A program made the position numbers and the translations under genes. From Bacteroidota bacterium (GTDB lineage: Bacteria; Bacteroidota; Bacteroidia; Chitinophagales; Chitinophagaceae): a DNA stretch of 55,269 bases. The notes beneath the pieces were generated by a model, which saw nothing but the letters and a program-made list of their open reading frames with translations, was not told where the DNA came from and did no database searches. The stretch is taken from contig JAUZOE010000025.1 in the NCBI GenBank assembly GCA_030706605.1, forward strand, positions 1 through 55,269. The letters are read 5' to 3'. Positions 1 through 55,269 of this stretch are shown piece after piece (position 1 is the stretch's first letter; every line of letters starts with the position of its first letter).

Positions 1-474
1 ATATAATCCAATCAACCGGTCTACTTTGTCGTAAAAAGGTTTTACATCATCATAGCTGATAGGCCAGTCATCGGTGGCGCCATCAAAAGTCTTTCCCTTG
101 AAATCATGAGGCCCCATACGAAGTGAAATCCTGCCCCAGTGGTTGGTGCGGCCACCTAACATATGGGAACGAAACCACGTAAACTTCGTATCATCTTTTA
201 AGGTATAAGGCTCTCCGTCTATCTGCCAGCCTCCATAAGCAGCATCAAAATCCCCAAAGGCCCGCGTGGTATTAGCGCCACGGCGGGGAGATTCCCAGGG
301 CCATTCTAATTGTTTTGAATCTTTGGCAGGATCAAAATAAGGACCCGCTTCCAGCATTAACACTTTAATCCCGGCATTGGCCAGCACATATCCTGCCATG
401 CCACCGCCAGCACCGGAGCCAACTATGATAACATCATATTTTTCCGGCGATTTCTTGATCTGTATATCACCCAT
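1..474 (-). CDS. GMC-family oxidoreductase, N-terminal part (cut by window edge)
   Basis: This open frame begins at the ATG on 472-474 and runs off the left edge, giving 158 codons. Residues about 14-30 read YDVIIVGSGAGGGMAGY, a Rossmann FAD-binding GxGxxG motif, followed by an acidic strand end (LMLEAGP). A GGRTNHWG segment further on matches the flavin-contact region of glucose-methanol-choline oxidoreductases. Family members oxidise alcohols or sugars with FAD; Bacteroidota versions often work with a gluconate 2-dehydrogenase subunit 3-like partner, which is not visible here. It lies 122 bp downstream of the SusCD operon on the same strand but is separated from it by a hairpin and has its own promoter candidate. 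The substrate cannot be told. Confidence 0.85.
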   Translation of the reverse strand, partial: MGDIQIKKSPEKYDVIIVGSGAGGGMAGYVLANAGIKVLMLEAGPYFDPAKDSKQLEWPWESPRRGANTTRAFGDFDAAYGGWQIDGEPYTLKDDTKFTWFRSHMLGGRTNHWGRISLRMGPHDFKGKTFDGATDDWPISYDDVKPFYDKVDRLIGLY

Positions 475-497
475 TATGTAATAATTGATTAATTAAG

Positions 498-527
498 CAA
501 TCGTATATCGTAATCTTAGTATAACAA
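498..527 (-). promoter_or_regulatory. Candidate Bacteroidota promoter for the GMC oxidoreductase
   Basis: On the minus strand TTG (525-527) is followed after exactly 19 bases by TACGATTG (498-505), a 7 of 8 match to the Bacteroidota -7 box TAnnTTTG at the usual -33/-7 spacing. The start codon at 474 lies about 24 bases downstream of the -7 box. This is inferred from consensus only. The -33 box overlaps the outer edge of the upstream hairpin. Confidence 0.4.
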
Positions 528-561
528 GTAATGAGTGCATTTTTAAATGCACTCATTACTT
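526..561 (-). terminator. Long hairpin between SusCD operon and GMC gene
   Basis: A perfect 15-bp stem (526-540 with 547-561) encloses a 6-base loop. It lies 36 bp past the stop of the surface lipoprotein gene, so it is the likely end of the susC-susD-lipoprotein transcript. There is no clear U-run after the stem on the minus strand, so it may instead be a 3' stabiliser or a processing site. Confidence 0.55.
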
Positions 562-596
562 ATCATTTCATCTATTTAGAAGAATACCTATTCATA

Positions 597-1766
597 TTAT
601 TGAATTGAAGCAAGTTGGGCATAGGTACTTCCAATCCTATACTCATAACTAACAGAAACACCAGGTACAATATTGGTTATTTTCATAATACCATAGAAAG
701 TACCTGAAGCATTTACAAGTTTAAAAACATAAACTCCTTCACCAAAAGATGGAGAAGCTGTGGCAGAAGGAATTCCTGACATATAGGTAGTCATAGCACT
801 TGTTGGACTATTGGTAGCATAATCTGCAAGTGTTGAGGGTACAAAAGAAATACTATTTGCACCACCAACCCAATTCACACCACCATGCATCAGTAAAGTA
901 CCGGCATCAACTGCAAGGATTGCATTAGCACTTGTAGCAGTTACTGCGCCATTATTCAGGAGATTTAATCCATCTGTAGATCCGATAGCCATGGTACCGG
1001 CTTTCTTAAGAAAGAAATACGGATCATTGTCTACAACGCTTATAGTAACGTTATCAGTATTAGAACCAGACGTGGCTACGAAATTATAGTACATAGTATC
1101 TTTCCCTACGGCAAAATCATCACCGGAAAAAGGTACCTGCGATACGGCTGCAAAAGAACCCACACTTACCCATGGGTCATTAGCACCGTTCTTTCTTTGC
1201 ACAACAACATTACCGGTGTAAGCTCCTGCTGCAGGTGCAACATTAACACTGAAGTAAGCTGTACCCGCACCACGGATTGCCTTAACTGATGTCTGAACTC
1301 CGTTTACGGTATAATATGGACCGGTAACTGAAGTGGCCGCTTTTAAAGTAACTACCATGGAAGCTGATTCTGTTTTACCAGCCCAGCTAACATAAATGTT
1401 ATCACCGGGATTAACCATCTGCGCCTGTGTCTTTGTATAAGTAACAGAAGCGGTTAAATCACTTGCTACAGTAACGCTTTGCTGAGTGCCTGCCAAAGGG
1501 AGCAACTGCGAAGAAGTAGATCCTGCAGGAATTTGTTGTTTAAGCAATTCTACTGTCATCACATCGCCAGCTTTGGCATTAGGCAGGGTTACGTTCACCG
1601 TAAAGTTGTCATCCAGCGTAGTAATGCCAGGTGAGGTAGCTGTAGAGATACCCGTAATAGTCGCCACACCATTAACTACATCCGGAACATTAAAATATGG
1701 CTGTTTAGAGCAACTAACCATCAAGGCCAGTGAACATATTAATATTAATGATTTCTTATTTTTCAT
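597..1766 (-). CDS. Surface lipoprotein of the SusCD locus, three repeated modules
   Basis: The product has 389 residues with a lipoprotein signal peptide (MKNKKSLILICSLALMVSCS; Cys at residue 19), so it is probably anchored to the outer membrane. The mature part appears to hold three beta-rich modules of about 110-130 residues, each opening with a similar PYF/PYY phrase (near residues 23, 150 and 250). It is 42 bp downstream of susD, the place where Sus-type loci carry a SusE/SusF-like or DUF1735-like surface glycan-binding lipoprotein. I do not recognise a named family. Glycan binding is inferred from position only. Confidence 0.7.
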   Translation of the reverse strand: MKNKKSLILICSLALMVSCSKQPYFNVPDVVNGVATITGISTATSPGITTLDDNFTVNVTLPNAKAGDVMTVELLKQQIPAGSTSSQLLPLAGTQQSVTVASDLTASVTYTKTQAQMVNPGDNIYVSWAGKTESASMVVTLKAATSVTGPYYTVNGVQTSVKAIRGAGTAYFSVNVAPAAGAYTGNVVVQRKNGANDPWVSVGSFAAVSQVPFSGDDFAVGKDTMYYNFVATSGSNTDNVTISVVDNDPYFFLKKAGTMAIGSTDGLNLLNNGAVTATSANAILAVDAGTLLMHGGVNWVGGANSISFVPSTLADYATNSPTSAMTTYMSGIPSATASPSFGEGVYVFKLVNASGTFYGIMKITNIVPGVSVSYEYRIGSTYAQLASIQ

Positions 1767-1808
1767 TTTGTATATATAAATTAATTAACAATTAGGTTCA
1801 CTATGTTT

Positions 1809-3470
1809 CTACTGTCCAACTTGTTTAGGAAGGAAGTTAAAATTCTGTAAACATTTTGAATTAACGGCAATTTCATTCTGCGAAATAGGACACAACAAAT
1901 TCATAGCCGAAAAAGCAAAACTAAATCCTGGAGGTTGGTGACCAAAGAAACTTTCAAGTGCCGAAAAAGAGCCTTGTCCGTCTACAAGACATGTCCTTGT
2001 ACGACGCTGATCCCAAAGCATTTTAGTCTCAAATATTAATTCATAAGCGCGTTCGCTCATAATAGATTTCAGATTTATATCAGTAGAAAGATAATCAGGC
2101 AGAAGAGCTCTTTCCCTTACTTCATTAATTCCTTTAACAATATCATTGTCTGAAACAGTAACACCCAATTGTCTCAACGACCAGTTTACTTCTGTCAGCA
2201 TAAGCAGGATATCTGCATACCGGTAAAAGGTAAAGTTTAAATTAGATCCACCCCCGTTTTTAATCGCAGCAGAATCATAATATTTATATACATAGGGTTG
2301 AGCAAACTTATCTGCTGGTCCCTGGTTAGGATCGAACTTCTTAGCATAAGTATCAGAAGTAAAGAACATCTGACGTTCCTGGATACGCTTATCAGCAGGA
2401 TTATATGAATTAATATACCCTAACGTTGGAACATCAGTACCATACTCATCTCCCAATTGGGAAATATGACTTTGAACCGGAAGACAAGCATTCACAAATC
2501 CTGACATATCATTAACACCTCCTAAATACTGGGCCTGGAATATGGCTTCTCCCTTATTATTTATATTACCCGGAGTGTGAAGATCACGATAAGTTCCTAA
2601 AGTATACTTGCCATATAATGCATTTAACTGTGTCTGTGCTTTCTGCAAAAATGATATAGCACTTGGCGTATTCACAGGATAGGCCGTTGCAGTAAATAGT
2701 CCGCCTGTACACCACGGCTTTGTGGGATCAGTTGCCACTTCCTGGTAAGGATAGCCTGCACAGGTTAGGTAAACATCTGCGAGGATAGCCCTGGAAATAT
2801 ACTTGGTTATTCTACCGTTGCCTGATTGTGCATCAGCTAAACTACTCGAATTAACTGCATACTCAAGATCCGGAATGATTACCTGGTCATAAATGTCCTT
2901 AAGTGATACGCGAGGCTGCTGGGCATCAGCTACACTTTTAAGAACCGATGTATCCATCACGAGATCTCCATAATAACGTACGAGTAAAAAATAATAAAAG
3001 GCACGAAGGGTACGAACTTCTCCCAATGCAGCAGATTGCTGGGATGCAGTCCAATCTTTGATACCTGGTATTTTTGAAATCGCCAGGTTACAATCCCTTA
3101 CACCCTGGTAATTATTATTCCAGAAATTATCGTAATCAGAAAGTGTACCTCCTGCAGTCTGGTTAGTTTGAAACTTGAAAAACTGCGGATGCGCATCAGT
3201 AGTGTAACAGAAACCGGTAGGATATTCCATAGTACAAGGTAAAAAGTTACCATAATCTCCTGCACCGCCAGTGTAGGAGGCCAGTGATCTATACGTTCCG
3301 GTTACTAAAGCTGCACCTTCAGATGCTGACGAAAAACTATAGTCACTTGTAATTTGTCCTGTAGGTTTCTCCTTCAGAAATTTTTGACAACTGCTAAGTA
3401 CAAATACAATCGCCGAGAATAAAAGAGCGTATTTAAGGACTCTATTATATTTTTTGATATTATTTTGCAT
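1809..3470 (-). CDS. SusD/RagB family nutrient-binding lipoprotein
   Basis: The product has 553 residues with a lipobox (LSSCQ, Cys about residue 28) and the SusD/RagB pattern: an N-terminal segment with W..NY.G.RDCN, alpha-helical TPR-like repeats, and the C-terminal signature RYADILLMLTEVNW followed by INEVRERA and RAYELIFETKMLWDQRRT. SusD proteins form the lid over a SusC transporter at the cell surface and bind glycan oligomers or other ligands. It starts 19 bp after the susC stop, in one operon with it. Length is normal for the family. The ligand is unknown; the nearby GH28 and GH172 genes suggest a plant or microbial polysaccharide. Confidence 0.95.
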   Translation of the reverse strand: MQNNIKKYNRVLKYALLFSAIVFVLSSCQKFLKEKPTGQITSDYSFSSASEGAALVTGTYRSLASYTGGAGDYGNFLPCTMEYPTGFCYTTDAHPQFFKFQTNQTAGGTLSDYDNFWNNNYQGVRDCNLAISKIPGIKDWTASQQSAALGEVRTLRAFYYFLLVRYYGDLVMDTSVLKSVADAQQPRVSLKDIYDQVIIPDLEYAVNSSSLADAQSGNGRITKYISRAILADVYLTCAGYPYQEVATDPTKPWCTGGLFTATAYPVNTPSAISFLQKAQTQLNALYGKYTLGTYRDLHTPGNINNKGEAIFQAQYLGGVNDMSGFVNACLPVQSHISQLGDEYGTDVPTLGYINSYNPADKRIQERQMFFTSDTYAKKFDPNQGPADKFAQPYVYKYYDSAAIKNGGGSNLNFTFYRYADILLMLTEVNWSLRQLGVTVSDNDIVKGINEVRERALLPDYLSTDINLKSIMSERAYELIFETKMLWDQRRTRTCLVDGQGSFSALESFFGHQPPGFSFAFSAMNLLCPISQNEIAVNSKCLQNFNFLPKQVGQ

Positions 3471-3489
3471 ATTTTATTATTTTAATATT

Positions 3490-6400
3490 TTAAAAACTCA
3501 CGTTAAGTCCAAAAGATAACTGTGTAGGAGTAGGATACTGGTATTTATCAGTATTAGGAACCAGTGCAATTTGTTTATCTAAGGAACTTCCTTCGGGATC
3601 GTATCCTGCAGCTTTAGTTCTCAAAAAGAAGTTTTGAGCAGTCAGGTAAACCCTAAATCTTGAAAATCCCCATTTTTGAACCATATTATCAGGTAAAGTA
3701 TATCCAATAGTTCCATTAGAACCCCTGATAAATGAAGCATCGTACATTTCGTGTGTATCAGGATAAGATTGGTAGTAAGCACCACCATTTCCCGGACGCA
3801 CCTGAGCAACCTGGGTATTTTGATGGTCAGGACGCCATGCATCAAGAGTAGAATTTAAACCGCCGGAAACTAACTGGCGATCTTCAGCTGATTCATGAAC
3901 AAAGGCCTTAGTTACACCTTGTACAATCTGGATATCAATTCCAAGATCGAAACTCTTATAAGTAAAGCTATTATTAAATCCAATTAACCAATGAGGAAAT
4001 GCATTTCCCATAACAGCACCATCTGTAAGTAAATCAATCTTACCATCGTTATTCCTGTCTAAATACTTAAGATCACCAGGATGCAGACCGTAACGTGCTG
4101 CTAAAGAGGTTTCCTCTGTGCTATAAACACCTAAACGGGTAAGACCAAAAAATGAACCAATAGGCTGTCCAATGATCAATGCTGATGTACCATTACCTGC
4201 ACCTGTCTGAGAATAAATAGGTGCGCCGGTAGGACCCAGTTGAACTACTTTATTTACATTATGGGTAACGGTTATATTCGTATTCCATGAGAAATCGTTA
4301 GTCGCTATATTGCGGGTATTTAAAGTAACTTCAAAACCCTCATTCTGAACTTTACCATAGTTCTCTGTTACACTACCTGATGTAGTTGAAAGAGGAAGTG
4401 GCACCTGAAGCAACATGTTACTTGTAAGCTTATGATAATAATCCAAAGCAACATTGATCCGATCATGTAATAAGCCAAATTCCAAACCGGCATCATATTG
4501 TTCAGTTGTTTCCCATTTAAGGTCATTGTTAGCTACTGAACTGGGGTAAAGGCCTGTATAAGAAGCACCGCCCAATACAACATTAGCATTTGAAATATAT
4601 GACTGGGTCACATAACTTCCTATTTCCTGGTTACCGGTACGTCCCCAACTTCCACGTACTTTAAGATTGGATACAGCAGTAACATTTTTCATGAAATTTT
4701 CCTGGGACACTCTCCAGGCTACCCCTGCAGATGGGAAGAAACCATATTTATTGTTGCTACCAAATTTAGAGGAACCATCTTCGCGACCTGTTAAGGTAAG
4801 TAAATATTTGTCTTTATAACTATAATTCACCCTGCCGAAATAAGAATTCAAAGCGCTTGATCCATCGGCACTGCTAACACCTGGTCTAACTGCCGCCCCT
4901 GCGCCAAGGTTAGAATATCCGTAGAAATCAGATAAAAATACTGAATTACTTGCACCATTGTTTTCATAAGCATACTGAGACCATGAAATACCTAAAACAG
5001 CACTTATGTTATGGTCTGTACCAATTTGCTTATTATAATTAAAGTAATTTTCGTTCTGCCAATACATAGTTGTTTGAGTATTAACACTTGCACTACCAGT
5101 ACTTCCATATAACTGACCACTATAGCTGTTTTGCTTGTATGCGTTGTAATCTATGGAGAAATCACTTTTAAAGGTCAGGTCTTTGGTGATATTAGCCGTA
5201 GTGGTAAAACTACCGGTAACCTGGCCAATAAAATTATATCCATAATTTTCATGCCTTCTGTAAAGAACATTGTACCACTGTTCACCCACATTAAAGTCCT
5301 GGTTAGTTCCCCAACGGCCACCTACATAAGTATTCCCAATGAATTCGTTAGGATCTGTAGGGTATTTGGTTGGCAAAATGCTCCATACCTCTGCGGTAGA
5401 ACGGGGGATGTCACCATCTCTACCTGTTTGTTTACTTTTAATAAATTCGAGTGAAGTGCTCATATTAAGCCACTTTAAAACCTTAATATCACTGGTAAGT
5501 CTGCCGGTATAGCGCCTGAAGTAGGATGCCCTCATCAAACCTTCATCGTCAGTATATCCAAGGGACATAGAATATTTAGCGAATTCATTACCACCACGAA
5601 TAGAAATATTCTGATCGTTTGAAACGGAAGGTTTGAAGATCAAACTTTCCCAATTTGAATTGTATTTCGGTGCATAATAATTACCATCTTTACCAATTAA
5701 AGGTATTATATAACTACCTGGTGAAACTTGTTTAAATAACGCAGGCATTTCAGAAAAAGAAGTACCGGAGCCAGATGGACGGAAATCTTTGCCTGGATTA
5801 ATTTTTCCATATTTGTTACCATTCGCCATGGCTTGCATATAAACATACATAAGCTGATCTGAATTCATAGTATAAAGATGCCTGTTCATAACATTCAATG
5901 TAGCAGAACCGTTATAATCAAACTGAGGTTTACCTGATTGACCGCGTTTTGTAGTAATAATAATAACACCATTAGCACCACGGGCACCATAAATGGCTGT
6001 TGCGGAAGCATCTTTCAAAACATCAAGAGATTGTATATCGTTAGGATTCAAACTCGATAAAGGATTGGCAACCCCTACCACACCATCAACCACATAAAGC
6101 GGCTCATTGCTGGAGTTAATAGAGTTAGTTCCACGAATACGAATCATAGGGTTCCCTCCCGGAACACCTGCTCCATTTGAGATAACCTGCACACCCGCCA
6201 CTTTATTCTCTAGAGCCTTCCCAAGATTTGTTACGGGCTTGTCTACAAGCCTTTTAGCAGAAATATTCTGCACAGCTCCGGTAAGATCCGATTTTTTAGC
6301 TGTTCCATAACCAATAACAACAACTTCATTTAAAGAAGTGGTAGTGGCTGTTAAAACAACATCTACTGAAGATTTCCCTGAAATATTAACTGTCCGGGTA

Positions 6401-6642
6401 TCGAAGCCCAGATTGGAAATAACCAGAGAATTTGCTGACTGGGGCAATGTAATACTAAAAGTACCATCGCTACCGGTAGCGGTTCCTGCGTTACTGCCCC
6501 TAACAAGAACGGAAACTCCGGCTAACGGATTCCCTTGCTGATCCATGACTTTCCCGGATACAGTCCTGTTTTGGGCACTTAATAGAGAGACATTAAATAC
6601 GCAGAAAATTAAAAAAGACCACTGTAACAATCTAATTCTCAT
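3490..6642 (-). CDS. SusC/RagA family TonB-linked outer-membrane transporter
   Basis: The product has 1050 residues: signal peptide (about 1-23), a carboxypeptidase-regulatory-like domain (about 27-100), the SusC motif LNEVVVIGYGTAKKSDLTGA, a TonB plug domain (IRIRGTNSIN, LYVVDGVVGV, DVLKDASATAIYGARGANG) and a large C-terminal beta-barrel ending in LSFGLNVSF with a terminal Phe. SusC proteins import oligosaccharides or other polymers using TonB energy, with SusD as lid. No N-terminal STN signalling domain is present, so it is not expected to signal through an anti-sigma factor, and no FecR or ECF sigma gene is adjacent. It is the first gene of the three-gene operon. Confidence 0.97.
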   Translation of the reverse strand: MRIRLLQWSFLIFCVFNVSLLSAQNRTVSGKVMDQQGNPLAGVSVLVRGSNAGTATGSDGTFSITLPQSANSLVISNLGFDTRTVNISGKSSVDVVLTATTTSLNEVVVIGYGTAKKSDLTGAVQNISAKRLVDKPVTNLGKALENKVAGVQVISNGAGVPGGNPMIRIRGTNSINSSNEPLYVVDGVVGVANPLSSLNPNDIQSLDVLKDASATAIYGARGANGVIIITTKRGQSGKPQFDYNGSATLNVMNRHLYTMNSDQLMYVYMQAMANGNKYGKINPGKDFRPSGSGTSFSEMPALFKQVSPGSYIIPLIGKDGNYYAPKYNSNWESLIFKPSVSNDQNISIRGGNEFAKYSMSLGYTDDEGLMRASYFRRYTGRLTSDIKVLKWLNMSTSLEFIKSKQTGRDGDIPRSTAEVWSILPTKYPTDPNEFIGNTYVGGRWGTNQDFNVGEQWYNVLYRRHENYGYNFIGQVTGSFTTTANITKDLTFKSDFSIDYNAYKQNSYSGQLYGSTGSASVNTQTTMYWQNENYFNYNKQIGTDHNISAVLGISWSQYAYENNGASNSVFLSDFYGYSNLGAGAAVRPGVSSADGSSALNSYFGRVNYSYKDKYLLTLTGREDGSSKFGSNNKYGFFPSAGVAWRVSQENFMKNVTAVSNLKVRGSWGRTGNQEIGSYVTQSYISNANVVLGGASYTGLYPSSVANNDLKWETTEQYDAGLEFGLLHDRINVALDYYHKLTSNMLLQVPLPLSTTSGSVTENYGKVQNEGFEVTLNTRNIATNDFSWNTNITVTHNVNKVVQLGPTGAPIYSQTGAGNGTSALIIGQPIGSFFGLTRLGVYSTEETSLAARYGLHPGDLKYLDRNNDGKIDLLTDGAVMGNAFPHWLIGFNNSFTYKSFDLGIDIQIVQGVTKAFVHESAEDRQLVSGGLNSTLDAWRPDHQNTQVAQVRPGNGGAYYQSYPDTHEMYDASFIRGSNGTIGYTLPDNMVQKWGFSRFRVYLTAQNFFLRTKAAGYDPEGSSLDKQIALVPNTDKYQYPTPTQLSFGLNVSF

Positions 6643-7000
6643 AAAAAGTAATTTAAAAGTTAAACATGTAAAAAAAATTGATAAAAAGCCGAACGTTTCA
6701 CAATTCTAGAGGAGATTAATTATACAAGTATATTCAAGCAATCTTAGATAAGTGAATCAGTTTTGGCATCGATTGCGTAAAAGTAGAATCTTTTACTTAA
6801 TTAACAATCATCTTTGTTAAAAAAAATAAAAATGTGGATAACTTTCCTTCATAAGACTACCTCTTATAATTTCTTATGACCTCTTATAAAGATTATCATT
6901 GTCAAATTTTAGGTATTAAAGCTTATATCGGCAAGATATAAGTTTCGGTTAAATCTATTTAAGTTGGGAAGGAGAAATCGTCAGATTTGAAATTGTAATT
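6643..7000 (-). other. Intergenic region upstream of susC
   Basis: These 358 bp hold no gene. They carry the 5' end of the sus operon: a cluster of CTTAT-type half-sites at 6851-6942 (listed separately) and AT-rich sequence next to susC. The only promoter-like pair is weak: TAGAATTG (6701-6708) with TTG (6725-6727) at a short 16-base spacing. Confidence 0.5.
6851..6942 (-). promoter_or_regulatory. Cluster of CTTAT half-sites, possible operator upstream of susC
   Basis: CTTATA (6863-6868), CTTATG (6873-6878) and CTTATA (6883-6888) repeat with exact 10-bp phasing, inside two copies of ACCTCTTATAA 20 bp apart. A perfect inverted repeat CTTATAT-N7-ATATAAG follows at 6922-6942, and an inverted ATAAG lies at 6851-6855. 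Same-face spacing and mixed orientations suggest a binding region for a regulator. It lies about 210-300 bp upstream of the susC start. This is inference from pattern only; the 6922 hairpin could alternatively help end the upstream transcript. Confidence 0.4.
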
Positions 7001-7675
7001 CTAAATTATATACCTCTTTACTAAAAAATCTGAGGGTCGCACAGGTACGTAATCTTCAATAAAATCAATTATATTATGATAATTAGTAAATTCTTCTCTA
7101 GAATGCATAGTAGTAAGTACGACTGTTTGCATACCGGCGTTTTGAGCTGCCTCTACACCTTTGGGAGCATCCTCAAAAACTATACAATCTTCGGGACCAA
7201 AGCCTAAATGATGTGCACATTTAATAAATGTTTCCGGATCAGGCTTACTGGTAACTACTTCATCTGAACTTACTATTGCTTTAAAAAAATGGCGCAGGTT
7301 TAAATTCTCCAGGACAAAATCAATATTAAAAGGGATAGCCGCAGATCCTATGGCCATTAAAATTCCTTCCTGTTCTGCATTCTCCAAAAATCCCTGTAAT
7401 CCATTAATCAATTTAAGATTGGGTAAATAAGCTTCCTGATACCTTCGTTCCTTTTCAAAAGATAATTCCTGTATTTTATCCTGTGAAAAATAATTTACTC
7501 CAAAAATCCTTTCCAGCAGTTCCGAATTTTTGCCATACATCTGAGCTTTTACTTCATCCCAGCTTAGTCCTGCTTTTAAATCAATATTCAAAATATCATA
7601 CCATGCCTGCGCATGATAATGCATATCATCGATCATGGTTCCGTTCAAATCAAAAATAAATGCTTTCTTTTCCAT
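7001..7675 (-). CDS. HAD-family hydrolase, beta-phosphoglucomutase-like
   Basis: The 224-residue product is a cytosolic HAD-superfamily protein with a helical cap. Motif I is FDLNGT (nucleophile Asp9), motif II Ser is in AIGSAA, motif III Lys is in TSKPDP and motif IV is FEDAPKG. This order and the N-terminal cap match the beta-phosphoglucomutase/phosphatase subfamily, which isomerises or dephosphorylates hexose phosphates. The second Asp of the usual DxD motif is Asn here (codon 7643-7645). I chose the ATG at 7673-7675; an in-frame GTG at 7697-7699 would add eight residues but the protein fold begins at MEKKAF. It is the last gene of a run with the epimerase and GH28, so a role in handling the released sugar is likely. 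Confidence 0.85.
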   Translation of the reverse strand: MEKKAFIFDLNGTMIDDMHYHAQAWYDILNIDLKAGLSWDEVKAQMYGKNSELLERIFGVNYFSQDKIQELSFEKERRYQEAYLPNLKLINGLQGFLENAEQEGILMAIGSAAIPFNIDFVLENLNLRHFFKAIVSSDEVVTSKPDPETFIKCAHHLGFGPEDCIVFEDAPKGVEAAQNAGMQTVVLTTMHSREEFTNYHNIIDFIEDYVPVRPSDFLVKRYII

Positions 7676-7783
7676 AATAAAAATAAATGAACAATTCACT
7701 TTCTTTCAGATACTATAATATTAAGAAGAAAGAATTGATAATTACTCCCCCCATAAACTTAACCGGCAGATTTGCCAATTACG

Positions 7784-8905
7784 CTAATTGAGTTTTACTT
7801 TATAAATAGTAATACTATGGTAATTTTCTCCCGGCCTTAAAATAGTTGACGGGAAGCCGGGTTGATTAGGTGAATCGGGGAAATGCTGTGTTTCCAGGCA
7901 TAGTGCTGTATGTTTTTTTATTGGATTACCATCGCGGTTAATAAAACTCCCGTCTAAAGAATTACCCGTATAAAATTGGAGAGCCGGCTCTGTGGTAAAA
8001 ACCTCCAGGGACCTTCCACTGACAGAATCTGATAGCTCTGCTACCTTTTGAAGTAAAGAATCATTTTTATTAAATACCCAATTATAATCAAAGCCCCCTT
8101 CCAGTAAACCAATATCCCGGCCAATTTTCTTGGGTGTTGTAAAATCAAATGCGGTATCTTTTACTGGCTTTATTTCTCCTGTCGGAATTAAATTACTGTC
8201 AACCGGGGTATAACTGTCAGCGGCAATCATCAATTTATGATCATAAATTGTATTACTTAAATCTCCGGATAAGTTAAAATAACTATGATTGGTTAAATTT
8301 ACGGGTGTGGCTTTATCTGTTGTAGCATTGTACTCAATTTTTAATTCATCTTCATCAGTTAACGAATATTGCACAGTAACATTAAGATTTCCAGGGTAAC
8401 CTTCCTCTCCATCTTCACTTAAATAATTCAGGGAAATACCTGTAATTCCATCAGGCAGTATTGTTGATTCCCAAACTACTTTATCAAAGCCTTTCAATCC
8501 TCCATGAAGATGATTCTTACCATTATTAGCAGCAAGCTGATAAGTAGCTCCATCCAAGGTAAATTTTGCTTCAGCAATACGATTCCCAAAACGGCCAACC
8601 AGTGACCCTAAATGAGGTGGATTTTTAAGATAGGGCTCCAAATTATCGAAGCCAACAATAACACTTGATTTTTCACCATTTTTGTCATCAGTTATAAATG
8701 AGGTAACTATACCACCATAATTAGTGATGGAAACTTCTGTGTCCTTGGCGTTGACCATGGTAAAAAGATATACTTGTTTACCATCTACCAGTCCCCAGTC
8801 AGATTTTGTAACCCCTGGCTTTTTTGCCGGAGCGTTATCATTTTCATCAGACTTATTGAAGGGCCCAATTATGTGTGGAAGTATAGCAGCAAGTATAAGA
8901 CTCAT
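7784..8905 (-). CDS. Aldose 1-epimerase (galactose mutarotase)
   Basis: This enzyme interconverts alpha and beta anomers of aldoses. Family signatures are clear: ITNYGGIV near the start, GRFGNRIA, the substrate loop NGKNHLHGG, the catalytic-His region NLTNHSYFNLSGD, and the C-terminal LETQHFPDSPNQPGF that holds the catalytic Glu. With the start at 8903-8905 it has 373 residues including a hydrophobic N-terminus (MSLILAAILPHIIG), so it is probably exported. A start at 8980 would overlap the GH28 gene by 26 bp and make a poor signal sequence. It follows GH28 by 49 bp and precedes the HAD gene, probably in one operon that releases and conditions sugars for uptake. Confidence 0.92.
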   Translation of the reverse strand: MSLILAAILPHIIGPFNKSDENDNAPAKKPGVTKSDWGLVDGKQVYLFTMVNAKDTEVSITNYGGIVTSFITDDKNGEKSSVIVGFDNLEPYLKNPPHLGSLVGRFGNRIAEAKFTLDGATYQLAANNGKNHLHGGLKGFDKVVWESTILPDGITGISLNYLSEDGEEGYPGNLNVTVQYSLTDEDELKIEYNATTDKATPVNLTNHSYFNLSGDLSNTIYDHKLMIAADSYTPVDSNLIPTGEIKPVKDTAFDFTTPKKIGRDIGLLEGGFDYNWVFNKNDSLLQKVAELSDSVSGRSLEVFTTEPALQFYTGNSLDGSFINRDGNPIKKHTALCLETQHFPDSPNQPGFPSTILRPGENYHSITIYKVKLN

Positions 8906-8954
8906 AAATTTTAAATTAATTTGTTCAGATATAATCAATAAAGAATTTGTATAA

Positions 8955-10496
8955 TTACAATTCTTTATTATTTGCGTCAATCCAATTTGTATTCGGGATA
9001 TGGGCAGTATTTTCTATATTAAAATTTTTAACCTCTCTAAGAATTATGGTGGGTACACCTTCTGATTTTTGGGAATGAATATGCTGAAAATCCGCACCAT
9101 CTACATTTTCAAGAATGTAAGCAGGACGCATATCCTCTGTAATAAAACTGGTTTCCACATTGCTGACTTTTAAGTCATTTACATCCCTGATAAAAAAACC
9201 ATACGAAGGGGTAATGCCAAACCTGGAAGGTTCCGGGTATTCTTTTGTTAATTCAGGAACTTTAATGGCTGCTTGTTCTTTAGTGCCTCCCCCTTTAAAA
9301 TAGATATGAATATTATCCAGCGAAATATCCTGTATTTTATGATCAGGTAAACCGACAATCAAAGCACCTTGTTTTGCGTTTACATCGTATGCAACAATAT
9401 TACTGATGATAACCCTTTTGACATCTCCAACCGGAGTGCCGGCAGGGCCGCGCATGCGTTCGCCCAGGCGAATAAATATAGGCGCATTTACAATATCTCT
9501 CATCGCAATATTAGAGATAGTTACATCTTCCAATAAAGCACCATCGACACTTTCAAGTGCAAAGCCACCGCAATAATCAAATACGCAATTGGATATTGTG
9601 ATATTTTTAAATCCACCATTAGATTCTGTTCCGAATTTTATACGCCCGGTGGGGCTATCGCCCTCTTCTTTTTTTAGTGTGCCATCCAAAAAAGAACCTT
9701 CCACAAAACCCGATACCTGGCAATTGGTAATGGTAACGTTTTCTGTAGCCCTGGGATAATTTAAAGCAAAATCACTCTTCAAACAAATAGCATCATCATG
9801 TGGTGAGTTTACACTACAATTAGATACTCTCACATTTTTGCAGGAAATAATATCCATTCCATCACGATTGGTGTCCATTTTAAGGTTGTCTATAGTCACA
9901 TTATCCAGACCATTTAATAAAAGGACAAACCAACCACCATGAAAAACTGTAAAATCTTTAAGAATAACATTCCGGCATAATTTTAAACTTATTGTTTTAT
10001 TTCCATACCCATTTTCTCCCTCTTTTCGGGTTGACCGGAGTAAGCCCTTCCCCCAAATTCTACCAGGACCCAGAATGGAAATGTTTTCAAGATTCTCGCC
10101 TACTATTAAACTATTGTGAAAATGACAATGCCCATAATCCTGGTAAATTTCGTTTGCATTTTTTTCAGGCAAATCGTATTGTGCCGATGGCGAAGTTTCT
10201 GCAGCTATGATTGTTGCTCCCTGGTCAAGGTATAAAGCAATATTGCTTTTGAGATGTATGGTCACTGATAAATAATTACCTGCCGGAAAATAAACAGTTC
10301 CTCCCCCGGCTGCTGCTGCCACATCAATCGCTTTATTAATTGCCTTACTATCAAGGTTTTTACCATTTCCTTTAGCCCCATAATCTTTCACATTATAAAA
10401 AGGGTTTGTTTTTGCGTTGGCTGTTTGAATACTACAAAAAACCAGCATAAAAGTTGCGAAGAAACAACCATACAATTTTCTCATATCAGATGTCAT
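8955..10496 (-). CDS. GH28 family polygalacturonase-like glycoside hydrolase
   Basis: The 513-residue protein has a signal peptide ending near TANA and begins its mature part with FYNVKDYGAKGNG, the usual opening of GH28 right-handed beta-helix enzymes. Active-site segments are present in order: NRDGMDI, SPHDDAICLKS (paired catalytic Asp) and GRIKFGTESNGG. GH28 enzymes hydrolyse galacturonic acid or rhamnogalacturonan linkages in pectin by inversion. NRDG instead of the classical NTDG, and TESNGG where others have GHG, place it in the Bacteroidota exo-type or rhamnogalacturonan-type branches rather than classical endo-polygalacturonases. ATG at 10494-10496 is used; Met5 (10482-10484) is an equally good start. 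Secreted or periplasmic action is expected. Confidence 0.9.
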   Translation of the reverse strand: MTSDMRKLYGCFFATFMLVFCSIQTANAKTNPFYNVKDYGAKGNGKNLDSKAINKAIDVAAAAGGGTVYFPAGNYLSVTIHLKSNIALYLDQGATIIAAETSPSAQYDLPEKNANEIYQDYGHCHFHNSLIVGENLENISILGPGRIWGKGLLRSTRKEGENGYGNKTISLKLCRNVILKDFTVFHGGWFVLLLNGLDNVTIDNLKMDTNRDGMDIISCKNVRVSNCSVNSPHDDAICLKSDFALNYPRATENVTITNCQVSGFVEGSFLDGTLKKEEGDSPTGRIKFGTESNGGFKNITISNCVFDYCGGFALESVDGALLEDVTISNIAMRDIVNAPIFIRLGERMRGPAGTPVGDVKRVIISNIVAYDVNAKQGALIVGLPDHKIQDISLDNIHIYFKGGGTKEQAAIKVPELTKEYPEPSRFGITPSYGFFIRDVNDLKVSNVETSFITEDMRPAYILENVDGADFQHIHSQKSEGVPTIILREVKNFNIENTAHIPNTNWIDANNKEL

Positions 10497-10753
10497 ATTA
10501 AATTTATATTTTTTAAAAAGAAAAATCTAAGTAACGAATAATATTGTATAAAAAGAAAATCGAAAAAAAATTGCACTCAATTTTCTTGTATTAATTCTAT
10601 CATTAATGAAATTTAATACTAAAAAATACCTTAGTCTTTTTTCGAAAATTTGTTTAATTACAATTAATCTGAACGTATTCAAGAGAAATCGATAGGAAAT
10701 AAAAGGCTCTCAATTGAATCTGATATTTCGGAAAGTAGTTTTTTGATAAAATA

Positions 10754-11920
10754 TTAATTGACTTCCAAATCATCTCTTGAAGGAAGCGGAGGAAAAGGAG
10801 TATGCGGTTCTGACTGGTACCAATATACTACCGAAGCAATATCATCCTGCAAAGGCAAATACCGTCCGCCTGAATGCCAGCCCAGATCCTGTATGGTCAC
10901 CTTTAAACTATTTTCAAAACGAATGGGATCAACAATATGCCAGCGATACAAACCAAAGCGTTGCTCAACCTGATAATGCCCATCGCCACGAATTACCTGC
11001 GGCAAACCACTGTAAGGAGTACAGAATTCAGTATACGCACTGGTCTCAACACCTGCTGCATTTTTTTTCCTTGTATCAAAATCATAAGAGCCACAAAAAT
11101 AATCTTCAGTACCTGTACCACAAATTGTAGGATACTGCGTATCTCCATCCATATAAAATTTAATTTCACCCTCGCCCCACCAGCCATTGCGATGAGAGCC
11201 ATAGGCAATATAAGTTCCTACATATTGTCCCTTACCTTTAATATTATCAACCAACACATAATCCTGTTTATATGGTTGAGGATTTACCCTATGAAACTGG
11301 GCATGAAAATAAGCAGCGTCTGCAGGAACATCAGTTAAAATATAATCTACCTGGTAATATAAAACCATGTCTTTGTCAGCGATATTTTCCATGGTTATCC
11401 TGCATTTTTTATGAAAAGGCATTGCCCAGTAACAATTGAATGCGCTGCCGGGATTTACTGCAACGGCTAATGATTGTAAAGGCGAATACTGCCCCCATCC
11501 CATGCAAAAGAAATCTCCCACAGGCACTTCTACAGAAGGAGTTGTTTCGTCATCCCAATAAATGCGTAAAATCTCATCTCTCCAATTTCCTGTTGGCGTC
11601 ATCCAGATATGCTTAATGCAACCTGGGTTATCTATCTCTGCTAAAGTAAAAGTGGTTTTTGACTTGATAACTACACTCGGACTTATTTTCCAGCCTTTCC
11701 CCAAATCCCGTGCAGCTTTGGCTCCCGTACCGGTTATGGCTTTTGCACCTTCTCCTTTTGCTCCCGTAAAATTTTCAGGACTTATAGATCGCGATTTAGC
11801 ATCTGATAACCGATACAAATTATTCATGTTAACATCAATGCCATTAAATGAACCCTTCTGCTGGGCTGACGATTGTAATGAACCCAAAAGGAATAATCCT
11901 ATTATTATATTTCTTTTCAT
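10754..11920 (-). CDS. GH172 (DUF2961) glycoside hydrolase
   Basis: The 388-residue product carries a signal peptide (MKRNIIIGLFLLGSLQSSAQ) and the DUF2961 fold: PGCIKHIWMT, WDDETTPSVEVPVGDFFCMG, a long middle beta-sandwich and the conserved WWGEGEIKFYMDGD and GTGTEDYF motifs, whose acidic residues are the likely catalytic ones. DUF2961 is now CAZy family GH172, whose described members act on alpha-D-fructofuranosides (difructose dianhydride I) and D-arabinofuranosides of mycobacterial arabinogalactan. The protein is of normal length. It lies 257 bp upstream of the GH28 gene on the same strand and is probably a separate transcript. The exact furanoside substrate cannot be read from sequence. 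Confidence 0.88.
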   Translation of the reverse strand: MKRNIIIGLFLLGSLQSSAQQKGSFNGIDVNMNNLYRLSDAKSRSISPENFTGAKGEGAKAITGTGAKAARDLGKGWKISPSVVIKSKTTFTLAEIDNPGCIKHIWMTPTGNWRDEILRIYWDDETTPSVEVPVGDFFCMGWGQYSPLQSLAVAVNPGSAFNCYWAMPFHKKCRITMENIADKDMVLYYQVDYILTDVPADAAYFHAQFHRVNPQPYKQDYVLVDNIKGKGQYVGTYIAYGSHRNGWWGEGEIKFYMDGDTQYPTICGTGTEDYFCGSYDFDTRKKNAAGVETSAYTEFCTPYSGLPQVIRGDGHYQVEQRFGLYRWHIVDPIRFENSLKVTIQDLGWHSGGRYLPLQDDIASVVYWYQSEPHTPFPPLPSRDDLEVN

Positions 11921-11993
11921 GTACTATATTTTATAAATGGATTTTAAAATTCAACCAATATGAATTTTTATATTTATCAGCAATCAACCTTTT

Positions 11994-12001
11994 CAAAATT
12001 A
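11994..12001 (-). promoter_or_regulatory. Possible -7 box for GH172
   Basis: The minus strand reads TAATTTTG, a full match to TAnnTTTG, 73 bp upstream of the GH172 start. No TTG is found at the expected -33 distance, so support is partial. Confidence 0.3.
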
Positions 12002-12528
12002 GGCCAATTAGTAACATAAAAAGTTTTATCGTTTACACTTTTTTACTGATCTGGGATTAGATAAAGGTTTTCTCCGGAATAAATTTAAAACCTAATCCTT
12101 AAATTGACAATTCTGGTTTCGAAATAACTAAACTATACACCCAACATCTCAAGCATCATAGCTGCCAGGTTCCACAATCTATCCAAAATCTTTACCGACA
12201 AAATAAATTTGCATTAAGCCAGGAAAGGACTCTCGAAAAATAAGTTTTTTTAAAACGGAATCCTGATCACCAATCTCTATACAAATATGTACCATTTTTT
12301 TTCTCTGCCTTCCGCACAAGAAAAAAAACTTTTTTATTTTGATCTAATGAAAACGCAGAGGAAAGAAATTGAATAGCTTTAATTAATTTAAAGATTCATA
12401 TCCTGATCTGTTTTTTTTGTAAAAAAACGGGGAAGTATGCAATCCAAAATTTACCTGGTTTGCTGCGAGAAAAATATTTAAACCCGCTAAAAGCACAAAT
12501 TGAGAAATAAATAATCTCACAAAAAAAG

Positions 12529-12536
12529 TAAGTTTG
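12529..12536 (+). promoter_or_regulatory. Possible -7 box for the chromate transporter
   Basis: TAAGTTTG matches TAnnTTTG fully, 32 bp before the ATG at 12569. The nearest TTG upstream (12500-12502) is 26 bases away, which is longer than the usual spacing. Confidence 0.35.
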
Positions 12537-12568
12537 CTTCGTTAATCATAAAATTTTTTATTTTTTAC

Positions 12569-13789
12569 ATGGTACTTTTCAGACACATCCCTTTTTTAAA
12601 AGCAGTATTTTATTATACAATTTCTGCTTTTGGTGGACCTCAAGGTCATTTGGGGATGATGATGAAAACCTTTGTTGACAAGCGCAGAGACATTACAAAG
12701 GAAGAACTTATGGAATATGTGGCCTTTTGTCAACTGTTGCCCGGGGCTTCTTCTACCCAAACCTTAACACTCATCGGATACAAACGGGGAGGTGTACCTC
12801 TTGCTATACTCACACTGCTCATCTGGATATTACCAGCAAGTATTTTGATGGGAATATTTTCATTTTTAGTTCATTATGTAAATACGTATCATGTAAGCCT
12901 TGATATATTTACTTACATACAACCAATGGCTGTAGGCTTTATAGCGTTTGCTGCCTTCAAAATGTACAAGGTCTCTATAAAAAATACAATAACTTATGTT
13001 ATTATGTTGGTGGCATTATTTGCCACTTACCTTTTCTTTAAAACCCCATGGGTCTTTCCTATTTTGATTGTCCTTGGAGGAGTGGTTACCAACTTTAGTG
13101 ATAAACGAATTCCGGAAAAAGAAAACATAAGTCCAAAGCATATCAAGTGGACCAATATCTGGCTGTTCATTCTTATATTTTTAATTGTGGGGTTTTTGAG
13201 TGAAACTGCGCGTAAACATGATTGGAAAGATAAAAGGGCCTATAATCTTTCTGAAAACACCTATCGTTTTGGAAGTCTCGTTTTTGGTGGTGGAGATGTG
13301 CTGATGCCTATGATGTATGAGCAATACGTTGTTCGTGAAAAAACGAATTACATGAGCAAAGAAGAATATTTAACCGGATGGGGGTTAGTGAGAGCAATCC
13401 CAGGGCCTGTTTTTTCTGTAACGGCCTATACCGGAGGAATGGTGATGAGAGACCTTGGGACCAAAATGCAATTACTGGGATGTTTGATTGGGTGTATAGG
13501 AATATTTTTGCCGAGTGCGTTATTAGTTTTATTCTTCTACCCGGTATGGCACAATCTAAAAAAGTATGCGGTCGTTTTTCGATCGTTGGAAGGAATTAAT
13601 GCTGTAGTGGTAGGAATTATGTCGGCATCTTCTCTTTATTTACTTAAAGACATCTCCATTACCGGCCTGGACACCGTAAGTTTTGTAAACATTTTTGTAA
13701 TAATAGGCACTTTTTACCTGCTCACTTTTACAAAAATTCCCGCACCTTTTATTGTGCTGGGATGTCTTGCGCTTGGGTTTATTTTTTAA
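12569..13789 (+). CDS. chrA: Chromate transporter, ChrA family
   Basis: This 406-residue inner-membrane protein holds two tandem CHR domains. The first has [13 protein letters not shown] and [18 protein letters not shown]; the second has [16 protein letters not shown] followed by [19 protein letters not shown]. Around ten hydrophobic helices can be counted, and the length is that of the long-chain ChrA type, which exports chromate and may carry sulfate-like anions. The domains are linked by a hydrophilic segment near residues 175-225. It is a single gene with no regulator beside it, divergent from GH172. Whether it really confers chromate resistance is unknown. Confidence 0.93.
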
Positions 13790-14004
13790 AAGTTGCTTAG
13801 CCCAGTTTTATGTTTTAAATAAGTTAGTCAAAACCAGCAGGCTATTCTGTAACAGAACACCTATTAAAAAGGTCAAGCCTAAGTTATCCAAACAATTCTA
13901 TCCAAATAGGCAAATGCTTTCACAATGAAAAAATTATTATCTCATACCCTTTTTTTAAAAAACATCGGATGACTTATACAATATATATATATCGAAAATC
14001 TGGG

Positions 14005-14032
14005 TTGATCATTTCTTTTTCCAGTATCTTTT
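14005..14032 (+). promoter_or_regulatory. Weak promoter candidate for the nuo operon
   Basis: TTG and TATCTTTT (7 of 8 to TAnnTTTG) are 17 bases apart, slightly short of 19. A transcript from here would have a leader of about 120 bases that includes the hairpin at 14061-14084. Confidence 0.25.
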
Positions 14033-14060
14033 AATTCCAATAATAAATAGTTGAATACAA

Positions 14061-14084
14061 AAATCATGATATTCATCATGATTT
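14061..14084 (+). promoter_or_regulatory. Perfect inverted repeat upstream of nuoA
   Basis: AAATCATGAT (14061-14070) and ATCATGATTT (14075-14084) form a perfect 10-bp inverted repeat with a 4-base centre, ending 75 bp before the nuoA start. It could be an operator or a leader hairpin. It has no U-run typical of a terminator. Confidence 0.4.
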
Positions 14085-14159
14085 ATTTTATCCATTGGAT
14101 AACATAATTTATTACCTTTCACTTACAAAAATTGTTATTAACCCAATTGAACTTTTTGT

Positions 14160-14510
14160 ATGGGATCTTCTTCAATGATTGTTTTAATTATAGCAGCACT
14201 TGCCTTTTCTTCCATTGCTATATTGATTGCTAAAATTGTAACAAAAGCTACTACCAATCCTCAAAAGGGTGAGCCTTACGAGTGTGGCATTCCCACTAAA
14301 GGCACCACGTGGAAACAATTGAACGTGGGGTATTATTTATTTGCATTGATATTTTTAATCTTTGATGTGGAGCTGGTATTCTTGTATCCGTGGGCCGTGG
14401 TGGCAAAGCATGTGGGATGGATGGCACTGGTTGAGATTATCATTTTCTTTTTTATATTATTTATGGGATTTTTATATGCACATAAAAAAGGCGCTTTAAA
14501 ATGGAAATAG
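14160..14510 (+). CDS. nuoA: NADH-quinone oxidoreductase subunit A
   Basis: The 116-residue membrane subunit of respiratory complex I has three predicted helices and the diagnostic loop GEPYECGIPTKG followed by FLIFDVELVFLYPWA, which lies next to the quinone chamber. It is the first gene of an eleven-subunit operon that runs to 24378. The ATG at 14160 is the only sensible start. Confidence 0.97.
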   Translation: MGSSSMIVLIIAALAFSSIAILIAKIVTKATTNPQKGEPYECGIPTKGTTWKQLNVGYYLFALIFLIFDVELVFLYPWAVVAKHVGWMALVEIIIFFFILFMGFLYAHKKGALKWK

Positions 14511-14587
14511 GGCAGGTATAGCAAGAATTGAAATTGTAGACCGGAGACTTGAATGATTAAAATTATTAAAGAGAATACATCATATTA

Positions 14588-15166
14588 ATGAGTGACACTT
14601 CAAATAATGTAAGGACTTCAAAAGTCCCCTTCCCTGGAGGGGATTTAGGGGAGGCCTCTTTCCCGGGGCAAATACATGAAACACCCGGAGGCGGTATTGT
14701 ATTGAGCAAACTGGATGATGTGATTAACTGGGCGCGTTCCAATTCATTATGGCCATTGACCTTCGCAACCAGCTGCTGTGGAATTGAAATGATGTCTGTT
14801 GCGGCGGCCAAATACGATTTTTCAAGATTTGGGTTTGAAGTAGCACGTGCCTCACCCCGGCAGGCTGATGTGATCATTATTGCCGGAACTATTGTGAATA
14901 AAATGGCGCCGGTTCTAAAAAGATTATATGACCAGATGGCTGACCCTAAATATGTAATTGCTATGGGTGCCTGTGCTATCAGTGGCGGGCCATTTTTTTA
15001 CAATACTTATTCGGTGGTGAAAGGAACTGACCATGTGATACCGGTTGACGTATATGTAGCAGGTTGTCCCCCAAGACCGGAAGCTTTGTTACATGCATTG
15101 ATAAGTTTACAGCAAAAAATAAAAAGCGGTTTAACAAGAGAACAAATAAAGACAGGTAAAGAATAA
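14588..15166 (+). CDS. nuoB: NADH-quinone oxidoreductase subunit B, with repeat-encoded N-terminal segment
   Basis: NuoB holds the terminal iron-sulfur cluster N2 that passes electrons to quinone. All four cluster ligands are present: Cys63-Cys64 ([11 protein letters not shown]), Cys129 (MGACAISGG) and Cys160 (VAGCPPRPE). The product has 192 residues. Residues 9-23 ([15 protein letters not shown]) do not look like NuoB: they are encoded by a GC-rich repeat element (14613-14655) that also occurs between nuoC and nuoD. The conserved part starts around residue 33. A later start is unlikely, since the next in-frame ATG (Met68) lies beyond the cluster cysteines. It lies 77 bp after nuoA and 3 bp before nuoC. 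Confidence 0.96.
14613..14655 (+). repeat. GC-rich inverted-repeat element, copy 1 (inside nuoB)
   Basis: The element opens with a small hairpin half (GGACTTCAAAAGTCC) followed by CCTTCCCTGGAGGGG and ATTTAGGGGAGGCC. It aligns over about 41 bases with copy 2 (15702-15742), with only a few differences, and is translated in frame as NuoB residues 9-23. Same orientation as copy 2; copies 3 and 4 look like a related, reverse-complemented form. Confidence 0.85.
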
Positions 15167-15169
15167 TAA

Positions 15170-15628
15170 ATGGAGAACGAAGAGTTGAAAACCACAATAA
15201 CAGCATTGCTTCCTTCAGCCACATTTGAAGAGGATGGTGAGTGGCTCAATATCAATATTGAATCAAAAGATTGGTTACCATTTGCACAGCAGTTGCGCAA
15301 GGGTGATTCTTTATTTTTCGATTATCTCTTTTGCCTTACCTGCATCGACTGGAAGACACATCTTACAATGGTGTACCACTTGTCTTCTACAAAATACAGA
15401 CACAATATTGTGGTGAAATCCAAACTTGACAGCAGCAACCCCGAAATAGAAACGGTAAGTAACATATGGAGAACAGCAGATTTTCATGAAAGAGAAGTGT
15501 ATGAAATGTTTGGTGTGAATTTTTTGAATCATCCTGATTTAAGATTGTTGATTTTACCGGATGGATGGGAAGGGAAAAAACCAATGCTAAAAGATTTTGA
15601 AGACCCAATAAATATGATAAAACTATAA
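15170..15628 (+). CDS. nuoC: NADH-quinone oxidoreductase subunit C
   Basis: The 152-residue peripheral subunit carries the 30-kDa subunit signature W(R)TADFHEREVYEMFGV followed by HPDLRLLILPDGWEG. It helps hold the hydrophilic arm near NuoD. It is a separate gene here, not fused to nuoD. The stop codon is immediately followed by repeat copy 3. Confidence 0.95.
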   Translation: MENEELKTTITALLPSATFEEDGEWLNINIESKDWLPFAQQLRKGDSLFFDYLFCLTCIDWKTHLTMVYHLSSTKYRHNIVVKSKLDSSNPEIETVSNIWRTADFHEREVYEMFGVNFLNHPDLRLLILPDGWEGKKPMLKDFEDPINMIKL

Positions 15629-15661
15629 AGCCCCCTCTAACTCCCCCAGAGGGGGGAGAAC
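15629..15661 (-). repeat. GC-rich inverted-repeat element, copy 3 (after nuoC)
   Basis: The plus strand reads AGCCCCCTCTAACTCCCCCA, then a G/A-rich half (GAGGGGGGAGAAC). It matches copy 4 (19124-19155) over 32-33 bases with few differences. Its reverse complement has the same block order as copies 1 and 2 (CCCC, TGG, GGGG, TTA, GGGG), so it is given the opposite strand. Confidence 0.85.
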
Positions 15662-15701
15662 AAGGCAAAAACATTATGTATAGACAAACTAAAATAATTG
15701 A

Positions 15702-15742
15702 AGACTTTCAAAGTCCCTCCCCTGGAGGGGTTTGGGGAGGCC
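15702..15742 (+). repeat. GC-rich inverted-repeat element, copy 2 (nuoC-nuoD spacer)
   Basis: The sequence reads AGACTTTCAAAGTCCCTCCC followed by CTGGAGGGG and TTTGGGGAGGCC, nearly the same as copy 1. With copy 3, 40 bp away in opposite orientation, it makes a paired arrangement like the bacterial interspersed mosaic elements known from REP sequences. Confidence 0.85.
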
Positions 15743-15759
15743 GATATAATTAAACTCTA

Positions 15760-16875
15760 ATGGTTGAAGAAATAGGCACAACGGAAGAAGGGGATTTAAT
15801 CATAAACGTAGGACCACAGCATCCTGCCACGCATGGCGTGTTGCATTTAGTGATTACGTTAAATGGTGAAACCATAAAAAAAGTAGAGCCTCATTTGGGT
15901 TATATACATCGCTCTATAGAGAAAATGTGTGAGAGCTTAACCTATCGACAGTTCATTTATGTCACCAGCCGGATGGATTATCTCTCTGCTCACATTAACA
16001 ACCATGCATGTGCGTTATGTGTAGAAAAAGGTTTACAGGTAGAAATTCCTCCGAGGGCACAGGTGATAAGAGTGCTAATGGATGAGCTTACAAGAATTGC
16101 ATCGCATGAATTATGGTGGGGTGCCATGGCTATGGACCTTGGTGCGTTTACTCCTTTCTTCCATGCATTCAGGGAAAGAGAAACCATCAATGATATTATG
16201 GAAGAAACCTGTGGTGCAAGATTAACAATGAACTATATGGTTCCGGGTGGAGTAATGGCCGATTTGCATCCAAATTTTCAAAAGAAAGTAAAGGAATTTA
16301 TCACCTTATATAAATTAAAGATCAAAGAATACGACGAACTGGTTACCGGTAATATTATTTTTCAAAACCGTATGAAAGGTGTTGGATATTTATCTGCTGA
16401 GGATGCCATATCGTACGGATGCACCGGGCCAACAGCAAGAGGCAGTGGAGTAAGTTGCGATATCCGCAAATTGTATCCATATGAAGTTTATGATAAACTG
16501 GAATTTGATGAAGTTCTGGAAACGGAAGGTGATTCTTTTGCCCGTTATATGGTACGGTTAGGAGAAATGAATCAATCCATAAAAATAATAGAACAGTTAA
16601 TCGATAATATTCCGGAAGGTGATTTCCAGGCCAAGACAAAAGTGGTGCTGAAATTACCCAAAGGAGAATTTTATTCAAGAGTGGAAACAGCTCGGGGAGA
16701 ACTAGGTGTATATATTGTTAGCGAAGGAGGATCGACTCCTTACAGGATTAAATTCCGCTCACCGGGATTTTCTAATCTTTCAGCATTAGATCATATGGCA
16801 AGAGGCCATTTGTTGGGAGATCTGGTAGCAATGATGGGAACACTTGATTTGGTGATACCGGATATTGACAGATAG
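15760..16875 (+). CDS. nuoD: NADH-quinone oxidoreductase subunit D
   Basis: The 371-residue subunit of the 49-kDa family lines the quinone-binding site. Conserved segments include VGPQHPATHGVLH, PHLGYIHRSIEKM, SRMDYLSAHINNHACALCVEK, the GCTGPTARGSG region and the C-terminal PSFSNLSALDHMARGHL-type motif. Length is slightly short but typical for versions not fused to NuoC. The next gene is nuoH, not nuoE, which is unusual for the canonical gene order. Confidence 0.96.
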   Translation: MVEEIGTTEEGDLIINVGPQHPATHGVLHLVITLNGETIKKVEPHLGYIHRSIEKMCESLTYRQFIYVTSRMDYLSAHINNHACALCVEKGLQVEIPPRAQVIRVLMDELTRIASHELWWGAMAMDLGAFTPFFHAFRERETINDIMEETCGARLTMNYMVPGGVMADLHPNFQKKVKEFITLYKLKIKEYDELVTGNIIFQNRMKGVGYLSAEDAISYGCTGPTARGSGVSCDIRKLYPYEVYDKLEFDEVLETEGDSFARYMVRLGEMNQSIKIIEQLIDNIPEGDFQAKTKVVLKLPKGEFYSRVETARGELGVYIVSEGGSTPYRIKFRSPGFSNLSALDHMARGHLLGDLVAMMGTLDLVIPDIDR

Positions 16876-17064
16876 GGAACGGGTTATTGAATACTTGCAA
16901 ACTTCGATATTCTATATTCCGTGTTCAATATTCATGATTGATAAGTTGCTGAATATTGGACATAGCAAGAAATAATGAATGGTAGAGTTGAAGAAATAAT
17001 TAACACCGAACAAAGAATAAAGAATGTAGAAGAAAAAGGACGATCAATTTGTATTATTTAAAAC
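16876..17064 (+). other. nuoD-nuoH spacer lacking nuoEFG
   Basis: These 189 bp contain no gene. The sequence is AT-rich with TATTC-type repeats and an inverted repeat CAATATTC...GAATATTG in about 16928-16960. Nothing resembling remnants of nuoE, nuoF or nuoG could be read. Confidence 0.6.
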
Positions 17065-18141
17065 ATGTGGAACTTTAGTAACATAGCAGACTCAATTCAT
17101 AAATGGTTAAACCTAACGTTTAGCCCTACACTGGCAACTATTATTGAAATGGTAATCGTAGGAGTTTGCGTCATTGGTTTATTCGCTGTTTTAGGATTGG
17201 TATTGGTGATTATGGAACGCAAAGTATCTGCATGGATGCAAATACGCCTTGGCCCAAACCGGGTAGGGCCAAAAGGAATGTTTCAATCGCTTGCAGATAC
17301 GGTGAAACTTTTAGTAAAAGAAGGAATGACACCAACAGGTGCTGATAAGTTTTTATTCAACCTGGCTCCTTATATAGCATTAATAGTTGCGATGTTATTG
17401 ATGGCGCCGTTAGCCTTTGCAAAAGATTTCCAGATGTGGGATTTGAACATTGGTGTATTATATATAGCAGCAATTTCATCTGTTTCTGTCATCAGCATTT
17501 TAATGGCAGGCTGGTCAAGCAATAATAAATATTCTCTGATGGGCGCTATGCGCAGCGGAGCGCAGATTGTGAGTTATGAATTGTCCGCAGGATTTTCTGT
17601 TTTGTCTGTAGTGGTGTTAGCAGGCAGTTTGAATCTGAATACGATCATTCAATCACAAGCGGATGGCTGGTGGATTTTTAAGGGGCATATACCGGTATTT
17701 ATTTCTTTCATCATATTTATTATAGCAGTAACTGCAGAAACAAACAGGGCGCCTTTCGACCTCGCAGAAGCCGAATCAGAATTAACGGCCGGCTTTCATA
17801 CAGAGTATTCGGGGATGAAATTCGCCTTGTTCTTTTTAGCGGAATATGTAAATGTTTTCATTGTGTGTGCTATCGGTGCAACTTTGTTTTTAGGCGGCTG
17901 GATGCCTTTTCATATAGGCCATTGGGAAGGATTTAACCATATAATGGATTACATTCCATCCAGCATTTGGTTCTTTGGAAAGACCTTCTTTTTAATATTC
18001 CTGATTATGTGGTTCAGGTGGACATTTCCGAGATTGCGGATAGATCAGTTATTAAATCTCGAATGGAAATATTTATTGCCAATTAGTTTGTTTAATATTT
18101 TATTGGTAACAGCGATGGCAATATTGGGATGGTATTTTTAA
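17065..18141 (+). CDS. nuoH: NADH-quinone oxidoreductase subunit H
   Basis: This 358-residue membrane subunit (about eight helices) forms part of the quinone channel. Family motifs are MERKVSAWMQIRLGPNRVGPKG near residues 50-70, GWSSNNKYSLMGAMRSGAQ, and the acidic loop ETNRAPFDLAEAESELTAGF. It begins 189 bp after nuoD, the longest gap in the operon and the place where nuoE, nuoF and nuoG normally lie. nuoI follows after 9 bp. Confidence 0.96.
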   Translation: MWNFSNIADSIHKWLNLTFSPTLATIIEMVIVGVCVIGLFAVLGLVLVIMERKVSAWMQIRLGPNRVGPKGMFQSLADTVKLLVKEGMTPTGADKFLFNLAPYIALIVAMLLMAPLAFAKDFQMWDLNIGVLYIAAISSVSVISILMAGWSSNNKYSLMGAMRSGAQIVSYELSAGFSVLSVVVLAGSLNLNTIIQSQADGWWIFKGHIPVFISFIIFIIAVTAETNRAPFDLAEAESELTAGFHTEYSGMKFALFFLAEYVNVFIVCAIGATLFLGGWMPFHIGHWEGFNHIMDYIPSSIWFFGKTFFLIFLIMWFRWTFPRLRIDQLLNLEWKYLLPISLFNILLVTAMAILGWYF

Positions 18142-18150
18142 AAGTAAAAA

Positions 18151-18627
18151 ATGTTTATAGTAAAATACATAAAAGAAGTTTTCAATGCTGTAAAGTCATT
18201 GCTTGTTGGTCTTAGGCGGACAGGATATTATTTTACACATCACAAGGAAATCATAACACAACAATATCCTGATAATAGAGATACTTTACATTTTCCCGAT
18301 CGTTTCAAAGGCGAAGTAGTAATGCCGCACAATGAAAATAATGAGCACCGTTGTACGGGTTGTACTGCCTGCGAACTGGCGTGCCCTAACGGAACCATTA
18401 AAGTGATTACCCAATTTGACATTACCCCTGAAGGAAAAAAGAAAAAAGCGATTGACAAATTAGTCTATCACCTGGAACTGTGTACGATGTGTAACCTTTG
18501 TATCATCGCTTGTCCATCAGATGCTATTGTAATGGCGCAAACATTCGAACACAGTGTCTTTGACCGAAGCGAATTGACCAAAATATTAAATAATCCCGGT
18601 TCTAAAATAATGGAGGGAGTAGAATAA
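18151..18627 (+). CDS. nuoI: NADH-quinone oxidoreductase subunit I (2x 4Fe-4S ferredoxin)
   Basis: The 158-residue protein carries two 4Fe-4S clusters, N6a and N6b: Cys68, 71, 74, 78 (CTGCTACELACP) and Cys111, 114, 117, 121 (CTMCNLCIIACP). In a complete complex I they receive electrons from NuoG; with no NuoEFG in this operon, this subunit is the natural docking point for an alternative donor such as ferredoxin or flavodoxin (inference). Its stop overlaps the nuoJ start (TAATG). Confidence 0.96.
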   Translation: MFIVKYIKEVFNAVKSLLVGLRRTGYYFTHHKEIITQQYPDNRDTLHFPDRFKGEVVMPHNENNEHRCTGCTACELACPNGTIKVITQFDITPEGKKKKAIDKLVYHLELCTMCNLCIIACPSDAIVMAQTFEHSVFDRSELTKILNNPGSKIMEGVE

Positions 18628-19190
18628 TGAGCGGATCAACAATTATATTTTATATGCTGGCAGCACTTACCTTAGTAAGCGGATTGTTTGCTGTAGGAAC
18701 ACGGCAAATATTCAGGGCTGCTATCTTTTTATTATTTTCTTTAATCGGCGTGGCCGGTTTGTATTTCTGGATGCAGTATGAATTTATTGCAGCGGTGCAA
18801 ATCGTAGTCTATGTTGGCGGCATAACTGTCCTGATCATCTTCTCTATTTTTTTAACGCAGCAGACAGGAGAAAAAATGCCCAAACAAAAATTGGGCAGGC
18901 AAATTTTTTCTGCCCTGGCAGCCTTTTGTGGCTTTGCCTTAATTATGCTGCAGGTATACCAGCATACATTCACCTTCACTGGTAGCTTAAACCTAATAGT
19001 AGACCCAAATGTTCAAAATATCGGTAATCAAATGCTGGGAGTGAACAATGGCGGTTATGCATTACCATTTGAAGTAGTTAGTATGTTGTTGCTGGCGGCG
19101 CTTATTGGGTGTATTCTAATTGCAGCCCCCTCTAACTCCCCCAAAAGGGGAGAACTGCCGCACTCTAACCCTAAATCTGAAACAACATGA
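18627..19190 (+). CDS. nuoJ: NADH-quinone oxidoreductase subunit J, with repeat-encoded C-terminus
   Basis: This membrane subunit of 187 residues has five predicted helices and the conserved QYEFIAAVQIVVYVGGITVL segment of helix 3. The natural end of the family is close to LLLAALIGCILIA; here residues 166-177 (APSNSPKRGEL and neighbours) are encoded by a GC-rich repeat element (19124-19155) and the frame then continues to residue 187. So about 22 residues of the tail look acquired. The stop codon overlaps the nuoK start (ATGA). Confidence 0.95.
   Translation: MSGSTIIFYMLAALTLVSGLFAVGTRQIFRAAIFLLFSLIGVAGLYFWMQYEFIAAVQIVVYVGGITVLIIFSIFLTQQTGEKMPKQKLGRQIFSALAAFCGFALIMLQVYQHTFTFTGSLNLIVDPNVQNIGNQMLGVNNGGYALPFEVVSMLLLAALIGCILIAAPSNSPKRGELPHSNPKSETT
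19124..19155 (-). repeat. GC-rich inverted-repeat element, copy 4 (inside nuoJ)
   Basis: The plus strand reads AGCCCCCTCTAACTCCCCCA, then AAAGGGGAGAAC, nearly the same as copy 3 after nuoC. It is translated as part of the NuoJ C-terminal tail. Confidence 0.85.
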
Positions 19191-19501
19191 TGCAGCCAGG
19201 ACTATATCATATATTATTTATCAGCACAGCGCTTTTCTTTATTGGTGTATTTGGTTTTCTTACAAGAAAAAATTTAATAACCATCCTGATGAGCGTAGAA
19301 TTAATATTGAATAGTGTGAATCTAAATTTTATTGCATTCAACAAATACCTGTGGCCGGAAAAATTAGACGGATTATTTTTTACCATATTTATAATTGCCA
19401 TTGCTGCCGCAGAAGCTGCCGTAGCTATTGCAATCATTATTAATTTATATAGAAGTCATCACTCTATTGATGTCGATAATGCAGAGGAGTTGAAATATTA
19501 A
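19187..19501 (+). CDS. nuoK: NADH-quinone oxidoreductase subunit K
   Basis: The 104-residue, three-helix membrane subunit shows the family pattern LISTALFFIG-like first helix, LMSVELILNSVNLNF with the functional Glu of helix 2, and IAAAEAAVAIAIIINLYR with the second conserved Glu. Both glutamates take part in proton translocation. It overlaps nuoJ by four bases, indicating translational coupling; nuoL follows after 19 bp. Confidence 0.96.
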   Translation: MMQPGLYHILFISTALFFIGVFGFLTRKNLITILMSVELILNSVNLNFIAFNKYLWPEKLDGLFFTIFIIAIAAAEAAVAIAIIINLYRSHHSIDVDNAEELKY

Positions 19502-19520
19502 AATACAATATTTAAAATAA

Positions 19521-21467
19521 ATGCTTAATGCAACTTACATAGCGCTGATTCCTTTACTGCCACTGGCAGGATTTTTATTGCTTGGCTTATTCGGAAGAAA
19601 ATATTTCAAGAATTCATCGGGTATAATTGCAACTATAATATTATTAGTTGCAACTGTTTTAGCAATCTACACTGCATACACCTATTTTTTCGAGGTTGGC
19701 AAAGTTCATGGCGTTTATCAAAAATTAATTCCTTTAAAATATACATGGCTTGAATTTTCAAAGGGCGTGTCTATTGATATGGGGATATTGCTTGATCCTA
19801 TTACCTGTATGATGCTGGTGGTAATAACTTTTGTTTCCTTAATGGTACATATCTACAGCCTGGCCTACATGAAAGGGGAAGAACGTTTTGCCACCTATTA
19901 TTCATTCTTAGGTTTGTTTACTTTCTCTATGCTCGCATTAGTAATCTCTTCCAATATTTTCCAGATCTATATTTTTTGGGAACTGGTGGGAGTTTCTTCT
20001 TTTTTATTGATCGGTTTTTATTACGACAAACCGAGTGCCGTAGCCGCCTGCAAGAAAGCATTTATTGTGACAAGGTTTGCCGACCTGGGATTTTTAATTG
20101 GGATCTTAATGCTTTCATTTTATTCCGGAACTTTAGATTTTAATACACTTATTGAAAGATTAACATCACCTGGTTCAACAGAATTAAGCACAGCGCTTTC
20201 TTCATCATTCCTGGGCATTTCTGCATTAACATGGGCAATGATTTTGGTCTTCATAGGTGCTGCGGGAAAGAGCGCTATGTTCCCGTTACAAATCTGGTTG
20301 CCCGATGCCATGGAAGGGCCTACGCCGGTTTCGGCATTAATACATGCTGCAACAATGGTGGTAGCCGGTGTTTTTTTAGTAGCAAGATTATTCCCAATTT
20401 TTGCATTATCAGCTCCTGAAGCATTACAGTTAGTCGCTTATGTAGGCGCCATATCAGCCTTTTTAGCCGCAATCATTGCCTGCACACAAACAGATATAAA
20501 AAGAGTGCTGGCATTTTCTACCATATCCCAAATTGGTTATATGATGTTTGCATTAGGTGTATCGAAATATGGCGGAGAAAACGGTTTGGGTTATACTGCT
20601 TCCATGTTTCATTTATTTACACATGCCATGTTCAAGGCACTGTTGTTCTTAGGTGCGGGATCCATCATTCATTTTATTCATAGCAATGAAATGAAAGACA
20701 TGGGAGGTTTGAGAAAATTGTTGCCTATTACTCATATCACTTTTTTAGTTGCATGCCTGGCAATTTCAGGCATACCGCCATTCGCAGGCTTTTTTAGTAA
20801 AGAAGAAATTTTGCTGGCAGCATGGCAGCAAAACACAATTATTTATTGGATTGGATTATTAACTTCGGGCCTTACTGCTTTTTATATGTTCCGTTTATAC
20901 TTTGGTATTTTTTGGAGCAAGGCTCCCTCTCTTTCGGATAGCGCACACCGTAAGCACCATGGCGAAGGAGGATTTGCAATGATGCTGCCATTGGTATTAT
21001 TGGCTATAGGTGCAGCAGCAGCCGGGTTCATACCCTTCGGAAATTTTGTTAGCTCTGATGGCAAAGTGTTGGAAAGTGAATTTCATTTACAGCTTTCTAT
21101 AGCTCCTGTTACATTTGGACTTATAGGAATTTTCATAGCCATGTGGTTGTATAAAAAACAAAATGATAAACCGGATAAAATTGCAGCTTCCATAAACGGC
21201 TTATATAAACTGGCCTGGAATAAATTTTATTTTGATGAACTTTATATATTCTTAACCAAGAAAATAATATTCAATTTAATCGCTAAGCCTGCCGCATGGT
21301 TCGATAAAAATGTAGTGGACGGATTAATAAATGCAACTGGCAATACCACTCAATTCATTTCAAAAAAAATAAAGGGAGTACAATCGGGTAAAGTGCAGCA
21401 ATATGCTGCTTACTTTCTGGTAGCTGCCATAGCAATTGCAGTGTTGTTTATTTATTGGTGGAAGTAA
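19521..21467 (+). CDS. nuoL: NADH-quinone oxidoreductase subunit L
   Basis: The 648-residue antiporter-like subunit is the distal proton pump. Recognisable parts are FWELVGVSSFLLIGFYY with the key Glu, GKSAMFPLQIWLPDAMEGPTPVSALIHAATMV, the TQTDIKRVLAFSTISQIGYM segment with the broken helix Lys, and a long C-terminal amphipathic helix after residue 540 that ties the membrane arm together. It is full length. Confidence 0.97.
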   Translation: MLNATYIALIPLLPLAGFLLLGLFGRKYFKNSSGIIATIILLVATVLAIYTAYTYFFEVGKVHGVYQKLIPLKYTWLEFSKGVSIDMGILLDPITCMMLVVITFVSLMVHIYSLAYMKGEERFATYYSFLGLFTFSMLALVISSNIFQIYIFWELVGVSSFLLIGFYYDKPSAVAACKKAFIVTRFADLGFLIGILMLSFYSGTLDFNTLIERLTSPGSTELSTALSSSFLGISALTWAMILVFIGAAGKSAMFPLQIWLPDAMEGPTPVSALIHAATMVVAGVFLVARLFPIFALSAPEALQLVAYVGAISAFLAAIIACTQTDIKRVLAFSTISQIGYMMFALGVSKYGGENGLGYTASMFHLFTHAMFKALLFLGAGSIIHFIHSNEMKDMGGLRKLLPITHITFLVACLAISGIPPFAGFFSKEEILLAAWQQNTIIYWIGLLTSGLTAFYMFRLYFGIFWSKAPSLSDSAHRKHHGEGGFAMMLPLVLLAIGAAAAGFIPFGNFVSSDGKVLESEFHLQLSIAPVTFGLIGIFIAMWLYKKQNDKPDKIAASINGLYKLAWNKFYFDELYIFLTKKIIFNLIAKPAAWFDKNVVDGLINATGNTTQFISKKIKGVQSGKVQQYAAYFLVAAIAIAVLFIYWWK

Positions 21468-21485
21468 AATAATTTAAGAAACAGA

Positions 21486-22967
21486 ATGAATCTAAGTTTA
21501 CTCATATTGATTCCCTTAATCACTGCGGCAGCCGTGTTATTAATGCGTAATAAACAACAGGTAAAGTGGGTCGCCCTTGTGGGAACTGCTATTCAGCTTG
21601 CATTAGCATTGGTATTGCTGTTTGCTTACAGGAATGAAGTAGCATCCGGCAATACCAATCAGTTTTTATTTCAGCAACAGTATGAATGGTTTCCTTCGTG
21701 GCATATCAGTTTTCATTTAGGCGTAGATGGCATTTCAGTAGTAATGGTCTTACTAACGTCGCTCGTGGTAATAGCAGGGGTATTGGTATCCTGGAATATA
21801 GAAAAGATGACAAAGGAATTTTACTTCCTGCTTATTTTATTAAGTATTGGCGCTTATGGATTTTTTCTTTCATTAGATCTTTTCATTCTTTTCTTCTTTT
21901 TGGAAATTGCTGTGATACCAAAATATTTATTAATCGGTATCTGGGGAAGCGGGAAAAAAGAGTATGCAGCCAATAAACTGGCATTGATGCTTATGGGAGG
22001 CTCTGCGTTGGTACTGGTGGGATTGCTGGGTGTTTATTTCAGCAGTGAGGTAAGAACATTTGACCTTATAAAATTATCCCATCTGAATATCCCTGTCAAC
22101 ATACAAATGATCTGTTTCCCTTTATTGTTTGTTGGTTTTGGTGTATTCACTGCCTTATTCCCTTTTCATACATGGGTACCCGACGGGCACTCATCTGCTC
22201 CAACTGCTGGTTCCATGTTTTTAGCTGGCATCTCTATGAAGCTGGGGGGCTATGGCTGTTTGCGTGTAGCCACTTACCTGATGCCTGAAGGAGCTAAGCA
22301 ATATGCCAATATTATTATTGTACTTTCTACTATCGCCATTTTATATGGAGCCTTTGCTACTATGATGCAGAAGGATCTGAAATATATGAATGCTTATTCA
22401 TCCGTTAGCCATGTTGGTTTTGTTTTGTTTGGAATTGGCATGTTAACCAAAACAGCCATGACAGGCGCCGTCATTCAAATGGTAAGTCATGGTTTGATGA
22501 CGGCCCTTTTCTTCGCTGTGATAGGGATGATCTACGAACGCACACACACCCGCCAGGTAAACGAAATGGGCGGACTGCTGAAAGTAATGCCGTTTATTAC
22601 CACCTTATTATTTATTGTAGGATTGTGTTCCCTGGGATTGCCCGGCCTTAGTGGTTTTGTAGCAGAGATTACGGTGTTCATGGGAGCATGGGAACACCCC
22701 GATGCTTTCCATCGTATTGCAACTATCCTGGCTTGTATGAGTATTGTGGTTACCGCAGTGTATATTTTGCGGGCTGTAAGCCGCACTGCCATGGGGTCGG
22801 TTAAAGAAAGCTTTGCACATATAACGGATGCTAAATGGAATGAAAGATTAGCTGCCATTATTTTGATAGCAGGGATATTGGCGATTGGTGTGGCACCATT
22901 CTGGATCAATGATTTGATTAAGCCAGGTGCAGAAATAATAATGCAGAAAATAATGTTAGTGCCTTAA
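21486..22967 (+). CDS. nuoM: NADH-quinone oxidoreductase subunit M
   Basis: The 493-residue antiporter-like proton-pumping subunit has the motifs FFLEIAVIPKYLLIGIWG (conserved Glu), FHTWVPDGHSSAPTAGSM, and MQKDLKYMNAYSSVSHVGF with the helix Lys. About fourteen helices are predicted. It follows nuoL by 18 bp and precedes nuoN by 13 bp. Confidence 0.97.
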   Translation: MNLSLLILIPLITAAAVLLMRNKQQVKWVALVGTAIQLALALVLLFAYRNEVASGNTNQFLFQQQYEWFPSWHISFHLGVDGISVVMVLLTSLVVIAGVLVSWNIEKMTKEFYFLLILLSIGAYGFFLSLDLFILFFFLEIAVIPKYLLIGIWGSGKKEYAANKLALMLMGGSALVLVGLLGVYFSSEVRTFDLIKLSHLNIPVNIQMICFPLLFVGFGVFTALFPFHTWVPDGHSSAPTAGSMFLAGISMKLGGYGCLRVATYLMPEGAKQYANIIIVLSTIAILYGAFATMMQKDLKYMNAYSSVSHVGFVLFGIGMLTKTAMTGAVIQMVSHGLMTALFFAVIGMIYERTHTRQVNEMGGLLKVMPFITTLLFIVGLCSLGLPGLSGFVAEITVFMGAWEHPDAFHRIATILACMSIVVTAVYILRAVSRTAMGSVKESFAHITDAKWNERLAAIILIAGILAIGVAPFWINDLIKPGAEIIMQKIMLVP

Positions 22968-22980
22968 AATATAGACCAGC

Positions 22981-24378
22981 ATGAATGAATTTGTAACATT
23001 GATGAAATCTGAACTGGTGATCACGGTGATCATCTTCCTGCTGCTGTTTATAAAATTGGGCAGCGGAATGAAGAACGGCATGTTGTTGCTGGTTATTCAG
23101 AATTTATTGTTGCTGAACCTGGTGATAGGATTTTTCTTCAATGCAGAAGGCAACCTGTTCGATGGCATGTTTCATACCACTGCATTGATTGCATTTCAAA
23201 AAAGTATTTTAAATCTTGGCGTGTACCTTATCTCTTTATTGTTTGCCGGTTGGTATATGAAGAGTGAACACCTTGCGGAATTTTTTATCCTGCTGTTGTC
23301 TGCTTTATTAGGTTTGGACTTACTGATCTCCAGTGGTAATTTTTTAATCTTCTTTTTATCGCTGGAACTGGCGACCATTCCTTTGGCAGCCATGGCCAAT
23401 TTTGATTTGGAGAAAAAAATATCTTCCGAGGCTGCCATGAAAATGATTTTATCATCAGCTTTTTCTTCGGGCATTTTATTATTTGGTATTTCCCTGGTCT
23501 ACGGGGCTACAGGTACTATTAGTTTTGCTGCATTGCCCGTATTGCTTGATGGAAGCCCGCTGCAGATAATGGCTTTTGTCTTTTTAATTACCGCTTTTGC
23601 TTTTAAATTATCCATCGTACCGTTTCATTTATGGACAGCCGATGTATATGAAGGCTCGCCGATAGCCACCACTTCTTTCTTATCGGTAATTTCCAAAGGC
23701 GCCATTGCATTTGTATTTGTTTCGGTATTGTACAAGGCATTTCAGCCCATGCACGAGGTTTGGCATAATATGGTAATGATGTTATCAATCATTACTATGA
23801 TCATTGGTAATCTCTTTGCCCTGAGGCAGCAGAATATTAAACGTTTCCTTGCTTTTTCTTCCATTGCACAGGTCGGTTTTATTTTGGTAGGCATTACCGG
23901 GAATTCTATAGACGGGATATCTTCTGTTGTGTATTTTATTTTGATCTATGTATTTTCTAACCTGGCTGCTTTTGGTGTGGCAGCAGCTATCTCATCACAA
24001 ACGGGCAAAGAAAAAATTGATGATTATAAAGGTTTGTACAAAACCAATCCCTGGCTTAGTTGGGTAATGGCGCTTGCACTATTTTCGCTGGCAGGCATTC
24101 CACCTACTGCCGGATTCTTTGGTAAATTATTTTTATTAACCGCAGGGGCAGCCAATGACAATTACGGATTTATTTTGATTGCGGCATTAAACCTGATTGT
24201 TTCATTGTATTATTATTTAAGAGTGATACGCTCTATATTCATGGATAAAAATGAGCAGCCTGTTGAAAAAATAAATATTCATCCGTCCACTAAATTTGCA
24301 TTGATCATTTGTGCTGCCGGGATTATTTTGGTAGGATTGATGAGCTGGATTTACGATTATATTCATACGTTAGGTTAA
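22981..24378 (+). CDS. nuoN: NADH-quinone oxidoreductase subunit N
   Basis: The 465-residue antiporter-like subunit shows FFLSLELATIPLAAMANF, FHLWTADVYEGSPIATTSFLS and RQQNIKRFLAFSSIAQVGFI. It is the third antiporter-like pump next to NuoK, and the last recognised complex I gene of the operon. All seven membrane-arm subunits (A, H, J, K, L, M, N) are therefore intact even though the NADH-input module is absent. Confidence 0.97.
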   Translation: MNEFVTLMKSELVITVIIFLLLFIKLGSGMKNGMLLLVIQNLLLLNLVIGFFFNAEGNLFDGMFHTTALIAFQKSILNLGVYLISLLFAGWYMKSEHLAEFFILLLSALLGLDLLISSGNFLIFFLSLELATIPLAAMANFDLEKKISSEAAMKMILSSAFSSGILLFGISLVYGATGTISFAALPVLLDGSPLQIMAFVFLITAFAFKLSIVPFHLWTADVYEGSPIATTSFLSVISKGAIAFVFVSVLYKAFQPMHEVWHNMVMMLSIITMIIGNLFALRQQNIKRFLAFSSIAQVGFILVGITGNSIDGISSVVYFILIYVFSNLAAFGVAAAISSQTGKEKIDDYKGLYKTNPWLSWVMALALFSLAGIPPTAGFFGKLFLLTAGAANDNYGFILIAALNLIVSLYYYLRVIRSIFMDKNEQPVEKINIHPSTKFALIICAAGIILVGLMSWIYDYIHTLG

Positions 24379-24414
24379 CTCAAACTCATTACTCATTACT
24401 CATAACTCTTACAC

Positions 24415-24807
24415 ATGGCCATAAATAAAAATCACTTATTTGAAGAACTGGATGGTGTAAAGTGCGGCATTGTTGAAAAGGAAGTTTCACCAGAAAGAGT
24501 TATGTTCTTACAACAATTATTAGAATATAACGGTTATACGGTAGTCGCAGTTCCGTCACCTCCTCCCAAAGTGGCTCCTGCACCGGTTGTAAAAGATGAA
24601 GACGGAAACGTAATTCCTCCGCCGCCGCCACCGCCTGCACCGGAAACATTTACAGTTGGCGTTACCGATTATACTTTCAATCCCATCAATGCCATCTTTG
24701 GAAGATTGCTGCATACGCCCGATGGGCACGTGGTTACGCTTGCTTATTGGGAGCAGAAGGAAAAAGTAAGCCATGATGAGGTGCCATATTATGAGACTTC
24801 GCTTTAA
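24415..24807 (+). CDS. Hypothetical protein after nuoN, proline-rich linker
   Basis: The 130-residue product is soluble, without signal peptide or membrane segment. It has an N-terminal segment (about 1-45, with QLLEYNGYTVVAVPSPP), a proline-rich linker with a run of seven prolines (about residues 68-74), and a C-terminal half (about 78-130, with FTVGVTDYTFNPINAIFGR). I do not recognise the family. It lies 36 bp after nuoN on the same strand and probably shares the transcript, so an accessory or assembly role for complex I is conceivable but only positional. Confidence 0.75.
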   Translation: MAINKNHLFEELDGVKCGIVEKEVSPERVMFLQQLLEYNGYTVVAVPSPPPKVAPAPVVKDEDGNVIPPPPPPPAPETFTVGVTDYTFNPINAIFGRLLHTPDGHVVTLAYWEQKEKVSHDEVPYYETSL

Positions 24808-25618
24808 TGGATGTTTTAGTCCCTCAAGTTGGTGCCCTGGCTTTATTTATCAATTCACACTGAAGTCTGTTCCCTTTTTTATACTGCTATTTTCAAAGCA
24901 AATGGAATGCTTTCTTTGCAAGGTAAACTTCACTATGGAAGATGTTGTTGACATGGGTTTTCAAAAGAAGAAAACACGCACCGAAAGCTGACAACAAAGC
25001 TAACCTCTGAAAACAAAATCAATAATGACAAATGCTGTTACTTTTTTCTTATATAGAAAAATGAAAAAGAAATGATGTTTTTAAATAAACCCTTCCTTTA
25101 TTTTGAAATAGTACCCGAACTCTTTATTTTTAATAAACCGGCTAAGGTTCATTGAATTTCTGTTGTAAGCTAAGCACCAATATATTTTTTTGCAGGTATA
25201 TCCATTTGATACAATTATCTTTATGGACTTGTTGCTAACTGTTAGTACCTTGGGAAATCTTAAAACTAGTCCCTTTATCATTCCTTAATTAGTATGAATT
25301 TTTTCCTGGAGGTAAATAATAAAATCTTTAGTTAGCTCAATATAGTTTACCTTTTACATAGTATTAAAAGTAGAATTCTATTTTTTCGAAAGTTTACTGC
25401 AAAATGCTCTTCTCTACAATACATACAAAAGGGTTTCTTTGTTAGGCCCTTTATGAAAAAATGCGGTACTACTTTTTTTTAAAAAAATTTCTTTTCATCC
25501 CCAAGGATTTCAACTGACTCATAAATGAGTTTTGAGGAAATTACCAGGGAGAAAAAGTAGAATGAAATTAGTTTCATTTACAATTTGTATGGCAAACCTA
25601 TTTTAAAACAATTCTATT
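24808..25618 (+). other. Intergenic region between the nuo operon and signalling cluster
   Basis: These 811 bp hold no convincing gene. Two 60-70 codon frames exist but lack start context and family features. No clear terminator for the nuo operon and no consensus promoter for the kinase gene are visible. Confidence 0.5.
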
Positions 25619-27307
25619 TTGCATCAACAAGAAAAAGATAAAATAAAAAAGTTGGATGAATTAATCATTGCCAGGAAAAAACTTGTCTTTCAAAATAAAG
25701 AGAAAGAAAAGCGGGAAGCAGAATTAATTATCGCCAACAAAGAATTGGCTTTCCGGAAAAAAGAGAAAAAAAAGGGGGAAGCTGAGTTAGCCACTGCCAA
25801 CTATGCCAGGAGTTTGATAGAGGCAAGTCTGGATCCACTTGTTACCATTAGTGCCGAAGGAAAGATAACAGACGTAAATGAGGCATTGATAAAAGTAACA
25901 GGGGTATCCAGAAAAAATCTGATCGGCACAAGCTTTTCAAATTACTTTACGGAACCGGAAAAAGCGCATGAAGGATACCGCCAGGTTTTCGAAAAGGGTT
26001 TTGTTTCTGCCTATCCGCTAACTATAAAAAATAAGAATGGCAAATTGACTGATGTTCTATATAATGCTTCCATTTATAAAGACAGTAACGGGAATGTACT
26101 TGGCGTTTTTGCAGCAGCCCGTGATGTTACAGAACAAAAATGGGCTATTGATTTAAGAGTTGCTAACAAAAAACTTGCCTTTCAATACGAAGAAAATGAA
26201 AAACGGGCAGCAGAGTTAGCCATTGCCAACAAAGAACTTGTTTTTCAAAATAACGAAAAAGAAAGGCGTGCAGCAGAGTTAGCTATTGCGAACAAAGAAC
26301 TGGCCTTTCAAAATAAAGAGAAAGAAAAAAGGGCAGTAGAGTTAGCCACTGCCAACAAAGAACTAGTTTTTCAAAATGATGAGAAGGAAAAGCGTGCAGC
26401 CGAGTTAGTTATTGCTAATGAAGAACTAGCTTTTCAAAACTATGAGAAAGAAAATCGGGCAGCAGAGTTGGTTATTGCTAATAAAGAACTGGCTTTTCAA
26501 AATGAAGAGAAAGAAAAACGGGCAGCAGAGTTGGTTATGGCAAACGAAGATCTGAACAAAGCGGAAATAGTTATAAAAAAACTAAATATGGGCCTTGAAA
26601 AAAAAGTAATGGAGCGTACAGCAGAACTGGAGTCAGCGAATAAAGAATTAGAATCCTTCAGTTATTCCGTTTCACACGATTTGCGTGCACCGCTTCGTGC
26701 GGTTAATGGCTATGCCCAGATCCTTAACGAAGATTATGGAACTCAATTGGAGCCCGAAGCGGGACGGATAACTAAAAATATCATGACCAATGCAAAAAAA
26801 ATGGGACAATTGATTGATGGTCTCCTTACTTTTTCACAGCTCGGACGAAAAAAACTGGTGAAGAAAATTGTCCTGATGCAGGATATGGTATCACATCTCT
26901 GCAATGAGATAAAAGACAAAGAGAATAACAGCAATATTCAGTTTCAGATAAATGAATTGCAGCCGTCTAAGTGTAATATCATTGCAATTGAACAGGTATG
27001 GGTAAATTTAATTTCAAATGCAGTAAAATACTCCGGGGGAAAAGAAAAACCAATCATCGAAATAGGTTCCGAAATAAAGGGAGACGAAATTATTTACCAT
27101 ATAAAAGATAACGGGGCAGGATTTGATATGCGCTATGCCGACAAACTTTTTGGCATATTCCAACGCCTGCATTCTGATGAAGAATTTGAAGGAACAGGAG
27201 TAGGCCTGGCAATAGTGAAGCGACTGGTAACGAAACATGGAGGCAGGGTGTGGGCAGAAGGCAAACTGAATGAAGGAGCGGCATTTTATTTCACCTTACA
27301 TAAATAA
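25619..27307 (+). CDS. PAS-domain histidine kinase with 21-residue coiled-coil repeats
   Basis: The 562-residue kinase has, in order: two 21-residue repeats (about 20-61), one PAS domain (about 66-178, ending AARDVTEQK), six more repeats (about 184-309), a HisKA dimerisation helix with phospho-acceptor His353 ([11 protein letters not shown]), and a HATPase domain with N-box LISNAVKY, G-boxes DNGAGFD and GTGVGLAI. No membrane segment is seen, so it is cytosolic. The repeats (consensus [21 protein letters not shown]) span three heptads each and should form a long signalling coiled coil. The start is a TTG; no in-frame ATG lies near it. First gene of a five-gene signalling cluster; a receiver gene follows after 5 bp. 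Confidence 0.9.
25676..25801 (+). repeat. Two 63-bp repeats, N-terminal coiled coil
   Basis: Two in-frame 63-bp units encode [21 protein letters not shown]-like heptads before the PAS domain. They are related to the six units at 26168-26545. Confidence 0.85.
26168..26545 (+). repeat. Six tandem 63-bp repeats, coiled-coil linker
   Basis: Six head-to-tail units of exactly 63 bp (21 codons) run between the PAS domain and the HisKA helix. Unit length is three heptads, so adding or losing a unit keeps the coiled-coil register. Confidence 0.93.
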
Positions 27308-27312
27308 TAGCA

Positions 27313-27750
27313 TTGAAAAGCAAAATCAATATACTCCTGGTAGAAGACAACGAATACGATGCTGAAATGACGATTCGTACATTGAAAAAAAATAGTTTAG
27401 ACAATAATCTTTTGCATCTTAGAAACGGGGCCGAAGCATTGGATTTCATTTTTGCGAAAGGCGCCTACTCAGAAAGGCATATAGAGAACACACCAAAGGT
27501 TATCCTGCTCGATTTAAAAATGCCTAAGGTAAATGGTATGGAAGTACTTCTCAGGATAAAAACAGATGAACGGACCAAAAAAATTCCGGTGGTAGTGCTT
27601 ACTTCCTCTAAGGAAGACAAGGATATACATGACTGCTATGCCTTGGGCGTAAACAGCTACGTGGTTAAACCTGTTGAATTCAGTGAATTCCAGGAAGCAA
27701 TAACCAGCTTAGGATTATTCTGGTTAAATATAAACCAGTCACCTCAATAG
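27313..27750 (+). CDS. Single-domain response regulator (receiver)
   Basis: This 145-residue CheY/Rcp1-like receiver has the acidic pair in [12 protein letters not shown], phospho-acceptor Asp in [13 protein letters not shown], Thr/Ser in [10 protein letters not shown] and the conserved Lys in SYVVKPVEF. There is no output domain. The frame begins with TTG 5 bp after the kinase stop; an in-frame stop at 27301-27303 precludes a longer product. It probably accepts phosphate from the flanking kinases and passes it on or acts by protein contact. Confidence 0.9.
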
Positions 27751-27756
27751 ATAATA

Positions 27757-30700
27757 ATGGACACGCAAACCAGGATATTAATTGTAGAGCATGACCTGAA
27801 TGATATTGAGTTAATTCAACACGAATTAAATAAAGGCGGGATCAGCTACATGGCAGAAATCGTTCAAAACGAAGCAGAATATCGAAGTGCGCTTAAAAAC
27901 TTTGTTCCCGACATTATTTTATCCGATTATAAACTACCAGCATTCCATGGACTTGTGGCCTTTGAGATAAGAGAGGAAATATCGCCTCTCACACCGATAT
28001 TTTTTGTTTCAGGAACCATAGGTGAAGAAAATTCCATTGAACTGATTAAAAACGGATTGACCGATTTTGTGCTGAAAGATAAATTGTACAGTTTGCCCAA
28101 TAAAGTTGAACGGGCATTAAAAGAAGCAAAAACGAACCGACAAAAAATTAAAGCGGAGGAGAAACTTGCTTTTGAATACAAAGAAAAAGAAAAACAATTA
28201 GCTGCGATAATAATTGCAAACAGTAATCTTAAAAAAGCCGAAGAAAAAATCATCAAAGTCAACCGCCTCTATTATATCACCAGTCAGATTAATCAACTGA
28301 TTGTGCACACTACTGATGAAAAAACACTTTTCAAAGAAGCATGCAACATTGCCATTGGACTGGGGAAATTCAGAATGGCGTGGATAGGAATAGTAGATGA
28401 AAAAACTAAAAAAGTAATTCCGGTGGCGCATGCAGGCGAAGAGGGTGGTTATCTTTCTAAAATAAAAACGATTTCTGCAGAAAATGTCACGGAAGGAAGA
28501 GGTCCTGCGGGTACGGTCTTTCGTGAAGGAAAATATAGTATATGTAACAATATTGAGAACAACCCGAATATGGCTCCGTGGAAAACGGATGCATTGAATC
28601 ATGGTTATTATTCCTGCATTGCTTTGCCTTTAAAAAAATCCGGAAAAGCCGTGGGTGTATTTTCTATATATGCTGCTGAACCTAACTTTTTTAATGACAA
28701 AGAAATCGCTTTACTTGATGAAGTAGCGTGAGATATTTCTTTCGCTCTTGATAATTTTAGAAAAGAAGAACAGCGCACAAAAGCCGAAGCCGCATTAACA
28801 GAAAAAGAATTTTTCCTGAGAGAATCGCAAAAAGCCGGGCATATAGGTTCCTATAAAACCAATTTTATTACAGGAGATTGGCAGTCGTCAGAAACTCTTG
28901 ATAATATATTCGGTATAGATGAAAGCTATATCCGGAGTATAGAAGGTTGGAAGGAGATTGTGCATCCTGATGATCAAAACACAATGGATGAGTATCTCCG
29001 TTTGGAAGTAATAGGTAAACAAAAATCATTTAACAAAGAATACAAAATCAAAAGAATTAATGATAAACAAACCAGGTGGGTTTATGGAATTGGCGATGTA
29101 AAATTTGACGATACGGGCAATATCACAGAAATGGTTGGAACGATCCAGGATATCACCGAACGCAAAAATGCAGAAACCGCACTGCGTGAAAGCGAAGAGA
29201 CCTTTCGGCGTTTGTTTAATGAATCTGCTGATTCAACCTTGTTACTTGATGATACAGGATTTACCGATTGTAATCAGTCAGCAGTCTCTATTTTAGGATA
29301 TTCTTCCAGGCAGGAGGTTCTCAATAAGAAACCCTGGGATATTTCACCTGAAAAACAACCCGATGGCAGGCTTTCATCCGAAAAAGCAAAAGAGATGATT
29401 GCAAAAGCTGTGCAGCAGGGATATAACCGCTTTGAATGGGTACACATAAAAGCTGACGGAACTAAATTTCCCGTTGAAGTGATGCTGACAGCAATCACTT
29501 TAAAAGGCAAACAATCGTTTTATACCGTCTGGCGCGATATTACCGAACGGAAAATAGCAGAGCAGAGTTTAATTGATCTCTCAAACCGTTTATTGCTGGC
29601 AACCAATTCCGAAGGTACCGGAATCTTCGACTGGGACATTCAAAAAAACATATTGTTATGGGATACTAATATGTATAAAATTTTTGGAGTTTCTCCTGAC
29701 AAATTCAACGGAACTTTTGAAGCCTGGAGTAATACCGTGCATCCGGATGATTTAGAAAATTCCTTAGCGGAAGTTCAGGCGTTAATTAATGGGACTAAGG
29801 ATTTTCATACTTTATTCAGAATTCTTTGGGCTGGCACAGAGGTTCGCCATATAGAAGGCCATGCAATTATTATGCGTGATGGGAATGGGAAAGCCTATCG
29901 GATGATTGGCGTGAACCGTGATATTACTGAACAAAAAAAAGCTGAAGAAGAAATCTTAAAAGAAAGGGACCTTTCTAATTCCATCATTAACAACCTGCCG
30001 GGAATATTTTATCTGTTGGATGAAACAGGAAACAATTTACGCTGGAATAAAAATTTTGAAACCGTTTCCGGTTATAGTGCCGGGGAAATAAGCCAACTTC
30101 ATGCGCTGGATTCTTTTGAAGCTGATGAGAGGCAAGTAATTGAAGAAAAACTTGAAGAAGTATTTAAAAGCGGCAGGGCTGATGTAGAAACTATTTTATT
30201 GACAAAAACCAAAAAGAAAATTCCATATTATTTTAATGCCTGGCGGATAATTTTTGAAGGCAAACCCTGCCTGATTGGTGTGGGCATTGATATTACCGAA
30301 CGCAAGCGGACAGAAGAGGCATTACGAATAACCCAATTTGCTTTTGACCATGCAGGTGATTCCATTTATTGGATGACCCCTGATTCCCGAATTGTTAACG
30401 TTAATGAGGCGGCATGTCTAACGCTTGGCTATACACGCCAGGAACTGCTGGAGCTTTCCGTTCCTGATATTGATTCTAACTACAACGAAGAAGTATGGTC
30501 AATGTTTTTCCCCGAACTTCGGGAGAAAGGTTCGCTCTTTTTTGAAACCATGCAGCATGCGAAAGATGGTCGCTTGATACCTGTTGAAATAAGAGCCAAT
30601 TATATAAAATTTGGTGATCAAGAACTTAGTTGTGCTTTTGTACGTGATATTACTGAACGAAAAAAAGCAGAGCAGGAAATAATAATGAGCGAAGCGAGAT

Positions 30701-31776
30701 TTAAAAAAGCGCAAGAGGTTGCCCACGTCGGCAATTGGGAATTAAATTTTACAGACGGCAATACTTTTGTGTCAGACGAAGCATGCCGCATCCATGGTAT
30801 CCCCTTTGGTCAAAATAAACAATTGCCTGAGGCCTGGCTTTCATTTATCCATCCCGAAGATTTGGATTTTGTTTTAAAGAATATGAAAGAGGCGCAGGAT
30901 CACTTTAGCGATTTCACCTTAAATTATCGAATCAAGCTCAACGACGGATCCATCAGGCATATTTACTCAGAAACCAAATTTCAGTTTGGCTCAACCGGCA
31001 AACCCACCGGGATGTATGGGACAGCCCAGGATATTACAGAACGCAAAAAAACAGAAGAAAAAATAAAGAAATATGCAGAGGAACTGGAAAGCTCCAATAT
31101 GGATCTTGAGCAATTTGCTTATGTAGCCAGCCATGATCTTCAGGAACCTCTGCGCATGGTTAGCAGCTTTTTGGGATTACTGGAGAAAAAATATAAAGGA
31201 CAGCTTGATGAAACTGCTGAGAAGTATATCAATTTTGCAATAGATGGCGCCGTGCGCATGAAGATCCTTATCCAGGACCTGCTGATGTATTCGAGGATTG
31301 GTAATAAAAAAGATGATTTTACCAGGGTTGATCTTAATGAAGTAGCTCTATTTGCAACTAAAGTGGTTGAAGAAGATATAAAGAAAAGCCAGGCTATAAT
31401 AACCGTGTCACCTTTGCCGGTTATTACTGCTAATAATTCTCTTATCAGCCAATTATTTATAAACCTAATAACCAATGCGATTAAATACCGTAGCGATACA
31501 AAACCAGAAATTGAAGTTGGCTATTCCGAAGACAAGGGGAACTATACCATTTTTGTAAAAGATAATGGCATAGGGATTGATCCTAAATTCTTTGATAAGA
31601 TTTTTGTTATTTTTCAACGTCTGCACAACAAAGACGAATATTCCGGCACCGGTATCGGGCTTGCTATCTGTAAAAAAATTGCGGAAATACATAAGGGAAA
31701 ATTATGGGTTGAGTCAGAAGCAGGCAAAGGCAGTACTTTTTATTTCTCCATTCCAAAAACAAAACAAAGCGCATGA
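27757..31776 (+). pseudogene. REC-GAF-6xPAS histidine kinase interrupted by an in-frame TGA
   Basis: A single reading frame of 1340 codons is broken only by TGA at 28729-28731 (codon 325). Before it lie a receiver (phospho-acceptor in IILSDYKLPAFHG), a short coiled coil resembling the 21-residue repeats, and most of a GAF domain. After it, with no further stop, come the last GAF helix (DISFALDNF), six PAS domains each closing with a DITER/DITEQ phrase, a HisKA helix (VASHDLQEPLRM, His1126) and HATPase (LITNAIKY, DNGIGID, GTGIGLAI). The break falls inside the GAF C-terminus, where homologues usually have Gly, so a GGA to TGA change is likely. Possibilities are a true nonsense mutation, a sequencing error, or two polypeptides with restart; the GTG at 28960 sits within a PAS domain and is a poor start. 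It overlaps the next gene by ATGA. Confidence 0.85.
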
Positions 31777-32224
31777 AAAAAGAAGTTCAAATTTTGCTTG
31801 TTGAAGACAATGAAGGAGACATTGTACTGACCCTTGAAGCGCTCAAAGAGGCAAAAGTGCTCAATAGTGTACAAGTGGAAAAAATGGTGAAGCAGCGTTG
31901 CAGTATTTAAGAAAAGAAGGTATATATAAGAATATGGAAACACCTGACCTTATCCTGCTGGACATTAACCTACCCAAAATAAATGGCAAGGAAGTGCTGA
32001 TAGAAATAAAAAAAGATGTGACCCTCAGGATCATACCGGTAGTGATGCTGACTACATCCGATTCAGAAAGAGATATCATGGAGTCGTATCAAAATCATGC
32101 CAATTGCTATATCACCAAACCGGAGAATTACCACGAATTTATAGAGGTGGTATATGCACTCAAACATTTCTGGATAGATATTGTGCAACTACCTAATAAA
32201 AAAAATTATGAAACAGCAAGTTAA
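31773..32224 (+). pseudogene. Single-domain response regulator with a one-base frameshift
   Basis: The frame opens at ATG 31773-31775 and encodes a receiver start ([18 protein letters not shown]). After GAA AAA at 31878-31883 the zero frame runs into a stop (31914-31916), but the -1 frame continues as NGEAALQYLRKEG and LILLDINLPKING (phospho-acceptor), VVMLTTSDS and CYITKPENY to 32224. One A lost from an A-run of seven (now six, 31879-31884) explains it. The whole family sequence is otherwise intact. Causes could be a real frameshift, a homopolymer sequencing error, or ribosomal slippage on the A-run. It overlaps the next gene start by 17 bases. Confidence 0.85.
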
Positions 32225-33650
32225 TCCTTATCGAATACTGGTAGTAGAAGACAATCCGGGAGATTATGTTTTACTGGAAGAATATCTTCAATTGAGTAAA
32301 CTACCAGTCGAAAAAATTATTCATGCATTAAATATGAATGCAGCAATTTCTTTGGTGAAGGATACTATTTTCGACATTGCCTTCCTTGACCTTTCATTAC
32401 CTGATAGCTCAGGGATAAAGTCAGTCATATCATTAAACCGACTTTTGCCCAAAACACCCATTATAGTACTTTCCGGTTTATCCACTATTGAAATAGCCAT
32501 AGAATCCATTTCACTGGGCGCCCAGGACTACCTGGTAAAAGGTGAATATGATGAGAAAATGCTTGCCAAATCTGTACAATACAGCATCGAAAGAAATGTA
32601 GCCAGGGGAAAACTCCAAAAAAGCAATGAACTATATGAGTATGTAAACAAAGCCACACAAGATACCATATGGGAATGGGATTACCTTGCCAAAGAAGGCC
32701 TTTGGGGTAATGGGATTATTAATACGTTTGGGTATTCAAAAGATAAACTGAAATACGATGAAAATTGGGTGAAGGAATATATACACCCCGCCGATAAGCA
32801 ACATATGGCCAATAGTATAGAATCCTACATCAAATCGGGAAAGGAAAACTGGCATGATGAATACCGATTCCTATGTGCAGACGGCTCTTATAAAGAAGTA
32901 TTTGACAGGGGATTTATTTTATATAATGAAAATAAAAAGCCCTACCGGATGATTGGGTCTATGACAGACCTGACAGAAAAGAAAATGCTGGAAAAAGAAT
33001 TGATAAGCCAGCAAATGAACCAACAAAAAATGATGACAGAGGTTGCCATACAGGCTCAGGAAAAAGAAAAAAACGAACTGGGTAGAGAACTGCACGATAA
33101 TATTGCACAATTAATGGCCACCATAAAAATATACCTTGGCGTATTAATATCCGGTTCAGGCAGCAAAGAAGATCTGTTAGGTAAAAGCTATGAATATATA
33201 AATAGTGCCATAGAAGAAACCAGGAAGTTGTCTCATTCACTGGTGGCCCCATCCCTGGGCGAGCTTGGCCTAAAAAATGCCCTGGAGGAATTGTTGAAAG
33301 ATTTAAATTTGTCTAAAAGTTTTCATTTGCATTTATTGATAGATAAGAAATATGATGAACAGGCAAAAGATAAAAGCAAAGAATTGGCTCTTTACCGGAT
33401 CGTACAGGAACAATTGAATAATATCAATAAATATGCGCAGGCAACAGAGGTTTTTATTAATTTAAAATCTGAAGACGGCAATCTTTCTTTATCTGTTTCT
33501 GACAATGGTGTGGGGTTTGATACGACCGTGACTAATAATGGTATTGGCTTAAAAAATATAGACAACAGGGTGAAATTGTATTCCGGAACGATGAACATTA
33601 TCTCTGCTCCCGGACAGGGATGCAACCTCCAGGTCTTTATCCCTGTTTAA
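32208..33650 (+). CDS. Hybrid REC-PAS-HisKA_3 histidine kinase
   Basis: The 480-residue protein has an N-terminal receiver (LVVEDNPGDYVLLEE; phospho-acceptor in IAFLDLSLPDSSG), one PAS domain with PAC (about 140-260), a HisKA_3 dimerisation domain with the NarX-type phospho-acceptor motif GRELHDNIAQLMA, and a HATPase domain (EQLNNINKYA, DNGVGFD, GIGLKNIDNR). Kinases of this type usually phosphorylate LuxR-type regulators, but none is encoded here. The start ATG at 32208 is preferred over an upstream start at 32181, because the receiver begins right after it. Last gene of the plus-strand signalling cluster. Confidence 0.9.
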   Translation: MKQQVNPYRILVVEDNPGDYVLLEEYLQLSKLPVEKIIHALNMNAAISLVKDTIFDIAFLDLSLPDSSGIKSVISLNRLLPKTPIIVLSGLSTIEIAIESISLGAQDYLVKGEYDEKMLAKSVQYSIERNVARGKLQKSNELYEYVNKATQDTIWEWDYLAKEGLWGNGIINTFGYSKDKLKYDENWVKEYIHPADKQHMANSIESYIKSGKENWHDEYRFLCADGSYKEVFDRGFILYNENKKPYRMIGSMTDLTEKKMLEKELISQQMNQQKMMTEVAIQAQEKEKNELGRELHDNIAQLMATIKIYLGVLISGSGSKEDLLGKSYEYINSAIEETRKLSHSLVAPSLGELGLKNALEELLKDLNLSKSFHLHLLIDKKYDEQAKDKSKELALYRIVQEQLNNINKYAQATEVFINLKSEDGNLSLSVSDNGVGFDTTVTNNGIGLKNIDNRVKLYSGTMNIISAPGQGCNLQVFIPV

Positions 33651-33961
33651 CAAAAAATAAAATCCAGGCATGCCCGCAAAAGTTTAAAATTAATTTTTGA
33701 TTCATAAGAACGTAATAAATATTCAAATAAGCCGACACAATTTTGCAAGTTTCCTAACAGGTAGCTTCGGAATGGTGCCCCATTATTCAGGAAACTAATA
33801 ATGGGTTGATCTTCCTGTTGGTCAGATACCATGCGGGCATTCCCGACCTCAAAAAGTATTAGATTTGAAAGTGAAATACCGGCAGAAGTAAATTTCTACT
33901 CACGAAAAACAGGAACTTGAAAATTAAAGGTGAACTTACTATTAACCTGGAAAATACAACA
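33651..33961 (+). other. Structured intergenic region with nested inverted repeats
   Basis: Three nested complementary pairs are visible: outer ATGCCCGCA (33670-33678) with TGCGGGCAT (33832-33840), middle CTAACAGG (33754-33761) with CCTGTTGG (33814-33821, one G-U), and inner CCCATTATT (33779-33787) with AATAATGGG (33797-33805). This may be a structured RNA, a terminator for the signalling cluster or a small mobile remnant. A TAGATTTG box (33860-33867) follows. Confidence 0.45.
33860..33867 (+). promoter_or_regulatory. Possible -7 box for the beta-helix gene
   Basis: TAGATTTG fully matches TAnnTTTG, 95 bp before the ATG at 33962. No TTG lies at the expected -33 distance. Confidence 0.3.
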
Positions 33962-35227
33962 ATGAAAAAAATTATAGCATCATTAGCAGTATGCCTGCTC
34001 TTTGTTTTAAATGCGGTGCATGCACAGGATATGCCCAGCATAAGAAAGTTTGGTGTAAAGCCGGAGAACAGCGCGGCGGTTAATAAAGCCAATCTTCAAA
34101 AAGCAATTGACTGGGCTTCTGAAACAGGCACTGCATTATTTATAGAACCAACCGGTGAACCTTATCATATTGATGGAGGAATCATTTTAAAACGGAATGT
34201 TTCCCTGGTTGGCGTAAACGGACCAACGCCAAGAGGCACAGTGAGTCCAACCAAAAAGCAACCGGTGGGCAGCGTGTTTGAGATAACTGACAGGGTACAT
34301 CCGTTTATTACAGTTGAATCAAGCACGCAGATAAAAGGCATACAGTTTTGGTATCCTGAACAAACAATCAACAATCCTGATTCCATTATTCCCTACCCGG
34401 CAACTATACAGGCTTCACAGACAAGTATGACCCAGGGTGTATATCTTTCATGCCTTACATTTTATGGGGAATATTTAGCAATGGATTTTAATACATCACG
34501 CAAGCTTCCATGCGAGCTCATGACTTTTGAGCATTGTTATGGTTATCCTTTAAGCGGCCAGTTTATCCGTATTGATTATTGTTATGATATTCCGAGGATA
34601 TTGCATTGTCATATCAACCCGGCGGTGCAACGCTTTATACGAGGTGGTTTTAGCAAGAGCGTAGTAGATGCCGTTATCGCTAAAAATACTTTTGCCTATA
34701 CTATCAACCATACTGATAATGCACAGTTGATGGATGTATTTACTTTCGGCACTTATGGCGGCATTTTATTGGGTGATGAAACCTATGGGCAGCTAACTAA
34801 TTTTAATTTTGATTGTGTGTCGGTTGGTATTTATAAAAAAGGAGCGAATACCAAAAATCGTAACTGGCAGATAGCACAGGGTTCTATCATTGCTAATACT
34901 GGTGATAATGTAAAAGATGTTCACCCGATTATTATTGAAGGACAAGGGCACACCACCCTTACCAATGTGGAAGCATTTTCTGGTGGTAATGGTGCATTAA
35001 CTACCGTTCCTGAAAATAAATCATGGGATTTTATGCTGGTCAGGGGCGATCAAAAACTGACCATCAGTTTGTTTGGAAGCAGGATGCGTGATTATGTTTC
35101 GGATCAGCCTTTCACTATTGAGAATAAAAAAGCGGTTATCCAGGCGGTAGCCTGTATTGATAAAAATGAAGATTTGTATAATCTTACTATTGATCCGGAC
35201 AAAAATAAAACCACGAGTTCTCAATAA
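33962..35227 (+). CDS. Secreted right-handed beta-helix protein (pectate lyase superfamily)
   Basis: The 421-residue product has a signal peptide (MKKIIASLAVCLLFVLNAVHA) and a mature start (MPSIRKFGVKPE...NKANLQKAIDWA) like the Pectate_lyase_3 type beta-helix proteins, in which DxG and a helix precede a stack of beta-helix coils. Later coils contain GVYLSCLTFYG, FEHCYGYPL and TNFNFDCVSVGIYK. No catalytic set of a named lyase or hydrolase family can be assigned, so the substrate is unknown. ATG 33962-33964 is chosen over 33917, which would precede the signal peptide. It is 89 bp upstream of a GH92 gene and may share its transcript, suggesting work on the same glycan. Confidence 0.75.
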   Translation: MKKIIASLAVCLLFVLNAVHAQDMPSIRKFGVKPENSAAVNKANLQKAIDWASETGTALFIEPTGEPYHIDGGIILKRNVSLVGVNGPTPRGTVSPTKKQPVGSVFEITDRVHPFITVESSTQIKGIQFWYPEQTINNPDSIIPYPATIQASQTSMTQGVYLSCLTFYGEYLAMDFNTSRKLPCELMTFEHCYGYPLSGQFIRIDYCYDIPRILHCHINPAVQRFIRGGFSKSVVDAVIAKNTFAYTINHTDNAQLMDVFTFGTYGGILLGDETYGQLTNFNFDCVSVGIYKKGANTKNRNWQIAQGSIIANTGDNVKDVHPIIIEGQGHTTLTNVEAFSGGNGALTTVPENKSWDFMLVRGDQKLTISLFGSRMRDYVSDQPFTIENKKAVIQAVACIDKNEDLYNLTIDPDKNKTTSSQ

Positions 35228-35316
35228 GTTTTTTATAGGATGAAAGCAATTCTTTTGATGCATTAAATGATAGAGGTTTTAAGAAAGAAAAACAATAGCA
35301 CATTAAAAATATAATT

Positions 35317-37587
35317 ATGATAACAATGACACACAAACGTTTATTTACGAAGATGAAAACGATTGGTGTTTTTTCCTGCATACTCTTATCGGCTTGTGTT
35401 AGCAAAACGCCGGAGCTTACTTCTTATGTTGATCCCACAATTGGTTCCGGTGGCCACGGCCATGTATTTGTGGGTGCCAGCGTTCCATTTGGCGCTGTGC
35501 AGGTTGGCCCGGATAATATTTTTAAAGGATGGGATTGGTGTTCAGGTTATCATTATTCGGATAGTTTGATCATTGGCTTTGCGCAAACACATTTGAACGG
35601 AACAGGCATTGGTGATTTGGGCGATGTATTGATTATGCCCTATACAGGCGCTATAAAAGTTTCGAAAGGTTCGCAGGAAAATCCATCTTCGGGCTATGGC
35701 TCAAAATTTTCACATGATAATGAAAAAGTAAAACCTGGATTTTATTCCGTGAAACTGGATAATGGTGTTGATGTGGAGCTGACTTCCTCTGAGCGTGTGG
35801 GCTATCATCGTTATCATTTTCCGGCTAGCAGTGATGCACATATTATTATTGATCTGAAGAATGGTATTAATGATCATTCGACCGATACTTACATTGAACA
35901 AACCGATGCAACAACTTTTAAAGGCTATCGGTTTTCCAAAGGCTGGGCTAAAGACCAGCGTTTATTTTTTGCGATAAAGATATCAAAGCCGGTAACAGAT
36001 TTTAAGGTATATAACGATACCACAATGATGCAGGGCAATAGTGCTAATGGCGAAGGTGTGAAAGGGTTGATCAGTTTTAAAAATTTTTCCGGCGATTTGG
36101 ATTTGAAGATTGGCATTTCTCCTGTTAGCGCTGATAATGCTTTGGCAAATATTACTGCTGAAATACCTGGATGGAATTTTGATGCGATCGCAAAAATGGC
36201 CGATAAAAAATGGAATGATGAATTATCAAAGATCAAAATAGAAACCAGCGATACAGTGAATAAAAAAATATTTTATACCGCTTTGTATCACACCATGATC
36301 GATCCAACATTGTACAATGATGATAATGGCGATTATCTGGGCACCGATAAACAAGTGTATCATCACGCCTCTTTCAACAACTACACGGTGTTTTCATTAT
36401 GGGATACCTATCGTGCATTAAATCCTTTGTACACCATCATTCAGCCTGAAAGAGAAAATGACATCATGCAATCTTTTCTGGCTATTTACCAGCAACAAAA
36501 AAAATTACCAATATGGCACCTGGAAGGTTGCGAAACCAATACCATGCCCGGGCTGAGCAGCGTACAGGTTTTGGCAGAAGCTTATTTGAAAGGCTATAAA
36601 GGCTATGATACTGCGCTCGCTTTTGAAGCGATAGAAAATTCTATGAACCGAGATGAACGTGGATTGAAGTATGATAAAGCATTTCAGTACATACCATGCG
36701 ACAGTACAAGAGAATCGGTTGCATCAGCGCTTGAATATGGAATTTCAAGCGCCAGCGCTGCATTGATGGAAAAAGAAGCAGGCCATACAGATGAATACAA
36801 CTACTTTAATAAGCGTTATCATAATTACCAGCTATATTTTGATTCATCGGTTGGATTTATGCGTGGTAAATTAGCCAACGGCAACTGGAATCCTTTTTTC
36901 ATCCCATCAAAATCTTCTCGTCCTTATATTAATGATTACAGCGAAGGAAATGCCTGGCAATATTTATGGCTGGTGCCTGAAGATGTGGAAGGATTGATTC
37001 ATCTTTTAGGAGGTGATGAGCAATTCAATACAAAATTGGATTCACTATTTACGATCCAGGCAGCGCCTGATCCCAATGCGCCACCTGATATTGCCGGCTT
37101 AATTGGCCAGTATGCACATGGTGATGAGCCCAGCCATGCAACGATATACTTATATCCTTATTCGGGACGACAATGGAAAACCGCAGAGAAGGCAAGGTAT
37201 ATCATGAAAAACCTCTACAAAGACAATACCGAAGAAGGCATGAGTGGCAATGATGATTGCGGACAAATGTCGGCATGGTATATTTTATCTTCTATTGGTT
37301 TTTATCCTGTGTTTCCGGCAAATGGCGCCTATGTTTTTGGAAGTCCGTTATTTGATAAAGCGACTATTAAAGTGAAGGACAATAAAACTTTTACGGTTGA
37401 AACCGATAATAACAGCGCTGATAATATTTACATACAAAATGCTGAACTTAATGGCCAACCTTATAACAAAACATACATCATGTATGATGACATCATGAAA
37501 GGCGGCACTTTGAAATTCACCATGGGCAGCACGCCCAATAAAAATTATGGAGCTGATAAAATGAATCGTCCGAAATCAATTTATTGA
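35317..37587 (+). CDS. GH92 alpha-mannosidase-family lipoprotein
   Basis: GH92 enzymes are calcium-dependent inverting exo-alpha-mannosidases. This 756-residue protein has a lipobox (CILLSAC) and the family pattern: YVDPTIGSGGHGHVFVGASV at the mature start, NGTGIGDLGDV, SLWDTYRALNPLYT, the HGDEPSHA loop with the expected catalytic-acid Glu, and GNDDCGQMSAWYILSSIGFYPV. It therefore looks active, probably on terminal alpha-mannose of N-glycans or mannans. The lipid anchor places it in the periplasm or on the outer membrane. ATGs at 35317, 35326 and 35353 are all possible starts. It converges with the second GH92 gene, 29 bp away. Confidence 0.93.
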   Translation: MITMTHKRLFTKMKTIGVFSCILLSACVSKTPELTSYVDPTIGSGGHGHVFVGASVPFGAVQVGPDNIFKGWDWCSGYHYSDSLIIGFAQTHLNGTGIGDLGDVLIMPYTGAIKVSKGSQENPSSGYGSKFSHDNEKVKPGFYSVKLDNGVDVELTSSERVGYHRYHFPASSDAHIIIDLKNGINDHSTDTYIEQTDATTFKGYRFSKGWAKDQRLFFAIKISKPVTDFKVYNDTTMMQGNSANGEGVKGLISFKNFSGDLDLKIGISPVSADNALANITAEIPGWNFDAIAKMADKKWNDELSKIKIETSDTVNKKIFYTALYHTMIDPTLYNDDNGDYLGTDKQVYHHASFNNYTVFSLWDTYRALNPLYTIIQPERENDIMQSFLAIYQQQKKLPIWHLEGCETNTMPGLSSVQVLAEAYLKGYKGYDTALAFEAIENSMNRDERGLKYDKAFQYIPCDSTRESVASALEYGISSASAALMEKEAGHTDEYNYFNKRYHNYQLYFDSSVGFMRGKLANGNWNPFFIPSKSSRPYINDYSEGNAWQYLWLVPEDVEGLIHLLGGDEQFNTKLDSLFTIQAAPDPNAPPDIAGLIGQYAHGDEPSHATIYLYPYSGRQWKTAEKARYIMKNLYKDNTEEGMSGNDDCGQMSAWYILSSIGFYPVFPANGAYVFGSPLFDKATIKVKDNKTFTVETDNNSADNIYIQNAELNGQPYNKTYIMYDDIMKGGTLKFTMGSTPNKNYGADKMNRPKSIY

Positions 37588-37616
37588 TAACGGACATTTT
37601 TATTAATTAAACATTA

Positions 37617-39893
37617 TTATTTATTTGAAAGAGAAAAGGGGAAATCTTTTTCTTCAGTTCCTCTCTGTTTATTGGGCACCGCTGACATTTGTACATTTAG
37701 TACTCCACCCTTTAGTAAATCAAAATGATTATAATAATTCTTCGTGTAGGGTTTTCCGTTAAAAGTTACTGATTTGATATAGCGGGTGCTTTCATCATTC
37801 CCCGGTGCATTAATAATAAGTTTCTTTCCATTTTCAAAATCAATTTCTGCATGTGGAAATAAAGGCGCTCCTGTGGCATATTCTGTACTGGCAGGCGTTA
37901 CCGGGTAAAAGCCCAGGGCAGAAAATGCATACCATGCAGAGGTCTGTCCGTTATCCTCATCACCGCAATAACCGTCAGGTGTTGCTTTATACAATTTGTT
38001 CATGGTTTCCCGGGCCCAGTATTGGGTTTTCCATGGCTGGCCTGCATAGTCATACAGGTAGATCATGTGTTGTATCGGCTGATTGCCGTGCGCGTATTGG
38101 CCCATATCTGCAATCTGCATTTCTCTTATTTCGTGAATAACAAACCGATAATAACTATCATCAAATACGGGTGGCATTATAAATACAGAATCCAGCATTT
38201 GCACAAAATTTTTCTTGCCCCCCATTAGCTTTACAAGTCCGGCAATATCCTGGAATACAGACCAACTGTAATGCCAACTGTTTCCTTCTGTAAACGCATC
38301 TCCCCATTTGAATGGGTTAAAGGGCGACTGAAAGCTGCCATCTTTATTTTTGCCCCGCATCAATAAATGAGATGGATCAAACAGGTTTTTATAATTCATT
38401 GCGTGCTGTTTGTAAATTGCAATTTCTGATTCCGGCTTACCTAATGCCTTTCCTAATTGATAAATACAATAATCGTCATAAGCGTATTCAAGCGTTCTTG
38501 CTGCGTTTTCCCTAATACCAACATCGTAAGGCACATATCCCAACTCATTATAAAATTTTACACCGGTACGGCCGGTACCTTGCGGTCCCTCATTATTGGC
38601 ACCATGTGTTAATGCTTCATACAGGGTATTAATATCATAGCCACGACCTCCTTTTAAATACGCTTCTGCAACAATAGAAGCAGAATTATTTCCAACCATT
38701 ACATTTCTGTAACCCGGTGCAGACCATTCCGGAAGCCAGCCCCCTTCTTTATAATCATTCACGAGGCCTTGCTGCATTTCTTTCATAACAGAAGGATACA
38801 CCAAATTGAGAAAGGGATATAATGCACGGAATGTGTCCCAAAATCCTGTGCCGCCAAACATATAGCCATCCTCTACTTCGCCGGTATAGGGGCTATAATG
38901 AATGATTTTTCCTTCTGCATTTTTTTCATAAAACTTTAATGGGAAAAATACCATACGGTATAAACAGGAATAAAAAGTACGCATTTGATCAACCGATCCA
39001 CCAGAAACTTTTACTCTCCCCAAAACTTTGTTCCATGTATCTTTCGCATTGTCTTTTAACGTCTCGAAATTATGCTTACCAATTTCTTTTAAATTAATTT
39101 CAGCCTGTTCAAAACTGATATAAGAGGAAGCAACTTTAGCGTGAATAATTTCTCCTCTATGAGTATGGGTAAACCCAATAATGGCGCCTACGTGATTGCT
39201 CTTTTGTTCAATACCTTTTGTAATAACACTGTCCAGGAAAGTATAGGTATAATCAAATGGCTTGTCAAAAACAATCACGAAATAATCTTTAAAATTTTTG
39301 GCAACACCGCCTCTGTTGCGTGTTGTATAACCAATAACTTTATTTTCTGCAGGAATAATCTTTATATAAGAACCTCTATCTAACGCATCAATAATTACAG
39401 AAGAACTATCAGCTTTTGGAAAAGTAAACCGAAATGAAGCCGCACGTTCTGTTGGAGTGATTTCTGTAGTTACATCATCATCGGCCAGGTAAACTTTGTA
39501 GTAATAAGGTTTGGCAATTTCTGCTTTATGAGAAAACCAGCTAGCCCTGTCCTGTTCTTTAAACCTGACTTTCCCGGTAATTGGCATAATTGCAAAATCG
39601 CCATAATCATTCATCCATGGTGATGGCTGATGAGTTTGCTTAAAGCCGTTTATTTTGTTTGCGGTGTATTGATAGGCCCATCCATTGCCCATTCTTCCGG
39701 TTTGGGGAGTCCAGAGGTTCATTCCCCATGGAAGACCTATTGCAGGAAATGTATTACCATTGGAAAGATCAGGTTTCGAATCTGTTCCCATTAATGGATT
39801 TACATAATCAACAGGGTTAGTATTTTCTCTCCTATTCTGCGCCCCTGCAAATAAATTGCTTATAATAAAAATTGAAATAAGTATTTTTCTCAT
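37617..39893 (-). CDS. GH92-family enzyme with Gln at the catalytic-acid position
   Basis: The 758-residue secreted protein (signal peptide MRKILISIFIISNLFAGAQ) shows the GH92 order: YVNPLMGTDSKPDLSNGNTF, GFKQTHQPSPWMNDYGD, FWDTFRALYPFLNLVYP, HGNQPIQHM and GDEDNGQTSAWYAFSALGFYPV. The usual HGxEPSH loop with the catalytic-acid Glu reads HGNQP here (Gln605, codon 38079-38081). In GH92 a Glu to Gln change at this place has been reported for enzymes that cleave mannose from mannose-phosphate caps, where no acid help is needed; so the substrate may differ from the first GH92. I chose the ATG at 39891-39893 rather than 39968 because the signal peptide begins there. Confidence 0.92.
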   Translation of the reverse strand: MRKILISIFIISNLFAGAQNRRENTNPVDYVNPLMGTDSKPDLSNGNTFPAIGLPWGMNLWTPQTGRMGNGWAYQYTANKINGFKQTHQPSPWMNDYGDFAIMPITGKVRFKEQDRASWFSHKAEIAKPYYYKVYLADDDVTTEITPTERAASFRFTFPKADSSSVIIDALDRGSYIKIIPAENKVIGYTTRNRGGVAKNFKDYFVIVFDKPFDYTYTFLDSVITKGIEQKSNHVGAIIGFTHTHRGEIIHAKVASSYISFEQAEINLKEIGKHNFETLKDNAKDTWNKVLGRVKVSGGSVDQMRTFYSCLYRMVFFPLKFYEKNAEGKIIHYSPYTGEVEDGYMFGGTGFWDTFRALYPFLNLVYPSVMKEMQQGLVNDYKEGGWLPEWSAPGYRNVMVGNNSASIVAEAYLKGGRGYDINTLYEALTHGANNEGPQGTGRTGVKFYNELGYVPYDVGIRENAARTLEYAYDDYCIYQLGKALGKPESEIAIYKQHAMNYKNLFDPSHLLMRGKNKDGSFQSPFNPFKWGDAFTEGNSWHYSWSVFQDIAGLVKLMGGKKNFVQMLDSVFIMPPVFDDSYYRFVIHEIREMQIADMGQYAHGNQPIQHMIYLYDYAGQPWKTQYWARETMNKLYKATPDGYCGDEDNGQTSAWYAFSALGFYPVTPASTEYATGAPLFPHAEIDFENGKKLIINAPGNDESTRYIKSVTFNGKPYTKNYYNHFDLLKGGVLNVQMSAVPNKQRGTEEKDFPFSLSNK

Positions 39894-40302
39894 GCGTGAT
39901 TCATTTTTAGATAATGAGTATAATCCATTTTTTGTGAACAAAAAAGAAACGACTTTAAACAACCACAATAGTTAGTTCCAATGCTTTGAAATTTATGCAA
40001 TCGGTTTGACTGAAAGGAAATCAATTCATAATTGAACATGCCAAAATTAATATAGAAAAGGTTAACAAACAGTTCTAATATATAGAGAAATTATTGCTGG
40101 TGCTGATAAAGCAGAGCAAATGAATGAAAATACTATACCAGGGGATGAGTACCGGGTGGATAGTATTTGCCTTATTTGTCCCAGTTTGAAACAAGTTTGC
40201 CTGAGTTTAGCAGCAATATCTTCTTCACTCCCCGGCTTGCGAGTCACGAGATGATTCATGGCTTACCCTAAAACAATCTTACCCAAAAAATGTATAATAC
40301 GC
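39894..40302 (-). other. Intergenic region between GH92 and DUF1080 genes
   Basis: These 409 bp contain no recognised gene, repeat or promoter consensus. A 65-codon minus-strand frame (40062-40259) has no family features. Confidence 0.5.
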
Positions 40303-41106
40303 TCAATCTAATTTCTTAATCCAGATATTTCGCACGGCTACTTTAGTAATTGCTTCAATTTCAATCCCGATATATCCTGCCTGGTTATTAGATGAATTGG
40401 GGTCATCATCGATCATCACCGCCATTAACTGGCCGTTAATAATATGCATAAAAACGCCGCCCCGTGCAATTACTGTGTATTCGTTCCAGGTATCTGGCTT
40501 TACATATTTGGCAAGATCCATGATGTCACCAATGTTACCCATCAGGCGTTTGCTCTTATTTCCATAGCCCTCCACCACCTGTCCACGCCATGCCAGAATG
40601 CGCATAGGTGTATTTTCAGAATAAAACTGGCCTGTCCAATATTTTGCTGCGGGCCAGAAATCTGCCTGGGGACCGGTCAGCATCCAGTTTAAATTTACAG
40701 GACCAACATTTTTGGTTACATCTGCCGCAATGTGCGCCCTCCAGGGTATCCCCGTCTGGCTCCTGTATTGTAATCCACTACCTCCTTTACCTTCTACTTT
40801 AATTTCAAATTTTAAGGTAAAATCCTTTGCCTTCATGCCACGGTAAACGATGTAGCTGTTGCCACTTGGATTTTCTTTGGTGGATTCCCCAACGATAGCT
40901 CCATCCTCGGCTCTCCAAAATTTTGGATTGCCATCCCAGTCTTTCAGGTCTTTACCATCAAAAAGAGAGACATAACCTACATGGTCATTAAAGTCCATAG
41001 GAGAGGGCTGGGTAAATGCGTCCTGGGCATATAATGCATTACCAATCATTACAAGGCAAAATAACAGGGCCAAACGATGTAAATAAGCAAGTTCATTTTT
41101 GATCAT
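40303..41106 (-). CDS. DUF1080 (3-keto-disaccharide hydrolase) domain protein
   Basis: The 267-residue secreted protein has a signal peptide ending near NALYAQ, then YVSLFDGKDLKDWDGNPKFWRAEDG, the standard opening of the DUF1080 / 3-keto-disaccharide hydrolase domain, a concanavalin-like beta-sandwich. Further matches are FTLKFEIKVEGKGGSGLQYRS, WNEYTVIARGG and GYIGIEIEA near the end. Described members hydrolyse 3-keto-glucosides or bind sugars; many are uncharacterised. It lies upstream of the second GH92 gene on the same strand, 409 bp away, so it may belong to the same glycan-use locus. Confidence 0.88.
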   Translation of the reverse strand: MIKNELAYLHRLALLFCLVMIGNALYAQDAFTQPSPMDFNDHVGYVSLFDGKDLKDWDGNPKFWRAEDGAIVGESTKENPSGNSYIVYRGMKAKDFTLKFEIKVEGKGGSGLQYRSQTGIPWRAHIAADVTKNVGPVNLNWMLTGPQADFWPAAKYWTGQFYSENTPMRILAWRGQVVEGYGNKSKRLMGNIGDIMDLAKYVKPDTWNEYTVIARGGVFMHIINGQLMAVMIDDDPNSSNNQAGYIGIEIEAITKVAVRNIWIKKLD

Positions 41107-41421
41107 AGCAATCTGTTTTATTTTAGAAATTATATAAGACTCAATCGCGGGAAATTCAATAATCGTAAAATAGCTTTTGTTATGAATAATCAGTGGTATT
41201 TTTTAACAATTACCCCGCTGGTAAAATGATCAGTCCATTCCAAAAAACTTACTGTAAACTTAACCAGGTAATTTCCCTGAACTGTCCCGCACTATGCTGC
41301 CAATAAACATGGTACCTGGAAAACATTTTATAATAAGATGGTTTTGGCTTTGTAAAAAATAAAGTGCCTTCATCCCTCACCGGTTTTCCTTCTTAACTTT
41401 ACCCTTTAAAAACCTCATAAC
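41107..41421. other. Divergent intergenic region
   Basis: These 315 bp lie between the divergent DUF1080 and pyridoxamine-phosphate-oxidase-like genes. No repeats, hairpins or consensus promoter were found. Confidence 0.5.
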
Positions 41422-41979
41422 ATGGGTAAATTTCACACAAGCATCAGCACTGCTCATGCCGCATTTATCAGGAAGCAACATATATTCTTTGTGGCTACAG
41501 CTCCTTTAAGCGCTGAGGGAAGAGTGAACCTATCGCCAAAAGGACTGGATTGTTTCAAGACCTTGTCTGAAAATAAAGTGGCTTATATGGATCTCATCAG
41601 CAGCGGCAACGAAACCTCGGCACATACATTGGAGAATGGGCGCATTACATTTATGTTTTGTTCGTTTGAAGGGTCGCCCAATATTCTGCGCCTTTATGGA
41701 AAAGGTTTTGCCGTGCTACCGGGTACAAAAGACTGGAACCTGTATGCTCCCCATTTCAAAATATATCCCAGTACCCGGCAGATCATTGTTGCCGATATTG
41801 ACCTGGTGCAAACTTCCTGTGGCTTTGGAGTTCCTTTATTCACGTATGAAGGAGAACGGGATTTTCATTTTGAATGGGCCAAACAAAAAGGAACAGAGGG
41901 TCTTCGGGAATATATGCTGGAAAAAAATTGTAAAAGTCTTGATGGATTGCCTACCGATGTGGGTTTGGAGAATGAGTAA
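41422..41979 (+). CDS. Pyridoxamine 5'-phosphate oxidase family protein
   Basis: The 185-residue cytosolic protein matches the FMN-binding split-barrel of the pyridoxamine-phosphate-oxidase superfamily: HIFFVATAPLSAEGRVNLSPKG, VAYMDLISSGNETSAH, ITFMFCSFEGSPNILRLYGKG, VQTSCGFGVPLFTYEGER. Proteins of this branch are usually annotated as flavin- or F420-dependent oxidoreductases of unknown substrate, not true PdxH. A single gene converging with the second signalling cluster (30 bp apart). Confidence 0.88.
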   Translation: MGKFHTSISTAHAAFIRKQHIFFVATAPLSAEGRVNLSPKGLDCFKTLSENKVAYMDLISSGNETSAHTLENGRITFMFCSFEGSPNILRLYGKGFAVLPGTKDWNLYAPHFKIYPSTRQIIVADIDLVQTSCGFGVPLFTYEGERDFHFEWAKQKGTEGLREYMLEKNCKSLDGLPTDVGLENE

Positions 41980-42009
41980 GGAAAGTGTATTTATGCTATA
42001 GCTGTGTAT

Positions 42010-43428
42010 TTATTCTTTTTGCTCAATAGGTATCTGAACTATTATTGAACAACCTTGCTCGGGGGAACTTGTAAGCCGAAAGGTTCCGCCAAATAATTCT
42101 GCACGTCGTTTCATATTGGCCACGCCAATTCCCGATTTTACTTTATTTACATCAAAACCTAGACCATCATCAGCTATTTGCATGCTAAGGTTTTTGTTTT
42201 CCCGTCTTAGTATAATCGCCAGGTTTTTGGCGTTTGAGTATTTGACAGCATTTCTTAACCCTTCCTGCAGGATTCGATACAGGTTCAATTGTAAATCAGT
42301 GTTTAGTGAAATTTTATTAAGATTGTTGCTATATAAAAAATCCACAGCAAATTGATTGTTGAGGTCTAAATTTTTAATAAGTGCTTCAATGGCCTCTTCA
42401 AAAGAGGTATTATTAAAAAATGCCGGAGCCAGCCGGTGCGAAAGATTCCTGATCTCATCAGTAGCCATATGAATGTATTCTTCGATCGCTTCAAATTGTG
42501 AGAGGCCCCCGGAAGCCATGTTTTTTTTCACAGAACCCAGGCTCATCAGGCTGGTGGCTAATATCTGGCAAACATTATCGTGCAGCTCGCTGCCAATTTC
42601 ATATCGCTCTTCTTCCTGAGTTTTAATGATGGCCTTCGTTACCTTATGATCAAATTCTATCCTTTCGGTTACGTCAATGGCAATTACTGATCTGCAGTAC
42701 CTTTGATTGATTAAAATTGCCGTACTATATATTTCTACAATAATCAACTCACCTGATTTTTTTTTATGTTTGAATTGTCCTGTATAAATTAAATCATTCC
42801 CCTGTCTTCTTCTTTCTATGGCAATTGCTGTTTTATTTTTTTCCGAATCAGGCCTGATATCCATAATAGTCATTCTCTTAAATTCAGCTTCACTGTACCC
42901 ATAATGATCGATAGCGGCTTTATTTACCTGTACTAATTTCAGCGTTTCCAGGTCATATAAGAACATGGGCTGCGGGCTTAAATTAAACAGGTTGCTGTAT
43001 CTTTTTTCAGACTCCTGTAGTGCAGCCAGATTCTTACTTCTTTCTATGGCATACAGTATGCTTTTATAGAGGATCGTAGCATTGAGTTCATCTTTAACGA
43101 GGTAATCTGAAATACCCAGGGAGATTGATTTTTTACTGAAATCAATATTTGAAAACCCCGTAAGAATGATTATAGGGATTGGGGCGGCTATTTTCATCAT
43201 TTCGTTAACCAGTTGTTCGCCGCTTTTATCCGGGAGGGTAAGATCCAAAAGAATCACATCCAGAGGCGGTTTTGCCGATAAAAAAAAATCTGCCGCCTTT
43301 CGAAAATCTGTTACTTGTGTAATAACAGGGTTTTCAAACTGCTCCAGCAAGTGATCTTCAATCAGCAGGTAATCACCCGGATTATCTTCTACCACCAGGA
43401 TATTATATAGTTGTTTATCCATGGTCAT
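42010..43428 (-). CDS. Hybrid REC-PAS-HisKA_3 histidine kinase
   Basis: The 472-residue protein has an N-terminal receiver (LVVEDNPGDYLLIED; phospho-acceptor in VILLDLTLPDKSG; Lys in SDYLVKDEL), one PAS domain (about 145-265), HisKA_3 with GSELHDNVCQILATSLM, and HATPase (EGLRNAVKYS, DDGLGFD, GIGVANMKRR). It has the same architecture as the kinase at 32208-33650, also last in its cluster, so the two are probably paralogues. It may start at 43428 or at the ATG 43422; either overlaps the preceding receiver gene by 8-14 bp. Final gene of the minus-strand signalling cluster. Confidence 0.9.
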   Translation of the reverse strand: MTMDKQLYNILVVEDNPGDYLLIEDHLLEQFENPVITQVTDFRKAADFFLSAKPPLDVILLDLTLPDKSGEQLVNEMMKIAAPIPIIILTGFSNIDFSKKSISLGISDYLVKDELNATILYKSILYAIERSKNLAALQESEKRYSNLFNLSPQPMFLYDLETLKLVQVNKAAIDHYGYSEAEFKRMTIMDIRPDSEKNKTAIAIERRRQGNDLIYTGQFKHKKKSGELIIVEIYSTAILINQRYCRSVIAIDVTERIEFDHKVTKAIIKTQEEERYEIGSELHDNVCQILATSLMSLGSVKKNMASGGLSQFEAIEEYIHMATDEIRNLSHRLAPAFFNNTSFEEAIEALIKNLDLNNQFAVDFLYSNNLNKISLNTDLQLNLYRILQEGLRNAVKYSNAKNLAIILRRENKNLSMQIADDGLGFDVNKVKSGIGVANMKRRAELFGGTFRLTSSPEQGCSIIVQIPIEQKE

Positions 43429-43864
43429 TCGTTTTTAATTTACCAGGAAGATGTACAATAGATATCCAGAAATTCTCAATACTACTTACCACCTGTAAAA
43501 AATCGCCTATTTCAACAGGTTTTGTAATAAAGCAGTTGGCGTAGTTCTTATATGCCATGATGATATCTTTTTCGGAAGAGGAGGTGGTTAAAATGATTAC
43601 CGGTATCATTTTAAATTTTTTTGATTTTTTGATATACTCCAACACTTCATGGCCATTTTTTTTAGGAAGGTTTACATCCAGCAGGATGAGATCAGGAAGG
43701 GTTTCTTTTTCGTAACCTTTCTCCTTTTCCAGAAAATCAATCGCTGCTTTACCGTCTTTTACCACGCTGATCTTATTTACGATTTTCCCTTCTTCAAGGG
43801 CTTCGGTTGTCAGGAGTATATCCCCCTCGTTATCTTCAACCAGTAAAATATGTATTTGATTCAT
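43415..43864 (-). CDS. Single-domain response regulator (receiver)
   Basis: The 149-residue receiver carries LLVEDNEGDILLTTEAL, phospho-acceptor Asp in LILLDVNLPKKNGHEV, VIILTTSSSEKD and the Lys in CFITKPVEI. No output domain. It is the intact counterpart of the frameshifted receiver at 31773-32224. It overlaps the upstream kinase by ATGA and the downstream hybrid kinase by about ten bases, so the genes are probably translated together. Confidence 0.92.
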   Translation of the reverse strand: MNQIHILLVEDNEGDILLTTEALEEGKIVNKISVVKDGKAAIDFLEKEKGYEKETLPDLILLDVNLPKKNGHEVLEYIKKSKKFKMIPVIILTTSSSEKDIIMAYKNYANCFITKPVEIGDFLQVVSSIENFWISIVHLPGKLKTNDHG

Positions 43865-45498
43865 GCGCTTATTTTTTGAAAATTAATATAAAAAGTAGTT
43901 CCTTTTCCTTCTTCTGATTCAACCCATATTTTCCCATGATGTTGTTCAACGATTTTTTTGCAGGTTGCCAATCCTAAACCCGATCCTTCAAATGATTCCC
44001 GGGAATGCAGGCGGTTGAATGCTATAAATAGCTTAGGTTGATCTTCAGCAGCTATACCAATTCCATTGTCCGTTATGGCAAATTGCCAAAACTTGTCTTT
44101 GTCTTTGAGGGAAATTGACACAACGGGATTTGTATCGTTTGATACAAATTTCAATGCATTGCTGATAAGGTTAAGAAATAACCGGTACAGCAGGTTAGTA
44201 TTTCCCATTAAGTTTACATTAACACCGGGGTAATTGATCACTGCTTTTGTTTTTTTAATCCGGTGCTTCAAGTCTTCAAGTACCTGGTTTATGATTTCGT
44301 CAATATTTACAAGTTCAAAAACTGCGGCATGTCCATCCAACCGGGCATATTCCAGTATGTCTGCTATCAGGTGCTGCATTCGGGTAGCGCCGTCTTTAGC
44401 AAAATAAATATATTGTAAAGCTTTTTCATCCAGTTTTTCGCTATATTTTTTTTCGAGCAGGCCGGTAAAATTGGAGATCATACGGAGCGGCTCCTGCAGG
44501 TCGTGTGCAGTGATGGAAGCAAATTGCTGCAGCTCGCGATTGCTTTTTATCAAAGATTCGTTCAACTGCTTCAGTTTGTTCTCGTAAACCTGTTTTTCGG
44601 TAATGTCTGTTATAACTTTTATTACTGCTTCTTTACCATTGTAGATGTTCTTGTGCAGGTTCACCTCTACAGTAAATACATTACCATTCTTTTTTTTATG
44701 TAATATAGGCCCATAGCTTGATATCGGTTTTCCAGCTCTCAGTTTTTTAACCATGGACATAAAATACGCCACTTCGGTTGCGGGCCGAAGGGCTATCATA
44801 TCAAGGGAAAGGAATTCCGTTTTACTATAGCCGTATTTTTCCAGGGCGGCATCATTTACGTCAAGTATATGCAGGGTTTCCAGGTCGTACATGAATTTAG
44901 GAAGCGGGCTGTTTTGAAACAGCATCTTGTATTTATTTTCCGATTCCTGAAGCTTCAGAGCCTTTGCCCGTAAAGCCTTGGCCAGTTTGATCAGTTCCTT
45001 TTCTGAATGCACTTTAGCTGTGGTTTCGGTACAGGTCACAAATACACCGGTTACATTGCCTTTTTCTTCAAATACAGGGCTGTAGCTGTATGTCCAGTAA
45101 ACGTCTTCTATTTTATTATTGCGGAAAATAGGAAGAAGCATATCCTCATGCCAGGTGGCTTCGCCTCCTTCCATCACCTGTTTTATTTGCGGATAAATAA
45201 TATCCCATATCTCAGGCCATACCTCCTTTGCTTTTTTGCCTATAGCATCCGGGTGCTTACCCGCATTACCCAGCGAGGGCTTATAGGCGTCATTATAAAA
45301 GCAATAATGCTCCTTACCCCAAAAGAGGAACATAGGAAATTTTGAATTCAGTAAGATGCTGAGGGTGGTTACCAGGCTTGGGGGCCAGGTTTCGGGTTTC
45401 CCTAGCGGATGATGGTCCCAGTCTATACCTACTATTATACGTGTGCATTCACTTTTTTTATTCATAAATCCCTGCATTCGTATAGACTTCCCTTGCAT
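43861..45498 (-). CDS. PAS-domain histidine kinase
   Basis: The 545-residue kinase has an N-terminal PAS-like sensor (WPPSLVTTLSILLNSKFPMF, EHYCFYNDAYKPSLG), a second PAS/PAC (about 190-310), a HisKA helix with SITAHDLQEPLRM (phospho-acceptor His) and HATPase (LISNALKFV, DNGIGIA, GSGLGLATCKK). It has no membrane segment. The start may be the first Met (45498) or the internal Met at about residue 12. It begins 1 bp after the 9xPAS kinase and overlaps the receiver gene by four bases. Confidence 0.9.
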   Translation of the reverse strand: MQGKSIRMQGFMNKKSECTRIIVGIDWDHHPLGKPETWPPSLVTTLSILLNSKFPMFLFWGKEHYCFYNDAYKPSLGNAGKHPDAIGKKAKEVWPEIWDIIYPQIKQVMEGGEATWHEDMLLPIFRNNKIEDVYWTYSYSPVFEEKGNVTGVFVTCTETTAKVHSEKELIKLAKALRAKALKLQESENKYKMLFQNSPLPKFMYDLETLHILDVNDAALEKYGYSKTEFLSLDMIALRPATEVAYFMSMVKKLRAGKPISSYGPILHKKKNGNVFTVEVNLHKNIYNGKEAVIKVITDITEKQVYENKLKQLNESLIKSNRELQQFASITAHDLQEPLRMISNFTGLLEKKYSEKLDEKALQYIYFAKDGATRMQHLIADILEYARLDGHAAVFELVNIDEIINQVLEDLKHRIKKTKAVINYPGVNVNLMGNTNLLYRLFLNLISNALKFVSNDTNPVVSISLKDKDKFWQFAITDNGIGIAAEDQPKLFIAFNRLHSRESFEGSGLGLATCKKIVEQHHGKIWVESEEGKGTTFYINFQKISA

Positions 45499-45499
45499 C

Positions 45500-48400
45500 T
45501 CATTTAATTTTTGGTATTGTAAAATAAAAAGTACTTCCTTTTCCTTCTACTGATTTTAGCCATATTTTACCACCAATATTTTCAACAATCTTTTTAGTTA
45601 AGGCCAATCCCATTCCTGTACCTGCAAAATGCTCCCGGCTATGCAGGCGCTGGAATATGATGAATATCTTTTCAAAATATTCTTTATTAATACCGATACC
45701 GTTATCGGCCACAGCAAATTCCCAATAAGTTATTTTATCCTTTGCAGTTATTTTTATTTTTGGGGCTATGTCTTCCCGGGCATACAATAATGCATTTGCA
45801 ACCAGATTTTGAAATACCTGTCGAATAGGGGTTCTATTAGCCTGAATTACCGGCAGGTTTTTATAAGAAATAGTTGCTTTTTTATCCTCAAGCTTTTTTC
45901 TGTACAGGATCCGAAATTCCTGCATTAAACCATTCAGGTCAACTTCTTCTTCCTCACCATCCAGCCTTCCTATCCTTGAGTATTCCAACAGGTCCAGGAT
46001 GATCTGTCGCATGCGTTTTGCCCCGTCAACAGCAAAGTGTATGTATTTTTTGCCCCTTTCATCCAACACCGATTCATATTTCTTATCTATCTGGGTAAGA
46101 AAACTGCTCACCATACGCAGTGGCTCCTGAAGGTCGTGTGAGGCTACATAAGCAAATTGCTCCAGCTCTTTATTGGAATAATCCAGTTCCCTTGCTCTTT
46201 TTTCCAACTCTGCATTGATTTGTTTCAACTGAACTTCATTCTCTTTAAGCTTGGTGATATCCTGTGCCGCACCAATCATGCGGATTGCCCTGCCCTGTTC
46301 ATCCCGGATAATAAATCCTTTATCCTTTATATATGCATAGTTTCCATTTGCTTTTTTAAACCGGTATTCCTGGTCCAAATAGTAAGCATTATGGTCGGCA
46401 AAGAATTCTTTAAACTTTCTTTGTATCCATGCTTTATCATCCGGATGCACCCTGTTTGCCCAAAAGGTAGCATTGTCAATATCTACCTGATCTGTAAATC
46501 CAAATAGTTTTTTTATAGCTTCCTTAGACCTGATCACTTCATTGGTTACAAGGTTCCAGTCCCACATCACGTCACTGGTTGCTTTTGCTGCCATGTCGTA
46601 CCTTTCATTAATGGAACGAATGGTTTCTTCCGATTTTTTCTGTTCCGTAACGTCCCTTTCAATAGAAATAAAATGAGTAATTTTCCCATTTTCATCGGCC
46701 ACCGGGTTAACTGAAAAATTAATATAAAATTCTTCGCCACTCTTTTTATAATTGATGATGGTGATTTCGCGAGACTCGCCTTTTTGCATGGCTATTTTTA
46801 GTTTGTCAAGCTGAGTACGATCGGACTTTGGACCCTGAAGGATGCGTGGCGTTTTATCTATCAATTCAGCTTTAGTGTAACCAGTCATTTTGGTAAAAGC
46901 ATCGTTCACATAGATTATCCTTGGACCCGGTTCATCAATAAGCTCAGCTTCTGTAATTATTACAGCATCGTTTGAATTTACAATAACTGATTCTAATAAT
47001 TTCAACTGCTCTTCTCTTTCTTTTCGCTGGCTGATATCCTGGCAGGTACCCACTGCTTTTATTGGCTCACCATTTTCATTCCTGACGATTTTCCATCGCT
47101 CTTCAATAATCTTTTTATGCCCGTTGCCAGTAATGATCCGGTGTTCAATACTGTGTTCTTGGATATTGCTTTTAAGCGAATCGGTAAATGCCTTATCCAC
47201 GGCTTCTTTATCGTCGGGATGTACATACTCCAGAAACACCGGGTGCGTCATCATAAAGTTTTCAGAATCTAATTCAAATATCCTGAAAGTTTCACCTGAC
47301 CAAATAACTTCTAAAGTTTTTAGATCTGTTTCCCAACTACCCACTTTGGCAACAGCCTGGGCTTCAATAAGACTGGCCTCGCTTTTAATAATCCTCTCTT
47401 CAGCTGCTTTGCGTTCTGTTATATCTTGTGCTGTTCCAAACAGACGTATCACTTTACCCGTTTCATCTTTTTCCCCATAACCAAATTCTTCAATTATGCG
47501 CTTCTGCCCCGTTAGTGTAGTTATATGGTATTGAATATTAAATGGTTCACCCGTAAGTTGTGTATTTTTACTGGTTTTTTGTATAAGTTCACGGTCAGCC
47601 TCATCAACAAGATTTACAAAGGAATTATGTGTTTCGTTAAAGGTTTTTTTATCAGTACCAAAAACACGATAAAGTTCATCACTCCAGGTGAGTTCGTCAT
47701 TAACGAAGTCAAAATTCCAACTACCTATTTTTGCAAGCTTCTGGGCTTCGGCTAAAAATGCTTCACTTTGCTTCAACTTTTCTTCCATATTTTTCCGCTC
47801 CGTAATATCTCTTGAATAGCAGGCGATTCCAATTATTTCCTTGTTATTATAAATGGGATTGAATATTGTTTCTGTCCATACAAGAGACTTGTCTTGGGAA
47901 TATGAAGAATAGGTCTCTACCCGAAAAGATTCCCCCTGCAGAGCTCTGCTGTAATAGGATTGCCATTGTCTGAGAAACTCTTCAGGAAATTCTTTTAACA
48001 CAATATCATCCCCGGGCTTTATGGTATTACCTGTATTACTTTCAATATTCTTAATAAAGGATTTATTAGCCGCTATCAGTTTTAAATCGCGGTTTACACT
48101 CCAGATTAGATCTTCTGTGGCGTTGATTAACAATTCTTTTTCCTGCTGTTCATAAAGCATTTTTTCTTCTAAGTGTTTTCTTTCGGTTATATCCCTTGAA
48201 TTGGCCACGATTCCCCGAACAGCAGGTTCATCCAGTAGGTTGGTGAGGGTTGTTTCTATCCAGCGCCAGGTTCCGTTTTTATGTTTAAATCGAAAGAGAG
48301 TTAGATTTAATTTTTTATTTATTGTCAATGCACTAAAATCTTTAAAAACTATTTCCTTGTCATCGGGATGTATAAAATCAAAGGCATTTTTACCAATGAA

Positions 48401-49708
48401 TTCTTCAGGATGATAACCAAGCAGAGGATAGGAGGTAGGACTTACATATTGATAATTTGCTTCTGCATCCAATATGCCAATCAGGTCTGATCCATCCTGT
48501 ACCAGGCTTTTAAAACGCTGTTCGCTTTGCAATAATTTTTGTTCGGCCAAAACCTTTTCTGTTACGTTCCTGCCAATGCCATATCTTACTTTTTCGTCTT
48601 GGTGCCAGGTAGCCATCCACTCCAGGTAAACCAGCGAACCATTTTTGTGCTGGTAACGGTTATAGTAATTGGCTACACTACCCTTTTTCTTTACGATGTT
48701 GTTCGCTATCTCTTTGGTTTTTTCCAGGTCTTCGTGGTATAAAAATTCAAAAAGGTTTTTACCAATAAGTTCATCCGGCCGGTAACCCAGAATTTGCTCT
48801 GATGCCGCACTGATTTTTAGAATAGTGTCATCGTCGGCAATTCTACAGATCATATCCAGTGAACCCGACATAATCTTGTCTATCTCTGCCTTTGTTTTTT
48901 CCAGGTCTTCCAGGTACAGGGTTTCTTTAGTAATATCCTTTGCGGTTACAAAAGCGCCAATAATTTCTTCCCGTTCATCTTTTACCGGGCTGTAGATAAG
49001 CGAATAAATTTTTATGCCAACATTCAGAGTAGGGATGGTAACTTTTGATTCTACCTTTTCACCCTTAAATACTTTTTTGTAAATATCAACCACCGTATCT
49101 TTTCTTTCTGCCTGAGCATAGTCCAGTATTGAATGACCTGTTTCTAAACGGATACCCAAGTTGACGGTATAAAATTCCTGGGACGCTCTGTTAAATGCAG
49201 TTAAAACAAGATTTTTATCTATTAACAGGAAGGCCTCTTCGGTATTGTTCATTAGCAGGTCCGTATCACGGATGACGCCCCATTGACTCATGGCTTGGTT
49301 AATAGCAATGTATATTAAGTCTTGCCCGCCTTCTTTAAAACAGGAAGCAGAAAACATTGCCTGGAATCTATCTCCGCTTTTTTTAATACAGGTGATATCG
49401 CCGGTTGCACTTTTAGAATCCCCGGGTGTAGTGGCAGAAAAAATGAAAGCTTTTTCGCCATTATCGAATAATTTAGAATAGCAGATTTCAAAAAAATCAT
49501 CCAATGTATAACCAAATAAGCTACATGCTGCAGCATTAGCAATCACTACTTTTCCGGCTGGTTTGTAAATGAAAGATGCAACAGGCGAATTATCAAATAG
49601 CATTTTAAATGCATTATTGGGAAACTGTTCCTTGTCGGTAGGAAGAATGGACTCTTTGCTCCATATTTTATTTACGTCCATATTTTCTGTATGAAGATTT
49701 TCATCCAT
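45500..49708 (-). CDS. Very large histidine kinase with nine PAS domains
   Basis: This 1402-residue cytosolic kinase contains about nine PAS domains in tandem (roughly residues 30-1160), each closing with a PAC phrase such as RDITERK, then a HisKA helix (VASHDLQEPLRMVSS) and HATPase (LVANALLYA, DNGIGINKEY, GTGMGLALTKK). PAS8 (about 908-1035) reads like a LOV-type domain at IDKTPRILQG but has Pro (Pro954) where photoactive LOV domains have Cys, so it is unlikely to form a flavin adduct. Cofactors and ligands of the PAS domains are unknown. It is the first gene of the cluster and follows a full-consensus promoter about 170 bp upstream. Confidence 0.93.
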   Translation of the reverse strand: MDENLHTENMDVNKIWSKESILPTDKEQFPNNAFKMLFDNSPVASFIYKPAGKVVIANAAACSLFGYTLDDFFEICYSKLFDNGEKAFIFSATTPGDSKSATGDITCIKKSGDRFQAMFSASCFKEGGQDLIYIAINQAMSQWGVIRDTDLLMNNTEEAFLLIDKNLVLTAFNRASQEFYTVNLGIRLETGHSILDYAQAERKDTVVDIYKKVFKGEKVESKVTIPTLNVGIKIYSLIYSPVKDEREEIIGAFVTAKDITKETLYLEDLEKTKAEIDKIMSGSLDMICRIADDDTILKISAASEQILGYRPDELIGKNLFEFLYHEDLEKTKEIANNIVKKKGSVANYYNRYQHKNGSLVYLEWMATWHQDEKVRYGIGRNVTEKVLAEQKLLQSEQRFKSLVQDGSDLIGILDAEANYQYVSPTSYPLLGYHPEEFIGKNAFDFIHPDDKEIVFKDFSALTINKKLNLTLFRFKHKNGTWRWIETTLTNLLDEPAVRGIVANSRDITERKHLEEKMLYEQQEKELLINATEDLIWSVNRDLKLIAANKSFIKNIESNTGNTIKPGDDIVLKEFPEEFLRQWQSYYSRALQGESFRVETYSSYSQDKSLVWTETIFNPIYNNKEIIGIACYSRDITERKNMEEKLKQSEAFLAEAQKLAKIGSWNFDFVNDELTWSDELYRVFGTDKKTFNETHNSFVNLVDEADRELIQKTSKNTQLTGEPFNIQYHITTLTGQKRIIEEFGYGEKDETGKVIRLFGTAQDITERKAAEERIIKSEASLIEAQAVAKVGSWETDLKTLEVIWSGETFRIFELDSENFMMTHPVFLEYVHPDDKEAVDKAFTDSLKSNIQEHSIEHRIITGNGHKKIIEERWKIVRNENGEPIKAVGTCQDISQRKEREEQLKLLESVIVNSNDAVIITEAELIDEPGPRIIYVNDAFTKMTGYTKAELIDKTPRILQGPKSDRTQLDKLKIAMQKGESREITIINYKKSGEEFYINFSVNPVADENGKITHFISIERDVTEQKKSEETIRSINERYDMAAKATSDVMWDWNLVTNEVIRSKEAIKKLFGFTDQVDIDNATFWANRVHPDDKAWIQRKFKEFFADHNAYYLDQEYRFKKANGNYAYIKDKGFIIRDEQGRAIRMIGAAQDITKLKENEVQLKQINAELEKRARELDYSNKELEQFAYVASHDLQEPLRMVSSFLTQIDKKYESVLDERGKKYIHFAVDGAKRMRQIILDLLEYSRIGRLDGEEEEVDLNGLMQEFRILYRKKLEDKKATISYKNLPVIQANRTPIRQVFQNLVANALLYAREDIAPKIKITAKDKITYWEFAVADNGIGINKEYFEKIFIIFQRLHSREHFAGTGMGLALTKKIVENIGGKIWLKSVEGKGSTFYFTIPKIK

Positions 49709-49875
49709 ATTATCTATTTTTCTAGGTCAGGCTGACAAGGAATAGTCAGAATTTTTAGAGACTGGTAACCAGTTTTGGAAAGCCATTCACTTCACCGAGA
49801 TTGATTATAAAACAATTTACATAATTTTTATAAGAATTGATGAGGCCATTTTCCATTATTTAGTTATTACTTTTT

Positions 49876-49906
49876 CAAATATAATAATAACCAACTCCTA
49901 TTCAAA
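49876..49906 (-). promoter_or_regulatory. Full-consensus Bacteroidota promoter for the minus-strand signalling cluster
   Basis: On the minus strand TTTG (49903-49906) is followed by 19 bases and TATATTTG (49876-49883). Both boxes and the spacing fit the Bacteroidota primary sigma consensus. The transcript would start near 49869 and have a leader of about 160 bases before the ATG at 49708. Confidence 0.65.
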
Positions 49907-50128
49907 CTTCAAATTTCAACCATATATATTTCCATCGGGTAGTTTAATTATTCATTTACAAATAAAAAGATTAAAACTGTGCCAGAAAATTCTGCCCTGG
50001 AATCTAAACGGGAAAAAGCCCGGAAAATTGCTACCTGGTGAGTGGCGGCAATGCATTGGATTTCTATTATAAAAACAAATTCTTAAGTTAGTTCTCAATT
50101 ACTTCACAGCATGGAAGTTATTTCCTTG

Positions 50129-50162
50129 TAAAATTCTCTTTTACTAACCGTTTAAAGTAAAA
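50129..50162 (+). repeat. 34-bp direct repeat, copy A
   Basis: Matches copy B at 50574-50607 except for one base. The core TTTTACT...AGTAAAA is itself an inverted repeat (7-bp arms). Confidence 0.8.
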
Positions 50163-50573
50163 CAGGGTGAAACCCCTGTAAGTCAAAAACAGGAATAACT
50201 GTAAAGCACGGAATACATTTTTTAGTAGTAAAAAATAAACCTGTAATCTTGTATCAGTAACAACAAAAAAAAATGACAAGCTAATTCTAAATTAACCCTC
50301 CCAAAATTGTAAAGTAAAACCCGTACGATACCATGGGTCAAGTTTTTTTAGGAGTGGACAATATCGTTCTCTCACAGGGAAATATCCTTCTCCCGATGAG
50401 AAATTTAGAAAAGAACATACAAATGGGCGGGTTTTTTGCAAAAAAGAGAAACCCAATGCCTTGGTGGCACAGAGGAAATAAATTTTCCTTTTAGTGGCAA
50501 GTGGAACCTGGCCACAGATTATTTGGATTATTTCTTCTCAGCAATGCCTCCCAACGGGAACATTGCGTATTTT

Positions 50574-50607
50574 TAAAATTCTCTTTTACTAACCGATTAA
50601 AGTAAAA
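50574..50607 (+). repeat. 34-bp direct repeat, copy B
   Basis: Second copy of the 34-bp repeat, 56 bp beyond the end of the GH3 gene. It may act as a hairpin terminator for GH3 or as a regulator site. Confidence 0.8.
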
Positions 50608-50662
50608 AAAGGAATCCTTGTTTTTACTTTGTTTACTGCATTATACTTTCTAAATCCTTGTT

Positions 50663-52930
50663 TTATTTTTTATCAACCGTCAATTTTCCCTGCAATCGAA
50701 TATCATCAGAGGAACTCCCAACTTTAACGCTAAACATCCCGGGTTCTACCACCCGCTTCATTTCCCTGTTCCAAAGCGATAATGCATCATGTCCAAGTTC
50801 AAAATGGACTATCCCACTTTCCCCGGGCTTCAGTGTAATACGGCTAAACCCTTTCAAGGCAAGAACCGGAGTGGTAACACTGCTTACCCTATCCCTTACA
50901 TAAAGCTGCACCACTTCTGTACCTTCTACTTTCCCGGTATTTTCAATTTTTACACTTACTGTGGTTTTCCCGTTGACCTGAATGTTGGATGGTGAAATCT
51001 TTAAATCAGAATAATGAAAAGTGGTATAACTTAACCCGTGGCCAAAGGCAAATAAAGGTGTTTTAGCTTCATCTATATAACGATGAAATGAGGCAGGCTT
51101 ATGATCATAATAATAGGGAATTTGACCTACGGAACGCGGAAACGTAACCGGCAGTTTCCCGGAAGGGGTTACATTACCTAACAATACATCCGCTATGGCT
51201 AACCCACCCTTCTCCCCAGGGTACCATGCCTCCACAATAGATGGAATATTCTTCGCAATCCAATTGATTGTGAGGGGGCGGCCATTCTCTAAAACAACCA
51301 CTACCGGTTTATCTGCCTCGTGAATGGCATGGACTAATTTCAACTGGTTTTCATCTAAATTCAAATTGGACCGGTCTTTTCCTTCTCCATCTTCATTTTC
51401 ATATTCCCCAATTACCACAATAGAAACATCACTTTGCTTTGCCACGTTTACTGCCTCTTTTAAAAGATCAGCCTGCTTAACAGATGATGTATCCTGGTTG
51501 TATCCTTCAGCATAATTGATGCTCATGGAATTTCCAACACGATCTTTTAAACCATCTAAAACAGATACGCCATCGTGCCCATCAGAATAATCACCCAGGT
51601 ATTGGCTGGTTGCCAATCCTCCAATCACAGCAATAGAATGAATACCTTTTTTTAATGGCAGTAATTCACCGTCATTCTTTAACAAACAAATTCCCTCCCG
51701 GCCCGCTTGCAAAGCCAGTTGCTGATGTGGTTCACTATGAAAAACTTTTGATACCAACGTAGTATCAGTATAAGGATGATCGAATAAGCCTAACCGAAAC
51801 TTGACACGCAACACATCACGAACCGCATCATTCAAATCCTTTTCGGTAAGCCTGTTTTCTTTCAATGCCTTTAGCATAGCCGTGTCAAATTTCTCATGGC
51901 TAAAATCATAAAATTGCATATTCATTCCTGCCTTAAAAGTTTGTGCCAATGCATCACTTACGCTGGATGCTACATCATGGTTATCTAACGTCATTCTTAT
52001 CGCTCCCAAATCAGACAAAACAAAACCTTTAAATCCCCATTCCTTTCGCAGCACATCTGTTAATAACCATTTGTTATCTACACAAGGTATCCCGTCCAAA
52101 TCGTGATAAGCAGCCATGATGCCCATAGCCCCGCCTTCGCGTACTGCTTTTTCAAATACATATAAAAAATCGGAACGAATCTCCCTTTCCCCGATGCTTA
52201 CTGATGAAGCATTGCTGCCGGCTTCCGGAATACTATGAACCGCAAAATGCTTAGGCTCCGAAATAACAGCATTCTCATCTGCCAGGCTGTTGCCTTGCAA
52301 TCCTTTTACCATCGCCACTCCATTACAGGCATCCAAATAGGGATCTTCTCCATACGTTTCCTGCACGCGGCTCCAGCGCGGTTCGCGTGCCAAACCCAGT
52401 ACAGGCCCTAAAATCATATCCACCCCATGCGTCCTCGTTTCGGTGGCGATGGTTCTTCCAATTTGATGAACCATCATAGTATCCCAGGCAGAAGACAGCA
52501 TAAGAGGAATAGGAAACATCGTACTCCCGTGGCCCAAATAACCATGAAGCCCTTCTTCAATAAATAAGATGGGGATTCCCAGCCGGGTTTTTTTGATAGC
52601 ATAATTTTGAAGCTGGTTGGCAATTGTGGCATTCAGCGGATAAAAATCATGTACAGAACCTACACCTGTATTACCAATCATCTTTTGCGCTTTTTCTTCC
52701 GAAAAAGAAGCCGCTTCATGCCCTCCCATATTAGCCACTTCCTTCCCCGAATACATATCTAATTGTTTGATTTTTTCTAAACTGGTCATCCTGCCGATTA
52801 AATCATTAATTCTTGCCTCAACCGGTACTTTGGGATCCTGGTAAGGATGCTTAATGGATTGCGCCCCAACGGGATAGGTATAAAAAGAAAAGAGACAAAT
52901 AATTAAATAATAAATGGTGCTTTTTTTCAT
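50663..52930 (-). CDS. GH3 family beta-glucosidase
   Basis: The 755-residue protein has a signal peptide (ending near YPVGAQ), the GH3 N-terminal barrel (LYGHGSTMFPIPL-like region, ETRTHGVDMILGPVLGLAREPRW, EPKHFAVHS), the nucleophile motif GFVLSDLGAIRM (Asp in SDLG), the alpha/beta-sandwich domain (LLKNDGELLPLKKG, IVVIGEYENEDGEGKDR) and a C-terminal fibronectin-III-like domain with VQLYVRD. This is the BglX-type layout that removes terminal beta-glucosyl or beta-xylosyl residues; the exact sugar is not determined. It is a single gene with no regulator adjacent. Confidence 0.95.
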   Translation of the reverse strand: MKKSTIYYLIICLFSFYTYPVGAQSIKHPYQDPKVPVEARINDLIGRMTSLEKIKQLDMYSGKEVANMGGHEAASFSEEKAQKMIGNTGVGSVHDFYPLNATIANQLQNYAIKKTRLGIPILFIEEGLHGYLGHGSTMFPIPLMLSSAWDTMMVHQIGRTIATETRTHGVDMILGPVLGLAREPRWSRVQETYGEDPYLDACNGVAMVKGLQGNSLADENAVISEPKHFAVHSIPEAGSNASSVSIGEREIRSDFLYVFEKAVREGGAMGIMAAYHDLDGIPCVDNKWLLTDVLRKEWGFKGFVLSDLGAIRMTLDNHDVASSVSDALAQTFKAGMNMQFYDFSHEKFDTAMLKALKENRLTEKDLNDAVRDVLRVKFRLGLFDHPYTDTTLVSKVFHSEPHQQLALQAGREGICLLKNDGELLPLKKGIHSIAVIGGLATSQYLGDYSDGHDGVSVLDGLKDRVGNSMSINYAEGYNQDTSSVKQADLLKEAVNVAKQSDVSIVVIGEYENEDGEGKDRSNLNLDENQLKLVHAIHEADKPVVVVLENGRPLTINWIAKNIPSIVEAWYPGEKGGLAIADVLLGNVTPSGKLPVTFPRSVGQIPYYYDHKPASFHRYIDEAKTPLFAFGHGLSYTTFHYSDLKISPSNIQVNGKTTVSVKIENTGKVEGTEVVQLYVRDRVSSVTTPVLALKGFSRITLKPGESGIVHFELGHDALSLWNREMKRVVEPGMFSVKVGSSSDDIRLQGKLTVDKK

Positions 52931-53326
52931 TGTGTTTTAACTATTTTATGATTTTGTATCCTAAGCTGCTTTATCGCCGCATGCGGTTGTGCCACTTCTG
53001 TAAAAGTAAAACAGAAAACTTAATTTTTTATTTAGAGGAGAAGGAGGAGGTTTGGGTAAATCTATTGTCTCTGTCACCAATTTAAGCAAAACAGGAATTA
53101 TTGTTTTTTTTTTACTACAGAATAACAACTAAATTTAATTGTTCCTGTATTCAGGCAACTTAAACTACTAAAGCCTATGAATCTTTGTACATCAACATCC
53201 ATTGCTTGAGACTTTGCTACGAAAAAGATTGATTGGACAATTCAAAGATATGGTTTTGCTCAATTCGCTTTTTGCGGAAACAGCTACACTTTTCCTCTGA
53301 TCAACAGCAACCTTGAGATTTGCATT

Positions 53327-53350
53327 TAATAATTTTAATTAAAATTATTA
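53327..53350. repeat. Perfect 24-bp A/T palindrome
   Basis: The sequence reads identically on both strands (TAATAATTTTAA and its complement). It could be an operator or a cruciform-forming spot; in AT-rich DNA such palindromes can also arise by chance. Confidence 0.6.
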
Positions 53351-53430
53351 CTACTATTACTCTCTTTTTTTAGAAGACCAACAAAGGTTGAGCATTCATG
53401 CGCCATATCTTTGTTATCAGGATATTGGTA

Positions 53431-53463
53431 GAAAAAAAAAGGCGCCATTTTATAAAATGGCGC
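53431..53463 (-). terminator. Strong intrinsic terminator
   Basis: A perfect 22-bp palindrome GCGCCATTTTA/TAAAATGGCGC (53442-53463) is followed on the minus strand by a U-run of nine (53432-53440). This is a classical rho-independent terminator for a transcript coming from higher coordinates, 46 bp after the stop of the small gene at 53510. Confidence 0.85.
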
Positions 53464-53509
53464 ACTTAAGTTTTAGCATACATCAAAGAAAATCATTAAC
53501 ACGTTTCCT

Positions 53510-53641
53510 TTAAGACAAAAAGTCCCGAAGTCGCTTATACTCCCTATCATGTGTAGACTGAAAAAGCATTTTGAAGCCAGATGCAAAATAAAACAATAAA
53601 GCATTCAAAATACCGAAGCGATTGGTGGTTTGGTTTTTCAT
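53510..53641 (-). CDS. Small protein gene, 43 residues
   Basis: The frame from ATG (53639-53641) to TAA (53510-53512) encodes a 43-residue product: a polar start (MKNQTTNR), a hydrophobic, Phe/Leu-rich segment (about 9-27, FGILNALLFYFASGFKMLF) and a charged C-terminus (HDREYKRLRDFLS). It could sit on or in the membrane. Support comes from its setting: two strong hairpins lie just upstream (53662-53684 and 53684-53732) and an intrinsic terminator 46 bp downstream, so this looks like a defined short transcript. I do not recognise the family, and no clear Shine-Dalgarno is present. It could alternatively be the body of a non-coding RNA. Confidence 0.5.
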   Translation of the reverse strand: MKNQTTNRFGILNALLFYFASGFKMLFQSTHDREYKRLRDFLS

Positions 53642-53661
53642 AGATCAGGTTTTTATGTTAA

Positions 53662-53732
53662 AAAATGAAAATACTTTTCATTTTATCTTAAATATACCTC
53701 CCCGGTAAGTACCGGGGGGAATATTTAAGATA
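53662..53732 (-). promoter_or_regulatory. Structured leader of the small gene (two hairpins)
   Basis: The first hairpin has perfect 12-bp outer arms (53684-53695 with 53721-53732) and a GC-rich inner stem (CCCCGGTA/TACCGGGG) closing on AG. Next to it, nearer the start codon, a perfect 10-bp stem AAAATGAAAA/TTTTCATTTT (53662-53671 with 53675-53684) has a 3-base loop. They share only the base at 53684, so they may fold together or compete. The second ends about 20 bases before the ATG and could control translation. Confidence 0.55.
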
Positions 53733-53940
53733 GGTGTCCGAGATCAAAAGATACTCGCTTGTTTTCATAGGTTTGCTAAGGCCATACATCATGGATATTG
53801 TTATCTTATAAAGAGATCTCTATCCCGGTTTTTCATTTATAATGGATAAAAAAACATCTTTATTCTATGAGTACAATTTATGCAAAGAATGTGCTAAGAA
53901 AACAAAGAAATCGTACAAATTTTAATTTTCTTAATTCAGA

Positions 53941-54558
53941 TTAATATTCTTGAGAAAACTTTTCCGAATCAATTGATTCAAGGATATATGCTTTTTTTAA
54001 TTTACTGAAAGTTTCGGGTTTCAGATTAAGGTAAGAAGCAATATTAATTTGTGAAAGACGCAATGCCATCTTTGGCCTCAACCTATAAAATAATTCTACT
54101 TTCTTTTTTGCGTCATTTGATAAAAATTTCCTTTCTCTCTCTTCTTTCAGGAAGAAAACCCTTGCCATTAGCAATTTTCCAAACCTAAGAAAATTCATCC
54201 CCTGTGACTGAATATAGTCCATATCTTCTACCGTTATAGATAACAGTGTTGAGTTTTCAACAGCTTCCGATATGTATCCAGATGGCGTGCCCGAAAAATA
54301 GGAAAACTCAGAACAAATAATATCCCCTGCATCAGCAAAGCGCGTATTTACTTCATTCCCGTTTTCGTCTATATAATATTGCCTTATCAATCCTTTATAT
54401 ACAAAATTAAAATACATTTCAACCTCACCCTTATTAAGAATTTTTTCTTTCTTTTTAAAAGTTCTGATTTTAAAATATTTTTTCAGGTTTTTCTTTTCTT
54501 CACCAGAGAAATTCTGTTCCCTGATTAAAGGAATTTGATGTAACAAGGATAAAATCAT
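53941..54558 (-). CDS. Crp/Fnr-family transcriptional regulator
   Basis: The 205-residue protein has an N-terminal cyclic-nucleotide-binding-type beta-roll (about 25-120: KEKILNKGEVEMYFNFVYKGLIRQYY, FADAGDIICSEFSYFSGTPS) and a C-terminal helix-turn-helix (about 160-190: LRLSQINIASYLNLKPETFSKLKK). The usual arginine that binds cAMP phosphate is not evident, so it may answer a different signal, as is common in Bacteroidota. It is a single gene; its target is unknown, though the small gene and GH3 lie downstream on the same strand. Confidence 0.85.
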   Translation of the reverse strand: MILSLLHQIPLIREQNFSGEEKKNLKKYFKIRTFKKKEKILNKGEVEMYFNFVYKGLIRQYYIDENGNEVNTRFADAGDIICSEFSYFSGTPSGYISEAVENSTLLSITVEDMDYIQSQGMNFLRFGKLLMARVFFLKEERERKFLSNDAKKKVELFYRLRPKMALRLSQINIASYLNLKPETFSKLKKAYILESIDSEKFSQEY

Positions 54559-55129
54559 ATACTGGATTTTAGTAAAGTATTCTCAGAATAACTGGATTGC
54601 ATGAGAAAATGAATGTTTCAATAATTTAATAGATTCTATTAAATATTTAAATTATATACAAGACATAAAGACCGGTTCCCTCATTCTAAATATTTAAGCA
54701 TACTGAAAATCATTAATTATTTCTCATATCCTTGCAATAGAATTTCCATTTATGCATCTATCTAAACATCCCGGCTTTTTTATGACCTGAAAATATTACT
54801 TATATTTTGTATAAGGTTGTGCATAACTGCTAAATAGTTGGGTAGGTTCATAATTTTTTAATAAAAATCAAAAGTCTTAAATCTTAAATCCAGGAATAAG
54901 GTGGCAAATTTATTGCAGCAAATAGCCTTAATAAGCGAAGTAAGTTTTGGCATTGCAAATCCCTAAAATTTAAATTATCTCTCACCTTAATCTGAAATCG
55001 GAAACTTATATTTCCCCCCTGACGGACCTGCGCATATTTAGGAACAATAGAAACATTGGAAAATGAGAATTGGTCTGCATTTAATGCAATCCATTTAGTT
55101 AAAGAGTTTTGAATAAATAGGTAAACATA
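54559..55129. other. Intergenic region upstream of the Crp/Fnr gene
   Basis: These 571 bp show no coding frame with family features, no hairpins of note and no consensus promoter. Confidence 0.45.
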
Positions 55130-55269
55130 TGTCTCGTCCTAAAATAAGTTTACACTTTTTGGTTAATAATCCTGCTATAAAAGTACACTTAAAGGTTAAT
55201 ACTAAAATAGCTTTACATTTGATTTGAAGATAAAAACATAAGCAGGCTCTGCTGAGGAGCAACCTGCCA
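55130..55269 (+). mobile_element. Possible left end of an insertion sequence running off the window
   Basis: TGTCTCGTCC at 55130 begins a stretch with two 18-base direct repeats, TACACTTNNNGGTTAATA, at 55151-55168 and 55184-55201, spaced 33 bp. IS21-type elements begin with TGT and carry such multiple transposase-binding repeats near their ends. No transposase is inside the window, so this is a tentative call. Confidence 0.3.

Follow-up and report, generated by a model that had tools for sequence, protein, structure and literature searches.

The window, by which the whole stretch of 55,269 nucleotides analysed here is meant, is an entire contig (C18) of a 4.27 Mb genome of 71 contigs and harbors genes of a nuo operon. 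On its plus strand nuoA (14160..14510; PF00507, 7.9e-35), the stop codon of which forms the left border of a remodelled junction, is separated by a spacer (14511..14587) from nuoB (14588..15166), which encodes 192 amino acids with a re-made N-terminus and is matched by PF01058 (6.6e-30, residues 63-173) as well as by NuoB models starting at about residue 30. Residues 10-23 are encoded by a GC-rich element (14615..14656, plus strand) recovered by a sequence pattern, a covariance model and a geometry scan; within it AAAGTCCCCTTCCCTGGAGGGGATTTAGGGGAGGCC at 14621-14656 lies in frame with the nuoB ORF and accounts for part of residues 9-23. The element comprises three short arms, all on the plus strand, namely the pyrimidine arm 1 TCCCCTTC (14625..14632), which is complementary in seven of eight positions to the purine arm 2 GGAGGGGA (14636..14643), and the purine arm 3 AGGGGAGG (14647..14654), an exact mirror of arm 2 across TTT. 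The 31-base pattern of the element, which includes three free bases, matches the window once at up to three mismatches and is found in none of 100 shuffles; together with the agreement of covariance model and geometry scan, this shows the GC-rich element first proposed by a sequence-only reading of this DNA to be real.

Phe25, Pro26 and Gly27 of NuoB (the FPG motif) are conserved in at least 90% of 34 homologues. The sole in-frame ATG, GTG or TTG located 5′ of this motif in the nuoB ORF is ATG 14588, the next start candidate being a TTG at codon 39, and therefore the element is translated if NuoB is made. Judged from the open frame, a GC-rich mobile-type element is read as part of NuoB, a respiratory enzyme. 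The same genome encodes a second NuoB with 53% identity (G000:C67:147093-147569), which leaves the description of nuoB as an essential gene in the sequence-only reading unsupported. Given this second copy, the nuo operon of the window may represent an additional complex I. The AlphaFold prediction of the window's NuoB has a mean pLDDT of 43 and was therefore left unused.

Four element copies are detected in the window by the covariance model, which was trained on 16 copies including the first three of these (14615, 15627 and 15709). A scan for geometry only, i.e. for a pyrimidine hairpin followed by a mirrored third arm, returns exactly the same four places in 55,269 bases and nothing else. 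Besides the NuoB copy, these are an inverted partner directly 3′ of the nuoC stop codon (15627..15662, minus strand; 31.3 bits, E 8.4e-6; geometry scan 15631-15659), a second element at 15709..15745 (plus strand; 44.7 bits, geometry scan 15714-15740), which like the NuoB copy scores 44 bits, and a fourth at 19122..19158 (minus strand; 23.2 bits). The latter runs antisense and yet in frame near the C-terminus of ORF 18627-19190, by position a putative NuoJ. In the nuoA-nuoB spacer (14511..14587), the left inverted partner element seen in several relatives is undetected in the window.

The copy at 15709-15745 had been described, with the coordinates 15702-15742, as a nearly base-for-base repeat in the nuoC-nuoD spacer. 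The copy does exist, its identity to the NuoB copy being 82% (query positions 3-53 of 63, E 5e-6 in a whole-genome search), but the wording was generous, as loops and arms differ, and the location was misjudged. As far as the reading frames indicate, it lies within the former NuoD N-terminus MYRQTKIIEDFQSPSPGGVWGGRYN (15676..15753, plus strand), which begins at the in-frame ATG 15676 and is closed by the TAA at 15751-15753, while nuoD as now open extends from 15760 to 16875 on the plus strand as an ORF with a GPQHP motif. A NuoD start is readable in 77 of 81 loci, many of which begin with MYRQTEII.D or similar, and in genome G002 (L023) the element is still coding at the NuoD start, MYRQTEIISDDSESPSPGGFGEAGDLIINVGPQHP. 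Since the 15709-15745 copy is in frame with NuoD and followed by a stop codon, the window contains one translated copy, in NuoB, and one in a closed coding remnant.

Relatives for a comparison of the nuoA-nuoB junction came from a protein search of 59 genomes and from one of a genome collection, in which the best 80 of at least 571 confirmed hits were kept; with the window these make up 81 loci, two of which lack a distance value. The distance from the nuoA stop to the FPG motif is 20-29 nt in 32 of the 81 loci, in which the genes overlap and NuoB starts with N-termini such as MDVKENIQQAVEFPGQIHE; carriers of the element span 90-319 nt (the window 151 nt) and non-carriers up to 105 nt. Carrier labels were assigned by hand from peptide and DNA and give 18 carriers, 61 junctions without the element and two doubtful cases (L059 and L113), which were left out. 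At E≤0.5 the covariance model recovers the coding copy for 12 of these 18 carriers, seven of the 12 stemming from its own training set, and it supports an upstream inverted partner in seven of the 12. Several carriers contain two inverted copies, the first abutting the nuoA stop and the second, which is coding, lying immediately 5′ of the FPG motif, and although the element sequences vary between genomes, this architecture is kept. The check proposed in the sequence-only reading, an alignment of NuoB from relatives, thus gave the expected result, the segment being absent or different in most of them and not alike in all.

On a tree of the NuoB core, NuoA and NuoD the carrier label is patchy and requires 13 changes for 18 carriers; a single origin for all NuoB carriers was rejected on this count, with the qualification that the tree was built by a quick method, that 35 of its 78 inner branches are weak and that gains and losses are indistinguishable on it. 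The nature of the event is illustrated by L057 and L068, which have near-identical flanks and differ by the element, with the coding half placed directly before TTTTCCCGG. By eye, MTEQKNTTND of the empty site corresponds to MQEEKKISND of the filled one, which points to a local insertion or replacement with a re-made start rather than to a drop into the middle of an unchanged ORF. In the carriers the ancestral overlap of nuoA with nuoB and a few residues at the N-terminus were exchanged and a new start codon was acquired. The earlier view that the element landed in frame and was kept is consequently right as to retention and translation but not in leaving nuoB otherwise unchanged. At the nuoB sites of L017, L020 and L023 (genomes G006, G031 and G002) the copies differ in sequence while sharing the architecture, as though each genome had substituted its own version or homogenised the copies to it. 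Several inverted element pairs are distributed along the nuo region of a Ferruginibacter MAG (L051:5756-6071, 8266-8445 and 9524-9704), which also includes an apparent duplicated junction.

A clear hairpin is found in 139 of 141 copies, or 104 copies after removal of repeats. Of these 104 copies, 54 have a third arm that mirrors the second perfectly and 7 one that repeats it perfectly in direct orientation; perfect mirrors numbered 15.2 on average and at most 23 when the tails were dealt among the copies in 300 trials. Likewise, the mean mirror identity is 0.894 versus 0.761 (maximum 0.787) in the dealt control; as the copies are interrelated and most of them were collected with a model built from such copies, a bias shared by the control, these figures do not translate into a strict probability. 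Since the geometry scan presupposes the mirror, its hits do not count as evidence for it. A purine-motif intramolecular triplex needs a pyrimidine arm, a purine arm and a mirrored purine arm. The tendency of the third arm to mirror the purine arm, and the covariation it entails, support a purine-triplex design as far as sequence can tell. Folded as DNA, the NuoB copy alone is no more stable than its shuffles (z -0.09); the nuoC-nuoD pair folds better than shuffles with DNA parameters (z -2.87).

Plain sequence patterns failed as a genome-wide probe, each returning the nuoB copy alone in the window's own genome, and a BLAST search with the 15709-15745 copy gave 12 matches, ten of them at E 0.01 or worse. 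Because the copies vary, the patterns were replaced by the covariance model. In 19 genomes, with up to 150 candidates scored in each and the counts thus being lower bounds, at least 10 matches at E≤0.05 are present in the window's own genome, at least 11 in G006, 34 in G002, 59 in G015, 92 in G009, 46 in G031, 30 in G032, 10 in G023, 8 in G003 and one in each of three genomes; seven of the 19 genomes have none at this threshold. The genome-wide count of copies overlapping coding regions, likewise proposed beforehand, yields 12 matches at E≤0.5 in the own genome, six of which lie inside ORFs of at least 150 aa, namely NuoB, ORF 18627-19190, a large conserved protein, IcmF (twice) and a 335-aa ORF. 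In L229:2526-2833 (G009) six element copies form a tandem array with a period of about 54 nt, which to the eye is CRISPR-like.

Copies occur in intergenic positions, at the ends of genes and, in frame, within conserved proteins. From nine genomes 104 places were sampled (111 model matches minus 7 repeats of places already counted), of which 60 are wholly inside ORFs of at least 150 aa and 44 are not. Random positions in the same loci fall into such ORFs more often (2427 of 3000); genes are under-used by the elements but far from avoided. The 60 copies in ORFs are mostly read in one of two frames, 35 of them in a sense frame (KVSPxGGDLEGA) and 12 in an antisense frame (APSKSPPxGET), a preference partly explained by stop codons in the other frames. 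Further carriers are, presumably, MetRS, NadB, UvrA and isopropylmalate isomerase, as read from sequence. The AroA carrier of G015 shows a net gain of six residues at the site relative to solved EPSP synthases, a comparison weaker than one among orthologues.

Such an orthologue comparison is provided by the large conserved protein, which we take to be alpha-2-macroglobulin-like and which contains four element sites in orthologues from 14 loci. The first site, RIVAKAGDV-SDGEEA, is empty in 10 and filled in 3 of 13 orthologues, with one row not covering it, and the window's own genome is among the three filled ones, KASPHGEGLEVA. The second site is filled in 1, the third in 2 and the fourth in 4 of 14, one of the latter four being decayed. 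At the first three sites the net gain amounts to 7-8 residues with a few host residues replaced, and orthologues without the insertion keep the host frame, which in this one protein and its 14 orthologues is the behavior expected of insertions of the Rickettsia palindromic element type. Neither a target-site duplication nor a constant insert length was established, and the empty and filled pairs, here as at the nuoA-nuoB junction, often show replacement of a few residues and not pure insertion.

A longer form of the element became apparent in two IcmF-like ORFs, where an extra domain between element copies is assigned by Pfam to DUF559 (PF04480). This family is present in 105 of 197 Bacteroidia genomes; among the matches listed, 150 of which were tallied by hand, 65 belong to ORFs with 300 aa or more and 81 to ORFs with fewer than 200. 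There are 41 DUF559 ORFs of at least 280 aa. Pfam was run on 30 of them, and L247 and L272, likewise among the 41, are the IcmF-like proteins found first; in all 30 a host family was identified besides DUF559. The hosts are LeuRS (11), MetH (7), a class I tRNA synthetase fragment, an IleRS-like protein, a PurL-type amidotransferase, HsdR, RecJ, acetyl-CoA synthetase, IcmF (own genome), chorismate synthase, TrpA, CinA, an amino-acid kinase and an M23 peptidase (one each). The host domains split by DUF559 include the MetH activation domain, chorismate synthase, AMP-binding and DHH domains. The own genome contains one long form, inside IcmF. As far as the open frames reveal, the long form is a DUF559 domain beside or between inverted element copies and in frame with the host protein, from which fused host-DUF559 proteins are predicted. 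In 11 of the 12 genomes with a LeuRS carrier there is a single LeuRS editing-domain match at E <1e-40, and it resides in the DUF559-bearing ORF; ten of these 11 also have one weak partial match, taken for a related synthetase, and the twelfth genome (G031) has two contigs with LeuRS pieces. In one LeuRS ORF (L245:1480-3075, G032) the editing domain lies between two DUF559 domains. At L284:1486-2385 (G113) a tandem pair of DUF559 genes is found with elements on both sides of each.

The residues Thr29, Glu32, Trp36, Gln51, Asp60, Glu71, Asp73, Gly74, His77, Arg89 and Arg102 of DUF559 are invariant in 51 aligned sequences and comprise the EDxHD-like candidate residues Glu32, Asp60, Glu71, Asp73 and His77. 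The predicted DUF559 structure (pLDDT 85.8) is most similar in fold to an endonuclease-like protein (3hrl, 7.3e-7), and it matches I-Bth0305I (3r3p_B) with an E of 6.6e-4 and TM scores of 0.53 by query and 0.68 by target. On the strength of this model, the domain resembles an EDxHD-like nuclease of the homing-endonuclease type and is a putative enzyme.

Elements and DUF559 are tightly linked by position. In the geometry scan an element lies within 320 nt of 49 out of 56 distinct DUF559 domains (58 in total, with L245 and L258 holding the same two) and on both sides of 32, leaving seven domains with none within this distance; the 320-nt limit and the mismatch rules are the analysts' choice. An element is nearby for 36 of 39 domains in ORFs of at least 280 aa and for 13 of the remaining 17. 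The left copies are on the minus strand in 41 of 52 and the right copies on the plus strand in 44 of 53 cases, so that the third arms mostly point outward. Near DUF559 105 elements occur in 35.8 kb, elsewhere in the DUF559 loci 16, and in loci of RAYT, the Y1-type transposase (PF01797), a single geometry hit in 96.1 kb. The covariance model gives 37 matches at E≤0.1 in 30 DUF559 loci, some of which overlap, and none in the 30 RAYT loci (96.1 kb) among the matches listed. On this linkage RAYT, the partner of REPINs, was ruled out as the mover. Element counts per genome correlate with both DUF559 (Spearman 0.66) and RAYT (0.51), for which reason the argument rests on physical proximity. Genomes with DUF559 domains and no element matches (G028, 3/0; G033, 2/0) and with element matches and no DUF559 (G003, 8/0) are both found.

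Several known systems share features with this family. Rickettsia palindromic elements (RPE) are short repeats found in intergenic regions as well as inside coding sequences, where they leave the frame intact, according to the accessible part of PMC4316617. The present copies are likewise both intergenic and in frame inside ORFs; they belong to another phylum, consist of halves of about 36-40 nt or of inverted pairs with a mirrored third arm as opposed to the roughly 100-150 nt described for RPE, and have a long form with an in-frame endonuclease, RPE sequences being compared by description only; the family behaves like RPE without being classed among them. The sequence-only reading, which had invoked the Rickettsia elements, was therefore right in kind, as a palindromic repeat of mobile type is kept as protein sequence here and recurs in frame in other genes, but the idea was too small, missing the inverted partner, the NuoD remnant, the copy at 19122, the mirror structure and the endonuclease-bearing long form. 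Rickettsia is the best-known source of coding palindromes. We know of no nuclease associated with RPEs, and to our knowledge the means of spread of the coding palindromes of Rickettsia was never found.

I-Bth0305I is listed among the homing endonucleases of group I intron type (PMC3943268, available part), with which the DUF559 model shares its fold; in contrast, the domain described here remains part of the reading frame of host proteins, with structured repeats at its flanks. The ShiLan insertion in a phage methylase codes for an endonuclease, preserves the open frame of its host and lacks a splicing domain, as presented in the accessible portion of PMC11855218. There, as far as that portion goes, an HNH enzyme is out of frame with its host. 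The DUF559 nuclease is in frame instead, occurs in many hosts throughout a class and comes with structured flanks as well as short derivatives. Inteins resemble the long form in their in-frame insertion of a homing-type nuclease into conserved enzymes; no intein/Hint family was detected by Pfam at E≤1e-8 in the 30 DUF559-carrier ORFs. REPINs, introduced in the available part of PMC6006769 as inverted pairs of GC-rich palindromes, are alike in that arrangement, but in the 30 Y1-transposase loci described above the covariance model has no match. No publication on a DUF559-repeat system was found, nor any paper with the term DUF559 in title or abstract; coverage of subscription journals was poor, which makes the novelty provisional, and the element family with its in-frame DUF559 long form is apparently undescribed.

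A repeat of the same hairpin-plus-mirror geometry is present in E. coli K-12 (NC_000913.3; L274:11206-11240) at a distance of 167 bases from ycjD, a DUF559 gene. The geometry scan gives one hit in 20 kb at ycjD compared to two in 150 kb of control, for this single gene. Repeats of this type are found in 5375 of 5426 E. coli genomes, with 16 places per genome as the median. The BoxC and Cod-2 repeats are treated in PMC2267715, as seen in its accessible part; the repeat beside ycjD is, as we read it, box-C-like. A partnership between DUF559 and box C in E. coli is possible, based on one gene. Another GC block overlaps the 3′ end of ycjD.

Taken together, we assign a probability of about 0.72 to the reading that NuoB contains, in translated form, a short non-autonomous copy from a structured mobile-element family of Bacteroidia moved by DUF559. 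The movement and its chemistry are inferred from sequence. In this model the DUF559 enzyme would act on the structured ends, either the hairpin or the hairpin with the purine third strand, perhaps on single-stranded DNA at replication or repair, and would move the long forms as well as, in trans, the short ones, which might also be remnants. Selection would then retain insertions whose open frame yields a flexible peptide of Gly, Ser, Pro and Asp in a loop or at a terminus. At the nuoA-nuoB junction such an event would have replaced the overlapping start and provided a new start codon just 5′ of the element, which became residues 10-23 of NuoB.

The chief rival, which we consider unlikely yet serious, holds that the repeats are targets and not ends, i.e. 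that they spread otherwise, that DUF559 homes into or next to them and that recombination between repeats does the rest. It is in line with short copies far outnumbering DUF559 domains (e.g. 59 versus 4 in G015), with single halves standing alone in genes, with the elements of G003, which has no DUF559, and with event borders resembling replacement. Homing into one repeat would, however, split it, whereas 32 of the 56 domains have complete copies on both sides, and the strand preferences given above show the flanking copies to be mostly inverted.

That the junction elements are regulatory RNA structures, serving translation coupling or message stability in the nuo operon with coding being incidental, appears improbable. 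The inverted pairs at nuoA-nuoB and nuoC-nuoD, the stability of the latter pair (with DNA parameters) and an architecture kept while the sequence changes would all suit an RNA function, but copies are also found deep inside ORFs of many unrelated proteins, most of the related junctions (61 of 81) do without the element and the NuoB copy alone has no excess stability. Hardly credible is the proposal that the NuoB copy is a chance GC-rich stretch or that NuoB starts downstream of it: bacterial start calls can err and the N-termini of the carriers are variable, and against this stand the result with 100 shuffles, the lack of an in-frame start between element and FPG motif and the intact copies at the same nuoB site in other genomes.

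Beyond the preferred reading of the NuoB segment as a DUF559-moved copy, we see about even chances for a broader one, in which a Bacteroidia-wide selfish element, consisting of a homing-type DUF559 nuclease between triplex-forming ends, inserts in frame, is retained in mature essential enzymes and gives rise to swarms of short coding derivatives such as that in NuoB; its partnership may extend to YcjD and box C of E. coli, as a second system parallel to RAYT/REP. Since a candidate enzyme is encoded in physical linkage with the repeats and short forms occur alongside long ones, the spread of coding repeats becomes directly testable. The mirrored arms predict that the ends of a mobile element fold into an intramolecular triplex of the purine motif, and the in-frame nuclease in the sole strong LeuRS match of 11 out of 12 genomes raises the question of how a tRNA synthetase tolerates a nuclease in the middle of the protein. 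More generally, loop insertions in LeuRS, MetH, AroA and other enzymes of Bacteroidota may be mobile DNA and not loops evolved by the host.
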